DNA from: Haematomicrobium sanguinis DSM 21259
GTDB taxonomy: Bacteria > Actinomycetota > Actinomycetes > Actinomycetales > Micrococcaceae
Length of the DNA stretch: 64,000 bases
NCBI RefSeq assembly: GCF_000688395.1
Contig: NZ_JIAG01000002.1
Coordinates: 62,001 to 126,000, forward strand
Reading direction: 5' to 3'
Shown: positions 1 to 64,000 of the stretch, piece after piece
Layout: every line of letters begins with the position of its first letter
Position numbering within the stretch: position 1 is the stretch's first letter
The notes under the pieces: generated by a model
What the model was told of the DNA's origin: nothing
Seen by the model: the letters and a program-made list of their open reading frames with translations, nothing else
Databases searched by the model: none
Made by a program: the position numbers and the translations under genes

Positions 1-269
1 ATGAAATGCCAGCGCAGTGCCGTCAAATCCACCACCTCGGCGTGTTTTACTCGAGCCTCTTGTTCCTTGTTCTCACCGATGTCTTGGACACCGAGGCCGT
101 GGAGGGCTCGGACGTCGGAGGCCGGAAAGAACTTCGTGACCACTATCAGCTTTGGCTGAGCTTGCCCTGCCGGTGTGACGTCTTTGATGTGTTTGCGCAC
201 CCGAAGCAGATTGGCGCGTAGCTCCTCCACCCGGTGCGGTGCCGCACCGTTGTCGCTGCTGTTCGTCAC
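1..269 (-). CDS. YggS/PROSC-type PLP-binding protein, N-terminal part (runs off the left edge)
   Basis: This is the first 89 codons of a YggS/PLPBP-family protein, which binds pyridoxal phosphate and is involved in B6 and amino-acid homeostasis. It reads from a GTG whose first bases overlap the stop of pgeF (GTGA, 4-nt overlap). Family landmarks are visible: LIVVTKFFPASDVRAL carries the PLP-lysine region, GENKEQEARVKH follows, and LRWHFI is the conserved strand at which the window ends. In actinobacteria this gene normally lies between pgeF and sepF just after ftsZ, which fits the position. The gene is cut only by the window edge, and no internal frame break is seen. Confidence 0.85.
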   Translation of the reverse strand, partial: MTNSSDNGAAPHRVEELRANLLRVRKHIKDVTPAGQAQPKLIVVTKFFPASDVRALHGLGVQDIGENKEQEARVKHAEVVDLTALRWHF

Positions 270-967
270 GGGACCCACACCACCGAAGCCATGCGCCCAC
301 CGGTCTTGTTCCGGCGGTAGGAGTAATAGCGTTCATCCTCCAGCGTGCACACATGAGCGTCCATATGTACCGCGACGCCCAGGCGTTCTAACTGCCGCGC
401 GGCCGCGCCGGGTAGATCCAGGCTGGTTGTTCCCCAGCGGGTCGTCGCGGCGATGGACGGGAGTATCCTCTCGGACTCTTGCTGCATGGCCTCGGGCACT
501 TCGTAGCAAGCTGCGCAGATCGCAGGCCCGATCCAGGCGTGAACCTGGGTGGCGTCCGTGTCCGGGCGCGTTGCGCGCAATTCCGCCACGGTGTTGACCA
601 GCACTCCGTCAAGGAGCCCGCGCCGTCCGGCGTGGGCGACAGCGGTACGCGCCGGTTGTCCGTTCGATGCGGGAAGGACGAAGGCGACCGGCAGACAATC
701 GGCGGTGAGAATTCCGAGCGCGGTTCCGTCCTTGTCGGCGAGGATCGCATCCGCCTCGATGCCCTCGTTCGCCTCAGCGGCCGTGACGACTCGTGCCGAA
801 TGCACTTGGGACACAAAGGCGATGTCGGCCGTTCCGAGTTCGGCGGCAAGCGATGCGCGACGGCGACGGACGGCATGCGGGTCATCGCCGGTGTGTAAGG
901 CAAGATTGCCGTGGGCGGTGCCGGTAAACGCTACCTTGGCACCGCCCACGGCGTTGATGAGGATCAT
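266..967 (-). CDS. pgeF: PgeF/YfiH polyphenol oxidase (laccase-domain) family protein
   Basis: A 233-residue cytoplasmic protein of the DUF152/multicopper laccase-domain family. Members act as purine nucleoside phosphorylase/deaminases, and the E. coli member corrects wrongly incorporated L-Ser in peptidoglycan precursors. Visible motifs are TADCLPV near residue 88, HAGRRGLLDGV near 112 with the metal-ligand histidine, and GPAICAACYEVP near 145 with the ligand cysteine. It starts with ATG 6 nt after the ftsZ stop and overlaps yggS by 4 nt, so it belongs to the 3' tail of the dcw operon. The length matches the family. The substrate cannot be read from the sequence. Confidence 0.88.
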   Translation of the reverse strand: MILINAVGGAKVAFTGTAHGNLALHTGDDPHAVRRRRASLAAELGTADIAFVSQVHSARVVTAAEANEGIEADAILADKDGTALGILTADCLPVAFVLPASNGQPARTAVAHAGRRGLLDGVLVNTVAELRATRPDTDATQVHAWIGPAICAACYEVPEAMQQESERILPSIAATTRWGTTSLDLPGAAARQLERLGVAVHMDAHVCTLEDERYYSYRRNKTGGRMASVVWVP

Positions 968-973
968 GAAGAA

Positions 974-2212
974 TTACTTGAGGAAATCGGGGACGTCCAA
1001 CTCTTCGCGGGTCCTGGTGTTCTCTTCGTCGACGTTCTTCGGACGATCCGCCTCCGTGTCCACGGCCGAGGGAACCGGAGTCTGCGGAATCAGCCCGGTC
1101 TGCTCGGACGGTTGCGACCAGGCGCTCATACCAGCTGCCGGGGCCGCTGCCGGAGCAGAGACCGGCGCGGCGCTGGGGGCCGGAGCAGCGGTTTCGGTAC
1201 TCGGTGCGGGCGCCGCACTCGCCGCGGCGGCAGTGTTTGCCTGCGGCGCCTTGGCGCTGGTCATGTCGTTTTGATCGAAACCGGCGGCAATGACCGTGAC
1301 GCGAGCCTCGTCGCCGAGGGCATCGTCGATGACAGCTCCGAAGATGATGTTCGCTTCGGGGTGGGCGACCTCTTGGACCAGTCGGGCTGCTTCATTGATT
1401 TCAAAGAGACCCAAGTCGGAGCCGCCCTGGATGGAGAGCAGGACGCCGTGCGCGCCGTCAATGGACGCTTCCAGGAGCGGAGACGCAATGGCAAGCTCTG
1501 CCGCCTTGACCGCACGGTCCTCGCCACTGGCCTTGCCGATACCCATGAGCGCTGAACCTGCACCTTGCATCACGGACTTCACGTCGGCGAAGTCGAGGTT
1601 GATCAAGCCCGGCGTTGTGATGAGGTCGGTAATGCCCTGCACACCGGAGAGCAATACCTGATCGGCGGAGTGAAACGCTTCCAGCATGGAGATGTTCGGG
1701 TCGCTGATCTGCAAGAGGCGATCGTTCGGGATGACGATGAGCGTATCCACTTCTTCGCGCAAGCGGTCAATGCCGGATTCTGCTTGGGCGGAGCGACGAC
1801 GGCCCTCGAAGGTGAACGGACGGGTGACGACGCCGATGGTCAGGGCCCCCAGGGAGCGGGCAATGCGGGCTACTACCGGCGCGCCGCCGGTGCCGGTTCC
1901 GCCGCCTTCGCCCGCGGTGACAAACACCATGTCTGCTCCGCGAAGAGCCTCTTCGATCTCTTCTTTGTGATCCTCGGCGGCCTTGGAGCCAACCTCGGGG
2001 TCTGCGCCCGCGCCCAGGCCGCGGGTGAGCTCGCGGCCAACGTCGAGTTTGACGTCGGCATCGCTCATCAGCAGAGCCTGCGCATCGGTATTGACGGCGA
2101 TGAACTCTACGCCCTTAAGCCCGACTTCAATCATGCGATTGACGGCATTGACTCCGCCTCCGCCAATACCGACAACCTTGATCACTGCCAAGTAGTTTTG
2201 CGGTGTTGCCAC
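974..2212 (-). CDS. ftsZ: Cell division protein FtsZ
   Basis: A tubulin-like GTPase of 412 residues that polymerises into the Z-ring at midcell. The tubulin signature [10 protein letters not shown] lies near residue 105, the N-terminal nucleotide site [14 protein letters not shown] near 16, and the T7-loop region [11 protein letters not shown] near 207. The last 90 or so residues are an Ala/Pro-rich linker ending in DVPDFLK, the conserved C-terminal peptide that binds FtsA/SepF-type partners. I chose the GTG at 2212 because AAGGGA lies 8-9 nt upstream and the protein then starts [10 protein letters not shown], as in Arthrobacter-type FtsZ. The open frame extends further upstream but without family similarity. 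It is preceded by a 254-nt promoter-bearing gap. Confidence 0.97.
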
Positions 2213-2304
2213 TGGTGTGTCCCTTGTTCGTTTCTCATTGTTCGCTTGAGCCGGGGCCCAACAGAGCCCGTTCTCCCACGAACCGTGCGGTTCGCCGACA
2301 TCCA

Positions 2305-2350
2305 AACCCTAAAGTTCAACTAGAACGTTAGAGTTATGTCAAGTAACTCT
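2305..2350 (-). promoter_or_regulatory. ftsZ promoter region with nested inverted repeats
   Basis: On the minus strand a perfect TTGACA lies at 2342-2337 inside the 254-nt gap before ftsZ. No good -10 lies 17 nt downstream. An imperfect inverted repeat overlaps the spacer and -10 zone (plus-strand arms AACCCTAAAGTT at 2305-2316 and AACGTTAGAGTT at 2324-2335). A second, perfect 7-bp repeat flanks the -35 (AGAGTTA and TAACTCT). A strong -35, a poor -10 and dyads between them suit activator-dependent transcription. The FtsR-type MerR protein at 41644-42384 is the obvious candidate, by inference. Confidence 0.55.
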
Positions 2351-2466
2351 TGATCATTGACGCTATGGTGCGCATCGGTTCTCGGCAATGATCTTGGTGC
2401 GCGTGTCGCCATATTCCTTGCCCAAGTATCGACTTGCGGTTCAACCATGCGATGCGCTGTGGCCGG

Positions 2467-3216
2467 CTAACGGGTCACCGGTGACTGCGGCACCGAGACA
2501 TCGATCTGGGTCACCGGTGGATCTTGTGCTGGCTGCTTGAGCAGCACTCCCACGATGGCGGCCTTGAGCGCATTGTCTTCCGAGCTCCCCCACCGAATGA
2601 CGATGCCATTATTGAGCGTCAGTTCCACCGAGGAACTGCTCTTGGCACTGGCTTTCGCCAATTGGTTGAGAAGCTCATCGGGGAGGGACTGAAGCACGGA
2701 GGTGATGGTGGAAAACACCTCGGACTGAGCCGCGGATTTACCCCCGTCGATCAGCGGCAATTTCGCCTCTTCTTGGCTCGCAACATTCTTCAACGGCACC
2801 CCGTTGCGGTCAATCAAGGTGAACGTATTGTCCACTTGCAGCACTGCCACCGGGCGGCGCTCGGTCACATCCACCACGAGTGTGGACGGCGGTTCGGCCG
2901 CGATGCGGATGTTTTGTACCGAGGAGACTTCCCCTAGCAGGCCGGATACGTCGGATTCGGTGATCTGGGTCAGCGGCGTCCCTTTGAGCCCCGCCAGCTT
3001 TTCCTGTAGTACGGGTTCGGCGGCAAGTTGTGCGCCCTGCACGCGAATGTCCTTAACGGCCAGCCAACCAGAGAATTGCGCCAGCGCGACGACACCGACC
3101 ATGAGCGCGACAACCGTGGTAGCTACCCCGGCGATCACCAATCGCTTCTTCTTCCGCCCTGGAGCGCTGGCGTGCTCGGGAAAGGACAGCACCGTGGAAT
3201 CGGAGGGCTCACTCAT
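2467..3216 (-). CDS. ftsQ: Cell division protein FtsQ (POTRA domain)
   Basis: A bitopic divisome protein of 249 residues. A short cytoplasmic tail ending in GRKKKR leads into one membrane segment (LVIAGVATTVVALMVGVVAL, about residues 26-45). An extracytoplasmic POTRA domain follows (VKDIRVQGAQLAAEPVLQEKL, about 55-120), then the FtsQ beta domain (VVDVTERRPVAVLQVDNTFTLID). In the divisome it bridges FtsL/FtsB-type proteins and the late septal synthases. The ATG overlaps the murC stop (ATGA). The order murC-ftsQ-ftsZ is standard in actinobacteria, which lack ftsA here. Confidence 0.93.
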   Translation of the reverse strand: MSEPSDSTVLSFPEHASAPGRKKKRLVIAGVATTVVALMVGVVALAQFSGWLAVKDIRVQGAQLAAEPVLQEKLAGLKGTPLTQITESDVSGLLGEVSSVQNIRIAAEPPSTLVVDVTERRPVAVLQVDNTFTLIDRNGVPLKNVASQEEAKLPLIDGGKSAAQSEVFSTITSVLQSLPDELLNQLAKASAKSSSSVELTLNNGIVIRWGSSEDNALKAAIVGVLLKQPAQDPPVTQIDVSVPQSPVTR

Positions 3217-4658
3217 GACTCGGCACCCCGGCTCTCATCGCGGACCGCGTTCCCGGTAGCGTGACGGAGACCGTCCACCACGAGCGGACCAAGCTGGGTC
3301 ACATCTCCGGCGCCCATCGTCAAAATAATGTCGCCGTCTTGCGCGGTTTGCAGCACCGCCGCGATCGCCTCCTCGCGTTCAGCGGCAACGAGAGCGTCCC
3401 CGGCAGACCGTTCGGTGATGAGCGCATTGCTCACCCCGGGAACCGGGTCTTCGCGGGCACCGTAAATGGGCAGCACCCAGACCCGGTCGGCTAATTGCAG
3501 CGCGTCGGCGAACTCGGCGGCAAACTCGCGCGTCCGGCTATACAAGTGCGGTTGGAAGAGCACCAGCACACGGCCGGAACCGGCAACAGCGCGGGCGGCC
3601 TGCAGGGCCACACGCACCTCGGTGGGGTGATGCGAATAATCGTCAAAGACCCGCACTCCCCCTGCTTCCCCTTTGAGCTCAAATCGGCGAGCCGCGCCGC
3701 TAAAGGTGCCCAACGCCGTCGTAATTTTTCCTGCCGAAACTCCGATGCTGCGCCCCACGCAGTAGGCGGCCAGGGCATTACGCATATTGTGCTCGCCGGG
3801 CACCTGAAGGTTGAGACGGTAATCCCCGCCCCACGCGCGATCCCGGATGCGAGAAGCGCTCCCCGCTCCGTGGGCCGTATACTCCATGAGCTGCACGTCG
3901 GCACCGGGGTCGGTTCCATAAGTGATGACCCGAACCTCGGGATGCGTCGCGATCAGGGACATGGCGCCGGGATCGTCGGCGCATACAATCAGCGTGCCGC
4001 CGGGCTGCAACTTGTCGATGAAGCGGTGGAAGGCCGCAAAGACGGCCTCGGCGCTGCCATAGTGGTCCAGGTGGTCGGCCTCGGCGTTGGTGATGACCTC
4101 GATGGCCGGGTCGAAATTCACGAAGGAACCGTCGGACTCATCGGCCTCGAAAACGAAGTCCTCGCCCTGCCCGTATTCCGCGTTGACGCCTAGGCTCGCG
4201 ACGTTCCCGCCCACCGCGAACGAGGGCTCGGCGCCCGCATGCTGAAGCATAACGGTGACCATGGCAGTGGTCGTGGTCTTGCCATGGGTGCCGGCAATTG
4301 CGATTGGCCGTTTGCCTGTCATGGTGGCCGCAAGCGCCTCGGAACGGTGCAGCACGCGCGCGCCGGCAGCTCGGGCCGCGGCCAGCTCCGGATTGCTCTC
4401 TCGAATGGCGGTGGACACCACCAGCGTGGTGGCGCCGGTGACGTTCGCGGCATCGTGGCCAATGAAGATCCGTGCCCCCGCCTCGCGTAGCGCGCCGGTG
4501 GTTGCGGACTCCTGCGCGTCGGAACCGGACACCGTGACGCCCCGGGCCAGCAAGATGCGCGCAATGGCGGACATCCCGGCGCCGCCGATGCCGATCAGGT
4601 GCACATGCCCCAAGATGTCCGCGAGCGTCGGCGCGCCCGGCTCAGTGGTGGGTGTCAT
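3213..4658 (-). CDS. murC: UDP-N-acetylmuramate--L-alanine ligase MurC
   Basis: Adds L-Ala to UDP-MurNAc using ATP, the first step of the stem peptide. The 481-residue protein shows the three Mur ligase regions: the Rossmann start HLIGIGGAGMSAIARILL (about 19-36), the ATP loop GTHGKTTTTAMV (about 123-134), and the carbamylated-lysine/ligand region with EADESDGSFV. In the C-terminal domain, DDYSHHPTEV and LFQPHLYSRT are MurC-specific. The ATG at 4658 has AAGGAAC 4-5 nt upstream. The start lies 17 nt inside the end of murG, and the stop overlaps ftsQ. Confidence 0.96.
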   Translation of the reverse strand: MTPTTEPGAPTLADILGHVHLIGIGGAGMSAIARILLARGVTVSGSDAQESATTGALREAGARIFIGHDAANVTGATTLVVSTAIRESNPELAAARAAGARVLHRSEALAATMTGKRPIAIAGTHGKTTTTAMVTVMLQHAGAEPSFAVGGNVASLGVNAEYGQGEDFVFEADESDGSFVNFDPAIEVITNAEADHLDHYGSAEAVFAAFHRFIDKLQPGGTLIVCADDPGAMSLIATHPEVRVITYGTDPGADVQLMEYTAHGAGSASRIRDRAWGGDYRLNLQVPGEHNMRNALAAYCVGRSIGVSAGKITTALGTFSGAARRFELKGEAGGVRVFDDYSHHPTEVRVALQAARAVAGSGRVLVLFQPHLYSRTREFAAEFADALQLADRVWVLPIYGAREDPVPGVSNALITERSAGDALVAAEREEAIAAVLQTAQDGDIILTMGAGDVTQLGPLVVDGLRHATGNAVRDESRGAES

Positions 4659-5760
4659 GGTGTTCCTTTGCTGTGTCCACAATGATCTTGGCCATTGCCG
4701 CCGCAGCGCCGCGGTGCGGCAGCGTCAGGGCGGCGCTTTCCATCCGGGTCAGGGCGGCGCCGTCTGTGACCAAGGGGAGGATGCGGGAGCGAATGGTGCT
4801 TGCCGTCAATTCCGCATCGGGGATGAGGATGGCCAGTCCGGAGTCAACCACGTCCTGCGCGTTCAGCGCTTGTTCGCCATTGCCGATGGGCAGCGGCACA
4901 AACACCGAGGGCACACCGACGGTTGCGACCTCGGCGACCGTATTGGCGCCGCTGCGAGCCAGGAGAAGATCGGCGGCGGCATAGGCGTCTGCCATACCAT
5001 CCACGTATTCCACTTGCCTATAGCCCGGTGCCGTAAGGAGCGCGCCCGACTGGTTCCGCACCGCTTTGCCGGCCCCGGTGATATGCAGAATCTGGATTCC
5101 GGCCGCGGCCGCAACGGGTGCAACCTGCGCGATGGCCTGGTTGATGCTCTGCGCCCCGGAGGACCCGCCGGTGACCACCAGGGTCGGCAGGTCGGGGGCC
5201 AGACCGAGCCGCTCTCTGGCGGCGCGCCGCTCCGCGCGCCGGTCAATTTCGATGACCTCAGCGCGAACCGGCATGCCGATCAGTTTACCGCGGGCGATGC
5301 GTGTGGCCGCGAAGGTGGTGGCTACCCGGGCAGCCCACCGTGCGGCCACGCGGTTGGTGAACCCGGCCCGTGAATTGGCTTCATGAATGATGACCGGGAT
5401 TCCGGCTCGGCGTGCCGCCAGGTACCCCGGACCGCTGACGTAGCCGCCCACTCCGACCACGACGTCCGCGTCCACATCGGCCAACACGGCCTCCGCTTCG
5501 GCCACCGCCTTCCACAATTGCCCTGGGACCTTCGCGAGTTGCGGGGTGGGGCGGCGCGGGATCGTCGCTTTGCGAATGGTGCGTAACGGGTAGCCGGCTT
5601 GCGGTACCAACCGCGCCTCTAGACCCTGGTCGGTACCGATCATGGTGATGCGCGCGTCGGGGTAGATGGCGCGCGCGGCGTCTGCCATGGCTAAGAGCGG
5701 AGAGACATGTCCAGCCGTACCGCCACCGACAAAAACTATGGACAGTGGAGGTGTGCTCAT
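4642..5760 (-). CDS. murG: MurG, lipid II-forming N-acetylglucosaminyltransferase
   Basis: Transfers GlcNAc from UDP-GlcNAc to lipid I, giving lipid II on the inner membrane face. The GT-B protein has 372 residues. The N-terminal glycine loop FVGGGTAGHVSPLLAM (about 9-24) and GGYVSGPG (about 105) are the acceptor-side motifs. GGSSGAQSIN (about 193) and LLARSGANTVAEVA (about 270) form the donor-nucleotide site. The start ATG overlaps the ftsW stop (ATGA) and the 3' end overlaps murC by 17 nt, so translation is likely coupled along this stretch. Confidence 0.96.
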   Translation of the reverse strand: MSTPPLSIVFVGGGTAGHVSPLLAMADAARAIYPDARITMIGTDQGLEARLVPQAGYPLRTIRKATIPRRPTPQLAKVPGQLWKAVAEAEAVLADVDADVVVGVGGYVSGPGYLAARRAGIPVIIHEANSRAGFTNRVAARWAARVATTFAATRIARGKLIGMPVRAEVIEIDRRAERRAARERLGLAPDLPTLVVTGGSSGAQSINQAIAQVAPVAAAAGIQILHITGAGKAVRNQSGALLTAPGYRQVEYVDGMADAYAAADLLLARSGANTVAEVATVGVPSVFVPLPIGNGEQALNAQDVVDSGLAILIPDAELTASTIRSRILPLVTDGAALTRMESAALTLPHRGAAAAMAKIIVDTAKEHHDTHH

Positions 5761-7067
5761 GCCGTGCTCGACTTCCCTGCTTTCTGGGTTCGGCCCGTGG
5801 CCGGGCGCGCGCCCTCGTGTGCGCCGATAATCTTTTGCTGGTCTCGGGTTTGCCGGGTGATGGCCAGTAGCACCCCGACCGCGAGAAGCGAGGACAAGAG
5901 CGCCGAGCCGCCATAAGAGACAAAGGGCAGCGGCACGCCAATGACCGGGAGCACACCGATGACCATGGCGACGTTGACCAGCGCTTGGAACACCAGCCAG
6001 GCCAAAATGCCGCCGACCACGGTGCGCTCAAACACACCGTGCTGGCGCACCAGCACGCGCACACCGGCAAAAAACAGCACCACGAAGAGCGCCACCACCA
6101 CCAGCGCCCCGATCAGACCGAGTTCCTCCCCGATGATCGCGAAAATAAAGTCGTTGTGCGCTTCGGGAATACGGTTCCACTTTTGCCGGCTCTGTCCGAT
6201 GCCCACTCCCCACAGTCCGCCGGTGCCTAAACCTTGCAGGGCGTTGGTGGACTGCATGCACTGATCGAATTCGCAATTGGTGCCAAGCCAGGCACCGATG
6301 CGGCTGGTGCGGTTGCCGCTCATGAGCGCCGAGGCACCGAGTATCACAGCACCGCCAATCATCAAGGTCGCAATGACCTTGAGCCGCACACCGGCAAAAA
6401 ACATGCTGGCCAAGAGCACGGCGGCCACAATGGTGGTGGTGCCGAGGTCCTTGCCCAAGAGCACCAGAAGAATCGTCAGGATGCCCAGGACACCGACCGG
6501 CACCATCGCCACCGCGCTACGGTGCAGCTTCTTTGCTTGCTTGGCGTACACGGTACCGGCAAACACCACCAGGATGAGCTTGGCGAACTCCGAGGGCTGT
6601 AGCGACAGCCCGCCCGGAACTTCGATCCAGTTCTTGTTTCCGGCCACGCTCTTGCCCACTACTTGCACGGCTGCCAAGGCGATGAGGATCGCGATCATGG
6701 CCGCCGGTGCCACGCGTTTGATCAAGGTGAGGGGCAGCCGGGACACCACGAACATGGCGGCGACGCCAAGGATGGCGAAAAGGCCCTGCTTCATGAACAC
6801 CGAGAGCGGGCCCGCGCCGGAGGAAATTTGTTCCACGCTGGAGGCCGAGAGCACCATCATGAGTCCAATACCGGTCAACGCCAGTGCGGAGCCCATGATC
6901 AGGTAGTAGCTGGTATCCGAGGACGTGCCTTCGACCCAGGACCAAAAACGCCGCCACTGCGAGGCGAACGTCACCGGGCGTCCAGTCTTCGGTGCTGACG
7001 CCTTCTTGGCCTTGGCGCCGTTTTTACGGGGGGAACGTGTTTGGGGTGGTCTTGTCTTGATCGCCAC
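5757..7067 (-). CDS. ftsW: FtsW, SEDS-family septal peptidoglycan polymerase
   Basis: A polytopic glycosyltransferase that polymerises lipid II together with FtsI. The 436-residue product has a basic, Lys/Ala-rich cytoplasmic N-terminus of about 50 residues, then about ten hydrophobic segments. SEDS landmarks are present: GGLSLQPSEFAKL, LLGKDLGTTTIV, GIGQSRQKWNRIPEAHNDFIF (in its core IPEAHNDFIFAIIGEE) and LPFVSYGGSAL near the end. I chose the GTG at 7067 because GGGAG lies 5 nt upstream; the longer open frame adds only non-conserved sequence. It sits 10 nt after murD and overlaps murG by 4 nt. Confidence 0.95.
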   Translation of the reverse strand: MAIKTRPPQTRSPRKNGAKAKKASAPKTGRPVTFASQWRRFWSWVEGTSSDTSYYLIMGSALALTGIGLMMVLSASSVEQISSGAGPLSVFMKQGLFAILGVAAMFVVSRLPLTLIKRVAPAAMIAILIALAAVQVVGKSVAGNKNWIEVPGGLSLQPSEFAKLILVVFAGTVYAKQAKKLHRSAVAMVPVGVLGILTILLVLLGKDLGTTTIVAAVLLASMFFAGVRLKVIATLMIGGAVILGASALMSGNRTSRIGAWLGTNCEFDQCMQSTNALQGLGTGGLWGVGIGQSRQKWNRIPEAHNDFIFAIIGEELGLIGALVVVALFVVLFFAGVRVLVRQHGVFERTVVGGILAWLVFQALVNVAMVIGVLPVIGVPLPFVSYGGSALLSSLLAVGVLLAITRQTRDQQKIIGAHEGARPATGRTQKAGKSSTA

Positions 7068-7077
7068 ACGCTCTCCC

Positions 7078-8589
7078 TCACGTATTCGACCCAAGCAGCC
7101 TTTCCACTTGGGCGCGGAACTCGTCCCCTCGCTCGGCGTAGGACCGGAATTGGTCCTGCGACGCTGCGGCCGGTGCGAACAACACCGTGTCCCCGTCATG
7201 GGCTACGGTCTTGGCCGCTTCAACGGCATCAGACATCACGCGCTCGCCGAGCGAGGTCGAGTCTTCTTGTCCAGTGTGCCCCGGATCTATGCGGATCACG
7301 GGGACATCGGGCGCGTGTCGCCCGAGTGCGCCGGCTAGCTCTTCGCTGTCGGCGCCAATAAGTACGACGGCGGTCAGCCGCTTGGCATGTTCGCTCACCA
7401 GTTCGTTGTAGTCCACGCCCTTGGAGAGTCCTCCGGCAATCCAGACGACCGGGTCGAAGGCGGCCAGCGAGGCGGACGCGGCATGCGGGTTGGTGGCTTT
7501 GGAGTCGTTGACCCACACCACACCGTCTTTTTCGGCCACGGTTTCGATCCGATGCGCACCGGTTCTAAAGTTTTGGATGCCCAATTGCACCGCTGCCGGG
7601 CTGACCCCGATGGCGCGCACCAGGGCCGCTGCGGCCAAGGCGTTGGCGACCAGGTGCCGTGGGGCGCGCGGGCCGAAGTCGGCGAAGGTGGCGATCTCCG
7701 CCGCGGACGTCTGACGCTCGGGGATGTATGCCCGGTCCACCAGGACATCCTCGACTACGCCCAGCATCGATATGGACGGCATGCCGGTGGTGAAGCCGAT
7801 CGCGCGGGCGCCTTCGATCACATCGGCCTCCATCACCATCTGCTCGGTGACCGGGTCCTCGACGTTGTACACGCACGCGATCTGGGTGTTGTGGTAGATC
7901 TTGGCCTTGTCCTCCACATAGGCATCAAAGTCCCCTGCGTACCAGTCGAGGTGGTCCTCGGCGACGTTCAGCACGGCGGCCGCAACCGGCGACATGGAAC
8001 TCGTGTAGTGCAGTTGGAAGCTGGAGAGTTCCAGCACAAAATACTCGTACTCGGTGGGGTTGCGGATGGCGTCCAGAATGGGGGTGCCGATGTTCCCTAC
8101 CGCTACTGCCGCGGCACCGGCGGCGAGGAGCATCGATTCGGCGAGCTGCGTCGTCGTGGTTTTTCCATTGGTTCCGGTCAGGGCCAGCCAGCTCGCAGTT
8201 TTTTTGCCGCGCCGCTGGCGCACCCGCCAAGCAAGTTCCACTTCGCCCCAGATCGGGATGCCTGCCGCGCTTGCGGCGCTCAACAGCGGCGCGTGCGGGG
8301 GCCAGCCGGGCGAGGTGACGACCAGTTCCGGGGATTGGCCGTCAATGAGGGGCAGTTCCTCGGTGTGTTCGGCGCCCAAGAGGATGTCCGCCGCCCCCAC
8401 GATGCGCAGGGTGTCGGCGCGCTCTCGGGTTTCTTCGGTGTCCTTCCCATCGACGACGACCACCCTTGCGCCGAGCTCGATGAGCGTGTCCGCCACCGAG
8501 AAACCGGTGACCGAGATGCCGGTGACAAGCACGCGGAGGCCGGACCAGTCCGCGTCCCAGGAGGTGAGCTCGTCCAGTGGTGCGCTCAC
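7078..8589 (-). CDS. murD: UDP-N-acetylmuramoyl-L-alanine--D-glutamate ligase MurD
   Basis: Adds D-Glu to UDP-MurNAc-L-Ala with ATP. The protein has 503 residues, slightly above the usual 450-490. Visible are the N-terminal Rossmann loop [17 protein letters not shown] (about 20-36), the ATP loop [14 protein letters not shown] (about 137-150), [11 protein letters not shown] (about 190) and [12 protein letters not shown] (about 343), the MurD-type substrate motif. The GTG at 8589 overlaps the mraY stop (GTGA); an upstream in-frame ATG lies inside mraY and is less likely. It is part of the uninterrupted wall-synthesis operon. Confidence 0.95.
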
Positions 8590-9692
8590 TGGCCGACCAC
8601 CCATTCGGCGTAGAAGATGCCGAGCGCGATCGCGACGAAGAGGCCGCAGAGGATCCAGAAACGGACCACCACGGTCACTTGCGCCCAGCCCTTGAGTTCA
8701 AAGTGATGTTGTAGGGGCGCCATCTTGAAGAAGCGTTTACCGCCGGTGAGTTTGAAATAGCCCACCTGGATGATCACCGAAAGGCTGATCAGCACGAAGA
8801 GTCCGGCCAGGATGATGAGCAGCAGTTCGGTCTTGGACAGAATGGCGAACCCGGCGATGGCCCCGCCGATGGCGAGCGATCCGGTGTCGCCCATAAAGAT
8901 TTGCGCGGGCGAGGTGTTCCACCAGAGGAATCCGATGAGCGCCCCGCAGAACACCGCGCCGATGAGGGCGAGGTCGAGCGGGTCGCGTACCTCATAGCAG
9001 ACGCTGCCGAGGTTTCGGCCGGACCCGCAGGCCTGGCTTGTCTGCCAAATGCCCATGAGCATATAGGCGCCGAAAACCATGATGGAGGCTCCGGCGGCGA
9101 GACCGTCGAGACCGTCGGCCAGGTTCACGCCGTTGGATGCTCCGGTAATGATGAAGTTTGCCCAAATGACAAACAGGATGGTCCCGAGGACCGTCCCGGC
9201 GAAGGCGAGGTCTATTCCGGTATCGCGCAGGAAGGATATTTGGGTCGAGGCCGGGGTGACCCCTTGCGTGTTAGGGAACTGCAAGACCAGCACCGCAAAA
9301 ATAATGCCGATCGCGGATTGCAAGGCAATTTTCCACCCGGCATTCAGGCCGAGACTGCGTTGGCGAGAACCCTTGATGAAGTCGTCGAGGAAACCGACGA
9401 ATCCCATGCCGACCATCAGGAATAGCAAGAGCAGACCGGAGGCTGTGGGTCCGTTGCGCTCGGGGTTCATCAGCCAGGAGATGAGGTGCGCCAGAAAGTA
9501 GCCGCAGAGCACCGCGACAATGATGACGACCCCGCCCATGGTGGGCGTGCCGCGTTTGGTGTGGTGCGTGGTGGGACCGTCATCGCGCACAAACTGGCCG
9601 TAGCCGCGGCTGCGCTGGAAGCGGATGAAGAGCGGTGTTCCGGCCAAGGAGATCAGGAGACCAAGGGCACCGCCGGTGAGCAAAGTGATCAT
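8586..9692 (-). CDS. mraY: MraY, phospho-MurNAc-pentapeptide transferase (lipid I synthase)
   Basis: Moves phospho-MurNAc-pentapeptide from UDP to undecaprenyl phosphate at the membrane. The 368-residue protein has about ten membrane segments. Catalytic and family motifs include [10 protein letters not shown] with the preceding HHTKRGTP (about 42-55), FLDDFIK (about 102), [14 protein letters not shown]-type sequence [14 protein letters not shown] (about 188), [12 protein letters not shown] (about 268) and [12 protein letters not shown] near the end. The ATG overlaps the murF stop, and the 3' end overlaps murD by 4 nt. Confidence 0.97.
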
Positions 9693-11143
9693 GGTGTGGA
9701 TTCCCCCGACTGCGTTTCTTGGTGGCTAGCTTGTAATGCTATCCGATCTCCCAGGTGGCGTACCCCGGAAGAGTTGGAAGATTTAAAGAGGACCAGGTCT
9801 CCGGGCTGAAGGTGGTCGTTCAAGAACCGTTCGGCGTCCTCGAGTGTATCGACGTAGTTCGCTTCTTGGTCCCAGGACCCTTCCATCCAGGCTCCGGTGT
9901 GGATCGGTTTGGCGCCCGGGCCAATGGCGAGCACCTTGCTGATGTTCAGGCGCACCGCGGTGCGGCCAATCTCGTCATGGGCGCGGATGGAGTCCTCCCC
10001 CAGCTCCAGCATTTCGCCCAAGACGGCCCAGGTGCGGCGCTCGCGCCCCAGCTCGGCGAGCGTTTTGAGCGCGGCCCGCATGGATTCGGGGTTGGCGTTG
10101 TAGGCGTCATTAATGATGGTGACGCCGTCCGCGCGTTCGGTTCGCTCCATGCGCCAGCGGCTTTGCGGGCCCTGTCCATCTAGCGCCCCCGCAATGTCCG
10201 CTGTCGGCACTCCGGCGGCAAAGGCGGCAGCCGCGGCGGCGGCAATATTGCCCAGGTGGTGTTCGCCCAGAAGCCCGGCGGTGATCCGATAGTCCTCGCC
10301 GTTCGGGAAGGTGAGCGTGAAACGTGGAAAGCCGGCGTCGGTGAACTCGACCGCGGTGACTGTGACCTCGCCCGGGACCGGCTCTGTCGCCTGCGCGTCA
10401 AAGAACAACACCGGCGCGGCGGCGACCTCGGCCATGGCGCGTACGCGCTGGTCGGCCCGGTTGAGCACCACGTGCCCGTCGGTGCCAATGGCTTGCGCGA
10501 GCTCGCTCTTGGCTACCGCAATATTCTCGACGCCGCCGAATTCGCCGGCGTGCGCGGTTCCGACAAAGAGCACCACACCGATGTCGGGCCGCACCATGTC
10601 CGTCAAATAGGTGATGTTGCCGATCTTGGTGGCACCCATTTCAATGACCAGGTAGCGGGTGTCCAGGCTCGCATTAAAGACGGTGAGCGGGACCCCGACT
10701 TCCCCGTTATAGGAGCCGATCGGCGCGACCGTGGGCCCTTGGACGCTCAGAATCCCGGCGAGCAAATCCTTGGTGGTGGTCTTTCCGGCAGAACCGGTAA
10801 TGCCAATCACGGTGAGTTCACCCTGTTCGCGGATCCGGGCAACCAGCGCCGCGGCTAGTTTCCCCATGGCAAGGACCACATCGGGTACGACGACGGCCGG
10901 TACCGTCTTCTCGCCTACCCTCAGTTCGCGTTGGGCTAGGACGAGCGAAGCGCCGCCCTGCAGTGCGGCCGGAACAAAATCGTGTCCGTCGGCGTGTTCG
11001 CCCGGTTTGGCGATGAACAGCGAGCCTTCGCGGACCTCGCGGGAGTCGGTGGTCGCCGAGGTGGCGGTTGCCTGGGGGTCGGTACCGGCAGCGAGCACAC
11101 CGCCCGTCATGTCGGCAATTTCCTGTGCGGTCAGTTCAATCAT
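9689..11143 (-). CDS. murF: MurF, UDP-MurNAc-tripeptide--D-Ala-D-Ala ligase
   Basis: Adds the D-Ala-D-Ala dipeptide to the UDP-MurNAc tripeptide. The 484-residue product carries the ATP loop [18 protein letters not shown] (about 115-132), [16 protein letters not shown] (about 137) and the MurF hallmark [17 protein letters not shown] (about 345). [12 protein letters not shown] gives the conserved Mur central-domain region. It starts with ATG 5 nt downstream of the murE stop, overlaps mraY by 4 nt, and has the length usual for the family. Confidence 0.96.
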
Positions 11144-11148
11144 GTCGG

Positions 11149-12729
11149 TTAGGACTCTATCGCGGGGTCAATGAGCTCAGAGAATCCAACTTTTTGCAAG
11201 GCGGCGCGCATCTGGACGCGGTCATCAAGTTCAATGTCTACCCCGCCAACGTCCTGGATGGTCTCGTGTCCGCGACCGGCAACCAGAATGGCGTCCTCGG
11301 CGTTGGCGAGAGCTGCGGCACGGAAGATGGCGTCCTGCCGAGGGGCGCTTTCGATCACGTCGACGAGCCCTTTTGCGACGCGCGGGTGCGCGTTTACCCC
11401 GTCCAGGACGTCGCGGCGGATTGCCGCCGGATCCTCGCCGTGCGGGTCGTCATCGGTGACAATGACCACATCGGCGTAGGTCGCGGCCACTTGTCCCATG
11501 ATTTCGCGCTTGGTGGTGTCCCGCTCCCCCGTAGCGCCGAAAACAAGGATGGTTTTACCGGTCGTGCGGCTCGTGATGGACTCCAGGGCCTGCCGCATCG
11601 CATCGGGGTTGTGCGCGAAGTCGACCACGGCGGCCGGGTGTTCGGCGATAATTTCCATCCGCCCGGGGACCGCGCTGCGAAAAGGGTCCGAGGTATCCAC
11701 GGCGCGTTGCAACTCGTCCGCGCTGACGCCCTGGGCGCGGACCATCGCTAGTGCAAGCGCCGCGTTGGCGACGTTGAAATGGCCGGGCAGGTGCACCGTT
11801 GCGCGAATACGATCGCCGGTGGAGGGTTGAGCGAGCTCGAACGTGTTGCCCAGGCCATGCGGGACAATGTTCTGGACCTGGAAGTCGGCGTCAATTCCCG
11901 GCAGCGTCGCGAGGGTCAGGGTCTCAAGTCCGGACTCTTGGGCGTGCTCAGCCATTTTGACTCCCCAGGGGTCATCCACGGTGATCACGGCACTGCGTGA
12001 GTGGGCGGGAGTGAAGAGCCGCGCCTTGACCGCGAAGTACTCGTCCATGCTGCCGTGGAGATCCAGGTGGTCCTGGGTCAGGTTGGTGAACCCCGCGACG
12101 CTGAAGACCAGGCCGTTGACCCGACCGAATTCCAGGGCATGCGAGGACACCTCCATGACCATGGCCGAGGCCTCGTTTTCGTTCATGCGTGCCAGCAAGG
12201 AATGCACTTGGGATGCTTCCGGAGTGGTGAGCAAGCTCGGGACGGGGGCAACGCCGTCGTGCATCTCAATGGTGCCAATGAGCCCGGCGCGCCGATGCAG
12301 GGAGGCGAGCAGGGCGCGCAGGAAAAAGGTGGTGGTGGTTTTGCCATTGGTGCCGGTGACCGCGAAGGTGTCCAGCGGCGTCTCGGCCGTGCGGTACATG
12401 CGCGCGGCAACCGTGCCGAGCAGCTCGCGCGGGTTGTCGGCGACCAACACCGGCACGGTATGTGTGTCCAGGATTCGCTGGCCGCCAGCGTCGGTAACGA
12501 TCGCTACGGCCCCGTGCGCGACGGCCTGGGTGGCGAACTGCGCGCCGTGGGTTTTGGCCCCGGGTAACGCGAAGTACAGGTCGCCAGGTTGAACCGAACG
12601 CGAATCGACGGTGACACCGTGAGCGAGAAGAGACTGGGCATCGGCGGGCACCTGGAGTAGGTCGCTGACGGCGCTCAGCTCGATCGCGGGCTGAGCGGCG
12701 GGTCTCAGGGAAGAATCACGGTTCGTCAC
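11149..12729 (-). CDS. murE: MurE, UDP-MurNAc-L-Ala-D-Glu--amino acid ligase
   Basis: Adds the third residue, a diamino acid, to the stem peptide. The 526-residue product has ATP loop [19 protein letters not shown] (about 124-142), TTPEASQVHSLLARM (about 170), MEVSSHALEFGRVNGL (about 198) and DFAHNPDAMRQALE (about 365). The selectivity region reads DDPHGEDPAAI (about 425). Since neither the L-Lys type nor the mDAP-type DNPR motif is exact, I leave the added amino acid open. The loop IEMHDGVAPVPS near residue 154 is encoded by DNA that matches the recurring 18-nt sequence described in the findings. Start is GTG, 11 nt after the ftsI stop. Confidence 0.95.
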   Translation of the reverse strand: MTNRDSSLRPAAQPAIELSAVSDLLQVPADAQSLLAHGVTVDSRSVQPGDLYFALPGAKTHGAQFATQAVAHGAVAIVTDAGGQRILDTHTVPVLVADNPRELLGTVAARMYRTAETPLDTFAVTGTNGKTTTTFFLRALLASLHRRAGLIGTIEMHDGVAPVPSLLTTPEASQVHSLLARMNENEASAMVMEVSSHALEFGRVNGLVFSVAGFTNLTQDHLDLHGSMDEYFAVKARLFTPAHSRSAVITVDDPWGVKMAEHAQESGLETLTLATLPGIDADFQVQNIVPHGLGNTFELAQPSTGDRIRATVHLPGHFNVANAALALAMVRAQGVSADELQRAVDTSDPFRSAVPGRMEIIAEHPAAVVDFAHNPDAMRQALESITSRTTGKTILVFGATGERDTTKREIMGQVAATYADVVIVTDDDPHGEDPAAIRRDVLDGVNAHPRVAKGLVDVIESAPRQDAIFRAAALANAEDAILVAGRGHETIQDVGGVDIELDDRVQMRAALQKVGFSELIDPAIES

Positions 12730-12740
12730 AGATATCTATG

Positions 12741-14531
12741 TTATTCGGCAGTCTTGGGGTAAATCGTCGGTTCGCCCGTGGACGGGGCGACCTTGTTCTG
12801 GATGAGCACTTGCTTCATGATGTCCTTGAACGCGGGGCCGGTGCTGGACTGGTTCATGGGCACCTTGGGGCGCTGGGTGGTCACCACTACGATGTATTGC
12901 GGGTCGTCCATGGGGGCGATGCCCGCGTAGGTGATCGTGGTGCCTTCGTAACCGCCATTGGGCGAGGGCGCCTCCGCGGTACCGGTTTTTGAGCCGACGC
13001 GCCACTGATCCAGGGCCCCTGCGCGGCCGTAGCCGTCCTTGGTGCCGGTTTCTAGCAAGCCGTCCATTTTTTTGACGGTGTCTTCGGAGAGGATGCGGGT
13101 TCCGGGGTCGCGCTCTGCCTTGGTTTCGGTGCCGTCCGGGGCGATATAGGAATCCACGAGCTGCGGGGTCTTGATCACACCGTCATTGGCGATCGCCTGG
13201 TACTGCATCGCGGTGTGCAGCACCGTTTGCGAAATGCCTTGACCAAAGAGGACGGTGTATTGCTGGCGGTCATCCCATTCTTCTGGTTTTGCGAGGTAAC
13301 CGGGCGTGCTGCCTTGGAGTCCGATGTCCAGCATCTTGTTGGCGCCGAATTTGGTGAGCCAATCGTAGCGTTGCTTTTTGGTGAGCAGGTCGCCGATCTG
13401 AACGGTTCCGGTGTTCAACGAATCGGCGAAGATGCCCGCGACGGTGCTGTTGATCGTCGGGTGCTCTGCGTAGTCCTTGAATTCCTGGCCGCCGATGGTG
13501 AAGCGGTTGGGTGTGTTGAAGGTGCTGAGCGGCCCGATTTTGCCTTCTTCCATGGCCGCGGCAATGGTGATGAGCTTGGTGGTGGACCCGGGCTCGATGG
13601 CGGCGGTGGTGCACATGGACTGGCGGAAGTCGGTTTCGGTTTTGGCCGGGTCATTCGGGTCCATGAAGGTGGAGTCGGCGAGGGCGACGATCTCGCCGTT
13701 CTTTTTCATGACGACGGCGCAGGTCCAGTCGCCGGAAAGGGCCGTATTCGCGGAGGCGACGTACTGCTGGGCGGCGAACTGTATGTCTTTATCCAGGGTG
13801 AGTTTGACCGTGCTGCCGTTGACCGCAGGGGTGTCTTCCTTGGACGAGAACGGAATCAGGATCCCGTCGCCGCCGATCTCATAGGTGCGTTTGCCGGGAG
13901 TGCCGGTGAGTTTTTCGTCTTGGCTGCCCTCGAGTCCGGCCTTGCCGTCGGAGAAGACGTATCCGAGCACCTGCCCGGCGACCGGACCATTGGGATAGGT
14001 GCGCACATCGACCTGGTTGGCGACCAAACCCGGAAGGCGAAGTGCGAGGGCCTTGTTCTTGATGTCAGGGGTGACCGTCTTCGCGATCATCGAGTACTGC
14101 TTGGTGCCAATGACCGCTTTGCGAACGTCCTCTTCTTTGAAACCGAGCACCCCGGCAAGTTCTTTGATTCCTTGGTCGACGCTGATGTCGATTTCCTTGC
14201 CGGTATTGGGGTCTTCGCGGCGGAAGGTTTTGTCATCCCCGGTGACCTGGGCGAAGGCTTCTTGGCTGATCACCAGGTCATAGCGCTCCACGCTTTGCGC
14301 CAAGACTTCGCCATCCTGATCCACGATGGACCCGCGCAACGGCTGAATGGTCTCTTCACGCAGCCGCAGATTCTGGGCCGCTTGCGCCATGTTTGCGCCT
14401 TCCAAGATCTGAATTTGGAAGAGGCGGGCGGTCACAATCAAGAGCAGGACCAAAATGATCGCGGTGGAAAATCTGACGCGTCGGCGGGCGGAACGCAATT
14501 GATCGCTAGTGTTGGACGGTGAGGTGGCCAC
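12741..14531 (-). CDS. ftsI: FtsI (PBP3), septal class B transpeptidase
   Basis: Cross-links septal peptidoglycan as partner of FtsW. The 596-residue protein has a short cytoplasmic tail, one membrane segment (FSTAIILVLLLIVTARLF, about 21-38), a PBP dimerisation domain and a C-terminal transpeptidase domain. The active-site triad is readable: the SxxK motif in EPGSTTKLITIA (about 305), SLN in ADSLNTGT (about 363) and KTG in VGSKTGTAEAP (about 515). It starts with GTG. It lies 38 nt downstream of the ftsL-like gene, so it is in the same transcript. Confidence 0.96.
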   Translation of the reverse strand: MATSPSNTSDQLRSARRRVRFSTAIILVLLLIVTARLFQIQILEGANMAQAAQNLRLREETIQPLRGSIVDQDGEVLAQSVERYDLVISQEAFAQVTGDDKTFRREDPNTGKEIDISVDQGIKELAGVLGFKEEDVRKAVIGTKQYSMIAKTVTPDIKNKALALRLPGLVANQVDVRTYPNGPVAGQVLGYVFSDGKAGLEGSQDEKLTGTPGKRTYEIGGDGILIPFSSKEDTPAVNGSTVKLTLDKDIQFAAQQYVASANTALSGDWTCAVVMKKNGEIVALADSTFMDPNDPAKTETDFRQSMCTTAAIEPGSTTKLITIAAAMEEGKIGPLSTFNTPNRFTIGGQEFKDYAEHPTINSTVAGIFADSLNTGTVQIGDLLTKKQRYDWLTKFGANKMLDIGLQGSTPGYLAKPEEWDDRQQYTVLFGQGISQTVLHTAMQYQAIANDGVIKTPQLVDSYIAPDGTETKAERDPGTRILSEDTVKKMDGLLETGTKDGYGRAGALDQWRVGSKTGTAEAPSPNGGYEGTTITYAGIAPMDDPQYIVVVTTQRPKVPMNQSSTGPAFKDIMKQVLIQNKVAPSTGEPTIYPKTAE

Positions 14532-14569
14532 GGGTGATCATCCTAGGGTTGGCGGCTGCGGTCCTGGTG

Positions 14570-15190
14570 TTAGCGTTGCTTGGGAGCAGGGATGCTACCG
14601 CCGTTGAGGTCGGCCGGTTTCGGCTCGGCAGCTGCGGGAGCATCGTCCTTTTTCTCCTTGTCGGCGCCTTCAGCAGGCTTCTCTTCCACGGAGGAGGCAC
14701 TTTGGGGTTTAGTGCCATCCAAAATCACGGCTGGTGCGCCCATGAGGTTGCGCAGCGGATCGGCCTTGACCGCGGGCTCCGGGTTTCCGGTGACGCTACC
14801 CTTTTCCACATCGATGGACCCCACAGAGGTACCAACCGTCATTCCTAATTGTGAGGCTTGTTGGTACAAATTCGAGGGAGCCGCGTAATTGTCGGCCTGT
14901 TGCGTCAGCGACTGATTGGATTCCACGAGTTTGTCGCGCTGAGATTTGAGTTCCACGAGCTGGTATTGGCTGGAGGACACCGCAATATTGACGGTCAATA
15001 CAGTTGCCATGGCGGCGACCAGGATCAGCATGATCCAGACGGCGAGCGGCGGGCGGCGGCGCTTAGCCGGTGCGGGCACCACCGCGAGCGGGGAACGGGG
15101 GCGCGTGGACTGGGTGCGGGTACTGCTCGGCGCCAGGGCGGTGTTGCCGCGCACTGACGTGGTGGTCCCTACAGCTGGCATCGCACTCAT
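14570..15190 (-). CDS. FtsL-like septum protein
   Basis: A 206-residue membrane protein in the ftsL position between rsmH and ftsI. A cytoplasmic segment of about 70 residues is rich in Thr, Pro and Arg. One membrane span follows ([20 protein letters not shown], about 71-90), then a predicted coiled coil ([27 protein letters not shown], core about 96-122; [17 protein letters not shown] shown). A long low-complexity C-terminus follows (Lys/Glu/Ala/Pro, [21 protein letters not shown]). The first three parts match FtsL architecture; the acidic-basic tail is longer than in typical FtsL. The start ATG overlaps the rsmH stop (ATGA). Assignment rests on position and architecture, since FtsL sequences diverge strongly. 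Confidence 0.72.
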
Positions 15191-16197
15191 GATGCCCTCC
15201 TTTCCGTGATGCGCTCGACCGCGCGAAGTTTGGCCGAAGCGGCCCGGGGGTTATCGCTGATTTCTTCCTCGCTGGGCTTGCCGGTGCCCTTCACGAGGCT
15301 TTTGAGGTATGGCTTGTGTTCGTCCAGCTCGACCGGGAATCCGGCTGGCGCGCTGGAGACGAGTCCTTCTGCGAAGGCGTGCTTGACGATCTTGTCTTCT
15401 AAGGAGTGGTAGGACAGCACCACAATGCGGCCGCCCACGCCGATCGCGTTGATCGCTGCAGGCATGGCGCGGGTGAGCACGTCGAGTTCCTCGTTGACTG
15501 CGATGCGCAATGCTTGGAACGTGCGCTTGGCGGGATGGCCGCCGGACTTGCCTGCCGCGGGCGGAACCGCCGCCCTGATGACCTCCACGAGTTGAGCAGT
15601 GGTTGCAAACGGTGTCTTCTCCCGGCCCTGGACAATGGCGTGCGCAATCCGGTGCGCGAACTTTTCTTCGCCCCAGGTGCGAATGATGCGCCGGAGTTCC
15701 TCCAGGCTGGCGGTATTGACCAGTTCTGCGGCGGTGATCCCGGTGGTGGTGTCCATGCGCATGTCCAGCGGCGCGTCGAAGGAGTACGCGAAACCGCGGT
15801 CGACTTCATCCAATTGAAGCGAGGACACGCCGAGGTCGAAGAGGACGCCGTCAACGCTTTCCATGCCCAGACCGTCCAGCGCTTCCCGGATGCCGTCATA
15901 TTCGGTGTGAACCAGGTGCACGCGATCGCCGAAGGGTGCCAGTCTGGCGCCGGCGAGCTCGAGTGCTTGCGTGTCCCGATCCAGGCCGACCACCGTGAGC
16001 TCGGGAAAACGGGAGAGCAGCGCTTCGGTGTGGCCGCCCATACCGAGCGTCGCGTCCACGATGACGGGGGTCCGGCCAGCCGCGGCGGCCGCGCTGATTG
16101 CCGGTTCGAGAAGTTGGATACTGCGGGAAAGGAGGACGGGGACGTGGCGCTCGGCGGTGGGCTTGGTGTTCTGCCCGGCGCGGCGGTGTGCGTCCAT
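15187..16197 (-). CDS. rsmH: RsmH (MraW), 16S rRNA C1402 N4-methyltransferase
   Basis: SAM-dependent methyltransferase of 336 residues modifying the decoding site of 16S rRNA. The N-terminal [13 protein letters not shown], the SAM loop [18 protein letters not shown] (about 46-63), [20 protein letters not shown] and [17 protein letters not shown] are family signatures. [17 protein letters not shown] and [15 protein letters not shown] are the C-terminal ones. The ATG at 16197 is chosen because a perfect AAGGAGG lies 5 nt upstream. It overlaps the ftsL-like gene by 4 nt. A 144-nt gap with a stem-loop separates it from mraZ. Confidence 0.96.
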
Positions 16198-16267
16198 GTG
16201 TCCTCCTTCCAGACTGTTGTGTATCCGGTGATGGGTGCTGATTTCAGATCCCCCTCCACTTGTGGCT

Positions 16268-16293
16268 CTTGGCACCGGGGAAGGTGTGCCAAG
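16268..16293. other. Stem-loop between mraZ and rsmH
   Basis: Perfect 8-bp inverted repeat CTTGGCAC/GTGCCAAG with a 10-nt loop in the 144-nt gap between mraZ and rsmH. There is no U-tract on the minus strand, so it is not a classical terminator. It may set mRNA processing or partial attenuation between the regulator and the rest of the operon (inference). Confidence 0.5.
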
Positions 16294-16341
16294 CTCCCAA
16301 CAGGTGGCTGGAGATCTCAAACCAGCACATGGACTTCTCGG

Positions 16342-16773
16342 TTAGAAGAAGCCCGGTATGTCTAGCTCGTCGGTTTCGGAGAACTGGGTCTCCTTTTCAT
16401 TCAGGTAGGTAACCCAAGCGCCCTGATCCCAAATTTCCGCCCTGGTTCCCGCGCCAATGACGGCGAGTTCCTTGTTCAGACCGGCGTACTGGCGTAGCGC
16501 CGAGGGGATCGTGATGCGCCCTTGCTTATCCGGCATCTCGTCCGATGCCCCGGAGAGGAACACGCGAATGTAGTCACGAGATGTTCGCGAAGAGATGGGG
16601 GCGTTTCGCAACTGCTCATGCATCCGCTCGAACTCCTTGTGGCTAAAGACGTAAATGCACCGCTCTTGACCACGAGTGAGTACAAGCCCATTGGAAAGCT
16701 CGTCTCGAAACTTGGCCGGAAGGATGAGGCGGCCCTTCTCGTCCAGGCGCGGCGAATGCGTACCTAAGAACAT
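16342..16773 (-). CDS. mraZ: MraZ, transcriptional regulator of the dcw cluster
   Basis: A 143-residue protein with two AbrB-like SpoVT/MraZ repeats. The first is [25 protein letters not shown] (opening [15 protein letters not shown]), the second [28 protein letters not shown] (core [13 protein letters not shown]). MraZ binds short direct repeats upstream of its own operon and represses or tunes dcw transcription. Such repeats are present directly upstream. The ATG has GGGGGTGG 4 nt upstream. It is the first gene of the long minus-strand operon; the gene before it (DUF3040) ends in a strong terminator. Confidence 0.96.
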
Positions 16774-16791
16774 GTGCCACCCCCTTCGATC

Positions 16792-16831
16792 GAGTCACCA
16801 CATTCCTCTACCTTGCTCCACTTTACTCCAC
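16792..16831 (-). promoter_or_regulatory. MraZ operator: four direct repeats spaced by 10 nt
   Basis: On the minus strand four consecutive 10-nt units read GTGGAGTAAA, GTGGAGCAAG, GTAGAGGAAT and GTGGTGACTC, each on the same face of the helix. This matches the known MraZ binding mode (direct GTGG/TGGG-type repeats with 10-nt periodicity just upstream of mraZ). The array lies 18 nt before the ATG and covers the -10 and start region of the promoter, as expected for autorepression. Confidence 0.75.
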
Positions 16832-16847
16832 AATCCTCCCCCGTCAA
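16820..16847 (-). promoter_or_regulatory. mraZ (dcw) promoter
   Basis: Minus-strand TTGACG (16847-16842), a 16-nt spacer and TAAAGT (16825-16820), which fits the actinobacterial -10 form TAnAnT. The -10 overlaps the first two MraZ boxes. No other convincing promoter is seen before rsmH, so this probably drives the whole cluster. Confidence 0.6.
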
Positions 16848-16940
16848 TCGGTTTTCGGGTGGGCGACACGTTTTTCTTGAGACGAATCCGCGCGGGCACG
16901 GGGATGCGGCGTGGTGGTGTGAAGTGGAGGGTTTTCCGCG

Positions 16941-17028
16941 CACCCCCTCGTTTCGCATCCCCGTACCGCACTTTCATCCCCGCATACGGCTCGTGAAATG
17001 CGCTCAGGGGATGCGAAACGAGGGGGTG
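16941..17028. repeat. Perfect 22-bp inverted repeat with 44-nt loop
   Basis: Arms at 16941-16962 and 17007-17028 are exact reverse complements (core CCCCTCGTTTCGCATCCCC). They lie in the 335-nt gap between mraZ and the DUF3040 terminator. Short variants of GGGGATG recur at 16899 and 16975. No open frame of note overlaps it. The rest of the gap (16774-17108) holds the mraZ promoter and operator at its left and a terminator at its right. Confidence 0.8.
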
Positions 17029-17048
17029 GGGAGGAAAGTGGAGGGCAC

Positions 17049-17081
17049 AAAAAAGGCCCACCCTTCCGTGGGGGTGAGCCT
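17049..17081 (-). terminator. Rho-independent terminator of the DUF3040 gene
   Basis: On the minus strand a 10-bp stem with one mismatch (AGGCTCACCC/GGGTGGGCCT) and an 8-nt loop is followed by six U. It lies 27 nt after the stop of the DUF3040 gene and isolates it from the dcw promoter. Confidence 0.85.
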
Positions 17082-17108
17082 ATTGGTGAGTGAGAGGGCT
17101 ATGCCGCG

Positions 17109-17483
17109 TTACTGATCACGGCGGCGTTCGTCCCATTTGTTTTCGAGATCGCTCATGAACTTGCTCTTAGGTGTGGTGGCCGGCTGCCGCTTGGGCCCAT
17201 CGGCCTTGGGAGCGGACGCTTTTGACGTGCGGCTTGTCGCGAACCAGACTCCGAGGCCCATCACGACAAATCCCAGTACACCGACCACGATGAGTTGGAT
17301 TGAGATGCCAAAGATCAGCGTGGCAATACCGGCGAGCGTGATCAGCGCGCCGATCAAAATGCGCCGAGTGGAGAAACCTCCCGGGCGCGCGGACCCAAAG
17401 GTATTCGCTAGCTTCGGGTCATCCGCCTTGAGCTGCAGTTCAAGTTCGTCCAGCAAACGCTGTTCGTGCTCCGAGAGTGCCAC
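17109..17483 (-). CDS. DUF3040 membrane protein
   Basis: A 124-residue actinobacterial DUF3040 protein. It begins with ALSEHEQRLLDELELQLKADDPKLA, whose start ALSEHEQRLLDELE is the family signature. After a short linker come two adjacent hydrophobic segments (ILIGALITLAGIATLIFGI and LIVVGVLGFVVMGLGVWFA), then a basic tail. DUF3040 genes commonly lie next to mraZ in actinobacteria; the function is unknown. I chose the GTG at 17483 because a perfect AAGGAGG lies 7 nt upstream. It has its own terminator. Confidence 0.88.
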   Translation of the reverse strand: MALSEHEQRLLDELELQLKADDPKLANTFGSARPGGFSTRRILIGALITLAGIATLIFGISIQLIVVGVLGFVVMGLGVWFATSRTSKASAPKADGPKRQPATTPKSKFMSDLENKWDERRRDQ

Positions 17484-17624
17484 TGCGGGCCTCCTTGCCA
17501 ATGGATCTTGGTCAACGATCACTCACCGCTCCAAAGAGTTGTGGTCCCTTTATTCTAAGCCGAATCCGCGCCGCGCGAAACACCATTAGTCTGCGGGTGA
17601 ACGCCGCCAGCGCACACGCGCGAT

Positions 17625-18830
17625 TCAGCCGTCCGCTTTGCCGTTCTCCGCATGTGCTCCCGACCCCGATTTCGGCGACTTGAGCAATCGCGCAGGCACC
17701 ACCCCGATGCCGCCAAATTTGTCGGCAATATCATCGCTCACCTGGTCCACGTGCTTCCAGGCTTCATCGTGCGGATCGATGCTCAACTGCTCGAAACTCC
17801 CCGCACGCTCGCGCAGAGCCTCCAACCGCACCCCAATCAGCCGGATTGGAGCCGGGAAGGGCTCGAGGCGGCGCAAGAGGCTCCGGGACCTCTCAAAAAT
17901 GTCCTGGGTTCGATCGCTCGCCTCGGTCAAGGTGGTGTTGCGGGTGATGGTGCTGAAGTCGGAGTACCGCACCTTGATCGACACGCGCGAACCTTGAAAC
18001 CCCGCGGCTCGCGCCCGAGATCCGACTTTCACACTCAAACGCAAGAGTTCGCGCTCCAACTCCCCCACGTCATCGATATCGGTTGCGAAGGTTTCCTCAG
18101 CTCCGATGCTCTTATCGACGCGTGCGGAGGTGACCGGTCGCGGATCGCGCGCCCACGCGAGATGGTGTAAATGTTCGCCGGTGGCCCCCAGCGACTTGAC
18201 CAATTGCGATACCGGAATGTGCGCGAGGTCTGCGACGCTGAGAATCCCAAACCGTTCCAGCCGTTCGGCCGTCTTCGCTCCCACGCCCCAGAGCGCCCTC
18301 ACCGGCAGACTTTGCACATAGGCCACCTGTTCGCTGCGCGGGATCACCAAGAGGCCCTCCGGTTTAATGCCGGTGGAGGCAATTTTGGCCACAAATTTAC
18401 TGGGCGCCACCCCAATACTGGCGCTCAGTCCGGTGCTTTCAAAGATCGCGGCGCGCAGCTCCATGGCTATCGCGAGCGGCGAGCCCAGCCGCCGAACAGC
18501 GCTGCTTACGTCGATAAATGCCTCATCGATACTGACCTTCTCCACAATCGGTGTCACCTCCGCCAGTACCGCGCCGAACAGCGCGGAATAGTGGCGGTAT
18601 TTCTCAAAATGAGGTTCGACGGCGATGGCATGCGGGCATTTCCGAAGAGCCTGAGCAACGGGCATGGCAGAGCGCACCCCGAAGGCGCGGGCCGGGTAGT
18701 TTGCCGAGGTCACCACCGAGCGCGGACCGCGGCCGGCGACAAACATCGGCACGTCCTTGAGCTCGGGGCGGTCCAAGATTTCCACCGAGGCAAAGAACGC
18801 GTCCATATCGATGTGAAAGATGGTTCCCAT
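17625..18830 (-). CDS. dinB: DNA polymerase IV (Y-family, DinB)
   Basis: Translesion polymerase of 401 residues. The catalytic palm is intact: HIDMDAFFASVEI at residues 6-18 supplies the first aspartates, and VSIDEAFIDVS (about 100-110) contains the SIDE motif with the second Asp-Glu pair. The fingers signature SANYPARAFGVRSAMP lies near 41, the helix-hairpin-helix VRALWGVGAKTAERL near 175, and a little-finger domain follows. The last residues are low-complexity and no clear beta-clamp peptide was seen. The 253 nt upstream contain no recognisable LexA box and no gene. Confidence 0.93.
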   Translation of the reverse strand: MGTIFHIDMDAFFASVEILDRPELKDVPMFVAGRGPRSVVTSANYPARAFGVRSAMPVAQALRKCPHAIAVEPHFEKYRHYSALFGAVLAEVTPIVEKVSIDEAFIDVSSAVRRLGSPLAIAMELRAAIFESTGLSASIGVAPSKFVAKIASTGIKPEGLLVIPRSEQVAYVQSLPVRALWGVGAKTAERLERFGILSVADLAHIPVSQLVKSLGATGEHLHHLAWARDPRPVTSARVDKSIGAEETFATDIDDVGELERELLRLSVKVGSRARAAGFQGSRVSIKVRYSDFSTITRNTTLTEASDRTQDIFERSRSLLRRLEPFPAPIRLIGVRLEALRERAGSFEQLSIDPHDEAWKHVDQVSDDIADKFGGIGVVPARLLKSPKSGSGAHAENGKADG

Positions 18831-19083
18831 CCCGAGCTTTTCGAGCAGTGGGACTTCCGGGACATCGGCAACGACGCGACTGGGCTTTCACGCAGCTAAG
18901 CCGTGGAAGCTTGGCTCGGGAACGTGGACGGTGTGAAGATCGTTACCCGCGACAAAGCTGAATCGGTCCAGGTTCACTTGACTTCCTGGGTCGGAGGGCG
19001 CCGAAGAATTCACGGCTTAATTCTATGGTTGCTTAGACTGGAAGAGCCGATAGTTGACGGCATCCCAACCCCCTGGAGTTCTC

Positions 19084-19614
19084 ATGCGCATCCGCACACC
19101 ATTAGTTCTGGCCGCCGCGCTGGCCGTTGTCCTCACCGGGTGCACCCCTGGCGGGTCCGAGCCGTCCGCGTCCAACTCCCCCTCCGGGAGTGCAGCGACA
19201 AGTTCCAGCGATCCTTCGGACGTGGTGGCGACTGGCGAGGCATCAACGCAAACTTCGGCACCGACCGCCCCGGCGCAACTCCCCTCGGGATTCCCCCAAG
19301 GTCTTTTCCCGGTGATGGACGGAGCGACGCTCGTGGACGCCACGGTGTCCCCCGCCGACTCTGCCGCAGGCACCGTCACGGTATCCATGGTTCTGACCTC
19401 CGGCGCAAACCCACCGGACACCCTCGCTTACTATGACAAGGTCATCACCGATCAAGGTTTCACCGTCACTACCCAAAACAACGGCGCCAATACCTTCAGC
19501 CGCGACTACCTCCGCGCCGACGGCAAGGAAAGCGTGAACCTGAGCATTAATTGGCCCTCCGACATTGTGACCGTCACACTGGGCGCCAATCTGCTACCGG
19601 GCTCGGTCAAATAA
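19084..19614 (+). CDS. Secreted lipoprotein of unknown function
   Basis: A 176-residue product with a textbook lipoprotein signal: MRIRTPLVLAAALAVVLTGC, cleavage before Cys20. A Ser/Thr/Ala/Pro-rich spacer of about 60 residues follows. The compact C-terminal domain (from about FPQGLFPVMDGATLVDATV) has alternating polar/hydrophobic strands and is probably an adhesion- or anchor-type small domain. I do not recognise the family. The ATG at 19084 has GGAG 6 nt upstream; the longer open frame would destroy the signal peptide. The stop is directly followed by the ATG of the polyprenyl synthase, so the two are probably co-transcribed. Confidence 0.8.
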   Translation: MRIRTPLVLAAALAVVLTGCTPGGSEPSASNSPSGSAATSSSDPSDVVATGEASTQTSAPTAPAQLPSGFPQGLFPVMDGATLVDATVSPADSAAGTVTVSMVLTSGANPPDTLAYYDKVITDQGFTVTTQNNGANTFSRDYLRADGKESVNLSINWPSDIVTVTLGANLLPGSVK

Positions 19615-20727
19615 ATGGGGGGATCCCGCACGGAGCACGAGGCGCTGTCACGCGAATTTGTGGCCGAACTCAATCGCTCGATCACTGAGCACTGGGCATC
19701 GCAGCGACGCGCGCTAGCGCATCTCGGCGACGAAATTTCTCCCATGTTCGACGCTCTTGAACGCCTGAGCAACGGCGGGAAACGGATGCGGGCGCTCTTG
19801 GCATACTGGGGATGGCGCTCCGCCGCCTACGCAACCGGGCGAGTACCGGATTCGGGTGCAGATCCGGTTACGCTCGGCATGTCGCTGGAACTCTTCCATG
19901 CCGCAGCGCTCATTCATGACGATATTATTGACCGCTCTGACACGCGCAGGGGCGCACCCAGCGTCCACAAGGGCTTTGAACGCCTACACCAGCGCGAGGG
20001 CTGGCACCTGGATGCGGGTCGTTTTGGCATGGCCGCCGGAATCCTCACCGGAGACCTTTGCCTGGCCAGCAGCGAAGAACTCTTCGGTTCGCTCTCCGAA
20101 TTCAGCCCGCACTTTGCGGCCGCACGTACCCGGTTCAATCTGATGCGCAGTGAAGTCATGGCCGGGCAGTATCTCGATGTTCAGGAGGAAGCCGTCGGAC
20201 CCGGGTATGAACCAGAACATGCGGTCAACCGCGCCATGAATGTGTTGACCTATAAGTCCGCTCAGTACTCGGTGGTTCACCCGCTTATTCTCGGCGCCCT
20301 TCTTGGCGGAGCCGATTCCGCATTGACGGCCGGTTTGGAAGAGTTCGCCCTACCGGTGGGCAAGGCATTTCAGTTGCGGGATGACGTTCTCGGCGTGTTT
20401 GGCGACCCCAAGGTGACCGGGAAACCGGCGGGCGACGATGTGCGCGAAGGAAAACGCACCGTCTTAATAGCGCACACCCTCGCCGCCGCGACGCCACAGG
20501 AACGCGAGTGGCTCGGGCGGGAATTGGGGCGCGCCGACTTGAGCGCGCAAGATATCGACGCGGTGCGCCGCTTAATGGAAGACACCGGCGCCCTGGCAGC
20601 GACCGAGTCCCTGATCGACCAGCTTCGCGTGCAGGCCGAGCAAGCGCTGAGATCCTTGAACGTGGACGAACTGACGCGGGCGGCCCTGTCCGATGTTGCC
20701 GTCGGCGCCATGTCGCGTGCCGCGTAG
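19615..20727 (+). CDS. Trans-isoprenyl diphosphate synthase (GGPP/polyprenyl type)
   Basis: Condenses IPP onto allylic diphosphates. The 370-residue product carries both aspartate-rich motifs, HDDIIDRSDTRRG (about 101-113) and QLRDDVLGVFGDPKVTGKP (about 254-272), plus GKRMRALLAYWG near 58. The residue before the first motif region (LELFHAAALIHDD) will set chain length but cannot be read with certainty; C20 or longer products are plausible. In mycobacteria the corresponding gene (idsA2, Rv2173) also lies next to Rv2175c, pknL and aroG. It follows the lipoprotein gene without a gap and is convergent with the next gene. Confidence 0.9.
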   Translation: MGGSRTEHEALSREFVAELNRSITEHWASQRRALAHLGDEISPMFDALERLSNGGKRMRALLAYWGWRSAAYATGRVPDSGADPVTLGMSLELFHAAALIHDDIIDRSDTRRGAPSVHKGFERLHQREGWHLDAGRFGMAAGILTGDLCLASSEELFGSLSEFSPHFAAARTRFNLMRSEVMAGQYLDVQEEAVGPGYEPEHAVNRAMNVLTYKSAQYSVVHPLILGALLGGADSALTAGLEEFALPVGKAFQLRDDVLGVFGDPKVTGKPAGDDVREGKRTVLIAHTLAAATPQEREWLGRELGRADLSAQDIDAVRRLMEDTGALAATESLIDQLRVQAEQALRSLNVDELTRAALSDVAVGAMSRAA

Positions 20728-20768
20728 CGGCTCAGCCGGGCGCTCGAAGCACCTCAGTCACAGGCAAG

Positions 20769-21122
20769 CTACCAAGCTAAGGCTTGGGCGCGCCGTCGTA
20801 CCTCTGTTTTTTTGCCGCTTCTCAGCGCATCCATGGGTGTGCCGGGAAGCGAATCATCCGGGGTGTGTAGCCAGATCACGAGTTCCTCGTCGCTGAAACC
20901 GGAATCGCGCAGCAAGGTGATGGTGCCGTGAAGTGCGTCAAGGGGCGCGTCACCGTCCAGGAAATCGGCCGGAATCTTGCGCACCGGAGGCTCGCCGACG
21001 CGCAACGCCACGAGCCGTCCCTCATTGATGAGCGCATGAACTCGGGTGATTTTGAGGTCGAGGCGCTCGGCCACGGTGCGTAAATCGAGCCACTCGCCGA
21101 CTATTTCTTCAACTTTTTGCAC
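20769..21122 (-). CDS. Rv2175c-family DNA-binding protein
   Basis: A 117-residue protein. The N-terminal winged-helix part is EWLDLRTVAERLDLKITRVHALINEGRL (core LRTVAERLDLKITRVHAL). The Rv2175c-type C-terminal domain begins at VRKIPADFLDGDAPLDAL, with LRDSGFSDEELVIWLHTPD. In M. tuberculosis the homologue binds DNA and is phosphorylated by its neighbour PknL, which switches off binding. Here too a PASTA kinase lies just across the LysM gene. Start is GTG at 21122. The N-terminal threonine phosphorylated in Rv2175c is not obvious (sequence starts VQKVEEIVGEW). Confidence 0.88.
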   Translation of the reverse strand: MQKVEEIVGEWLDLRTVAERLDLKITRVHALINEGRLVALRVGEPPVRKIPADFLDGDAPLDALHGTITLLRDSGFSDEELVIWLHTPDDSLPGTPMDALRSGKKTEVRRRAQALAW

Positions 21123-21147
21123 CGTTTAAGCGTGCCATAGGTCCCCG

Positions 21148-21181
21148 GCGCCGGGCGAATGGCAGGGATCCTGCCCGGCGC
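21148..21181. repeat. Nested palindrome in a divergent intergenic region
   Basis: GCGCCGGGC (21148-21156) and GCCCGGCGC (21173-21181) form a perfect 9-bp dyad. It encloses a second one, GGCAGG/CCTGCC. It lies in the 214-nt gap between the divergent Rv2175c-type and LysM genes, so it cannot be a terminator for either and is a candidate operator. Confidence 0.5.
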
Positions 21182-21336
21182 GACACGCCGAGGGGTCAGA
21201 ATAATTGTCATTTTCGTCTTTTGCGCTACGCCGCAATCGTGTACATTCGCTTAAGTCACATTTGCATCACAAGTAACACCAGCAACTGGAGTCTCGCGCG
21301 CCCCGCGCTGAATCCGGATTGAAGAGAGGTTCCCCC

Positions 21337-22485
21337 GTGTCGAATGCCCCCCGTGAGACCCGTGTGTCTGGCGCCGCCGCCCGCCGCCTTCGACAGAGCG
21401 CGCCGTTTGTTGCGGCCGCCACCGTGCCTGCCGTGATGTTGACCGGTGTGGGCACTGCGCAAGCGGCCGAGCCCGCTCCGCAGATGAGCGCCGGTGTGCA
21501 AAAACTTATTGCCGCGCATCAAGCGAAATTTGGCGGGGCCGCCACCGGAGTGCCGGCCAACCAGCTTGCCGCTCTAGTTAAGAGCGATGTAGGGAGCGTC
21601 GCTGCGCCCGCCGAATACACGGTGCGCGAAGGCGACACCGTCACCTCCATCGCCTTGGCGTTTGGGCTGGATTTTCAAGAGATTCTGCGTCAAAACAATT
21701 TAGGTGCGTCCACGTTGATCTTCCCCGGTGACGTGCTAGTCCTGGGTTCAGGAGGCGAGGCGCCTAGCGGTGGTGCGGGCGATGCCGGCGGCGCGGGCGC
21801 TCAGGGTGGCTCGGGCGGCGAGTATGTGGTTCAGGAAGGGGACACGGTCAGCGCCATCGCGGTGAAAACCGGTGTTGATCAGCAGACGATCCTGAACGCT
21901 AATGGCTTGCAGATCAACAGCCTGATCCATCCCGGGCAAAAGCTCTCGCTGGGCGCGGGAATCTCGGTGCAGGGCGGCGAATCCGCTCCCGCCGAGGACC
22001 TGGTGCCGGATTCCTTTGGCGGAGTGACCTACCCGGATCATGTGGTCGAGGACGCGAATACCAATAAAGCGGCGCTGCTGAACTCAGTGCAGCCCAGCCA
22101 AGACGAGATGCGCTCGATTGTGGTGCAGACCGCCTACGATCTGGGCGTGGACCCGGTCTTGGCGCAAGCCATCTCCTTCCAAGAGTCCGGATTCCAGCAA
22201 ACCGCGGTATCCCCCGCGAACGCCATTGGCGCCATGCAGGTCATCCCCAGCACCGGCGAATGGGCGTCCGAACTGGTGGGCCGAGACTTAAATTTGCTCG
22301 ACGCCGGGGATAATGCCGCCGCCGGTGTCGCGGTCTTGCGCGCTCTTGTCGCCTCGAGCTCCAGCCTCGAAGAGGCCATTGGTTCCTACTACCAAGGCCA
22401 GGGCTCCATTCGCGAACGCGGCATGTATGAGGACACCAAGCAATACGTGGAAAACATCAAGAGCCACATGGAGAGCTTCCGCTAG
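21337..22485 (+). CDS. Secreted LysM lytic transglycosylase
   Basis: A 382-residue exported wall hydrolase. After a basic N-terminus and hydrophobic signal (about residues 20-45, ending near GTAQAAEP) it has two LysM domains. One is EYTVREGDTVTSIALAFGLD (about 90-133), the other EYVVQEGDTVSAIAVKTGVD (about 162-206), with a Gly-rich linker between them. A C-terminal SLT domain follows: LAQAISFQESGFQQTAVSP holds the catalytic Glu, and AIGAMQVIPSTGEWA follows. I chose the GTG at 21337 because GAAGAGAGG lies 7 nt upstream. It probably binds and trims peptidoglycan next to the PASTA kinase that senses such fragments (context inference). Confidence 0.9.
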   Translation: MSNAPRETRVSGAAARRLRQSAPFVAAATVPAVMLTGVGTAQAAEPAPQMSAGVQKLIAAHQAKFGGAATGVPANQLAALVKSDVGSVAAPAEYTVREGDTVTSIALAFGLDFQEILRQNNLGASTLIFPGDVLVLGSGGEAPSGGAGDAGGAGAQGGSGGEYVVQEGDTVSAIAVKTGVDQQTILNANGLQINSLIHPGQKLSLGAGISVQGGESAPAEDLVPDSFGGVTYPDHVVEDANTNKAALLNSVQPSQDEMRSIVVQTAYDLGVDPVLAQAISFQESGFQQTAVSPANAIGAMQVIPSTGEWASELVGRDLNLLDAGDNAAAGVAVLRALVASSSSLEEAIGSYYQGQGSIRERGMYEDTKQYVENIKSHMESFR

Positions 22486-22545
22486 TCCGCGTTGCTGTTT
22501 GGGCCCGATACGGTGTTGATGCACAGGAGCACGGCAGAGAAACCG

Positions 22546-22551
22546 TAGTAT
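22546..22551 (+). promoter_or_regulatory. -10 element of a probable leaderless kinase transcript
   Basis: TAGTAT lies 6 nt before the GTG of the kinase gene and no Shine-Dalgarno sequence is present. This spacing places transcription start at the start codon, a common arrangement in actinobacteria. No convincing -35 is seen. Confidence 0.45.
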
Positions 22552-22557
22552 CGAAGA

Positions 22558-24753
22558 GTGCAAGAAAACGCCACCGATCACCTCACCGGGACGATCCTTG
22601 ACGGTCGCTACCGGGTCAACGCCAAACTCGCGCGCGGCGGAATGTCAACGGTTTACGTTGCGACCGCCGTGCGTCTTGAGCGCGACGTTGCGCTGAAAGT
22701 GTTGCTCCCGCACCTGGCCATGGACCCGCAAGCCGTGGACCGTTTTGAGCGGGAAGCGAAGAGCGCTGCACGATTGTCTCACCCCCATGTCGTCGGGGTC
22801 ATCGATCAGGGCATCGATGGGGATGTTGCCTATTTGGTGATGGAATACGTGCCCGGTTCCACCCTGCGCGAATTGCTTCAGGACAAGGGTGCTCTGACGC
22901 CGCGGCAGGCCCTGGCGCTGATCGATCCGGTCGTGGAGGGGTTGGCCGCCGCCCATGAGGCCGGGCTGATCCACCGCGACATCAAACCCGAAAACGTGCT
23001 GCTGGGTCACAACGGCAGTATCAAATTGGCCGACTTTGGACTCTCCCGGGCGGTCACCGCCGCGACCCAAACCGCGACCTTGGTGGGCACCGTGGGATAC
23101 CTCTCCCCCGAGTTGGTGCAAAAGTCAGAGGCCGATACCCGCAGCGACGTGTATGCCGTGGGCGTCATGCTTTATGAGCTGTTGACCGGAAGCCGCCCCT
23201 TCACCGGGGATATGGCGGTGCAGGTGGCGTTTGAGCATGTCAATTCACCGCTTCCGGATCCGCTGGAACTGGCGCCGGGACTCCCCGAGGAACTCGTGGA
23301 GCTATTGCAACAAGCGACCGAGAAAAATCCGGACGACCGGCCCGTCGACGCCTCCGCCCTCCTCGAGGAGTTGCGGCACTTGCGCTCCTCGTTGACGCCG
23401 GAAGAATTGGATGCCGTCCCTCCGGCCGCCCGGAAAATGGCGGGAATGTCCCCGACCGGTGGTGCGGCCACCAACTCTGCGGCCGCCAACTCTGCGGCAG
23501 ACGCCCCTCCGGCTGACCACTCTGCGGCAACCGAAGTTCTCGGTTCTCCGACCGGCGCCGCGGGGGCCCTGTCCGATGACACCGTAGTGCTCCACCCCGA
23601 AAGCGGGGCTACCGGTGCGGGCGGGGAGAACCCGACCACCATCATGAACGCGGGCTTTGCTCCCACCACCGCCCTGGACTTGCAGCCTAAGCTCAGTCTG
23701 AACGATGAGAGCGGCCCCGTACTCGGCAATGTTGTGCAGACAGATCCGAACGCACCGGACGCCGCGCCCCGCCCACTGTCAAAGCGTGAAGCAAAGGCGG
23801 CCCGAAAACTGGCCGCAAAACAGGCCGCCACCCCCACGCATGAACTGGAAAACGGTCAGCCGCGCCGGCGCGCCGCGCTGTGGATCATTGTCATCGCGCT
23901 CTTGGCCGTTCTCGGCGGTATCGCCGCTTGGTTCTTCGGAGCCGGCCCCGGGGTCTCAGTCACCATCCCGGAAGTGCGCGGCGCCAACGCCCAAGAAGCC
24001 ACCGCCACGCTGGAAGATCTCGGGCTCCCGATCCGAACGCAAGAAGTCTTTGATGAGGAGGTCGCCTCGGGAAAAGCGGCGGGCACCGAACCGGGTGCCC
24101 AATCCAGCATTCGACGGTTTGAGGGGATCACGTTACTCATTTCCAAGGGTCCACAGCTCTTCGCGGTTCCTGACCTCGCCGGAAAATCCCAAAATGACGC
24201 CAGCAATATGCTTGCGGACGCCGGGCTGAGCACCGGGGCGGTCACTCAGGAGTATTCCGATACCGTTCCCGAGGGGCAGGTCATCTCCCAGGACCCTAAA
24301 GCACAGGCGCAGGTTCGCGGGAAAACCCCGGTAGCCCTGGTGATTTCTCGCGGCGTACAACCGGTCCCGGTACCCGATCTGAGCGGCAAGACCGTCGACG
24401 AGGCGACAACCGCCCTCGCCGACGTTGGACTGAAAATCCAAGTGACACCGGAACGCGTCTTTGACAAGAACGTCCCCGACGGAAAGATCGTCTCCCAGGA
24501 TCCGGCTACCGGAGCGCAAGCGCCGAAAGGTTCAGCAATTACGGTGGTGGTGTCCAAGGGGCCGCGAATGATCGACATCCCGCAAAACTTGGTGGGCAAG
24601 CAAGAGGCCGAGGTCAAGCGGGCGCTGGAACAGTTGGGCTTCACGGTCGAGGTTCAACGCTACCTCGGCGGCATCTTCGGCACCGTACGCAGCATTGAGC
24701 CCTCGGGGCCAAGTGCTCCCGAGGGCTCAACGATCACGCTTTTGGTTGTCTAA
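22558..24753 (+). CDS. Transmembrane Ser/Thr kinase with PASTA repeats (PknL/PknB type)
   Basis: A 731-residue sensor kinase. The cytoplasmic kinase domain (about 10-275) is complete: ARGGMSTVYVA glycine loop, VALKVLLPH lysine, HRDIKPENVLL catalytic loop, ADFGLSRAV magnesium loop, GTVGYLSPE activation segment. A disordered Ala/Pro/Thr juxtamembrane part of about 150 residues follows, then one membrane segment (LWIIVIALLAVLGGIAAWFF, about 441-460). Outside lie four PASTA repeats, which bind muropeptides or lipid II. Synteny (polyprenyl synthase, Rv2175c type, this kinase, aroG) points to PknL, though mycobacterial PknL lacks PASTA repeats, so by architecture it is nearer PknB. The stop codon overlaps that of convergent aroG. 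Confidence 0.92.
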   Translation: MQENATDHLTGTILDGRYRVNAKLARGGMSTVYVATAVRLERDVALKVLLPHLAMDPQAVDRFEREAKSAARLSHPHVVGVIDQGIDGDVAYLVMEYVPGSTLRELLQDKGALTPRQALALIDPVVEGLAAAHEAGLIHRDIKPENVLLGHNGSIKLADFGLSRAVTAATQTATLVGTVGYLSPELVQKSEADTRSDVYAVGVMLYELLTGSRPFTGDMAVQVAFEHVNSPLPDPLELAPGLPEELVELLQQATEKNPDDRPVDASALLEELRHLRSSLTPEELDAVPPAARKMAGMSPTGGAATNSAAANSAADAPPADHSAATEVLGSPTGAAGALSDDTVVLHPESGATGAGGENPTTIMNAGFAPTTALDLQPKLSLNDESGPVLGNVVQTDPNAPDAAPRPLSKREAKAARKLAAKQAATPTHELENGQPRRRAALWIIVIALLAVLGGIAAWFFGAGPGVSVTIPEVRGANAQEATATLEDLGLPIRTQEVFDEEVASGKAAGTEPGAQSSIRRFEGITLLISKGPQLFAVPDLAGKSQNDASNMLADAGLSTGAVTQEYSDTVPEGQVISQDPKAQAQVRGKTPVALVISRGVQPVPVPDLSGKTVDEATTALADVGLKIQVTPERVFDKNVPDGKIVSQDPATGAQAPKGSAITVVVSKGPRMIDIPQNLVGKQEAEVKRALEQLGFTVEVQRYLGGIFGTVRSIEPSGPSAPEGSTITLLVV

Positions 24754-26201
24754 CCGGCGTATTTCTTGGTCAGCGATTCGGCCACCAGAAATGCCAATTC
24801 CAAGGACTGCATATGGTTCAGGCGCGGATCGCACACGGTCTCGTAACGGTCTTCAAAGGCCGCCTCATCGATCGGATCTGAGCCGCCCAGGCATTCTGCG
24901 ACGTCATCACCGGTCATTTCCACCAGCATGCCGCCCGGGAACGTACCCAAGGATTCGTGCACCTCGAAGAAACCGCGCACCTCATCCATGACGTCATCAA
25001 AGCGGCGCGTCTTGTAACCATTAGCGCTCGTGACGGTGTTGCCGTGCATCGGATCGGTGATCCACAAAACCTGGGCGCCGGAGTCCTTGACGGCCTGCAC
25101 CAATGCCGGGAGCTTCTCCCGAATATTCTGCGCGCCCATCCGAACAACAAAGGTCAACCGGCCCGGCTCGCGCTCCGGATCGAGTTTCTCGATGTACCCC
25201 AATACCTCTTCTGGGGTGGTGGTGGGCCCCAGTTTGATGCCGATGGGGTTGCGGATGCGGGACATGTAGTCCACGTGCGCGCCGTCGAGGTCGCGCGTGC
25301 GCTCCCCAATCCACACAAAGTGCGCCGACGTGTTGTACGGAGTGTGCGTTCTCGAGTCAATGCGGGTGAGGGCGCGCTCGTAGTCAAGCAATAGCGCCTC
25401 ATGGCTGGAGTAGAAATCCACCTTTTTCAGGGCGTCAAAATCGGCGCCGCACGCCTCCATGAACTTCAGCGCCCGATCGATATCGCGGGCCGTCGTTTCG
25501 TAGCGCGAGTGCGCAGGGTTACGCATGAATCCGCGATTCCACTGGTGCACCGAGCGCAAGTCCGCGAAACCGCCTTGGGTGAAGGCGCGAATCAGATTCA
25601 GCGTCGAGGCGCTGGTGTGGTATGCCTGCACCATGCGGCGCGGGTCATGGGCGCGGGATTCTTCGGTGAACTCGAAGCCGTTCACGATATCGCCGCGGAA
25701 GGCGGGCAACGTCACGCCGTCACGAGTCTCGGTGTCCGAAGAGCGCGGCTTGGCGAACTGCCCGGCCATGCGGCCCATTTTGATGACCGGCAGCGAGGCG
25801 CCGTATGTCAAGACGACTGCCATCTGCAACAGGGTGCGGACGCGGGCGCTAATTTTGTCGGCGGTCGCGTCGCTGAAGGTTTCCGCGCAGTCACCGCCAA
25901 TGAGCGCAAAGGCCTTGCCCTGAACGGCGGCCGCCAATTGCTCGCGCAGGTCATCTACCTCGCCCGCAAATACCAGCGGCGGCAAGGTATTGAGTTCACG
26001 CACGGTGGACTCAAACTCTGGGTGATCTTGCCAGCTCGGTTGTTGCTTGATGGGCAGCGCGCGCCACGAATCCAAGCCAGGATAGTCAGCGGCAACCGGG
26101 CTGTTGGCGCTCACACTGGTCAGGGTTCTGGGTTCGCTTTGCACGTCAATCACCCCTATAGGGTAGCCGTAATCGCGCACATCGCCTATTGTGCGCGTCA
26201 C
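24750..26201 (-). CDS. aroG: Class II DAHP synthase (AroG)
   Basis: Condenses PEP and erythrose 4-phosphate to DAHP, the entry to the shikimate pathway. The 483-residue plant/actinobacterial class II enzyme shows FALIGGDCAETF (about 98-109), TYGASLPVIKMGRMAGQFAKPRS (core VIKMGRMAGQFAKPR), HFVWIGERTRD (about 278), RMGAQNIREKLPALV, WITDPMHGNT and RAVRGFFEVH-type DEVRGFFEVH. I use the GTG at 26201, which has AAGG about 11 nt upstream; a second GTG 20 codons in is possible. The gene follows plsC by 12 nt. Its TAG shares two bases with the kinase TAA on the other strand. Confidence 0.94.
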   Translation of the reverse strand: MTRTIGDVRDYGYPIGVIDVQSEPRTLTSVSANSPVAADYPGLDSWRALPIKQQPSWQDHPEFESTVRELNTLPPLVFAGEVDDLREQLAAAVQGKAFALIGGDCAETFSDATADKISARVRTLLQMAVVLTYGASLPVIKMGRMAGQFAKPRSSDTETRDGVTLPAFRGDIVNGFEFTEESRAHDPRRMVQAYHTSASTLNLIRAFTQGGFADLRSVHQWNRGFMRNPAHSRYETTARDIDRALKFMEACGADFDALKKVDFYSSHEALLLDYERALTRIDSRTHTPYNTSAHFVWIGERTRDLDGAHVDYMSRIRNPIGIKLGPTTTPEEVLGYIEKLDPEREPGRLTFVVRMGAQNIREKLPALVQAVKDSGAQVLWITDPMHGNTVTSANGYKTRRFDDVMDEVRGFFEVHESLGTFPGGMLVEMTGDDVAECLGGSDPIDEAAFEDRYETVCDPRLNHMQSLELAFLVAESLTKKYAG

Positions 26202-26213
26202 ACAGCGGCAACC

Positions 26214-26918
26214 TTAGCGCTGGGGCTTCTCCGTCTTCGCCGCGTTGAGCCGATCTTTTACGGTGGACGCATACACGTCAACGTACTCTTGGCCGGAGAG
26301 CCGCATGAGCTCATACATGACTTCATCGGTGACCGATCGTTGGATGAAACGGTCATCCTCCATACCCTTGTACCGGCTGAAATCCATGGGCTCGCCCACA
26401 ATGATTCCGATCCGGCGAATGTGCGGCACGCGCTTACCGATCGGCTGTACCTTATCGGTGCCGATCATGGCGACCGGAATCACCGGCACACCGGTCGCGA
26501 GCACCAGTTTGGCCACGCCCACCTTGCCTCGGTGCAGGCGCCCGTCCGGGCTGCGCGTGCCCTCGGGGTAGATGCCCAGCAATTCGCCCTTCTCAAGCAC
26601 CGCCATCCCGGCACGCAAACCTGCCTCGCTGGCCGCTCCCCCGGACCTGTCCATCGGGAGCTGGTTGGTGACCTTAAAGAACAGCGCGGTCAGCCACCCT
26701 TTCAACCCCTTGCCGGTGAAGTACTCGGATTTCGCCAGAAACACCACCGGCCGCGGCACCGCGAGGGGCAGAAAAATGGAGTCGGAAAAGGAGAGGTGGT
26801 TGCTGACCAAAATGGCGGGGCCCTCGGCGGGCACGTTGTTCATGCCCTTCACCCAGGGCCGGAACAGCACATTGAGGATGGGGCCGATGATGATCCGTTT
26901 GAGGACCCAGTAGATCAC
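26214..26918 (-). CDS. 1-acyl-glycerol-3-phosphate acyltransferase (PlsC family)
   Basis: A membrane-associated acyltransferase of 234 residues for phospholipid synthesis. The HX4D motif is readable as SNHLSFSDSIF (about 38-48). The acyl-acceptor site is YPEGTRSPDGRL (about 119), and GVPVIPVAMIG is the last conserved block. In mycobacteria a PlsC homologue (Rv2182c) lies just downstream of aroG as well. It is separated from aroG by 12 nt and is transcribed first, so both probably share an mRNA. The exact acyl acceptor is not determined. Confidence 0.88.
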   Translation of the reverse strand: MIYWVLKRIIIGPILNVLFRPWVKGMNNVPAEGPAILVSNHLSFSDSIFLPLAVPRPVVFLAKSEYFTGKGLKGWLTALFFKVTNQLPMDRSGGAASEAGLRAGMAVLEKGELLGIYPEGTRSPDGRLHRGKVGVAKLVLATGVPVIPVAMIGTDKVQPIGKRVPHIRRIGIIVGEPMDFSRYKGMEDDRFIQRSVTDEVMYELMRLSGQEYVDVYASTVKDRLNAAKTEKPQR

Positions 26919-27032
26919 GCGACACTGCCTTTCACGCTACGCCTTGGGGAACACAGCTGCAGCACATTGAGAACCATATCCGATAACAAAGATACCGCCG
27001 ATTGACAGAAGAACTTGTGCCACCATGGTTAC

Positions 27033-27833
27033 ATGATCGAAAGCGGCCTGGAACTCTTGAGCGAGGAACCGTACATCTATCCCGGACACGGCACGCATGG
27101 CGACATCGGCGTCGTCGTATGCCATGGTTTTACCGGAGCCCCCTACTCCATGCTTCCGTGGGCGCGCGCTCTCGCCCGGGCCGGTTATGCGGTGAGCGTG
27201 CCTCGCCTCGAGGGTCACGGCACGCAGTGGCAAGACTTGAAAACCACCCGCTGGCAGGACTGGTATGCCAGCGCGGAACGGGCGTATGCGGATCTCGCGG
27301 AGCGCTGCACCCAGGTCTTTGTGTTTGGCATGTCCATGGGCGGCACCCTCTCGCTGCGGTTGGCAAGCCAGTACCCGGTTGCCGGACTAGCGTTGGTCAA
27401 CCCCGGGTTGGTGATCCCGCCGCGCGCGGCCGAATACGCGCACTTGCTGAAGTTCATCGTGGCCTCCACCCCGGCCATCGGCGGCAATATCAAGAAGCCC
27501 GGGGTGGATGAAAACGCCTATCCGCGCACTGCCGTGGCTGCCGTGGATCAACTACGTCGACTCATGGCGAACACCCGCGAACGACTGCATCAGATCGATG
27601 CCCCCTTGCTTTTGTTGCGCTCCCGCGTAGACACGGTCATTGATGACATCAGTGTGGAAACGCTCCTCACCGGGATCTCGCGCCAGCAACGCGCCCAGAC
27701 CCGTATCGTGTGGCTGGAGGACAGCTATCACGTCGCCACCTTGGATAACGACGCTCCTCTCATCGAATCCGAATCTCTGCGCTTTCTCGCCGCCCACACC
27801 CTTCGTGAGGACTCCCGTGAGCACGCCAAATAA
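27033..27833 (+). CDS. Alpha/beta hydrolase, carboxylesterase/monoglyceride-lipase type
   Basis: A 266-residue cytoplasmic hydrolase resembling Est30-type carboxylesterases. The oxyanion loop is VCHGFTGAPYSML (about 30). The nucleophile lies in FGMSMGGTLSLRLA (about 91-104). The acid is probably the Asp of RSRVDTVID (about 200) and the base the His of DSYHVATLDND (about 232). It is probably an esterase on short acyl or monoglyceride substrates. The start is uncertain: ATG at 27033 has no good ribosome site, while a GTG at 27015 with AGAAG upstream is possible. It overlaps the next gene by 17 nt. Confidence 0.85.
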   Translation: MIESGLELLSEEPYIYPGHGTHGDIGVVVCHGFTGAPYSMLPWARALARAGYAVSVPRLEGHGTQWQDLKTTRWQDWYASAERAYADLAERCTQVFVFGMSMGGTLSLRLASQYPVAGLALVNPGLVIPPRAAEYAHLLKFIVASTPAIGGNIKKPGVDENAYPRTAVAAVDQLRRLMANTRERLHQIDAPLLLLRSRVDTVIDDISVETLLTGISRQQRAQTRIVWLEDSYHVATLDNDAPLIESESLRFLAAHTLREDSREHAK

Positions 27834-28314
27834 CCCTGAGGATCCTCGGGTCGATGACGAAACGTGGCAAGAGATCGTTGCCCGCCTTGAGGCGACTTCA
27901 GGCCCGCTGGAGGATCCCGCCGAGCGCCAATCCCAAGAGAAGAACGACGGCGATGCCTCCGCCCGTACGAACCGCACCTACCAGCCACATCCCCCCGGTG
28001 ATGACGAGCCCATGCTCACCCCGGGTGCTATGCCGGGGCGCGGCCCTCGAGACTATGAGGTGTCAGAGCCGGACGAAGACGAAAAATATAACCCGGAGGT
28101 GTCCATGGACCTCCAAAGCGCGCACCCGGTGAGCGTGCTTGCCTGGGTTGGATTGGTCGCCTCCGTCATTGCCGTCATCGTCATTTTGCTGTTGCGGCCC
28201 AATAGCTCGTGGTGGTTTATCGGAACGGTCATTGTTTTCTTGGGCTCTGCAGGCCTGCTCTTGTGGCGGTTGCCCACCGAGCGCGGCCAGGGCGATAACG
28301 GCGCACAGCTTTAA
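27817..28314 (+). CDS. Acidic membrane protein of unknown function
   Basis: A 165-residue product starting at GTG inside the end of the hydrolase gene (AGG 6 nt upstream; the frame is free of alternatives). The first 100 residues are hydrophilic, acidic and probably disordered, and contain EKNDGDASARTN, one of the recurring motifs discussed in the findings. Two membrane segments follow (VLAWVGLVASVIAVIVILLL and WWFIGTVIVFLGSAGLLLW) and a short tail. I do not recognise a named family. The overlap suggests coupled translation with the hydrolase. It is convergent with the glucokinase gene, 4 nt away. Confidence 0.78.
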   Translation: MSTPNNPEDPRVDDETWQEIVARLEATSGPLEDPAERQSQEKNDGDASARTNRTYQPHPPGDDEPMLTPGAMPGRGPRDYEVSEPDEDEKYNPEVSMDLQSAHPVSVLAWVGLVASVIAVIVILLLRPNSSWWFIGTVIVFLGSAGLLLWRLPTERGQGDNGAQL

Positions 28315-28318
28315 GCAG

Positions 28319-29305
28319 TTATTTCTCCAGTGATCGGCGTGCCAGATCTGCGGCGCCGATAAGTCCGGCATGGGCACCCAGGGTCGCGATCTCGATGCGC
28401 GCGCTCTGCCGGAAACCGCGTCCGGTCAGGTTTCGCGAAAAGGTGCGGCGGGCCGGTTCCAGAAGCAAGGAACCGGCGGCGCTCAAACCGCCGCCAATCA
28501 CAAATGTGCCGGGGTCCAGCGCTGCCGCAAGGTTTGCCATCCCGAGCCCGAGCCACTGTCCCACGTCTTGAATCATTTCAATGCAGGTCGCGTCCCCGGC
28601 CAGTGCGCGCCGAGTGACCAGCGCGCCGGTGATGCGCGCAATGTCGCCATCTGCGTCGTCAAGAATGCCGGCGGCCATGGGCGAACCCGCGGCGGCAAGG
28701 GCACGCGCTTCGCGTCCCAGGGCGTTACCGGATGCGTACTGCTCCCAGCAACCGCGGTTGCCGCACTCGCACACATGCCCGTCCGGCACCAAGACCTGGT
28801 GGCCGAATTCGCCGGCGAGGCCATACCGTCCGCGCACCAGCGAACCGGAAAACACCATCGACCCGCCAATTCCGGTACCCAAGGTCAGCATCACCAGGTG
28901 CGATTCGTGCGCGCCGGCACCAAAGGTGTATTCGGCCCATCCGGCGGCATCGGCGTCGTTAATAACCAAAACGTTTCGCGAGAGTGTGGCTTCCAGCGAC
29001 TCGCGTAAGGGCTCATTGCGCCAGGCCAAGTGCGGCGAGAACACGACAGTGCTTCCGCTGCGATCCATCCAACCGGCCGCACCGACACCGACCGCACAGA
29101 CATCGGCTGGCGCAAACCCGGAAAGCGTCGAAACCGCGTCGCTAATGGCCGCCTCTACCGCGCGCGGATCAGCACCCGGAGTATCGCGCACCATGTGGTG
29201 GGACATGTTGCCCGCTTCGTCCACGAGTGCCGCGGCAATTTTAGTGCCGCCCACGTCGATACCTATGGCCGGGTTATGGAGCTCGTGCGAAGTCATCCCA
29301 GTCAT
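28319..29305 (-). CDS. ROK-family glucokinase
   Basis: Phosphorylates glucose with ATP to glucose 6-phosphate. The 328-residue ROK protein has the phosphate loop AIGIDVGGTKIAAALVD (about 13-29), VINDADAAGWAEYTFGAG (about 108) with the catalytic Asp, and LTLGTGIGGSMVF (about 133). The zinc/ROK signature CECGNRGCWEQYASGNAL (about 170-187) contains all three cysteines. It could be ATP- or polyphosphate-dependent; the motifs favour a standard ROK glucokinase. It is divergent from the acyl-CoA ligase, with a 152-nt gap. Confidence 0.9.
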   Translation of the reverse strand: MTGMTSHELHNPAIGIDVGGTKIAAALVDEAGNMSHHMVRDTPGADPRAVEAAISDAVSTLSGFAPADVCAVGVGAAGWMDRSGSTVVFSPHLAWRNEPLRESLEATLSRNVLVINDADAAGWAEYTFGAGAHESHLVMLTLGTGIGGSMVFSGSLVRGRYGLAGEFGHQVLVPDGHVCECGNRGCWEQYASGNALGREARALAAAGSPMAAGILDDADGDIARITGALVTRRALAGDATCIEMIQDVGQWLGLGMANLAAALDPGTFVIGGGLSAAGSLLLEPARRTFSRNLTGRGFRQSARIEIATLGAHAGLIGAADLARRSLEK

Positions 29306-29457
29306 TGTAAGTCGAGGTCCAGCAGAGGCGGGGACGCGTCTGCACCACGGATGTTACCCATGAGTAACAAAATGTGATCTTCACGATAGACTGTCAGCAT
29401 TCACGTTTCTTGAGGCGACGTGTTGTCCCGTCAGTGCACAAAGTCGAAGGAGCCACA

Positions 29458-31287
29458 GTGCAAGATACGTCCGCGGCCACACCGGGCAAAGAATTTATTG
29501 CCCCCGCCCTGATTGAAGTTCCCACCTCCACGAATGCGACTCAGGCCGTCGTGGATCATGCCGCTAACGGTTTGCCGGCGCTTTTCTCGGTGCGCGATGA
29601 CAACGGCGAGTATCGGGACGTGAGCGCTCTGGAGTTTCTTGAACGGGTGCGTAGCCTCGCCAAGGGCCTCGCGGCTGCGGGAATCGAACCCGGAGATCGG
29701 GTGGGCATCATGGCTCGCACCCGTTACGAATGGACGCTCGTGGACTATGCGATTTGGTTTGCCGGCGCCATTTCCGTACCTATTTATGAGACATCTTCGC
29801 CGTCTCAAGTTGCGTGGATCGTCTCGGATTCGGGTACAAAGGCGGTGTTCGCGGAATCGGAGGGCCAAGCGAATGTGGTCAAGGACGCCATCACGAGCGA
29901 GAACCTGGACTCGGTACAGAATTTGTGGACCATGGATGCCGCCGGCCTCGAGGAGCTTGCCGCCCTCGGTACCGGTGTCCACGATTCCGAAATCGAGAGC
30001 CGCCGCAACTTGGCGAATCTCGATGACGTCGCCACCATCATTTACACCTCCGGCACCACCGGCAAACCCAAGGGTTGCGAGCTGACCCACAAGAACTTTG
30101 TCGCGCTCTCGCGCAACGCCGGCAAGGAGCTCGCCGAAGTCATCGGCGGCCGCACCATCATGTTCCTCCCGCTCGCGCACGTGTTTGCGCGGTTTATCGC
30201 CGTCATGTGTGTAGAAGAGGGAGTGACCGTCGCGCACACCCCGGATGTGAAGAACCTGCTCCCGGACCTGCAAAGCTTCCAGCCCACGTTCATCCTGTGC
30301 GTGCCGCGAGTATTTGAAAAGGTCTACAACTCTTCTCAGCTCAAGGCCGAAGAGTCCGGCAAGGGTAAGATCTTCGCCGCCGGGGCCCAGACCGCCGTCG
30401 ATTATTCGCGGGCCCAGCAAGAGGGCAAGGTGCCGTTTGGCTTGCGCATTAAGCATGCAGTCTTTGACAAGCTGCTCTTTTCCAAGATCCGCGCCGCGAT
30501 GGGCGGGAAAGTGGAGTTCGCCGTCTCCGGGGGCGCCCCGCTGGGTGAGCGCTTGGGTCATTTCTTCCACGGCATCGGCCTGCTGGTCTTGGAAGGCTAC
30601 GGCCTGACTGAAACCACGGCACCGGTGACCGTCAACACCCCGAAAAAGGTCAAGATCGGCACCGTGGGTCGCCCCATCCCTGGCAATGCCGTGCGTATCG
30701 CCGAGGACGGCGAAATCCTGGCTGGCGGTAACTGTGTCTTCGCCGGGTATTACAACCGTGAAGACCTCACCGACGAAGTCTTCGAGGACGGCTGGTTCCG
30801 CACCGGCGACCTCGGTTCGCTGGATGAAGACGGATTCCTGACCATTACCGGGCGCAAGAAAGAAATCATCGTGACCGCCGGCGGCAAGAACGTGGCGCCG
30901 GCGCAGCTCGAAGACCGCATCCGTTCTGCAGCGATTGTGTCGCAAACGGTCGTGCTCGGGGATGGGAAACCGTTCATCTCTGCGCTGGTCACCCTGGATG
31001 AGGAAGCCCTGCCCGGCTGGTTGGAGCGTCACGGGATGAGCGGCGCAAGCGTAGAGGAGGCGGCCGCATCGGAGGCAATGCGCGAGGAAATCCAGAAACT
31101 CGTGGACAAAGCGAATGAGAGTGTGTCCCACGCCGAGGCGATCAAAGAGTTCCGCATCGTTCCCGAGGACTTCACCGAGGCCAGCGGCCACTTGACCCCG
31201 TCGATGAAAATCAAGCGTGCGAAGGTCTTGACCGACTATCAAGACGTCATCGAAGAGATCTACTCCCGCCCCGCCCCCACCTCCTAA
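29458..31287 (+). CDS. Long-chain fatty acid--CoA ligase (FadD15 type)
   Basis: Activates fatty acids to acyl-CoA through an acyl-adenylate. The 609-residue enzyme has the P-loop-like motif TIIYTSGTTGKPKGCELTH (about 195-213), the A5 motif LEGYGLTETTAPVT (about 378), GDLGSLDEDGFLTITGRKKE (core DGFLTITGRKKE, about 460) and the C-terminal lysine region SGHLTPSMKIKR. I chose the GTG at 29458 because GAAGGAG lies 6 nt upstream. The homologue FadD15 (Rv2187) keeps the same neighbourhood in mycobacteria. A dyad follows the stop. Confidence 0.93.
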   Translation: MQDTSAATPGKEFIAPALIEVPTSTNATQAVVDHAANGLPALFSVRDDNGEYRDVSALEFLERVRSLAKGLAAAGIEPGDRVGIMARTRYEWTLVDYAIWFAGAISVPIYETSSPSQVAWIVSDSGTKAVFAESEGQANVVKDAITSENLDSVQNLWTMDAAGLEELAALGTGVHDSEIESRRNLANLDDVATIIYTSGTTGKPKGCELTHKNFVALSRNAGKELAEVIGGRTIMFLPLAHVFARFIAVMCVEEGVTVAHTPDVKNLLPDLQSFQPTFILCVPRVFEKVYNSSQLKAEESGKGKIFAAGAQTAVDYSRAQQEGKVPFGLRIKHAVFDKLLFSKIRAAMGGKVEFAVSGGAPLGERLGHFFHGIGLLVLEGYGLTETTAPVTVNTPKKVKIGTVGRPIPGNAVRIAEDGEILAGGNCVFAGYYNREDLTDEVFEDGWFRTGDLGSLDEDGFLTITGRKKEIIVTAGGKNVAPAQLEDRIRSAAIVSQTVVLGDGKPFISALVTLDEEALPGWLERHGMSGASVEEAAASEAMREEIQKLVDKANESVSHAEAIKEFRIVPEDFTEASGHLTPSMKIKRAKVLTDYQDVIEEIYSRPAPTS

Positions 31288-31362
31288 GCAAATTTAAGCG
31301 CCTTTTTCAGGATTCAGCGCCATACAAGACGCTGAAAACCTTGGGAGGCGCTTAAATTTGCT
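31287..31362. terminator. Long inverted repeat between convergent genes, probable bidirectional terminator
   Basis: Arms at 31287-31302 and 31347-31362 are perfect 16-bp reverse complements (AGCAAATTTAAGCGCC), and one further inner pair adds to the stem. The loop of about 44 nt contains its own CAGCG/CGCTG stem. It sits exactly between fadD (its stop overlaps the left arm) and the convergent MinD-like gene. No external U-tract is present; the AAATTT inside the stem gives U-runs on both strands. Confidence 0.65.
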
Positions 31363-31376
31363 GTGGGCGGGAGGGG

Positions 31377-32726
31377 TTAGTCGTGGAGTTCGTCGACGAC
31401 TAACGCGGCGAGATCCATTGCGGCGACCCGGGTCTGCGGAGCGAGTTTATCGACGTCGATTTGCGCACCTTCGGCGAGATGCTTGTCATACGGAATCTGC
31501 ACGACGTTCTTCACTCGCGACTTGAAGTGCCGTTCGATCTCGGAAATGTTGACGAGCGTCCCGTGCCCGGCGCCCATGTTGATGACCACGGTGGCCTTTT
31601 CTACCAGGTCCCGACGTCCGTGCGCCTCCAACCAGGACAGTGTTTCCGAGGCCAGACGCGCCTCATCCACACTGCCACCGGAGACCAGAACAACCGCATT
31701 GGCCTTGTTGAGCGTGCCGTTCATCACCGAGTGCACCATGCCGGTCCCCGAGTCGGTGAGCACGATCGAATAATACCGGCCGAGTATGTCTGTCACGGCG
31801 CGGTAGTCGGCCTCGTCAAAGGCTTGGGCGACGGCCGGATCGGTATCCGAAGCCAAGACGTGCAGACGCGAGTTCTCGCGCGCGACATACCGGGAGAGCT
31901 CGGCAAAGGAGTCCACCACAAAACGGTTATTCACCAGTTGCCGTGCGGTGAACTGCGCACGTCCGGGCGAACGGTCGGACAGGGTTCCGCGATCGGGGTT
32001 GGCGTCCATGGCAATGATGCGGTCCTGACGCACGTTGGCGAGCACCATGCCCAGCAGCGTCGTCATGGTCGTCTTGCCGACACCGCCCTTACGGGAGAGC
32101 ACCGCAACATAGCGTGCCCGGTCGCCGATTTCGGTGGAAATGCGATGCTCGCGGGCGCGTTGCTCGCGCACCTTTTGTGAATCGCCGACGTTAATCTGGC
32201 CAAAGCTCACGTTGTAAAGCCACCGGCGCCAACCGCTTTGCGGGGCGCGGGCGCTTCCTTCCAACAGCCGGTCCGCGGTCAGCGAGGAGGCGGGCTCCGG
32301 ACTCGTTTCCACCTCGATCGAGGTCGGTTCATCCTCCTCGAAATCGGCCGCAGTTGAACTCGTTGACGCCGATGCGGGTGCGCGCTCGGGCTTCTCGGAG
32401 GCGATCGGGCCATTGGGCACCAGGCGTTGCTCCCCCTCGGAGGTCTGCGCCGAGGTTGACGGCAGTTTCGGCGACGCGCTGCTTCCGGCTACCCCAGTGG
32501 TGCCGCCGGACTTTTCGGCGCTCGTATTATCGCTATCGCTGTCCTCCCCCGATTCCGCCTGCTCGCGGGCGCTCTCCACACCCGAACCTTCGGCGACCGG
32601 CGTCGATGCGGAGGCATCGCCGTCGTGCATTTCATTCTGCGCCGGGTTCTCGGTGGCCTCGGGTGTGGCGTCTGGTACGGACGAGTTCCCCTTTGCCGGG
32701 GAAACACCATTGACGCTCTCTGACAT
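31377..32726 (-). CDS. MinD/ParA-like ATPase with long disordered N-terminus
   Basis: A 449-residue protein. Residues 1 to about 165 are low-complexity (Ser/Glu/Ala/Thr-rich, with EMHDGDASASTP near 30). The rest is a MinD-like P-loop ATPase: deviant Walker A LSRKGGVGKTTMTTLLGMVL (about 210), DANPDRGTLSDR (about 240) and VLTDSGTGMVHSVMNGTL (about 320). The layout, including the region after the P-loop, recalls EspI-like ATPases of actinobacterial ESX loci, but no ESX gene lies nearby. A role in positioning or secretion is inference. It lies downstream of the pyc gene but has its own promoter. ATG with GAGGA 3 nt upstream. Confidence 0.82.
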   Translation of the reverse strand: MSESVNGVSPAKGNSSVPDATPEATENPAQNEMHDGDASASTPVAEGSGVESAREQAESGEDSDSDNTSAEKSGGTTGVAGSSASPKLPSTSAQTSEGEQRLVPNGPIASEKPERAPASASTSSTAADFEEDEPTSIEVETSPEPASSLTADRLLEGSARAPQSGWRRWLYNVSFGQINVGDSQKVREQRAREHRISTEIGDRARYVAVLSRKGGVGKTTMTTLLGMVLANVRQDRIIAMDANPDRGTLSDRSPGRAQFTARQLVNNRFVVDSFAELSRYVARENSRLHVLASDTDPAVAQAFDEADYRAVTDILGRYYSIVLTDSGTGMVHSVMNGTLNKANAVVLVSGGSVDEARLASETLSWLEAHGRRDLVEKATVVINMGAGHGTLVNISEIERHFKSRVKNVVQIPYDKHLAEGAQIDVDKLAPQTRVAAMDLAALVVDELHD

Positions 32727-32746
32727 GAATCCTCACAAACTCTTCG

Positions 32747-32788
32747 GTGCACATTGGTGCGAATAATGTGCACTGCCTCAAGGTTCAA
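32747..32788 (-). promoter_or_regulatory. Promoter with 9-bp palindromic operator for the MinD-like gene
   Basis: Minus-strand TTGAAC (32788-32783), 17-nt spacer, TATTCG (32765-32760). A perfect 9-bp inverted repeat, GTGCACATT (32747-32755) and AATGTGCAC (32765-32773), with a 9-nt spacer overlaps the -10 and start region. This is typical placement for a repressor site; the regulator is unknown. Confidence 0.6.
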
Positions 32789-32829
32789 GGTTATCTCACC
32801 TGGCGTCGCGCCGGGCAAGTTAGTTCTGG

Positions 32830-35800
32830 CTAGGCTGGATCGATCTCCACGATCAAATCGCCGCCTTGCACCTGTTCGATCGCGCCGATGGCGACGCGCT
32901 TGATCGAACCGGAGACCGGAGCCGTAATGGAGGCTTCCATTTTCATGGCCTCAATCGTGGCAACCGCGTCGCCCGCATTCACCGAGTCCCCCTCGGCCAC
33001 GGTGACGGTCACCGCACCCGCGAACGGTGCCGGAACGTGACCGGGCTTGCTGGTGTCCGCACGCTCGGCATTGACAGCCGTCGTTTCGATGCTGCGATCG
33101 CGCACCGAGACGGGGCGCAACTGGCCGTTGAGCGTGCACATGACGGTGCGCATACCCTTTTCGTCCGGATCCCCCACCGCTTCCACGGTGGTGATCAGGC
33201 GGACACCCTTATCCAGTTCGATGACGTACTCTTCGCCGGTTTTCATGCCGTATAGGTAGTCGCGCGAGTCCAGCACCGAGACGTCGCCAAAGGTTTCACG
33301 CACAGACTCGAAGTCCTTGGTGGGACCGGGGAACAACAGTCGGTTGAGCGTGGCGCGGCGGGTTGCCGAGTCAGCGTCGAGAGCCGCTTTGTCTTCTGCG
33401 CTCAAGTCCTGTGCGGCGCTCTTAATGGTGCGCCCCTCGAGCGCCTTGGTGCGCAGCGGCTCTGGCCAGCCGCCCGGCGGGTCGCCGAGTTCGCCGGCGA
33501 GGAAGGAAATGACCGAATCCGGGATGTCGTACTTCTGCGGATTCGCCGCGAAATCCTTGGGGTCCACGTTTTGTCCCACCAGTTGCAGGGCAAGATCGCC
33601 CACCACCTTGGAACTCGGGGTGACCTTGACGAGGTGCCCCAGCATCCGGTCTGCCGCTGTGTACATGTCCTCGATCGCCTCGAAACGATCGCCCAGTCCT
33701 AGCGCAATGGCTTGCTGGCGCAAGTTAGAGAGCTGTCCGCCGGGAATTTCGTGACGGTACACACGCCCGGTGGGACCGGGCAAACCGGACTCGAACGGCG
33801 CATAAACCTTACGCACCGCCTCCCAGTAGGGTTCCAGCGAACTGATGGCCTCCAAATCAATCCCGGTATCGCGTTCGGTATGCGCCAGTGCGGCGACGAG
33901 CGCCGAGGCGCTCGGCTGCGAGGTGGTACCGGCCATGGATGCGGTCGCAACATCCACCGCGTCCACCCCGGCATCGCTGGCAGCGATCAGGGTCGCCAGT
34001 TGTCCGCCCGCCGTGTCATGAGTGTGCAAATGCACCGGCAGGTCGAAGCGTTCGCGAAGCGCCGTGACGAGTTTGGCGGCCGCCGCCGGGCGCAGCAAAC
34101 CGGCCATGTCCTTGATGGCCAAAATATGCGCCCCCGCATCAACGATGCGCTGCGCCAGATCCAGGTAATACTCCAGCGTGTAGAGCGTTTCGGCCGGATC
34201 TAGCATGTCGCCTGTGTAGCACAGGGCGACTTCTGCGACGGCCGTCCCGGTCTCGCGAACGGCCTTGATCGCCGGTTCCATTTGCGAGACGTCATTCAAC
34301 GCGTCAAAAATGCGGAAGATATCGACGCCGGAGGCCGCGGCCTCGCGCACAAAGGCGTCGGTGACCTCGGTCGGGTACGGCGTGTAGCCCACGGTGTTGC
34401 GTCCGCGCAAGAGCATCTGGATGCACGTGTGGGGAAGGGCCTCGCGCAGTTTCGTCAACCGCGCCCAGGGGTCTTCGCCCAGGAAGCGCAACGCGACGTC
34501 AAAGGTGGCTCCGCCCCAGGCTTCAACGGAGAGCAGCTCGGGGACCTGGCGTTCCAGTTCGGCCGCGACCCCGAGCAGGTCCCGGGTACGGACCCGGGTG
34601 GCGAGCAAGGACTGGTGAGCGTCGCGAAAGGTCGTGTCGGTGACCGCGAGCGGCACTTGCTCGCGCAGGGCGCGCGCAAACCCTTCTGGTCCGAGCTCCT
34701 GCAAGCGCTGCCGGGAACCGGCAGTACCTTCGCTCACAGCGGCACCACCCGAGGTTGCCCCGCTCATGGAGGAATCGCCGGATGAGGAGGCATCGCCGTC
34801 GTTCTTCTGCGCCAGGGCGGCCGGAAGCTTGGTGAGCGGGTCGATCAACCCGGGATTCTCCCCGTAGGGCCGGTTGACGGTCACGTCTGCGAGCCACTGC
34901 AGGAGGCGGGTGCCGCGGTCGGCCGAGACCTTGGCCTTGAGAAGCTCGGGGTGATTGTCAATGAAGCTCGTGGCAATGTCCCCGGCGACAAACTCTGGGT
35001 CCTCCAACACCGCCATCAGGAACGGAATGTTGGTGGAGACTCCGCGGATGCGGAACTCGGCCAGGGCACGGCGGGCGCGGGTCACGGCGGCACCGAAATC
35101 GCGGCCGCGGCAGGTGAGCTTGACCAGCATGGAATCGAAGTGCGGGCTGATCTCCGCCCCCGCGTACACGGTCCCGCCATCGAGGCGGACACCGGCGCCG
35201 CCTGCGGACCGGTATGCGGAAATTTTGCCCACGTCCGGCCGGAAACCGTTTGCCGGATCCTCGGTGGTGATGCGGCACTGCAGGGCGGCGCCGCGCACCT
35301 GAATGTTTTCCTGCTCCAGACCCAATTCGGCCAGAGTCTCTCCCGCTGCGATCCGCATTTGCGACTGCACGAGGTCCACATCGGTGATTTCCTCGGTGAC
35401 CGTGTGTTCCACCTGGATGCGCGGGTTCATTTCAATGAAGACGTGCTGACCGGCGCGCTCCCCCTCGGTGTCCACCAGAAACTCCACGGTTCCCGCGTTC
35501 ACGTAGCCGAGCTCGGTGGCAAAGGCCACCGCATCCCGCAACAGGGCCTGGCGGATCGAATCATCCAGGTTCGGCGCCGGAGCAATTTCAATAACCTTTT
35601 GGTGCCGACGCTGCAGCGAACAGTCCCGCTCAAACAGGTGGATGACGTTGCCCTCATTGTCGGCAAGGATCTGCACCTCGATGTGGCGCGGGCGCATGAC
35701 GGCCTGCTCCAAGAACATGGTCGGGTCGCCGAACGCGGTTTCGGCCTCACGCATCGCCTCCTCGAGGGCCCCCTTCAAATCCTCGCGCCGCTCCACCCGG

Positions 35801-36306
35801 CGCATGCCGCGGCCGCCGCCACCGGCAACGGCCTTTGCGAAGATGGGGAAACCGATCTCCTCGGCAGCGGCCAGGAGTTCATCAAGATCGGCGCTCGGTT
35901 CGCTGGATTTCAGGGTGGGAATGCCGGCGCGCTTGGCGGCCTTGAGCGCTTCCACCTTGTTGCCGGCCAACCGCAGAATCTCGGCGCGCGGCCCGATAAA
36001 GGTGATGCCGGCATCCGCGGCGGCCTGGGCGAGTTCCGGGTTCTCGGAGAGGAACCCGTATCCGGGATAGATCGCATCGCACCCGGACTCCTTGGCAACC
36101 CGAATGACCTCATCCACGTCCAGGTACGCCCGCACCGGGTGTCCCTCTTCACCGATCTTGTAGGCCTCATCTGCCTTTTGACGGTGAATGGAGTTGCGGT
36201 CCTCATAGGGGAAAACGGCGACCGTCTTCGCCCCGAGTTCGTGCCCGGCCCGCAGCGCGCGAATCGCGATCTCGCCACGGTTGGCTACCAGAATCTTGCT
36301 GAACAT
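32830..36306 (-). CDS. pyc: Pyruvate carboxylase
   Basis: Biotin enzyme making oxaloacetate from pyruvate, bicarbonate and ATP. In the 1158-residue chain the biotin carboxylase domain comes first (ILVANRGEIAIRALRA at 4-19, KAVAGGGGRGMRRVE near 155). The carboxyltransferase domain follows (TDTTFRDAHQSLLATRVRTR core TTFRDAHQSLLATR, near 555; LAIKDMAGLLRPAAA near 735) and the biotinyl domain closes (EAMKMEASITAPVSG, with the biotin-accepting lysine in AMKM). Between the first two domains is an inserted Ser/Gly-rich stretch with AQKNDGDASSSGDSSMSG that the family normally lacks. I chose the ATG at 36306 because AGGAG lies 5 nt upstream. Confidence 0.96.
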   Translation of the reverse strand: MFSKILVANRGEIAIRALRAGHELGAKTVAVFPYEDRNSIHRQKADEAYKIGEEGHPVRAYLDVDEVIRVAKESGCDAIYPGYGFLSENPELAQAAADAGITFIGPRAEILRLAGNKVEALKAAKRAGIPTLKSSEPSADLDELLAAAEEIGFPIFAKAVAGGGGRGMRRVERREDLKGALEEAMREAETAFGDPTMFLEQAVMRPRHIEVQILADNEGNVIHLFERDCSLQRRHQKVIEIAPAPNLDDSIRQALLRDAVAFATELGYVNAGTVEFLVDTEGERAGQHVFIEMNPRIQVEHTVTEEITDVDLVQSQMRIAAGETLAELGLEQENIQVRGAALQCRITTEDPANGFRPDVGKISAYRSAGGAGVRLDGGTVYAGAEISPHFDSMLVKLTCRGRDFGAAVTRARRALAEFRIRGVSTNIPFLMAVLEDPEFVAGDIATSFIDNHPELLKAKVSADRGTRLLQWLADVTVNRPYGENPGLIDPLTKLPAALAQKNDGDASSSGDSSMSGATSGGAAVSEGTAGSRQRLQELGPEGFARALREQVPLAVTDTTFRDAHQSLLATRVRTRDLLGVAAELERQVPELLSVEAWGGATFDVALRFLGEDPWARLTKLREALPHTCIQMLLRGRNTVGYTPYPTEVTDAFVREAAASGVDIFRIFDALNDVSQMEPAIKAVRETGTAVAEVALCYTGDMLDPAETLYTLEYYLDLAQRIVDAGAHILAIKDMAGLLRPAAAAKLVTALRERFDLPVHLHTHDTAGGQLATLIAASDAGVDAVDVATASMAGTTSQPSASALVAALAHTERDTGIDLEAISSLEPYWEAVRKVYAPFESGLPGPTGRVYRHEIPGGQLSNLRQQAIALGLGDRFEAIEDMYTAADRMLGHLVKVTPSSKVVGDLALQLVGQNVDPKDFAANPQKYDIPDSVISFLAGELGDPPGGWPEPLRTKALEGRTIKSAAQDLSAEDKAALDADSATRRATLNRLLFPGPTKDFESVRETFGDVSVLDSRDYLYGMKTGEEYVIELDKGVRLITTVEAVGDPDEKGMRTVMCTLNGQLRPVSVRDRSIETTAVNAERADTSKPGHVPAPFAGAVTVTVAEGDSVNAGDAVATIEAMKMEASITAPVSGSIKRVAIGAIEQVQGGDLIVEIDPA

Positions 36307-36407
36307 TCTGCTCCTGAGAAGGTTGGTGGACTGGGGCCAGCCCGAGTGCGGATTCCTCACTGAGCACACTAGCGTCAGTGCAAGGAGCCTGGAAAATACG
36401 TTACGTT

Positions 36408-39293
36408 CTAGTCGGCTGCGGCCGCCAGTTCTTCAATGGACGGGCAGGAACACACCAAATTCCGGTCCCCGTAGGCCTGCTCGACGCGGCGCACCGGCGG
36501 CCAGTATTTGGCCAGCGGGTCCACCCCGCCGGGGTACACGGCCTCGGCGCGCGTGTAGGGGTGCTCCCACTCCTCTGTGAGCGAGCGGGCGGTGTGCGGA
36601 GCGTTGACCAGCGGGTTATCCAACGCGTCCCACTCCCCCGATTCCACCTTCGCGATTTCGGCGCGGATCGCGATCATCGCGTCGATAAAACGGTCCACTT
36701 CGGCCAGGTCCTCGGACTCGGTCGGCTCCACCATGAGCGTGCCCGCGACCGGGAAGGACATGGTCGGGGCATGGAAACCGTAGTCGATCAGGCGCTTTGC
36801 GACGTCATCCACGCTGACCCCGCTCGCGGCGGTGATGCCACGCAAGTCCAGAATGCACTCGTGGGCGACCAGATGGTTCGGCCCGGTGTAGAGGATCGGG
36901 TAATGCTCGCTTAGTCGGCGTGCAATGTAGTTCGCGGAGAGGATTGCGGTTTGGGTGGCGCGCTTGAGCCCCTCCGGCCCCATCATGCGGATGTACGCCC
37001 AGGAGATCGGCAGGATTGACGCGCTGCCATACGGCGCCGCAGACACGAGACCCACGGGACGCCCGGGTTCTTCGGCCTCGGCCAGCGAGCGGGCCGGAAG
37101 GAATGGGGCCAGGTGCTCGCGCACCGCCACCGGGCCGACGCCCGGTCCGCCGCCGCCGTGTGGGATGCAGAAGGTTTTGTGCAGGTTCAGGTGGGAGACG
37201 TCGCCGCCAAACTTGCCCGGTTTCGCAAGTCCTACCAGCGCATTGAGATTCGCGCCGTCCACATAGACCTGGCCACCCGCCTCATGCACCAGCGCGCAGA
37301 CGTTGGCGATGTCGGATTCGAAAACACCGTGCGTGGACGGGTAGGTCAGCATGATCGCAGCGATCTTGCCCTCATGCTCGTGCAATCGGCGCTTGAGGTC
37401 ATCGCCGTCGATATTGCCAAATCCATCGGTGGCGACCGGAACCACCTTCAGCCCGGCCATCACGGCGGAGGCCGCGTTGGTGCCGTGCGCGCTGGTGGGG
37501 ATCAGGCAAATATCGCGTTCGGTATCCCCACGGGATTGGTGGTACGCGTGAATCGCCAGCAGCCCAGCCAACTCGCCTTGCGAACCGGCGTTCGGTTGAA
37601 TGGACACCGAGTCATAACCGGTGATTTCGGCCAAATAGTTTTCCAGACCCGCGGCCAGCTCCCGGATCCCTGCGGTGTCCTCGGCGGGCGCAAACGGGTG
37701 CAACCCGGAGAATTCCTCCCAAGTTACCGCCGCCATCTCCGCCGCCGCGTTCAGCTTCATGGTGCATGAACCCAGCGGAATCATCCCGCGATCCAGCGCA
37801 TAATCGTAGTCCGCGAGCCGCTTGAGGTAGCGCATCATTTGGGTTTCGGTGCGGTAGGCGTGGAAGACCGGGTTGGCCAGGTAGTCATCGCTGCGCTCGG
37901 GCAGATGTACGACGGCGTGTTCCCCGCTTTCCGGGGCCACTTGCCTTCCGCTGATCTCGCCAAAAATGGTGGCGAGGGCGGCAATATCGGCGTCGGTCAC
38001 CGTTTCATCCACGGCGACCTGAACGGTATCGGCGTCAATGCGGCGAAGCAGGTACCCAGCTTTTTGGGCTTGGGCGAGGATCTCATCCGCCTGGCCGGGG
38101 GTGTTGAGGCGCACGGTGTCGAAGAACTGCTCGTTGGACTGGGTGAAACCGGCTTGTTCGGCGAGGGCTGCGACATGAGCGGCGTAGCCATGGACGCGGG
38201 CGGCTATGCGCTTGAGCCCCTGCGGGCCGTGGTAGACCGCGTACATTCCGGCCATGACCGCCAGCAGCACCTGTGCGGTACAAATATTGGAGGTCGCCTT
38301 TTCGCGGCGGATGTGTTGCTCCCGGGTTTGCAGCGCTAGACGGTACGCGATCTCCCCCGCGGCGTCCTTGGACACACCGACCAGACGCCCGGGCAGCGAT
38401 CGCTCCAAGCCCTCTCGGACGGCCATGTATCCGGCGTGCGGTCCGCCGAATCCCATCGGCACGCCGAAGCGTTGGGAGGTACCGACCGCGACATCCGCGC
38501 CCTGGCTTCCCGGGGACGGGATCATGGTGAGCGCCAGCAGATCCGCGGCCACGGCGCTCATGATGCCCTGGGATGCGAGGTTTTCGATCAGGGGACCCAG
38601 CTCGCGGATACGGCCGGAATCGCCGGGATACTGGATCATTGCGCCGAAGAAGTCGCCGTCCGGGATGGGCTCGTCAAAGTTGTGTTCGACAATCGGGATG
38701 CCGACGGCGCGGGCCCGGTTGGCGATGACATCTTTGGTTTGCGGGAAAGCATCGGCGTCGACAAGGAAGGCGGCGTCCGGGCTGGCCTTGCGGTTCACGC
38801 GGCGCAGCAGGGCCATGGCTTCCGCCGCGGCTGTGCCTTCATCCAGCATGGACGCATTGGCAATGTTCATACCGGTGAGATCGGCAACCATGGTTTGAAA
38901 GTTGAGCAGCGCTTCCAGACGTCCCTGCGAAATTTCGGGCTGGTATGGGGTGTAGGCGGTGTACCAGGACGGGTTTTCGAGAATATTGCGCTTGATCACT
39001 TGCGGGGTGAACGTCCCGTAGTAGCCCTGGCCGATCAGCGAGCGGTGCACGGTGTTGCCCTTGGCGAGAGCGCGCAGTTCGGCGAGCATCTCTTCTTCGC
39101 TGAGCGAGCCCGGAAGGTCAAGTTCCGCTTGAACCTTAATGGAAGCTGGGAGTGCGGCCTCGCTCAGCGCGTCTAACGAGCCATACCCCAGGGTGCTCAA
39201 CATATGATTTAGATCAGAGTCTCGTGTAACCCCGATATGACGATCTTGAAATAACCCCGTTGAGGGTTCCAGTGACTCAAAAGTGTTCAACAT
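36408..39293 (-). CDS. gcvP: Glycine dehydrogenase (decarboxylating), P-protein of the glycine cleavage system
   Basis: PLP enzyme that decarboxylates glycine and loads the aminomethyl group on GcvH. A single-chain, 961-residue P-protein: [15 protein letters not shown] at the start, [23 protein letters not shown] (core [16 protein letters not shown]) in the first half. The PLP lysine lies in [20 protein letters not shown] near residue 700. The open frame extends upstream, but ATG at 39293 has GGAG 3 nt before it and matches the family start. gcvH lies 3.6 kb away; gcvT is not in the window. The next gene on this side is divergent, 79 nt off. I saw no glycine riboswitch in that gap. Confidence 0.96.
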
Positions 39294-39372
39294 AACTCCA
39301 GTTGATCTGACCAACACAGCTAGTCTAGTTGGCAGAACAGTGTGGCGATGACAGTTAGGTGCGGTTGACTCG

Positions 39373-40260
39373 GTGCAGGTAGTGAGCATAAGCAGTCTTA
39401 AGGGTGGAGTCGGCAAAACGTCCGTGACACTGGGCTTGGCGTCAGCGGCCCTCAATGCGGGGCTCAATACGCTGGTGATCGACCTCGACCCGCACGCCGA
39501 CGCCACCACCGGCCTCGATGTTCGCGCGCAGACCGGACGCGCGGGCTCGCGCATGGATATCGGCCGCATGCTGCGCTACCCGAAGCGCTATCTCTTAAGC
39601 GATAACGTGGCTCATTCTGGCTGGACCACCCGGGTGGATTCGAACGGGATGGACCGCCATACCCCGCTCTTGGATGTCGCCCAGGGGTCGGCCTTTTCCG
39701 GTATTTACGATCGCCCCGACATTAGCAAGCGGGACTTGAAGCGTCTTCCGCTTTTGCTGTCCAAGGTGCGCGGCTACGATCTGGTGCTGATTGACTGCCC
39801 GCCAAGCTTGAACGGGCTCACCCGGATGGCGTGGGTGGCGAGCAACCGCGTCCTTTTGGTGGCGGAACCGCAGCTGTTTTCCGTGGCCGGTACCGAGCGC
39901 ACCATGCGCGCGATGCAGATGTTGCGCGAGGAAGTCCCGCATTTGAGCGTCACGACCAGCATTGTGGCAAACCGCGTGCGCCCCGAGTCGACCGAGCACA
40001 CTTTCCGGCTGAGCGAGATTCGCGGCATGTTCGGCGATCAACTGTTGAGCCCGGTCTTGGACGAGGTGCCCAATTGGCAGCAAATTCAGGGCGCCGCGCA
40101 CGCGGTACACCAGTGGCCCGAAGATAATGCGCGCGCTACCGCGAAGCGATTCGATGAGTTGCTGGCGCAAATTGTTTCTCTCCCCGCGCGGCCAGCGGAG
40201 AGCAAGGACGAAACGTCTACGGGCGCTACGACGCGCCGTCAAGCGCTACACCGTAACTAA
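39373..40260 (+). CDS. Orphan ParA-family ATPase
   Basis: A 295-residue ParA/Soj-type ATPase without a ParB gene beside it. Deviant Walker [20 protein letters not shown] (about 7-25), [17 protein letters not shown] (about 35) and [15 protein letters not shown] (about 138) are clear. The C-terminus (about 270-295) is Glu/Thr/Arg-rich and variable. Such proteins place chromosomes, polar complexes or division sites; which one cannot be read here. It starts with GTG at 39373 (a GTG three codons later is possible) and no clear ribosome site is present. It is convergent with the MerR gene. Confidence 0.85.
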
Positions 40261-40337
40261 AAGCGAGCGCGTGCGGGTACGTCCCCGCGCGCGACTTGAG
40301 GAGAGCGCCCTCACATTGGAAGCGCGATCTTTCGGTA

Positions 40338-40934
40338 TTAGCTTGCGGCCGAGTCACGAGCCTTGCGGCGGCGCGCGGCAAGTTCGTCTTCGGGGTAATC
40401 GTGCTCTTCGTGAGATTCGGACGGAAGTTGCGAGAGGCTGCCCTGCACTTCCCGCCACACATGTCCAACGTCGATACCGAACACGCCTTGACCGCCACGC
40501 ACCAGGTCAAATACCTCGTCTGGCGAGGTGCATTCATAGACGCTCGCGCCATCGCTCATGAGCGTGATGTTAGAAAGGTCTTCCACGCCGAAACTGCGCA
40601 AGTGCTCGACCGCGGTGCGAATTTGCTGAAGCGACACGCCCGTGTCCAACAGGCGTTTGACCACCTTAATCACCAAAATGTCGCGGAAGCCGTAGAGCCG
40701 TTGGGAGCCGGAACCGGATGCACCGCGGACGGCAGGTTCAACCAGCCCGGTGCGCGCCCAATAATCGAGTTGCCGGTAGGTGATCCCCACGGCCTTGCAC
40801 ACGGTCGGGCCGCGGTAGCCGGCATCCTCATCCAGGATGGGAAGGTCATCGGTGAAGAGCACTCCCTGAGAACCCACCGGGCCGTCAATGCCGTCAGGGG
40901 TCCCCGCCGTACTGGCGTGCTGTGTCGGACTCAC
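40338..40934 (-). CDS. MerR-family regulator, Rv1830 (ResR) type
   Basis: A 198-residue regulator. The winged helix GYRGPTVCKAVGITYRQLDYWARTGLVEPAV (core VCKAVGITYRQLDYWART) lies near residues 35-66. RLYGFRDILVIKVVKRLLDTG and a dimerisation helix follow, and a charged C-terminus (HEEHDYPEDELAARRRKARD) ends the protein. Gene order garA-ftsR-nuclease-this gene equals Rv1827-Rv1830 of M. tuberculosis, where Rv1830 (ResR/McdR) influences growth and division control. I chose the GTG at 40934 because GAGGAGG lies 6 nt upstream. It has its own promoter with a dyad. Confidence 0.88.
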   Translation of the reverse strand: MSPTQHASTAGTPDGIDGPVGSQGVLFTDDLPILDEDAGYRGPTVCKAVGITYRQLDYWARTGLVEPAVRGASGSGSQRLYGFRDILVIKVVKRLLDTGVSLQQIRTAVEHLRSFGVEDLSNITLMSDGASVYECTSPDEVFDLVRGGQGVFGIDVGHVWREVQGSLSQLPSESHEEHDYPEDELAARRRKARDSAAS

Positions 40935-41032
40935 TACTGCCTCCTCATTGGCGGTTCCACAGGGAAAGTGTGCGAGTTGCGTCAAGTACACGTCTCTTTA
41001 GTGTGCGCCTCACGCAGTGATGATGCAATGGG

Positions 41033-41075
41033 AACCTTCTACCTCTACAGTAAGGTTGGTCCCGCGCTCAGGCAA
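41033..41075 (-). promoter_or_regulatory. Promoter and dyad of the Rv1830-type MerR gene
   Basis: Minus-strand TTGCCT (41075-41070), 17-nt spacer, TACTGT (41052-41047). A 25-bp imperfect dyad with arms AACCTT and AAGGTT (41033-41057) covers the -10 and the start region. It lies in the 197-nt gap upstream of the MerR gene and may be an autoregulatory site. Confidence 0.5.
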
Positions 41076-41131
41076 CGATCTTGCACCCGTGAAAAATTCG
41101 TGTCGCAACCGTATTGTGACTTTTCCGGCGG

Positions 41132-41623
41132 CTAGCGCTCGAAGTCTTCGGGTTCCACGTCGTCTAAAAACTCCCGGAACTGCCGCAATTGCGCCTCTTG
41201 CGACGCGGATGCCTCATCCTCTTCGTCCTCGGCGTCCATGAGAACCCCGGAGTCTTCTAGCACCTCATCGACGCAGCGAATGGGGCAGTGCGCGCGCAGG
41301 GCGAGGGCAATTGCGTCCGAAGCGCGCGAGCTCACGGACGAACCATCGTCAAACTCGAGTCTGGCGTGGAAGGTCGTGTCTTCAACGGCGGTGATAGTCA
41401 CGGCCTGTAGCTGATGGGAAAAATTGCCGATGACCGTGATGAGCAGGTCATGGGTCATCGGCCGCGGCGGCCGGATGCCCTGCTGTTCAAAGGCGATGGC
41501 GCTCGCTTCGGGGGCACCCATCCAAATGGGAAGATAACGCGGCCCGCTGGTCTCCTTGAGCAGAACCAATGGTTGATTGGAAGGCACTTCGATGCGAACT
41601 CCAATCACTTCCAGCTCTTTCAC
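41132..41623 (-). CDS. Bifunctional nuclease family protein (DUF151)
   Basis: A 163-residue DUF151/BFN protein, homologous to Rv1829. Family signature: VLLKETSGPRYLPIWMGAPEASAIAF (core RYLPIWMGAPEASAIA), RPMTHDLLITVI and DARLEF-type FHARLEFDDG. ASDAIALALRAHCPIR is the conserved final block. The C-terminal 35 residues are acidic (EDEEDEASASQEA). Plant BFN proteins have DNase and RNase activity; for bacterial members the role is not settled. Start is GTG at 41623, with GGGGTGG 5 nt upstream (41629 also possible). It lies 20 nt after ftsR in one operon. Confidence 0.88.
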   Translation of the reverse strand: MKELEVIGVRIEVPSNQPLVLLKETSGPRYLPIWMGAPEASAIAFEQQGIRPPRPMTHDLLITVIGNFSHQLQAVTITAVEDTTFHARLEFDDGSSVSSRASDAIALALRAHCPIRCVDEVLEDSGVLMDAEDEEDEASASQEAQLRQFREFLDDVEPEDFER

Positions 41624-41643
41624 GCGCACGCCACCCCAAATAC

Positions 41644-42384
41644 TTAGGTGTCGATGCGCGCGAGCTGTTCTGAGACCAGCGCCGAATGCAGGTTCAGGCA
41701 CAGGGAGGCCAAATTCTTGGCGGTATCCGCGGCATGTGCCTTTGCCGAGGTGTCCTTGCGCGAGGACAACGGAATAGTAGCGCGCTCAATAAGCCCGGCT
41801 TCTCGTTCGGCTGCTGCCTTGAAGGGTCGGAGGTGCCGTGGCTCGATTCCGTGCGCAGCCAATCCCGCCGCGGCCTTGGCGATGAGCAACGCGCTTTCAC
41901 CGAAAACATCGGAATTGGACGGAATGAGCCCAAAATTCATGAGTTCGCGCACCAAGGTTGCGCTTGCACCCGATTCCGCGACGAGTTCGTTAAAGCCTAG
42001 TTTGCGCGCCTTGGCGTGCAGCGCCGCCGCATCCTGGTTGGACAGCAAACGCGGTGAAATCTTGACCGACCCGGGTAGCGAATCCGGGTGTTCGCCACGA
42101 TCGATGGCGTCCAGATAGTCCTTAATGACTTTCAACGGCAGGTATTGATCACGTTGCAACGCCAAGACGAACCGGAGCCGTTCGACATCGTGAGCATCGT
42201 ATTTGCGGTAACCGGCACGCGTGCGTTGCGGTGAAATCAGCCCCTTGTCTTCCAAGAAGCGAATTTTCGAGGTCGTGACCTGGGGAAATTCCTCGCTCAG
42301 TTCGGTCAGGACCTCGCCGATGTTCATGGCACCGGGCTTCCGGCGGGCTGAAGACGAGTGTGTATGCGGAAGAGATGACACCAC
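41644..42384 (-). CDS. ftsR: FtsR-type MerR regulator (Rv1828/Cg1631 family)
   Basis: A 246-residue MerR protein. The N-terminal MNIGEVLTELSEEFPQVTTSKIRFLEDKG (core TTSKIRFLEDKGLISP), GYRKYDAHDVERLRFVLALQRD and YLPLKVIKDYLDAI are hallmark sequences of Rv1828/FtsR. In Corynebacterium FtsR activates ftsZ. Position directly after garA supports orthology. The C-terminal half is helical and ends in LNLHSALVSEQLARID. Start is GTG at 42384 with AGGGGT about 10 nt upstream; the ATG at 42327 is an alternative but lacks a good ribosome site. A plausible target is the dyad-rich ftsZ promoter at 2305-2350 (inference). Confidence 0.85.
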   Translation of the reverse strand: MVSSLPHTHSSSARRKPGAMNIGEVLTELSEEFPQVTTSKIRFLEDKGLISPQRTRAGYRKYDAHDVERLRFVLALQRDQYLPLKVIKDYLDAIDRGEHPDSLPGSVKISPRLLSNQDAAALHAKARKLGFNELVAESGASATLVRELMNFGLIPSNSDVFGESALLIAKAAAGLAAHGIEPRHLRPFKAAAEREAGLIERATIPLSSRKDTSAKAHAADTAKNLASLCLNLHSALVSEQLARIDT

Positions 42385-42397
42385 TGGACAAGTACCC

Positions 42398-42883
42398 CTA
42401 GCGATTTTCGGTCGCGTTGGTATCGGCAGCGGGCGAATAATAGGTCAGCACAAACTTGCCGATTTGCACTTCGGTGCCCGTGCTCAGGGCGACCTGATCA
42501 ACCCGGTCATTGTTGACGTAGGTGCCATTCAAACTATTGGTGTCAACCAGCGTGTACCCTTCCGGGGTGCGGCGAAATTCGGCGTGCGAACGGCTCACCG
42601 TCACATCGTCAAGAAAGACGTCGGCTTCGGGGTGGCGGCCGGCGGTAATGACGTCTTGGTCAAGTAAGAACCGGGCACCCTCATTGGGCCCCGAGTGCGC
42701 AATCAACAGTGCGGAACCGGCCGGAAGCGCAGCGACAGCTTGCAACTGTTCCTCGGTAAGCCGAGGTTGAATCGCCATCGCTGCAGTTACGGGAGGAAGA
42801 CTGACAGACGTTGATTCCGCTGCTGAGACGTCATCGCTTCCGGTGCGATGTGTAGCATCGTCAGACTCAGCATTAAATGCCAT
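42398..42883 (-). CDS. garA: FHA-domain protein of the GarA/OdhI family
   Basis: A 161-residue regulator. In Mycobacterium and Corynebacterium the unphosphorylated protein inhibits 2-oxoglutarate dehydrogenase and glutamate dehydrogenase, and kinases release it. The FHA domain (about 75-150) is intact: ITAGRHPEADVFLDDVTVSRSHAEF, core AGRHPEADVFLDDVTVSRSH, then LVDTNSLNGTYVN. The N-terminal phosphosite, ETTS in GarA and OdhI, reads ESTS here (AAESTSVSLPP). The PknG-site Thr is replaced by Ser and the PknB-site Thr is kept. I chose the ATG at 42883 because GGGGAGG lies 6 nt upstream. It sits 36 nt after gcvH, in one operon with ftsR. Confidence 0.92.
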   Translation of the reverse strand: MAFNAESDDATHRTGSDDVSAAESTSVSLPPVTAAMAIQPRLTEEQLQAVAALPAGSALLIAHSGPNEGARFLLDQDVITAGRHPEADVFLDDVTVSRSHAEFRRTPEGYTLVDTNSLNGTYVNNDRVDQVALSTGTEVQIGKFVLTYYSPAADTNATENR

Positions 42884-42919
42884 GAGTGACCTCCCCAAGT
42901 TGTGTTCCGTGCCGTTGAA

Positions 42920-43306
42920 CTAGCCTACCTGCTGCTGGTAGTCCTCCGCACTGAGAAGTCCCTCAAAATCTGCAACGTCAGACAATTTCACTTCCAAGAG
43001 CCAACCGCCGGCGTACGGGGCCGAGTTCAACAGCGCCGGATCCGCGTCCAGGTCCTCGTTGCGTGCCACCACTTCGCCGGACAGCGGGGCATAAATATCG
43101 CTCACGCTCTTCGTGGATTCCACCTCGCCCACCACGTCGTTTCCGGTAATGGCGGTGCCAGCCTCGGGCATTTGGACGTAAACGATGTCGCCGAGCGCGT
43201 CTTGGGCGAAGTCGGTGATGCCCACTCGCACGACTCCCTCATCATTAGGGGCGGAAACCCACTCATGCTCGGCGGTGTACTTCAGGTCAGCGGGAATCTC
43301 AGACAT
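42920..43306 (-). CDS. gcvH: Glycine cleavage system H protein
   Basis: Lipoylated carrier between GcvP, GcvT and GcvL. The 128-residue protein shows YTAEHEWVSA at the start, GITDFAQDALGDIVYVQMPEAG in the middle (core FAQDALGDIVYVQ) and the lipoyl site EVESTKSVSDIYAPLSGEV with the modified Lys near residue 64. The glycine-rich end WLLEVKLSDVADFEGLLSAEDY is typical. ATG at 43306 with AAAGG 5 nt upstream. It heads the gcvH-garA-ftsR-nuclease operon, the same order as Rv1826-Rv1829. Confidence 0.95.
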   Translation of the reverse strand: MSEIPADLKYTAEHEWVSAPNDEGVVRVGITDFAQDALGDIVYVQMPEAGTAITGNDVVGEVESTKSVSDIYAPLSGEVVARNEDLDADPALLNSAPYAGGWLLEVKLSDVADFEGLLSAEDYQQQVG

Positions 43307-43413
43307 GGGTGGGCCTTTCGAAGTTCGGATGCCACGAGGCAATCGAGGATGACTTTCACTTTTTAGCATAGTCGGGTGTGCGCACGCACACATTCCTTTG
43401 CAAAGATGGATTC

Positions 43414-44331
43414 ATGGCCGATAACTCAAAAATCGATCGCATCTTGAAAGACATGGAAGCGCTGAACGCGGTGGACACCTCAAAGGTGGGCTCCCCGAGT
43501 GCCAGCACACTGGCGACCGCGGAAGCACCAGCAACTCGCGGGTCCGCGGGTGCAGCGAGCGTTCCCTCGCGTGCCGAACGGGCTGATCGGCGCCGCGGTG
43601 ACGAGGCACTGGACGGTCGGCGCAAACGCTGGTGGGGTCAACTTCTCGCGGCCCTCGTGGTGGCTGTTCTCTGGGCAGTGCTCTTTCTTCTCGTTGCCCC
43701 GTTCTTGGTTCAGTGGTGGGTCGATCTGTTAGGCACATGGGTTAATGGCGACTATTACGCCGGCATCCTCTTCGGGCTGGCTTTCGGCGCCGTATCCGCG
43801 CTGGTGACGGCCCTCTTGCTGATTCCGGTGTTGAGTTCGCGCACCGGCTGGGTTATCAGTTTGATCTTTGCGATTCTGGCGAGCGCCGGGGCGTTTGGCT
43901 GGATTCTCTCGCTCAGCGCGCTCTTTGCTCCCGAGGCCAATTCGATGCGAGCGCGCGAAAGCCTCACCGTCGAGCGCGTCGGCGAGTTCCACCTGGCCGC
44001 CGGCATCTCCTCGATTGTGGTTCTGCTGCTCGTCCTGGCCGCTCTCGGCTTCGCTTTGAGCTACCGCCGGCGCGGACGCCAACTGCGCGAGCTTCGCGGG
44101 GGCGCTGTATCAGACCGCACAGCGCAAGACCGCACTGCACCCGTCAGCACAGTGCCAAACCGCACAGCGCCGGCAACCACAACCGCTGTGACGGCTCGTA
44201 CCGCCCCCGCATCGACTCCGGCCCCGGCACCCCAGACACCCGAAACTACCTCCGCCGCGGAACCGACCAAGAAGTCGGACAAAAAAGACGACGGCCCGGA
44301 CTACAGCGACTGGATGTCCAAGATCGAGTAA
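43414..44331 (+). CDS. Membrane protein of unknown function with Thr/Ala/Pro-rich tail
   Basis: A 305-residue protein. It has a hydrophilic N-terminal part of about 80 residues beginning ADNSKIDRILKDMEAL. Four membrane segments follow (LLAALVVAVLWAVLFLLVAPF; GILFGLAFGAVSALVTALLL; VISLIFAILASAGAFGWILSL, all partly overlapping these cores; and ISSIVVLLLVLAALGFALSY). The cytoplasmic tail of about 80 residues contains degenerate repeats of [D/N/A]RTAP, then Lys/Asp-rich KKSDKKDDGPDYSDWMSKIE. No family recognised. ATG at 43414 with GGA 4 nt upstream. It is divergent from gcvH and convergent with the RarD gene. Confidence 0.75.
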   Translation: MADNSKIDRILKDMEALNAVDTSKVGSPSASTLATAEAPATRGSAGAASVPSRAERADRRRGDEALDGRRKRWWGQLLAALVVAVLWAVLFLLVAPFLVQWWVDLLGTWVNGDYYAGILFGLAFGAVSALVTALLLIPVLSSRTGWVISLIFAILASAGAFGWILSLSALFAPEANSMRARESLTVERVGEFHLAAGISSIVVLLLVLAALGFALSYRRRGRQLRELRGGAVSDRTAQDRTAPVSTVPNRTAPATTTAVTARTAPASTPAPAPQTPETTSAAEPTKKSDKKDDGPDYSDWMSKIE

Positions 44332-44337
44332 GCGCGG

Positions 44338-45258
44338 TTACACCCGTGCGCGCAGCCGGGCTATGCGCGCGGTGCGCAACATGTCCACGGTGAAAATCAC
44401 GAGCGCCACCCACACGAGCGAAAAGCCAACCCAGCGCTCCGGCGGCATGGACTCGCCCAAGACCAGCACCGCGATCAAGAACTGCAGGGTCGGCGCCAGG
44501 TACTGGAGCAGTCCAATCGTGCTTAGCGGCAGCCGCCGGGCGGCGGCCCCAAAGAGAATCAGCGGCATTGCGGTGACCACACCGGAGGCGGCAAGAATCC
44601 AGAAATGACCGGCGCCTTCGCTGAACAGCGTGACCTGTCCTTGGGCGCCCAACACCAGCATCACCGCCGCGGCAACCGGGGTCAGAAACAGTGTCTCGAC
44701 GCTCAGCGAAGTCACGGCCGTTGTGCGCGCACCCACCCGGTTCTTCACATACCCATACAACCCGAAGCTGAACGCGAGGATCAGCGCCACCCAGGGAACC
44801 GATCCATACGCGATGCCCAGCACCAAGATTGCGGCGGCTCCCAGCGCGACGGCGATCCACTGCAAGACACGCAACCGCTCGCGCAGCACGACCACCCCGA
44901 TCAGCACCGAGACGAGCGGGTTCATGAAGTAGCCGAGCGCCGCCTCAATTGCGTGATGCGAGAGCACCGCCCAGGTGTAGGTAAACCAGTTGACCGCGAT
45001 CAGTGCGGACGCCAAGAGCAACCACAGGGCGGTTCTGCGTGAGGCGAGGGCACCCCAAAACTCGCGCCACAACCGCATGACGCTCAAGAGAATCAGACAA
45101 AAGACGAGCGAAAACAGCACTCGCGCCGACACGATCTCAAACGGCCCGGCCGGGGCCAAGAGCACAAAATACAGCGGCAGTAGCCCCCAGAGCAGATAGG
45201 CCAGCAGGCCATACAGGGTTCCGGCGGCGTAGGGGGTTTTCGTGCGCACGAAGCTCAT
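44338..45258 (-). CDS. RarD-type EamA permease
   Basis: A 306-residue transporter with about ten membrane segments in two EamA halves. The N-terminus GTLYGLLAYLLWGLLPLYFVLL and SARVLFSLVFCLILL are typical of RarD. SALIAVNWFTYTWAVLSHHAIEAALGYFMNPL (core IAVNWFTYTWAVLSHHAIEA) is its strongest signature. RarD proteins relate to chloramphenicol sensitivity, but their natural substrate is unknown. ATG at 45258; the upstream frame to 45336 shows no similarity. No strong Shine-Dalgarno is seen. It is divergent from glutaminase. Confidence 0.88.
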   Translation of the reverse strand: MSFVRTKTPYAAGTLYGLLAYLLWGLLPLYFVLLAPAGPFEIVSARVLFSLVFCLILLSVMRLWREFWGALASRRTALWLLLASALIAVNWFTYTWAVLSHHAIEAALGYFMNPLVSVLIGVVVLRERLRVLQWIAVALGAAAILVLGIAYGSVPWVALILAFSFGLYGYVKNRVGARTTAVTSLSVETLFLTPVAAAVMLVLGAQGQVTLFSEGAGHFWILAASGVVTAMPLILFGAAARRLPLSTIGLLQYLAPTLQFLIAVLVLGESMPPERWVGFSLVWVALVIFTVDMLRTARIARLRARV

Positions 45259-45371
45259 CAGATCACACCAACACCTACGCCACCAACCCGAGCCTTGCCG
45301 CGAGTACGACGGCGTATCCCCCACACGAGCGCGCACGGCTCCGGAGTGCCGCTCACCGATAGAGTGAGTTT

Positions 45372-46652
45372 ATGAAGTCACCCGTTCCCGATTACCTGCA
45401 GGCAGTCATCGATTCCGTTCGCAGCCTGACCGGCGGTGCGGTCGCCGATTACATTCCCGAACTCGCCGGAGCGAACCCGGAGCGGCTTGCCATCGCGATA
45501 GCCACCGTCGAGGGTGCCGTCTATGTCGCCGGGGACTCCAAGGAACGGTTTTCGATCCAGTCGATGTCCAAACCGTTCACCTATGCGCTGGCCATCGCCG
45601 ATCGCGGGCTTGCCGAGGTGGCCCAGCACATCGACGTGGAACCCTCCGGCGAGGCATTCAACGAAATTTCGTTGGAAACCGGCACTGGCCGGCCGCGGAA
45701 CCCGATGATCAATGCCGGCGCCATTGCCGCGCACTCGCTCATCGCGGCGGACTCGGCCGCCCAACGCGATGCACGGGTCCACGATTTTTACTCGCGTTTT
45801 GCCGGTCGCGAACTGGCATTGGATGCCGAGCTAATGCAGTCGGAACAGTCCACCGGGGATCGGAACCTCGCGTTAGGGCACCTCTTGAAGTCCTTTGGGG
45901 TGATTGATCAGGATCCGGTGGCGGCCGTCAATGGTTACATCCGGCAGTGCTCGCTCACCGTGGATGTTGCGGATCTGGCACTGATGGCGGCAACGCTGGC
46001 CAACGGCGGGGTGCAACCGGTCACCGGCGAACGGCTGGTTGATCCGCTGATTGTCCGCCAAGTGCTCAGCGTCATGACAACGTGCGGCATGTATGACGCC
46101 GCCGGGGATTGGCTGACGACCGTCGGTATCCCGGCTAAGAGCGGCGTCTCCGGCGGGATTATCGGAGTGCTGCCGGGGCAGGTCGGCATCGCGGTGTTCT
46201 CGCCGCGACTGGATTCGCACGGCAATAGTGTGCGCGGGGTTGCCATGATGGAGCGGCTTTCCCGCGATATGAACCTGCACATTATGGACGCTGCCCGTCC
46301 GGCGCGTTCGGCCATGAGGTCTCGCCGACGTGTGCGGGCAGGCGGCGAGAACGCGACCGTCTTTGAACTTCAGGGAGACCTGGTCTTTGTCAGTACCGAG
46401 GCGCTCATCCGCAATGCCGTGGACAATCCGCCGGACACCGAACTCGTGGTATTCGACCTCAGCCGGGTGGACGAGATTACCGATGTGGCCCGCCGCATGT
46501 CCATTGCCGCCACCGAGAGGCTCAAAGCCGACGGCAAACGCGTGGTATTGGTTGACCCGCGGAAAATCATTGCGCCGCTCACGCTCCCCGACGGGACTTC
46601 TCCCGCGACCCTCGATTCGCTGGAGGAACTCGAGGCGGGTGGATCGCCCTAG
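45372..46652 (+). CDS. glsA: Glutaminase with C-terminal STAS domain
   Basis: Hydrolyses glutamine to glutamate and ammonia. The serine-type glutaminase domain (about 1-300) has the SxxK catalytic motif FSIQSMSKPFTYALAI (about 57-72), GRPRNPMINAGAIAAHSLI (about 110) and KSGVSGGIIGVLPGQVGIAV (about 257). A STAS domain follows (about 330-420: ENATVFELQGDLVFVSTEAL, LVVFDLSRVDEITDVARR), a fusion known from actinobacterial glutaminases that may sense nucleotides or membrane partners. The 426-residue length fits the fused form. ATG at 45372. The gene is alone on this strand. Confidence 0.95.
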   Translation: MKSPVPDYLQAVIDSVRSLTGGAVADYIPELAGANPERLAIAIATVEGAVYVAGDSKERFSIQSMSKPFTYALAIADRGLAEVAQHIDVEPSGEAFNEISLETGTGRPRNPMINAGAIAAHSLIAADSAAQRDARVHDFYSRFAGRELALDAELMQSEQSTGDRNLALGHLLKSFGVIDQDPVAAVNGYIRQCSLTVDVADLALMAATLANGGVQPVTGERLVDPLIVRQVLSVMTTCGMYDAAGDWLTTVGIPAKSGVSGGIIGVLPGQVGIAVFSPRLDSHGNSVRGVAMMERLSRDMNLHIMDAARPARSAMRSRRRVRAGGENATVFELQGDLVFVSTEALIRNAVDNPPDTELVVFDLSRVDEITDVARRMSIAATERLKADGKRVVLVDPRKIIAPLTLPDGTSPATLDSLEELEAGGSP

Positions 46653-46710
46653 TTGCCCGGCGCGCCGGTGAGGCGCGCTACGGGTGGTGAGCAACGCCGT
46701 CGTACTTAAA

Positions 46711-48567
46711 CTACGGTTCTAATTGTTTACGCTCGGCGGGCGGCTGAATGGGCAGTGTGCCGGTGGTCGCTTCCTCATACCATTCGGTGAGCGCGGGGTC
46801 CTTGGTGTCCAGCCACGCCCCCGCGCCCTCCCCCGGTTTCACGGCACCGGCGGAGAAGACAAAGTCATCCCCGTGTTCCTCGATGCCGCGTTTGACGCCC
46901 TGGGCGATCGCCTCGCGCGCGAATTTGCGGCGCAGCGTGTAGGGGTCGGTGCGCAGATCGCGCCACCAGGCGATCATCAGCAGGATCAGCACGAGTGCGA
47001 AGGGCAGCGCGGAGACCGTGACCAGGGACTGCAAGGCGCTCAAGGTGTTTTGCCCGCCGGCCAGGAGCAGCACGGCACCGAGACCGCCGAGGGCGAGACC
47101 CCAGGACGCGGTCACCCAGCTCGCCGGTTCCGGGCGGCCGGATTGGCTCATCGAGCCCATGACGATGGAGGCCGAGTCGGCGCTGGTGACAAAGAAGATG
47201 ACGATGGAAATCATCGCGAGCACCGAGGTCACCGCGCCGAAGGGCAGATTGTTCAGGAGCGCGAAGAGAATGTCTTGCGAGGTTTCCGCGTCGCTGAGCG
47301 CCGCGCCGGTGGATTCCATCCACATTGAGGTGCCGCCGAAAATGCCGAACCAGACGAGGCACACGGTGGTCGGCACGACGATCACGACGAGCACAAACTC
47401 GCGCAGCGTGCGGCCGCGGGAGATTTTTGCGATAAACATGCCGACAAACGGGGTCCAGGACACCCACCAGGCCCAGTAATAGGTGGTCCAGGTTTGCATG
47501 AACGCGCCCGCTTCGGGGCCGTCGGCCGGGGAGCGCATCAGCAGGGTGCCGAGGTCGGCGAAGAAGGCGACGCCCGCGGAGGGGATGAAGTTGAGCAGGA
47601 ACAGGGTGGGACCGGCGATGAACACGAAGAGGGCGAGGATCGCGGCGAGGACCATGTTGATGTTGGAGAGCGCGCGGATGCCGCGTTTGATGCCGGAGAC
47701 CGCGGAAATGATGAACGCCGCGGTGAGAACGGCCATGATCCCCAGGATGATCCCGTTGCCGACCTCGCCGACTCCGGCCACCACCTCGATGCCGCGGCCA
47801 ATTTGCAGGGCGCCGATGCCGAGCGAGACGGCGGTGCCGAAGAGCGTCACCAGGATCGCGAACACGTCGATGACGTGGCCGAGCGGTCCGCGCGTGCGGG
47901 CGCCGAAGATCGGTTCAAAGATCGCCGAGATGAGCGGGGAGCGGCCGCGACGGTAGGCCGAGTAGGCGATGGCGCCGCCCACGAGCGCGTAATACGCCCA
48001 GGCCATGGGTCCCCAGTGAAAGAGCACTTGCGCCATCGAGGCGTGCATCGCTTCGCGGCTGCCGGCGGCCGCATCGGCGCCGGGTGGGACGTTCAGGAAG
48101 TATTCGAGCGGCTCATAGGGGCCGAAGAACAGCAGACCGATGCCCATTCCGGCCGAGAAGAGCATCGCGATCCAGCTGAGTGTGGAGTATTCGGGCTTTT
48201 CGCCGTCTTGGCCGAGGCGGATGCGGCCGTAGCTGGAGAAGCCGACCCACATCATGAAGGCAAAGACCACGAGGGTCAGCAGGGAGAAGAGCCAGCCGAA
48301 ATTGGTGGACACCCAAGCGAGCGCGTCATTGGAGAAGGTGCGAAACCCCTCGCGGTCGCTCAACCCGAAAATCAGGACCAGGGCAACGAAGGCAAGCGCG
48401 GCAATGAAGACAAACCAGTTGGTGGAAAATTTGCGGCCGGTGGCTTCCACGCCGATGCCGGGGATCAGGGCCGGATGGACCAGACTCGGGTCGGTGGATT
48501 TTTTCAGGAAGCTCTTGGCGCGCTCCCCCGCTGTGGAATGGTGGGCCGCTTTGTTGTCGGTTGCCAT
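46711..48567 (-). CDS. BCCT-family betaine/choline/carnitine transporter
   Basis: Secondary transporter of 618 residues with twelve expected membrane segments and hydrophilic tails. The glycine stretch SAGMGIGLLFFGPYEPLEYF (about 135-154) is the Na+-coupled BCCT type. WAYYALVGGAIAYSAYRRG and TWTTYYWAWWVSWTPFVGMFIA (core YYWAWWVSWTPFVGMF) form the Trp-rich substrate cage. It probably imports glycine betaine or choline for osmoprotection (substrate inferred). The C-terminal tail has EEHGDDFVF and Pro/Glu-rich sequence, possibly for regulation. ATG at 48567. The 105-nt gap after the MocR gene contains TTGACA but no good -10. Confidence 0.92.
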   Translation of the reverse strand: MATDNKAAHHSTAGERAKSFLKKSTDPSLVHPALIPGIGVEATGRKFSTNWFVFIAALAFVALVLIFGLSDREGFRTFSNDALAWVSTNFGWLFSLLTLVVFAFMMWVGFSSYGRIRLGQDGEKPEYSTLSWIAMLFSAGMGIGLLFFGPYEPLEYFLNVPPGADAAAGSREAMHASMAQVLFHWGPMAWAYYALVGGAIAYSAYRRGRSPLISAIFEPIFGARTRGPLGHVIDVFAILVTLFGTAVSLGIGALQIGRGIEVVAGVGEVGNGIILGIMAVLTAAFIISAVSGIKRGIRALSNINMVLAAILALFVFIAGPTLFLLNFIPSAGVAFFADLGTLLMRSPADGPEAGAFMQTWTTYYWAWWVSWTPFVGMFIAKISRGRTLREFVLVVIVVPTTVCLVWFGIFGGTSMWMESTGAALSDAETSQDILFALLNNLPFGAVTSVLAMISIVIFFVTSADSASIVMGSMSQSGRPEPASWVTASWGLALGGLGAVLLLAGGQNTLSALQSLVTVSALPFALVLILLMIAWWRDLRTDPYTLRRKFAREAIAQGVKRGIEEHGDDFVFSAGAVKPGEGAGAWLDTKDPALTEWYEEATTGTLPIQPPAERKQLEP

Positions 48568-48672
48568 GGGTTGCTTTCGGTGTCGTCATCGGTGCGCCGG
48601 TTTCTGGACGCGGTGTTGTCAAGCTCAGTCGGTAGTCATGGTCTTTCGACCTTTTAGTGTAGCGATGGCGCG

Positions 48673-50145
48673 TTACATCCGATTAAAGTATTCGCCCAAC
48701 ACACGCATCGCATCCGGATAGCTACCCGGGTTTGGTCCCGAGAAGTTGAGGCGCACGTACGGGGCGGTGGGCTCGGCGGGAAACCATTCGTCGCCACTGG
48801 CAATAATGACTGACCGCTGTTCTGCGTACTGGGCGAGTTCGTGTACCTGCGTACCCTCCGGGAACCGTACCCAAAGATTGAGGCCACCTTGCGGAACATG
48901 GTCAATGTGGGCGTCTGGGAGATGAGTAGCGATGGCGTCTCGGAGCAAGTCGCGCCTCGTCCTGAGAGTGTGACGCAGGCTCTTCACATGGGTACGCCAT
49001 GCGGGCTGGGTCACCACATCCACAGCGACGCGTTGCAAGATGCCTGAAACATACATTGCCTCGGCCTGCACGTCGGCAAGTATCCGTTGCCGAACCGGAC
49101 CACGTGCAATAACTGTGGCAACGCGAACCGCAGTCGAAATACTTTTAGTGAAGGAACGCAAATAAATGACGTGGCCGTCGTCATTACGCGCGGCCACCGG
49201 CATCGACTCTGATTCAATGCCGAAGTCGCGAGCCCAATCGTCTTCGATCAGGAACGCGTTGTGCGCCCGGATAAGATCCAGGACGCCGTCAACAGTATCC
49301 GGCGTCCACTGTGTCCCTGTGGGATTCGTGAAATTAGGTTGCGCATAGATGGCCTTGGCTCCCGTGCGCTTTAAAGCGTTCTCCAGCGCGACAAGGTCGA
49401 TGCCTTGCGGGCCGCTGGGTACGGGCACCACCTCCACCCCCACTTGAGCGGCGGCAGAAATGGCGCCCCAATAGGTGGGCGACTCCATCAGAATGATCGG
49501 TTGCTGGCCCTCAGGTGACGCCTGGGGACGCTTGCCGGACAGGGAAGCGACTCCCGGTAGGGTTTCGCGGCCGTGAGTAAGTGCTCGAAAGAGCAATCCG
49601 AGTGCGCTTTGGCTGCCCGGGAACACAATCACGTCCGCGGGATTGGGGGCGCTGAGCGAGGTCGACATTTGAGCGGCAAGCTCGGCCGCACACCAGGCTT
49701 GTAGCTCCGGCAACCCGGCCGAGGGTGGTCGGGCGACCGCGGCATCGGATCGGGCTGCACGGATGAACGCTTGGTGCACCAGACGCTCGGCCAGTAGCGA
49801 CCGGTCGGGGTAGCCAGAGTGCAGTTCCATCGACTCATACGGCACGGACTTTAGTGCCGTGGACATCGCTGGGACACGGCGTGCGGGGATGCCAAGCGTC
49901 GAAGTTTGCCAACCGTAGTCTGCTGCCTTGGCGGCGCGCTGACCGCGCACGAACGTTCCTACGCCGGGTTGGGTGTCGATGAGGCCCGATTGGGTGAGGC
50001 GGGAAAGCGCCTTCTGCACAGTCACCGGGCTCGCGCGAAACTGGGAGACCAGCTCCCGCGTTGGTGGTAATTGTGCGCCGGGCGCGGACGAGGAAATCCA
50101 CGCTCGTAACTCCCGTACTATCCGGTCACTGCTACTATTGTTCAT
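48673..50145 (-). CDS. MocR-type GntR/aminotransferase transcription regulator
   Basis: A 490-residue fusion of a GntR winged helix (about 1-75: RELRAWISSSAPGAQLPPTRELV, core GAQLPPTRELVSQFRASPVT) and a fold-type I aminotransferase domain. Key sites are IVFPGSQSALGLLFRAL near 165, YAQPNFTNPTGTQW near 265, LIEDDWARDFG near 300 and the PLP lysine in RSFTKSISTAVRVA near 320. MocR proteins usually regulate a divergent neighbour in response to a PLP-linked ligand; here that neighbour is the EamA permease. The ATG at 50145 overlaps the ATG of the permease, and a -10 8 nt upstream makes the mRNA leaderless. Confidence 0.92.
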   Translation of the reverse strand: MNNSSSDRIVRELRAWISSSAPGAQLPPTRELVSQFRASPVTVQKALSRLTQSGLIDTQPGVGTFVRGQRAAKAADYGWQTSTLGIPARRVPAMSTALKSVPYESMELHSGYPDRSLLAERLVHQAFIRAARSDAAVARPPSAGLPELQAWCAAELAAQMSTSLSAPNPADVIVFPGSQSALGLLFRALTHGRETLPGVASLSGKRPQASPEGQQPIILMESPTYWGAISAAAQVGVEVVPVPSGPQGIDLVALENALKRTGAKAIYAQPNFTNPTGTQWTPDTVDGVLDLIRAHNAFLIEDDWARDFGIESESMPVAARNDDGHVIYLRSFTKSISTAVRVATVIARGPVRQRILADVQAEAMYVSGILQRVAVDVVTQPAWRTHVKSLRHTLRTRRDLLRDAIATHLPDAHIDHVPQGGLNLWVRFPEGTQVHELAQYAEQRSVIIASGDEWFPAEPTAPYVRLNFSGPNPGSYPDAMRVLGEYFNRM

Positions 50146-50159
50146 GAGACTCAAGAATA
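50133..50159. promoter_or_regulatory. Back-to-back leaderless promoters over a shared CATG
   Basis: Plus strand: TACTAT (50133-50138), 5 nt, then the permease ATG. Minus strand: TATTCT (50159-50154), 8 nt, then the MocR ATG at 50145. The two start codons share the palindrome CATG at 50143-50146. Neither has a Shine-Dalgarno. Each promoter would therefore lie within the other coding region. Confidence 0.6.
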
Positions 50160-51145
50160 GCGCTACTCAGCCGATTGGCACACTGCTATCCCCGGCCACC
50201 CACTCCCCAAGATCAGGGCTCCACCACGGAATCTTCTGGGGTTTTGTTGGCGTACTAGGGTTTTCCCTGACCCTGCCGCTGACTCGGGTCGCCACGCTCG
50301 GCGGCGCCTTGGACCCGATTTTTATTGGGGCGTTTCGCGCGGTGATTGCCGGGGTGATCGCCGCTATTGCGCTTCTCGTGACGCGCCAAAAATTTCCCAA
50401 CTTGCACCAATGGTTCCGTATCGGCGTCGTGGCACTGGGTGTGGTTTTTGGTTTCCCGCTCTTGACCACCTTTGCCATGACCACCACGAGCGCGTCACAC
50501 GGCGCCGTGGTCATCGCGTTGCTGCCGGTCAGTACCGCGATTGTTGCGGCGCTGCGGACACGTGAGTATCCCCGGCCCGCATTTTGGATTTTCGCGGGGT
50601 TGGGGGCCGTGGCCACAGTCATCTTTGCGACGATTCAAGGGGGCAGTTTGGGCGGGGTCTCGATTGCGGATCTGCTCTTGATCGCTGCAGTAGCCTGCGC
50701 GGCGATTGGCTACACAGAGAGCGGGCTGCTCTCCCGCGAGTTGGGAGCCTGGCAGACCATTTCGTGGGCGCTGGTACTGTCCCTTCCAGTCATGGCGCTC
50801 TTGAGCATCGTGCCTGTGACGCGCGGGATCGGTGGGGCCACCGGAGCTCAGTGGCTTTCGGTTCTTTATATCGGCGTGGTGAGCATGTTTCTCGCGTTTG
50901 TGGCCTGGAATCGCGGCCTAGCAATAGGACCTCTAGCGCAAGTGAGTCAGATCCAGTTGGTACAGCCGGTGCTCGGCCTGGGATGGGCAACGGTACTTTT
51001 AGGAGAGTCATTGAGCTGGAGCGCCCTCTTGAGCGCCGTCGCCGTAATTGCCTGCGCTGCCGGGGCAGTGCTCGTTAAAGGACCGAGGCGCACTCCATCA
51101 CGGAAAGCCATGGTGGTTCAACGTTCGCGTGGGACACACCAGTGA
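50144..51145 (+). CDS. EamA/DMT-family permease
   Basis: A 333-residue drug/metabolite-type exporter with ten membrane segments in two EamA repeats. The first span is GIFWGFVGVLGFSLTLPLTRVA; later ones include MTTTSASHGAVVIALLPVSTA and ISMFLAFVAWNRGLAIG-type VVSMFLAFVAWNRGLAIGPLAQ (core FLAFVAWNRGLAIG). The frame is open further upstream, but ATG at 50144 is the only good start near the first membrane span and has a -10 for a leaderless mRNA. Divergence from a MocR regulator suggests export of an amino-acid- or vitamin-B6-like compound (inference). Confidence 0.88.
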   Translation: MRLKNSATQPIGTLLSPATHSPRSGLHHGIFWGFVGVLGFSLTLPLTRVATLGGALDPIFIGAFRAVIAGVIAAIALLVTRQKFPNLHQWFRIGVVALGVVFGFPLLTTFAMTTTSASHGAVVIALLPVSTAIVAALRTREYPRPAFWIFAGLGAVATVIFATIQGGSLGGVSIADLLLIAAVACAAIGYTESGLLSRELGAWQTISWALVLSLPVMALLSIVPVTRGIGGATGAQWLSVLYIGVVSMFLAFVAWNRGLAIGPLAQVSQIQLVQPVLGLGWATVLLGESLSWSALLSAVAVIACAAGAVLVKGPRRTPSRKAMVVQRSRGTHQ

Positions 51146-51166
51146 TTGCCATCACAGCTTAATTTG

Positions 51167-51219
51167 TTGATTAAAGTCAACCATCGGGAATATAGTTGCC
51201 TTTAGCAACTGTTGACTTT
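51167..51219 (+). promoter_or_regulatory. Promoter and nested operator of the MFS-marR operon
   Basis: TTGATT (51167-51172), 18-nt spacer, TATAGT (51191-51196). A 6-bp dyad AGTTGC/GCAACT (51194-51210) lies on the -10 and start site. It is flanked by a larger 9-bp dyad, AAAGTCAAC (51173-51181) and GTTGACTTT (51211-51219). The placement suits repression by the MarR protein encoded downstream in the same operon. Confidence 0.65.
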
Positions 51220-51255
51220 TCGCAACCATTTTCTCGTTTTGAAGGGCACTCCCCC

Positions 51256-52965
51256 ATGTCTCATCTCGCAACTCGCGGCGCCGCTACGCGCTCACGCGCC
51301 GGTGCGTCCAGCGACCCGGACGCACCGATGACCAAACGGCAGGTGCTTGAAGCGCTTTCCGGTCTCCTTCTGGGCATGTTCGTCTCCATGCTCGCCTCGA
51401 CGGTGGTGTCCACCTCGCTGCCGGTCATTGTGCATGACCTCGAGGGCGATCAGACCGCCTTTACCTGGGTTGTCACCGCGACGCTGCTCACCACCGCGAT
51501 TTCCACGCCGATTTGGGGCAAGCTCGCGGACCTGACCAACCGCAAGGTGCTGTTCCAGTTGGCGATTGTGATCTTCGTGGCCGCCACCGCGGCGGCAGGG
51601 TTCTCCCAGGATCCGGCGATGCTGATCACCTTCCGCGCCGTGCAGGGCCTGGGTGCCGGTGGCTTGGCGGCGCTCAGCCAGGTCATCATGGCGGACATTA
51701 TTAGCCCGCGCGAACGCGGCCGGTATATGGGTCTCTTTGGTGCCGTCATGGCGGTGGCGACGGTGGGCGGACCGCTCCTCGGCGGTGTCATTACCGATGC
51801 CTGGGGCTGGCGCTGGAACTTCTTTGTGGCGCTGCCCTTTGCCGTGGCCGCGCTGGTGCTGGTGCAATTCACCCTGCATTTAAAGCCGCGCGAGGCCCGC
51901 AAGGTCAGGATCGACTACCTCGGCATCGTGTTGCTCTCCGCGGCAGTCTCGCTCTTGCTCATCTGGGTCACCTTGGCCGGTAAGGACTTTGACTGGTGGA
52001 GCGTGGAAACCGCGCTCATGGTTGGCGGCGCCGTGGTGGCGACCGTGTTGTTCATCGTGGTGGAGATTCGTTCTGCGGAGCCGCTGATTCGCCTCGGCCT
52101 CTTCCGCAACCGCACCTTCACCCTGGCGGTCATCGCCTCGATTGCGACCGGTTTGGCCATGTTCGGCGCCTCGGTGTTCCTCAGCCAATACATGCAGTTG
52201 GCGCGCGGTGCGACCCCGACGCAGGCCGGGCTGATGACCATTCCGATGATCGGCGGACTGCTCCTTGCCTCCATGGTGATCGGCCAGTTGGTGACGCGAT
52301 TCGGGGTGTGGAAGCCCTACCTGATCGTGGGCGCACTGTTGTTGATTGCCGGGACGTACACGCTGTCCACCATCCACTACGACACCAATTTCGTGTTGGT
52401 GTCGGTGTACATGTTCATGTTGGGCGCGGGTGTAGGCATGACGATGCAAAACCTGGTGCTGGTGGTGCAAAACACCGCGAATCAGCGTGAGATCGGGGTG
52501 GCCAGCTCCGGGGTGACGTTCTTTCGGAGCCTGGGCGGAACGATCGGCGTCTCGGTCATGGGTGCCGCACTGGCGGCAAGTGTCACGAACCTGATGACCG
52601 AGCGCAAGAGCGAGCTCACGGCCGCCATTATGGGGCTTGGCAAGGACGGTGCCGCGGTGGGGCAACAGTTATCTTCGGGGACGCTGCCCGAGGTGTCCTC
52701 GCTGCCCGAATCGGTGCGTGTCATCCTGGAAGATGTGTACGCCACCGGAATTTCGCATTCCTTCCTGATCGCCGTTCCCTTTGCGGTGATCAGCCTTCTG
52801 GCCATTGTCTTCCTGCCCAACATTCCGCTCTCACGGATGACCTCGGCCGAACGGGCGCAGGCCAGTGAGGCCGACCTGGCCACCGTGTCGGTGGAGCAGG
52901 GCATGGACACATTGACCGGCAGCATTCCGGTCACGCCAGACTCCGAGAAAAGCGGACAGCGGTGA
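51256..52965 (+). CDS. MFS multidrug transporter, 14-TM DHA2 type
   Basis: A 569-residue drug:H+ antiporter. Fourteen membrane segments are expected. Motif A is IWGKLADLTNRKVLFQLAI (about 96-114), the antiporter motif C GAVMAVATVGGPLLGGVI (about 165), and the N-terminal VVSTSLPVIVHDL matches motif D1. LGAGVGMTMQNLVLVVQNTA is typical of the second half of EmrB/QacA-type pumps. ATG at 51256 with GAAGGG 9 nt upstream. The stop overlaps the marR start by 4 nt. Substrate unknown; an exporter of an aromatic or antimicrobial compound is likely. Confidence 0.93.
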   Translation: MSHLATRGAATRSRAGASSDPDAPMTKRQVLEALSGLLLGMFVSMLASTVVSTSLPVIVHDLEGDQTAFTWVVTATLLTTAISTPIWGKLADLTNRKVLFQLAIVIFVAATAAAGFSQDPAMLITFRAVQGLGAGGLAALSQVIMADIISPRERGRYMGLFGAVMAVATVGGPLLGGVITDAWGWRWNFFVALPFAVAALVLVQFTLHLKPREARKVRIDYLGIVLLSAAVSLLLIWVTLAGKDFDWWSVETALMVGGAVVATVLFIVVEIRSAEPLIRLGLFRNRTFTLAVIASIATGLAMFGASVFLSQYMQLARGATPTQAGLMTIPMIGGLLLASMVIGQLVTRFGVWKPYLIVGALLLIAGTYTLSTIHYDTNFVLVSVYMFMLGAGVGMTMQNLVLVVQNTANQREIGVASSGVTFFRSLGGTIGVSVMGAALAASVTNLMTERKSELTAAIMGLGKDGAAVGQQLSSGTLPEVSSLPESVRVILEDVYATGISHSFLIAVPFAVISLLAIVFLPNIPLSRMTSAERAQASEADLATVSVEQGMDTLTGSIPVTPDSEKSGQR

Positions 52966-53420
52966 CAGCGCGTTCTGGCACCCCCGGATCCGCGAAACGC
53001 GAAACGGCGGTACGCGGACTGGAGATCGCGTTCGCGTCGCTCGGGGCGGCGTATCGGCGCTTCTTTGCCGCGGCCGCCGAAACGGTATCGCCGGGCCTGG
53101 TTCCCGGAGCGCTCAAAGCTCTCATGGTGATTAACCGTGTGGGACCAACCCAGTTATCGACTCTGGTCCCGCTCCTGCACTCGGACAAGGGCATGGTCAG
53201 CCGTCAGGTCAGCGAACTGGAACGCCTGGGTCTCGTGGAGCGGCAGGGCGATCCCGACGATGCGCGTGTGCGCCTGATCCAGATCAGTGAGCTTGGCGCC
53301 GAACGTCTCGAGCAGGCGCGGCGCCCTCACCTCGATCGACTACACCGCATCCTTGCCGACTGGCCGATCGAGGACATCGACAAGCTGGCCGGATTGTTGA
53401 ACGAGGTCAGCGAGGGCTAG
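52962..53420 (+). CDS. MarR-family regulator
   Basis: A 152-residue winged-helix regulator, translationally coupled to the MFS gene (GTGA overlap). The recognition region is TQLSTLVPLLHSDKGMVSRQVSELERLGLVERQGDPDDARVR (cores HSDKGMVSRQVSELERLGLV and GDPDDARVRLIQIS), which includes the wing with the DxR motif. It probably represses the operon through the dyads at 51173-51219 and is released by a pump substrate. Its TAG shares CTAG with the TAG of the convergent monooxygenase gene. Confidence 0.9.
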   Translation: MTARSGTPGSAKRETAVRGLEIAFASLGAAYRRFFAAAAETVSPGLVPGALKALMVINRVGPTQLSTLVPLLHSDKGMVSRQVSELERLGLVERQGDPDDARVRLIQISELGAERLEQARRPHLDRLHRILADWPIEDIDKLAGLLNEVSEG

Positions 53421-55282
53421 ACCTGAACCATGTTCTGCTCGAAGAAGTCGGCGAGCGCCGCAGTATCCTCTAGCGGCAGGACCGCCGCGACGTATTGATC
53501 CGGACGCACCACGATCACCGCTCCCGCGCTGCCGATCCCGCGTTCGGCAAAAATGTCGACGTCATCGTGGCGTGCGTAGATCTTTTCGTAGTCCACTAGA
53601 CCAAAGGGGCCGACGCGCGGCAGGAACACAGCGGGGATCTCGGGTATCTCGATCTCGTCATGGGTTTGCGGGTAGATGACCTTGATATCAAACACGCTGT
53701 CCGGATCCCCATCTGCCGGGGTGAAGCGGCCGAGCGGTGACTCGGGTGCGGAATCTAGCCAGCGCGCCCACTCGTTGAGCGCGGAGTGTTCGACGTCGGC
53801 AAAGGCGTAGATGCGCCAACGCCCGTCGGCCCGGGCATGGTGGCCGAGGTGCGCAGGGACAGCGTCGCCAATGCGCATCACCTGCGCGGACTTGAAGCGT
53901 TTACCCACCGTGAGCCCGGTGGCGAGTTCTTGATGAGTGGTATCCCCGGTGATCATGGAGGGCTCGTACTGGGTCATGAAGCCCGCGGGGAATTCGGCGG
54001 TCGAGGTGTAGAACTCGGCGAGCTCATCGGGACTGGAAAACTCTTCCGGCTTCTTGGCCATCATGGAGGACCACTCCCGGTCGAAGTCGATCAAGTTCTG
54101 TGCGATCACTTGGCGCTCGGCCGAGTAGGTTGCCAAGAGAGATTCCGGTGCCCTACCGGTCAACACCGAGCCGAGCTTCCACCCCAGGTTGAACCCGTCC
54201 TGCATGGACACGTTCATGCCTTGACCCGCTTTGGCACTGTGCGTATGGCAGGCGTCGCCGCAAATGAAGACGTGCGGATCGCGTTCGGCACCGGGCTCGA
54301 CGTCATCGAACTTGTCGGTGACGCGGTGCCCCACCTCATACACCGACCACCAGGCCACGTCTTTCACGTCCAGGGTGTACGGGGTCAGGATGTCGTTGGC
54401 CTTGGCGATGATGGTTTCCAAGGGTGTGGTGCGGACGTGCCCATTGTCGCCTTCGGGAACTTCGCCGAGGTCAATGTACATCCGGAAGAGGTGTCCGCCT
54501 TCGCGGGGAATGTGCAGGATGCTTCCGGCCCGCGATTGGATGGCGCACTTGATGCGGATGTCCGGGAAGTCGGTGACCGCCAGGACGTCCATCACTCCCC
54601 AGGCGTGTTTGGACTGGCCGCCAAGGTGTTTGCGCCCAATGGATTCCCGTACTCGGGAACGTGCGCCATCGCATCCCACCACGTATTTGGCGCGAATGGT
54701 GCGCTCGGCGCCTTGGTGAGGGGCGTCGTCGTACTTCAGGCGAACCGAGACCGGGTATTCACCCTCGCCGACCTCGAGACCCAAGAATTCCACCCCGTAG
54801 TCCGGGGTGATGCGCGCGGGCCCGTTGACCGCGGATTCGGCGAAGTAGTCGAGGACGCGGGCCTGATTCACGATCAGGTGCGGGAATTCGCTGACGTGTT
54901 GCGGGTCGTCGACGGCGCGCGAGGTGCGGTGGATGTGATCGGGGTTTTCCGGGTCGGGGGCCCAGAAGTTCATTTCGCAGATTTGGTACGCCTCGGCGGT
55001 GATGCGTCCGGCAAAACCGAAGGCCTGGAAGGTTTCCACGCTGCGCGCCTGGATGCCGTCGGCTTGGCCGATCGCGAGGCGGCCCGGGCGCTTTTCGATC
55101 AGGCGGGTGGTGACGGTGGGGTACTGCGAGAGTTGCGCGGCCAGGAGCATGCCGGCCGGGCCGGAGCCCACGATGAGCACGTCGACGTTGTCGGGGATGT
55201 CCTCGGGGCGGTCGATTCCAGTGCCTGCGGCGGGTTCGACGCGCGGGTCGGTGGAGACGTAGCCGTGGTGGTGGAATTGCAC
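53417..55282 (-). CDS. FAD-dependent aromatic hydroxylase, 3-hydroxybenzoate 4-monooxygenase (MobA) like
   Basis: A 621-residue flavin monooxygenase. The FAD fold is clear: VDVLIVGSGPAGMLLAAQLS (about 33-52), RPGRLAIGQADGIQARSVETF (core LAIGQADGIQARSVE), VGCDGARSRVRESIG (about 212, the DG motif) and HVFICGDACHTHSAKAGQGMN (core GDACHTHSAKAGQGMN, about 345). A thioredoxin-like C-terminal domain completes the phenol-hydroxylase type. The N-terminus MQFHHHGYVSTDPRVEPAA and the region up to SEFPHLIVNQARVLDYF closely recall MobA of Comamonas. Start is GTG with GAAGGA 10 nt upstream. It is probably controlled by the divergent IclR gene. No ring-cleavage genes are in the window. Confidence 0.85.
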   Translation of the reverse strand: MQFHHHGYVSTDPRVEPAAGTGIDRPEDIPDNVDVLIVGSGPAGMLLAAQLSQYPTVTTRLIEKRPGRLAIGQADGIQARSVETFQAFGFAGRITAEAYQICEMNFWAPDPENPDHIHRTSRAVDDPQHVSEFPHLIVNQARVLDYFAESAVNGPARITPDYGVEFLGLEVGEGEYPVSVRLKYDDAPHQGAERTIRAKYVVGCDGARSRVRESIGRKHLGGQSKHAWGVMDVLAVTDFPDIRIKCAIQSRAGSILHIPREGGHLFRMYIDLGEVPEGDNGHVRTTPLETIIAKANDILTPYTLDVKDVAWWSVYEVGHRVTDKFDDVEPGAERDPHVFICGDACHTHSAKAGQGMNVSMQDGFNLGWKLGSVLTGRAPESLLATYSAERQVIAQNLIDFDREWSSMMAKKPEEFSSPDELAEFYTSTAEFPAGFMTQYEPSMITGDTTHQELATGLTVGKRFKSAQVMRIGDAVPAHLGHHARADGRWRIYAFADVEHSALNEWARWLDSAPESPLGRFTPADGDPDSVFDIKVIYPQTHDEIEIPEIPAVFLPRVGPFGLVDYEKIYARHDDVDIFAERGIGSAGAVIVVRPDQYVAAVLPLEDTAALADFFEQNMVQV

Positions 55283-55325
55283 CCTTGCACTTCCTTCGGG
55301 AGAGGAGCGCCCTCGCGAGCACCCT

Positions 55326-55350
55326 TGTTCGATAATTGAACACTGTGTTC
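55326..55350. promoter_or_regulatory. IclR-type operator between the hydroxylase and its regulator
   Basis: Three half-sites TGTTC, GAACA, TGTTC make two overlapping palindromes: a 17-bp one at 55326-55342 with one mismatch pair, and a perfect 13-bp GAACACTGTGTTC at 55338-55350. TACTAT, a good -10 for the iclR gene, begins at 55351, directly beside it. The gap is shared by both divergent genes, so one regulator can control both. Confidence 0.65.
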
Positions 55351-55397
55351 TACTATGTAAATAAGCTTAAGTGATGCGGAGCACAGGGGGCAAGGCG

Positions 55398-56099
55398 ATG
55401 AGTGCGGGGACGGCGGGGTCGCAGACCCTGAGTCGAGGAATTCAAGTGTTAGAGGCACTGGCCGACGCGGGCACGCCGCTCTCCATCGACGCGGTGGCTG
55501 GCCGGTTGGGCGTGCACCGCTCGATCGCGTATCGCTTGGTGCGCACCCTGGAGGATCATCGGCTGGTGTCCCGGGATTCGGCCGGGCATCTGGTGTTGGG
55601 CGCGCGGCTTGCCTCGCTTGCGGCCGGGGTATCTCAGGATGTGCGCTCGGCCGCGCTGCCGGAGCTGACGGCGGTCGCCAACGAGCTCGGGATGACGTGT
55701 TTTGTGGCGGTGATGGACCGGGATGAATGCGTGACGCTCACGAGTGTGGAGCCGCGGCATACTGTGGCGTCGGTGGTGCAGCGCCCCGGAGCGCGGCATT
55801 CGATGGCGGTGGGCGCGCCAAGCAAGGCGATTCTGTCGCTGCTGGATCCTTCGTTGTGGCCGGTGAGGGCGTCTGCCGCGTTGCGCGCGGATGTTGAGGC
55901 GGCCGCGGTGCAGGGTTTTGCGACCAGCCATGACGAGGTGATCCCGTCCTTGCAGTCGGTCGCGGTGCCCTTGGAGTTGCCGGGCCCATCGCAGCGGGCC
56001 GCCCTTGCCGTGGTGCACCTTGCCGGGCCGGAGGAGACCGCCGCCGTTGCCGCCCGGCTGCGAGCTGCGGCCGAGACCGTGCGGTCGGCGCTGGGTTAG
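55398..56099 (+). CDS. IclR-family regulator
   Basis: A 233-residue regulator. The winged helix LSRGIQVLEALADAGTPLSIDAVAGRLGVHRSIAYRLVRTLEDH (cores LSRGIQVLEALADAG and LGVHRSIAYRLVRTLEDH) lies at about 11-57. The IclR effector domain follows (LTAVANELGMTCFVAVMDRDECVTLTSVE, RHSMAVGAPSKAILSLLD). IclR proteins often bind aromatic acids, which fits the neighbouring hydroxylase. Start is uncertain: ATG at 55398 has a weak AAGG, while GTG 55371 or ATG 55374 add eight or nine residues. Confidence 0.88.
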   Translation: MSAGTAGSQTLSRGIQVLEALADAGTPLSIDAVAGRLGVHRSIAYRLVRTLEDHRLVSRDSAGHLVLGARLASLAAGVSQDVRSAALPELTAVANELGMTCFVAVMDRDECVTLTSVEPRHTVASVVQRPGARHSMAVGAPSKAILSLLDPSLWPVRASAALRADVEAAAVQGFATSHDEVIPSLQSVAVPLELPGPSQRAALAVVHLAGPEETAAVAARLRAAAETVRSALG

Positions 56100-56108
56100 C
56101 GGAGAGTG

Positions 56109-56143
56109 TTGACATATATAGTCCGCAATTGGACTATATATGT
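56109..56143 (+). promoter_or_regulatory. Leaderless promoter inside a perfect palindrome (HTH/NTase module)
   Basis: TTGACA (56109-56114), 17-nt spacer, GACTAT (56132-56137), then 6 nt to the ATG at 56144, so the mRNA should start at the A of ATG. A perfect 13-bp inverted repeat, ACATATATAGTCC (56112-56124) and GGACTATATATGT (56131-56143), with a 6-nt spacer covers the -35 to the start codon. It is almost certainly the operator of the HTH protein that follows. Confidence 0.8.
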
Positions 56144-56746
56144 ATGGAATTGACGAGCAAGCAGCTGGCCGCCGAATTAGGCGTGTCCGACCGCCAGGTG
56201 CGGCGTCGCGCCCAGGCAGGCTCCATGCCGTCGCGGAAGCATGGAAACACGCTGGTTATTTCTTCTCGCCAATCTCAAATACTGGCAAGGCTCGCGTACC
56301 GGGGCAGACATTGGTCTGACCCCACTGCAGATGCCGCGCTTGATCTGTTGTCCATGGCGGCAACAGGGGTACTTTCGGGTTCTTCGCTCAGCCGCTTGAA
56401 GCGAAATGTCCGCACGGTGAGTACCGGGGAACTCGTGGGTCGTGTTCTCCGGGGACGTTTTCACCTGCGTAGCAAACCAGGTTCAATAATCGAATTTTCG
56501 CCCTCAAACACCGCTGCCCTCGGGCTCGCTGCAGGCGGAGGATTGGGGGTCCTTATCTCGCAAGACCCCATTCAAGCGGCGCGACGTGCCGGGCTTGCCC
56601 GTGACGATGAGGGAAACGTAGCCGTAGTACAAGGAGCCGACCAACACCGCACCGTCCTTGAAGCGATGGCGCTCTTTGCCGCGGGCGACTCCCGCGAACA
56701 CGCCGCTGCAAAGCGGTGGCTCACGGAAAGGCAGTCCCGGGTGTGA
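56144..56746 (+). CDS. HTH regulator, putative antitoxin of an AbiE-like module
   Basis: A 200-residue protein. The N-terminus is an excisionase/MerR-like helix-turn-helix, LTSKQLAAELGVSDRQVRRRAQAG (core LAAELGVSDRQVRRRAQ, residues about 6-22). SRKHGNTLVISSRQSQILARLAYRG forms a possible wing. The remaining 150 residues (helical, with GLAAGGGLGVLISQDP near 120 and EHAAAKRWLTER at the end) match no family I know. The leaderless ATG follows the palindromic promoter directly. The stop overlaps the GTG of the nucleotidyltransferase gene (GTGA), as in type IV AbiEi-AbiEii pairs, although the N-terminal HTH is not the usual AbiEi wing. G+C looks lower than in the flanking genes. Confidence 0.72.
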   Translation: MELTSKQLAAELGVSDRQVRRRAQAGSMPSRKHGNTLVISSRQSQILARLAYRGRHWSDPTADAALDLLSMAATGVLSGSSLSRLKRNVRTVSTGELVGRVLRGRFHLRSKPGSIIEFSPSNTAALGLAAGGGLGVLISQDPIQAARRAGLARDDEGNVAVVQGADQHRTVLEAMALFAAGDSREHAAAKRWLTERQSRV

Positions 56747-57483
56747 TCGAGCGCCCAACCGTTAGGCTCGACGCATCGGGGACGGAATGGAAATTGCCAC
56801 CGTGGCCGCTCGCGTTCGAAATCGCGAATCTGCTTCCCGATTCATCGTGGACGCTGGTTGGTGGACTGATGGTTCAAGTCCATTCTCGAATCGCCGGCCT
56901 GCCCCCATCCCGAGCAACGATCGATGTAGACAGCCTCCTTCACCTGGAAACCAAGGTCACGACCTTCAATCAGGTCGAATACACGATGCGGAAAGCCGGT
57001 TTTTCGCTCAATCCGGACACCAAGTTTGCTTACCAGTTCAAGCGCGTGGACGACCGTGTTGATGTGATGTGTTCGGACCGGTATGCCGAACAGCATCGCC
57101 CGCTATTCGGTCAACGGCCCTTATTCGCCGTTCCGGCGGGAACTCGAGCTCTCAAAGACACCATCAACGTCAAGTTTCTCTCGCAAGACGTCACGATCTC
57201 GCTCCCGACTGTCCGAGGTGCATTCATCCTCAAATCGGCGGCCTACCTCGATGACCACCGGGATGCCGAGAGACATCTCGAGGATTGTGTATTACTTCTC
57301 GCCTGCCTCAGAGACCCGGAAAGCATCTTCGAGGATCTCAGCCCACGAAGTCGAAAGCGCATTCGCGCCGGTATCCGTGCGCTCCAACAAAGTCGGAGAC
57401 CGTGGATTAACCACGATGGACAGGTTCAACTCCTTGCCAAGGAAAGCTTGGAAATTATCGCAGGTGCATCTGATGCGCGCTAA
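56743..57483 (+). CDS. Nucleotidyltransferase-fold protein, putative AbiEii-like toxin
   Basis: A 246-residue protein with signs of the polymerase-beta-type nucleotidyltransferase fold of the AbiEii/MNT group. LVGGLMVQVHSRIAGLPPSR, then ATIDVDSLLHL (about 43-73), matches the GG..H...R.T.D[VI]D catalytic motif with two Asp. FILKSAAYLDDHRDAERHLE, then DCVLLLACL (about 165-193), resembles the later K..A...RD..D...L motif. Start is GTG at 56743 with GAAAGG 8 nt upstream and a 4-nt overlap with the HTH gene. AbiEii toxins transfer nucleotides to RNA targets; activity here is inferred. A hairpin terminator follows. The base composition, less G+C-rich than the neighbours, suggests acquisition. Confidence 0.72.
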   Translation: MIERPTVRLDASGTEWKLPPWPLAFEIANLLPDSSWTLVGGLMVQVHSRIAGLPPSRATIDVDSLLHLETKVTTFNQVEYTMRKAGFSLNPDTKFAYQFKRVDDRVDVMCSDRYAEQHRPLFGQRPLFAVPAGTRALKDTINVKFLSQDVTISLPTVRGAFILKSAAYLDDHRDAERHLEDCVLLLACLRDPESIFEDLSPRSRKRIRAGIRALQQSRRPWINHDGQVQLLAKESLEIIAGASDAR

Positions 57484-57497
57484 CGGGCCGGACGTAA

Positions 57498-57529
57498 CGG
57501 TCGCCCCACCATGCCTAGCGGGGCGACCG
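57498..57529. terminator. Hairpin between convergent nucleotidyltransferase and DUF305 genes
   Basis: A perfect 10-bp stem CGGTCGCCCC/GGGGCGACCG with a 12-nt loop, 14 nt after the nucleotidyltransferase stop and 11 nt before the DUF305 stop on the other strand. No U-tract. It probably ends transcription in both directions. Confidence 0.6.
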
Positions 57530-57540
57530 CCATCCAGCCG

Positions 57541-58170
57541 TCAGCTCCCCGCGAGCATCGCCTTCATCTCGGCGATCTCCGCGGTTTGCGCGTCGACGAT
57601 CTGTTGCGCAAGGGCGAGCGCATCGGGATTCTGCCCCTGATCCAGCTCGGTCTTCGCCATCGCGATGGCACCCTCGTGATGTTGGATCATCTGCTCAAGG
57701 AACAGCCGGGACGCGTCCGGCCCGCTCGCCTTCTCCAGCGCGGCCATGTCCTCCTGTGACATCATCCCCGAGCCCATGCTGCCGTGGTTCATGCCGGACA
57801 TCCCGCCCTCGCCGGGCGCAACCGTAGGCGCACCCCACGCGGCAAGCCAGGAATTCATCAGCTCGATCTCCGGACCCTGCGCGTCCTTAATCTTCTGGGC
57901 AAGATCCGACACTTTCGGGTCGACACCGTCTTTCCCGAGCAGCATGTCACTCATCTCGATCGCCTGGCGGTGGTGCGGGATCATCATGGTCGCAAACATG
58001 ATGTCGGCGCTGTTCGCGCTTGCCGACGCACGTGCCGACGCGCTCGCGCCAACACTGGGTTCCCCACTCGGGGGCGCAGCCGGACCGGGCGAGCACGCCG
58101 ACACGGCAAGTGTCACGGCGAGCGCCGCCACCGGAATCAGGGCGCGCTTGAGTACAACGGTATTTCTCAT
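57541..58170 (-). CDS. Secreted DUF305 (CopM-like) lipoprotein
   Basis: A 209-residue exported protein. The lipoprotein signal RNTVVLKRALIPVAALAVTLAVSAC ends in the lipobox VSAC (about residue 26). Two DUF305 halves each carry a His pair and a Met/Glu-rich helix: ATMMIPHHRQAIEMSDMLL (about 80) and LEQMIQHHEGAIAMAKTEL (about 160). A Met-rich loop (GGMSGMNHGSMGSGMMSQED) lies between them. CopM-type DUF305 proteins bind copper outside the membrane. ATG at 58170 with AAGGAG 5 nt upstream. It is the last gene of the copper operon that starts with the ATPase. Confidence 0.88.
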   Translation of the reverse strand: MRNTVVLKRALIPVAALAVTLAVSACSPGPAAPPSGEPSVGASASARASASANSADIMFATMMIPHHRQAIEMSDMLLGKDGVDPKVSDLAQKIKDAQGPEIELMNSWLAAWGAPTVAPGEGGMSGMNHGSMGSGMMSQEDMAALEKASGPDASRLFLEQMIQHHEGAIAMAKTELDQGQNPDALALAQQIVDAQTAEIAEMKAMLAGS

Positions 58171-58216
58171 TTTTTCTCCTTGAAATGTGTGTGGTGAATG
58201 AATGGGCCGCAACCCA

Positions 58217-58648
58217 TCACGTCCGCATCACACACAGCCGGAGATGGCGCCACCGCTGATCGCTCGGCACCCCGAGGAAAAATTCGCTGAGCCTGAGCGG
58301 CACCCGCCGCGGCATGCGCCACTGCGCCGGCACCACCGCGAGCCCGAGCGCAACCATCAGCAACGCGACGGCACACATCGCCATGGGCGCCTCCGCCCCG
58401 CTCATCATGGCGGCGCTCTCGTGGGCCGGGTTGGCGGCATGGACGGATTCGTGGCTGAGCGCGGGGCCGGCTTCGCCGTGCTGTTTTGGGCTGGTTTCCC
58501 CCGCGATGATGTTCGACGGCGCGTGCCCGCCACACGTGCCGGACAGTCCCGGAGAGTGCATGGTCACCAAACCGATGACCACGGCACCCACCAGTAGCAG
58601 TAGCACTACCAGACGGCGTCGGACGGACGAGGTGCGCGAAGGGATCAT
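58217..58648 (-). CDS. DUF6153-like membrane protein of the copper operon
   Basis: A 143-residue protein. The N-terminal membrane segment is LVVLLLLVGAVVIGLVTMHS. An extracytoplasmic stretch with TCGGHAP and several His and Met residues follows (HESVHAANPAHESAAMMSG), then a second membrane segment (MAMCAVALLMVALGLAVV) and an Arg-rich tail. Proteins like this, called DUF6153 in actinobacteria, accompany copper and mercury genes; the function is unknown. The His/Met content suggests metal binding. The ATG overlaps the ATPase stop (ATGA), so translation is coupled. Confidence 0.75.
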   Translation of the reverse strand: MIPSRTSSVRRRLVVLLLLVGAVVIGLVTMHSPGLSGTCGGHAPSNIIAGETSPKQHGEAGPALSHESVHAANPAHESAAMMSGAEAPMAMCAVALLMVALGLAVVPAQWRMPRRVPLRLSEFFLGVPSDQRWRHLRLCVMRT

Positions 58649-60822
58649 TCCGCTTCCGAGCCGCGTTCCGGCTTCGCGGCTGATACCTCACCGCGTTCCG
58701 GGGTCGCTGCCGCGACGGACTCCGGGCTGAGGTTCAGACGCCGCAAGAGCTGGGCGTTGAGCGCGACCACCACGGTCGAGAGCGACATCAAGATCGCGCC
58801 GACAGACATCGGCATGACAAATCCGATCGGCGCCAACACTCCTGCGGCCAGCGGGACCGAAATGAGGTTGTACCCGGCTGCCCACCACAGATTCTGTTTC
58901 ATCTTGCGGTACGCCGCTTGCGAGAGCACGATCGCAGCGACCACAGATCTCGGGTCGTCGCTGGCCAGGATGACCCCGGCCGAGGCGATCGCGACATCGG
59001 TTCCGGCACCGATGGCAAGGCCGACATTGGCTTGAGCGAGCGCCGGAGCGTCATTCACGCCGTCGCCGACCATTGCGACGATCGCGCCCTCATCTTGAAG
59101 TTGCTTGACTTTCGCGGCCTTGTCTTCGGGGCGGACACCGGCAAAGAAGCGGGTGATTCCTAACTCCTGTGCCACCGATGCGGCCACGGCTTCGGCGTCG
59201 CCGGTAATCATAACAACCTCGACACCGCGGGCCCGCAATTCCGCGACGGCTTGGCGCGATTCGGGCCGGATTTCATCGGCAAGTTTGAGCGCGCCGATCA
59301 CCTGGCCATCGGCAACCACGTGCAAAATGATGGCGCCCTCCTCCCGCCACTCTTCGGCGACCGGGAGCTCGGTACCGCCAACAGCCTGAAGCATCGCCGG
59401 ACCGCCGACCTGCACCGTTTTGCCCGCGACTTCGGCACGCACGCCGACGGCAGGAGAGGAGGAAAAGTTTGCGGCCGGCGGCACGTCAAGAGAACGAGCG
59501 GACCCCGCATCCACGATGGCCTTCGCCAAGGGGTGTTCCGAATCCGACTCTGCGGCCGCGGCAAGCTGCAACACCTGATCTGCCGTATACCCCGAGGCGG
59601 GTTCCACCGCTTTCACGGCGGGAGCACCCTCGGTCAGGGTGCCGGTCTTGTCAAAGAGCACGGTCGTCACGGTGCGCGTGTTTTCCAGGGCCAGCCGGTC
59701 CTTGACGAGGATCCCGGCCTTTGCCGCCCGCTCGGTCGCAATCGAGACGACGAGCGGGATTGCGAGCCCGAGAGCGTGCGGGCAGGCAATCACGAGCACA
59801 GTGATGGCACGGACAACCGCTTCATCTGGCATACCCAGCACCGACCACACGATCGCGGCCACCACGGCCGCGCCAAGGGCAAACCAGAAGAGCCAGCCTG
59901 CCGCCCGATCAGCGAGCCGTTGCGCCCGCGAACTGGAATTTTGCGCCTCGCGCACCAGTCGAGCAATACCGGCGAGCGCGGTGTCCTCGCCGACCGAGGT
60001 GACCTTGACGCGAAGCCCGGAATCGGTGGCAACCGTTCCCGCGACCACGGGATCCCCTACCGACCGCTCGACGGGTTTGGATTCGCCGGTGATCATGGAT
60101 TCATCCATGTTCGCGCTTCCCTGAACGATCGTTCCGTCCGCGGGGGTCCGGCCCCCGGGACGCACAAGTACGACGTCGCCTACCGCCAAATCGGCGGGCG
60201 TCACCTTTTCGGTGGTCTCATCCGAGCGACCTTGTGCCATGTCGGAGGGAACGATCCGCTCTGCTTCGTCGGGCAACAGCGCAGCGAGCGAGTCGAGGGC
60301 AGAGGTGGTTTGGGCGAGCGAGCGCATTTCGATCCAGTGGCCCAAGAGCATGATGACGATGAGCAGCGCGAGTTCCCACCAGAATTCGAGCTGGTGATCG
60401 AGAATCCCCAGCGTTGCGCCCCAGGACGCTAGGAATGCGACCGTGATGGCAAGCCCGATGAGCAGCATCATCCCTGGCTTGCGCGCCTTGAGTTCGCTGA
60501 CCGCGCCAGTGAGGAATGGTTTCCCACCCCAGATGTACATGACGGTGCCGAGAATCGGTGCGACGAAGCGCATACCCTCGGGAACCTGGTAACCAATAAT
60601 CATGGCGAACATCGGCGAGAGCGCTACGACGGGAATCGCTATGACGAGCATGATCCAGAACAGACGCCGGAACTGCGCCACGTGATCGCCGTGCCCCGAA
60701 TGGCCCTCGTGTCCTTCGCCGGACATGTCGCTGTGGTTCCTGCCCTGGTGATTGGCACCCCGGTGCGGTGATTCGGAAACGGTGGTATCGCCGTCGTGCT
60801 TTGGATGTGAATGCTGTTGCAT
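58645..60822 (-). CDS. copB: Copper-translocating P1B-type ATPase, CopB class
   Basis: Exports copper from the cytoplasm. The 725-residue pump lacks CXXC domains and has a His-rich N-terminus instead (about 1-50, SHPKHDGDTTVSESPHRG, GEGHEGHSGHGDH). Eight membrane segments are expected. The intramembrane metal motif is CPH in VIACPHALGLAIPLV (about 345-359), the CopB signature. The phosphorylated Asp lies in LFDKTGTLTEGAP (about 393), and the hinge MVGDGVNDAPALAQANVG near 590. ATG at 60822; the open frame begins earlier without similarity. It heads an operon with DUF6153 and DUF305 genes and lies behind a copper-type operator. Confidence 0.95.
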   Translation of the reverse strand: MQQHSHPKHDGDTTVSESPHRGANHQGRNHSDMSGEGHEGHSGHGDHVAQFRRLFWIMLVIAIPVVALSPMFAMIIGYQVPEGMRFVAPILGTVMYIWGGKPFLTGAVSELKARKPGMMLLIGLAITVAFLASWGATLGILDHQLEFWWELALLIVIMLLGHWIEMRSLAQTTSALDSLAALLPDEAERIVPSDMAQGRSDETTEKVTPADLAVGDVVLVRPGGRTPADGTIVQGSANMDESMITGESKPVERSVGDPVVAGTVATDSGLRVKVTSVGEDTALAGIARLVREAQNSSSRAQRLADRAAGWLFWFALGAAVVAAIVWSVLGMPDEAVVRAITVLVIACPHALGLAIPLVVSIATERAAKAGILVKDRLALENTRTVTTVLFDKTGTLTEGAPAVKAVEPASGYTADQVLQLAAAAESDSEHPLAKAIVDAGSARSLDVPPAANFSSSPAVGVRAEVAGKTVQVGGPAMLQAVGGTELPVAEEWREEGAIILHVVADGQVIGALKLADEIRPESRQAVAELRARGVEVVMITGDAEAVAASVAQELGITRFFAGVRPEDKAAKVKQLQDEGAIVAMVGDGVNDAPALAQANVGLAIGAGTDVAIASAGVILASDDPRSVVAAIVLSQAAYRKMKQNLWWAAGYNLISVPLAAGVLAPIGFVMPMSVGAILMSLSTVVVALNAQLLRRLNLSPESVAAATPERGEVSAAKPERGSEAE

Positions 60823-60852
60823 CGCTCTCTTGCCTCCCAGGATCTGCTTCCC

Positions 60853-60875
60853 AATATACCCCATAGGGGTATATT
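60853..60875 (-). promoter_or_regulatory. CsoR-type copper operator upstream of copB
   Basis: Perfect 10-bp arms AATATACCCC (60853-60862) and GGGGTATATT (60866-60875) around ATA. The core TACCCC-n3-GGGGTA matches the known CsoR/RicR operator form. It lies 31 nt before the copB start. No csoR gene is in the window, so the repressor must be encoded elsewhere. Confidence 0.78.
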
Positions 60876-60977
60876 TTCAAGTGTGAACTTAACCACCTGC
60901 GGAGAACCGGGTAGAGTAAGTGGCCATAGCAAAACGCGGTGGGATGGCCCGTCGCGACTTTTATCTGGGGGGATAAC

Positions 60978-62027
60978 GTGGGCAAGCGTGCCTTAATCAC
61001 TGGAATCACCGGGCAGGACGGCTCTTATTTAGCGGAGTTGCTGCTGGGCAAGGGATACGAAGTTCACGGCCTGATTCGCAGGGCTTCAACGTTTAATACG
61101 GAGCGGATAGAACATCTTTATCAGGATCCGCATGATGAAGACGCGCGGTTGTTTTTGCATTACGGAGATTTGAGCGACGGGGCGCGGCTCGTAACGCTAC
61201 TGTCCAAGATCGCCCCGGACGAGGTCTACAACCTCGCCGCGCAGTCGCATGTGCGCGTGTCCTTTGACGAACCCGAGCACACCGGAGATACCACCGGCAT
61301 CGGTTCGATGCGCATGTTGGAGGCGGTTCGCTTGACCGGGCTGGACTGCCGTTTTTACCAAGCGTCCTCCTCGGAAATGTTCGGTGCCACGCCGCCGCCG
61401 CAAAATGAAGACACCCCGTTCTATCCGCGCTCACCGTATGGTGCCGCCAAGGTGTACTCCTACTGGGTAACCCGCAACTATCGCGAAGCGTACGGCATGT
61501 ACGCGGTCAACGGCATCCTGTTCAATCACGAGTCGCCGCGCCGGGGACCGACCTTTGTGACGCGCAAAATCACTCGGGCGGTTGCTGCCATTGCCGCGGG
61601 CAAACAAGACAAACTCTTCTTAGGCAACCTGGACGCTGTGCGTGACTGGGGATACGCGCCCGAATACGTGGAAGGCATGTGGCGCATGTTGCAGGCCGAG
61701 GAACCCGACGATTATGTCTTGGCTACCGGAACCGGCTGCTCGGTCGAGGACTTTGTGGATTATTCGTTCTCGCATGTGGGACTGAATTGGCGCGACCATG
61801 TGGAGTTCGATGAGCGCTACTTGCGCCCAACCGAGGTGGATGCTCTCATTGGAGACGCTGGCAAAGCCCGGGAAAAGCTGGGCTGGAAAGCGGAAGTCGA
61901 CTCAAAGCAGCTCGCGGAAATCATGGTCAGCGCGGATATCGACGCGTTGGAATGCGCGGGTACCCCGTGGATTGATCAGCCGCAACTCGTCGATTGGCCA
62001 CGTGTGGCCGCCCGGGTTGTGGCATGA
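60978..62027 (+). CDS. gmd: GDP-mannose 4,6-dehydratase
   Basis: Converts GDP-D-mannose to GDP-4-keto-6-deoxy-D-mannose. The 349-residue short-chain dehydrogenase-type enzyme has [19 protein letters not shown] (about 5-23) for [24 protein letters not shown] is GMD-specific, the catalytic [15 protein letters not shown] and [13 protein letters not shown] supply Ser/Thr, Glu and the YxxxK pair, and [19 protein letters not shown] follows. The GTG at 60978 has GGGGGAT 3 nt upstream; the earlier open frame has no similarity. It overlaps fcl by 4 nt, so the pair makes GDP-L-fucose. Confidence 0.95.
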
Positions 62028-63010
62028 GTTCTGCGGAGAGTGCGACCGGCGTGAAGGACATCGACCTGGATCTTGACTCCCCCATCTACATTGCCGGCCA
62101 TAAGGGCATGGTGGGTTCGGCGATTTGGCGGGATCTGGAAGCGCGCGGAGCTTCGCGCCTGGTCGGTGCGTCCTCGGCTGAGTTGGACTTGCGCGATCGG
62201 CAGACGGTGTTCGATTTTGTTGCTCAGCACCGACCCGAGGTCGTGGTGCTTGCGGCCGCGCGCGTTGGAGGGATCCTGGCGAATGATACCTACCCGGTCG
62301 ACTTCATCTCCGAAAACTTACAGATTCAAACGAACGTGATGGATGCGGCGCTCGAACACGAGGTGCCGCGGCTGCTTTTCCTCGGATCGTCCTGCATTTA
62401 TCCCCGCGAGTCGCCGCAGCCGATCCGCGAGGACTACCTTTTGACGGGCAAGCTCGAGTCCACCAATGACGCCTACGCCATAGCCAAGATTGCCGGAATT
62501 ATTCAGGTGCAATCGGTGCGTAAACAGTACGGTCTGCCATGGATTTCTGCGATGCCGACCAACCTGTATGGGCCCGGCGACAATTTTTCGCCGGATGGCT
62601 CACATGTGTTGCCGGGCATGATCCGCCGTTACGATGATGCGGTCGCCTCCGGTGCCGACTCGGTCACGAACTGGGGATCGGGGACGCCGCGCCGCGAGCT
62701 CATGCACGTCGAGGACATGGCAGCGGCTTGCGTGCATCTCTTAGAAAATTACGACGGCGTTTCTCACGTCAATGTGGGTACCGGTCAGGACCTGAGCATC
62801 AAAGAATTGGCCGATGCCGTTGCCACGGCTACCGGATTTGAGGGCGAAACCGCGTGGGACACCAGCAAACCCGACGGCACCCCGCTGAAACGCTTGGACA
62901 CCACGCTGTTGCAGTCTCTGGGTTTTACCCCGCGCGTCGATATCCGCGAGGGCGTGCAGGAAACGGTCCAGTGGTATCGAACGCACACCGAAACTTTGCG
63001 ATCTAAATAG
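62024..63010 (+). CDS. fcl: GDP-L-fucose synthase (epimerase/reductase)
   Basis: Epimerises and reduces the product of Gmd to GDP-L-fucose. The 328-residue protein has [20 protein letters not shown] (about 19-38) with the NADP loop, [23 protein letters not shown] (core [15 protein letters not shown]), [18 protein letters not shown] with the catalytic Ser, and [20 protein letters not shown] with Yxxx[13 protein letters not shown] completes the substrate site. ATG at 62024 overlaps the gmd stop (ATGA). The GDP-fucose presumably feeds a surface polysaccharide or glycoprotein locus to the right. Confidence 0.95.
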
Positions 63011-63018
63011 GTATCCTC

Positions 63019-64000
63019 ATGTCGCAGCGGTCCCGGATGGTGCGAGTTATGGCTGGAGCCCTGCTCGTAGCACTGGTGCCGCTTGTTACATCGGGTTCGG
63101 CGCCCTTGCTGGACTTCAGCGCTATTCCGGTAACCAGTCGAGGCGATTCAGAAGGGGAAGCAGGAGCTCTGCTCGCCCCGTCCGCCGGCGGGGTCCCCGA
63201 ACCGCCTTTTGGCCCGCGACCGGTGTGCGGAACGTCCCTGGTTGTCGGCGCATCCTCTCCCCCGGCACGTGCAGTGCGAGTACCGGCAGGAGACAACAGC
63301 AAGGTTGATTTGTCCCGTAGCAACACTGTTTATTGGTTTGCACCCGGGACGCACACCGTCTCTGGCCGCGCATTCTTCGCCGAGGCCGGTACTAATAGCA
63401 GCTATCTGGGTGCCCCAGGGGCCATTCTTGATGGCAAGAACCGTGTTTCCTTCGCGTTCGTGGGCGGCTCGTCGGGCGCGCGGGTGCAACACCTGACGAT
63501 TCGAAATTTTGGGGTGGAGGGCGGAAACAAGAACGTGGCGGCGGTCAATCGAGACGGCGGTGATGGCTGGATAGTGCGTGGCAACACCATCACGCAGAAC
63601 GCGGGTGCGGGTGTGCGCGCCGGAAGCAACAGCGTCACCGCCGACAATTGTTTGAGCGACAACGGCCAACTTGGGCTGATGAGCTATGACGGGGATGCGG
63701 GAGTCTTTAATATCAGCGTCACCGGGAACGAGATTGCGGGGAACAACCGCGACGACTGGTCTCGACGAGAGCCGGGATGCGGGTGCGCGGCTGGAGCGAA
63801 GTTCTGGAATACCGAAAACGCAAAAGTCGAGGGTAATTACGTCCATTCCAACCGCGCAACCGGACTGTGGGCCGATACCAACAATCGCGGATTCCGCTTT
63901 GCCAACAATTACATCAGCGACAATGACTCCTTCGGCATCATGTATGAAATCTCCTACAATGCCCAGATAGTCGACAACGTCCTAGTAAGAAATGGGCTCG
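63019..64000 (+). CDS. Secreted right-handed beta-helix protein, N-terminal part (runs off the right edge)
   Basis: An open frame from ATG 63019 to the window end (at least 327 residues) with no stop, 8 nt after fcl and with AGG upstream. A signal peptide (basic MSQRSRMVR, then VMAGALLVALVPLVTSGSA) is followed by a Pro/Gly-rich part with a Cys near 75. A long series of parallel beta-helix turns follows, rich in Asn/Gly: VSGRAFFAEAG, VQHLTIRNFGVEGG, WIVRGNTITQNAG, ISVTGNEIAGNN, AKVEGNYVHSNRA, FRFANNYISDND. The protein resembles carbohydrate-binding or -cleaving beta-helix/NosD-like proteins, which fits a position beside nucleotide-sugar genes. Its catalytic class cannot be seen. Confidence 0.8.
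   Translation, partial: MSQRSRMVRVMAGALLVALVPLVTSGSAPLLDFSAIPVTSRGDSEGEAGALLAPSAGGVPEPPFGPRPVCGTSLVVGASSPPARAVRVPAGDNSKVDLSRSNTVYWFAPGTHTVSGRAFFAEAGTNSSYLGAPGAILDGKNRVSFAFVGGSSGARVQHLTIRNFGVEGGNKNVAAVNRDGGDGWIVRGNTITQNAGAGVRAGSNSVTADNCLSDNGQLGLMSYDGDAGVFNISVTGNEIAGNNRDDWSRREPGCGCAAGAKFWNTENAKVEGNYVHSNRATGLWADTNNRGFRFANNYISDNDSFGIMYEISYNAQIVDNVLVRNGL

Follow-up and report, generated by a model that had tools for sequence, protein, structure and literature searches.

Within the window, the stretch of 64,000 nucleotides analysed here, two overlapping genes (56109-57483) stand between an aromatic hydroxylase locus and a set of copper export genes. An earlier note, made from the sequence alone, took them for an AbiE-like toxin–antitoxin or defence module of an undescribed kind. 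Which of the known nucleotidyltransferase systems, if any, does this pair belong to, and what would its two proteins do?

Gene organization and base composition

The first gene (56144-56746, ATG start, 200 aa) encodes a predicted antitoxin and autorepressor, and the second (56743-57483, GTG start, 246 aa) a nucleotidyltransferase of the COG4849/AbiEii superfamily, the predicted toxin. Both genes lie on the forward strand, as do all promoter and protein features given below. Re-reading the two frames confirmed that they overlap by GTGA (56743-56746), and their translation may be coupled by this overlap. The pair is also lower in G+C than its surroundings, as had been claimed (58.4% vs 62.5% for the window), and the gap is larger in GC3 (61-62% vs 77-81% in the flanking genes). 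The operon had further been said to end in a hairpin. There is indeed a strong one (57498-57529, z = -3.5), but we looked for a T-run and found none; since the hairpin sits between convergent genes, it need not be this operon's alone and is possibly a shared terminator.

On one side, positions 53417-56099 carry the genes of a FAD-dependent aromatic hydroxylase and a divergent IclR-type regulator, which are neighbours in some relatives too. Eleven relatives have the same IclR gene without the module next to it. On the other side (57541-60864), the genes of a DUF305-like protein, a small membrane protein and a copper-type P-ATPase are convergent with the module.

A promoter overlapped by a putative operator

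The earlier note had described a palindromic leaderless promoter. The palindrome stands: a perfect 13-6-13 inverted repeat (56112-56143, a putative operator) overlaps the promoter and adjoins the start codon of the first gene. Its arms (56112-56124 and 56131-56143) read ACATATATAGTCC-GCAATT-GGACTATATATGT, with the last base directly preceding the ATG, and no second site turns up in the 2.9-Mb genome when up to three mismatches are allowed. The promoter itself is less clear-cut. There is a -35 box TTGACA (56109-56114), but the promoter scan found no strict sigma-70 consensus match at the promoter of the pair, and the putative -10 element GACTAT (56132-56137), 17 bp from the -35 box and 6 bp before the ATG, was placed by position only. 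The transcript would then be leaderless. Because the palindrome contains part of the TTGACA box and abuts the ATG, any protein sitting on it would mask the promoter.

We then asked how far this arrangement extends to 77 loci at which the antitoxin start codons were picked by homology. A general palindrome scan done earlier upstream of antitoxins had its signal diluted by uncertain start codons, and picking start codons by symmetry is circular; the choice by homology cured both problems. TTGACA, or TTTACA, TTGACC and the like, occurs within -40 to -28 at 45 of the 77 loci. Mean dyad matches were 5.9 of 13 for a centre 16.5 bp before the start and 6.6 of 13 for one at 17.5 bp, relative to a background of 3.4 of 13 (sd 0.29). 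At least 8 of 13 positions matched at 58 of the 77 loci, vs 1.2% of shuffles, with the caveat that the loci are related and the 58 are not independent events. The half-site sequence diverges across loci while symmetry and position are retained. Two operator geometries are seen (L048-L127), which have their centres either 16.5 or 17.5 bp upstream of the ATG and differ in their half-sites. One of the two consensus sequences is ATTGACA.ATaT.GTC.c..a.G.GAC.ATAT.TGT-ATG and the second is TTGACAgAtaActTCgc..ATGcGAa..TaTCTGTc-ATG. The operator of Aurantimicrobium minutum (L048), TTGACATATATAGTCC-GATATC-AGACAATATATGT-ATG, is near-identical to that of the window. This conserved palindrome, to which the first protein would bind, is most directly read as the mark of a leaderless promoter under autorepression.

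The nucleotidyltransferase

The GG..H...R.T.DVD-type motif reported for the second protein is borne out by an alignment of 30 relatives. Motif I reads LVGG, and its G40-G41 (56860-56865) are invariant in 30/30. Motif II is R57-x-T59-x-D61-x-D63 (56911-56931), in which R57, D61 and D63 are invariant and T59 is near-invariant. The third acidic residue, D107 (57061-57063), and the motif III lysine, K164 (57232-57234), are also invariant. Absence of the paired catalytic Asp had been named as evidence against the proposal; the pair, D61 and D63, is present in all 30 relatives. The reported K..A...RD..D motif has to be amended: its Lys and Asp are there, but the conserved residues of motif IV are R177-H178-x-x-D181 (57271-57285), with D181 in at least 90% of the 30 relatives, and not the non-conserved R-D just before them. 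Many canonical AbiEii have RD..D or KD..D where this protein has RH. All motifs of the DUF1814/AbiEii superfamily, namely I (hG[G/S]), II (DhD with Arg), III (Lys) and IV (Asp), are present. By sequence, the active site is of the polymerase-beta type and complete. In a second subgroup of relatives (L024-L028, L030), LVGGQM replaces LVGGLM; the two-gene layout is kept, similarity is lower and the antitoxin is more divergent.

Single-sequence searches of Pfam, NCBIfam, PHROGs and PDB with the toxin returned nothing useful. By profile comparison (hhalign), it is closest to the COG4849 nucleotidyltransferases (E 1.1e-11, prob 97.4, score 84.9, 170 columns), with a maximal score of 16.9 among column-shuffled controls. 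The solved structure closest by sequence profile is MenT1 (E 9e-4); the R-x-T-x-D-x-D motif is aligned, and T59 falls on the phospho-acceptor T39. Residues T39, D41 and K137 matter for MenT1 function (PMC11375011). The active site of the window toxin follows the R-x-T/S-x-D-x-D pattern of the tRNA nucleotidyltransferase toxins MenT1 and MenT3 and retains their phospho-acceptor position, but the similarity is confined to the nucleotidyltransferase core and the antitoxins come from other families.

The antitoxin

The excisionase-like HTH attributed to the first protein was recovered as an excisionase/MerR-type winged HTH at residues 3-40 (56150-56263; HTH_17 E 1e-4, TIGR01764 E 0.008). Foldseek matched BldC, Xis and RdfS over the HTH only, the structure search gave nothing beyond it, and the PADLOC mad1 matches are also limited to it. 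The domain that had gone unrecognised is, by its sequence profile, a remote COG4861/AbiEi_2 domain (residues 131-200, 56534-56743). The C-terminal profile aligns with COG4861 over 78 columns (hhalign prob 87.7, E 3.4e-6, score 41.4), including the ADL..S.D.RE..A segment, and column-shuffled controls reach at most 13.5. It matches neither COG4849 nor COG5340 (prob 0.2 for the latter). One antitoxin relative matched AbiEi_2, and this match lay in the C-terminal domain, not in the HTH. The statement that this protein is unlike the usual AbiEi hence remains true for the canonical COG5340 type, but not for the AbiEi_2 type. We take PF09952 (AbiEi_2) to correspond to COG4861, and the nucleotidyltransferase partners of COG4861 to correspond to COG4849.

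The full-length antitoxin profile had no hit at E 10 among full-length COG4861 proteins and so does not recognise them, which indicates a different architecture. The antitoxins of the window family have 200-240 aa and an N-terminal excisionase-type HTH, whereas in the COG4861 proteins recovered (~320-400 aa) the shared domain follows a long N-terminal region. The assignment of AbiEi_2-type antitoxins and nucleotidyltransferase partners also leans on Dy et al. (PMC3985639). Rv0837c (MenA2) is a COG4861 protein (PMC7319586); the comparison here used other COG4861 proteins.

Distribution, pairing and decay

Toxin relatives are found in 52 of the 396 sampled genomes of the order and on 38 plasmid records, mostly of Rhodococcus and Arthrobacter-type. 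A scan of viral_contigs found no toxin relative, and phage records gave one match only. The GTDB genome collection has 313 stretches with relatives, and the best 80 of these are all actinobacterial by record title. Among the matches listed, the nearest toxin relative is that of A. minutum (56%), and the sampled genomes of the organism's own family reach ~42% at best. This closest relative in another genus, the near-identical operator there and the low GC3 suggest that the module was horizontally transferred. On plasmid pBD2 of R. erythropolis (L034 4301-5768), the pair has VWA and AAA-ATPase genes nearby, and ~1.7 kb away is a gene annotated as RAMP superfamily CRISPR-associated protein. About one fifth of the sampled same-family genomes have canonical AbiE pairs, with antitoxins of the COG5340 type (L128-L152); this genome has none.

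Unpaired, housekeeping homologues had been named as a second observation that would speak against the proposal, and the pairing found is instead nearly obligate. A homologue of the first protein precedes the toxin at 78 of the best 80 loci of the GTDB collection; the two remaining loci do have the antitoxin, and no toxin frame was called there. Of 35 further loci (L024 being cut by a contig end), 34 carry at least part of the antitoxin; in the exception, L010, the toxin is degraded and interrupted by a stop. A search that started from the antitoxin gave 29 usable loci. At 9 of them (L207, L208, L210, L212, L217, L218, L220, L223 and L225) the antitoxin is full-length and the toxin is frameshifted, truncated, absent or carries an internal deletion; these are small numbers, and some broken toxins may be draft-assembly errors. 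We saw no intact toxin without antitoxin among the surveyed loci. Such an asymmetry is expected if the free toxin is harmful.

A probable MenAT2-like toxin–antitoxin module

Taken together, the motifs, the near-obligate pairing, the conserved operator, the one-sided decay and the plasmid carriage give good support to a toxin–antitoxin module of the AbiE superfamily. The AbiE-like module of the earlier note is upheld at this level, but its branch is the MenAT2-like one rather than canonical AbiE. We consider it probable that the pair is a COG4861–COG4849 (MenAT2-like) toxin–antitoxin module of the AbiE/MenAT superfamily, working by the mechanism outlined below. As in MenAT2 (Rv0837c–Rv0836c) and other COG4861–COG4849 pairs, the toxin profile is nearest to nucleotidyltransferases encoded beside COG4861 genes, the antitoxin has a C-terminal domain homologous to COG4861/AbiEi_2, and the antitoxin gene comes first, adjoining or overlapping the toxin gene. 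Membership fails on antitoxin architecture only, hence our wording of MenAT2-like with a different architecture. Our literature search, whose coverage is incomplete, found no paper on this combination of HTH and COG4861 domain, and the family appears to be undescribed on its own.

In the proposed mechanism, dimers of the first protein would bind the palindrome and shut off the leaderless promoter. Its C-terminal domain would keep the nucleotidyltransferase inactive, by contact or by driving auto-phosphorylation of the active site at T59. If the first protein fell below the second, the free nucleotidyltransferase would add nucleotides to RNA, tRNA acceptor ends being the likeliest target, and translation would stop. 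The module may in this way stabilise its replicon, serve as a stress or abortive-infection switch, or both. Of the two functions that the earlier note had offered, toxin–antitoxin or defence, the first is the one supported; the search for defence-linked evidence gave weak PADLOC matches only, the best being to a candidate family. This family, PDC-M21B, matches 11 of the 30 toxin relatives weakly by profile (best 2e-4), but no PDC-M21 partner model matches the antitoxin, and we found no paper on PDC-M21 function in the literature.

The pair could belong to the same family and have a nucleotidyltransferase that targets another RNA or a protein instead of tRNA, with plasmid or genomic-island addiction as its main role. 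Plasmid carriage and the RH..D of motif IV are in line with this, and overexpression of MenT2, the closest studied toxin, in M. smegmatis had no effect that could be detected (PMC10435456), which also counts against the MenAT2-like mechanism proposed above. Yet the characterised MenT1, MenT3 and MenT4 modify tRNA 3' ends (PMC10435456, PMC11541572), and we regard a different target as unlikely.

Identity with the canonical AbiE phage-defence system (COG5340–COG2253) is improbable. AbiE is likewise bicistronic, and it is autoregulated (PMC3985639) as is predicted for this pair; it shares an inverted repeat at the promoter, nucleotidyltransferase motifs I-II, the motif III Lys and the motif IV Asp, and 10 of the 30 toxin relatives match the AbiEii Pfam at E <= 0.1 (best 4e-6). 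Nevertheless, the window toxin has no PF08843 (AbiEii) hit above the Pfam cut-off and aligns with canonical AbiEii over 44 columns only (score 40, prob 61). Motifs I and II are 19 residues apart, vs 15 in AbiEii, motif IV is RH..D instead of RD..D, and a single palindrome abuts the ATG where AbiE has two spaced repeats. The AbiE loci of same-family genomes are matched by neither our toxin nor our antitoxin profile. Strict membership was rejected because the antitoxin C-terminal domain is unrelated by profile to COG5340.

That the pair is a regulator with a housekeeping nucleotidyltransferase devoid of toxicity seems comparably improbable given the patchy presence in the order, the horizontal pattern with its plasmids and the one-sided decay. 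It is similarly improbable that the second gene encodes an antibiotic-modifying enzyme of the ANT(2'')/Lnu type and the first its HTH repressor: the best Foldseek match of the toxin model (AlphaFold, pLDDT 93.7) is ANT(2'')-Ia (E 8.8e-5, low TM-scores), which has the same overall nucleotidyltransferase fold and ranks ahead of any MenT, but the toxin profile scores far lower with PF10706 (36, prob 46) than with COG4849, PF10706 matches 0/30 relatives at E 0.1, the R-x-T of motif II is missing from the PF10706 proteins recovered, ANT(2'')-Ia has no antitoxin partner, and here the partner has a COG4861 antitoxin domain and the decay of the pair is one-sided. This fold match and the incomplete invariance of T59 are nonetheless points against the MenAT2-like mechanism.

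More tentatively, and with rather less than even chances in our estimate, the family may be a distinct actinobacterial superfamily of nucleotidyltransferase toxin–antitoxins, in which a phage-excisionase-type HTH became joined to a COG4861 antitoxin domain, the leaderless promoter and palindrome have a fixed geometry, and the nucleotidyltransferase with its RH..D motif either acts on a new RNA or is kept silent because the antitoxin drives auto-phosphorylation at T59.

Identifying the antitoxin domain ties a widespread and mostly "hypothetical" pair of actinobacteria and their plasmids to the MenAT2 branch. The operator is sharply defined, so that autoregulation is testable with one short DNA fragment, and the relatives in Mycobacterium, Nocardia and Rhodococcus species are tractable. 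The comparison also suggests that antitoxins exchange the DNA-binding head and retain the domain that neutralises the toxin.
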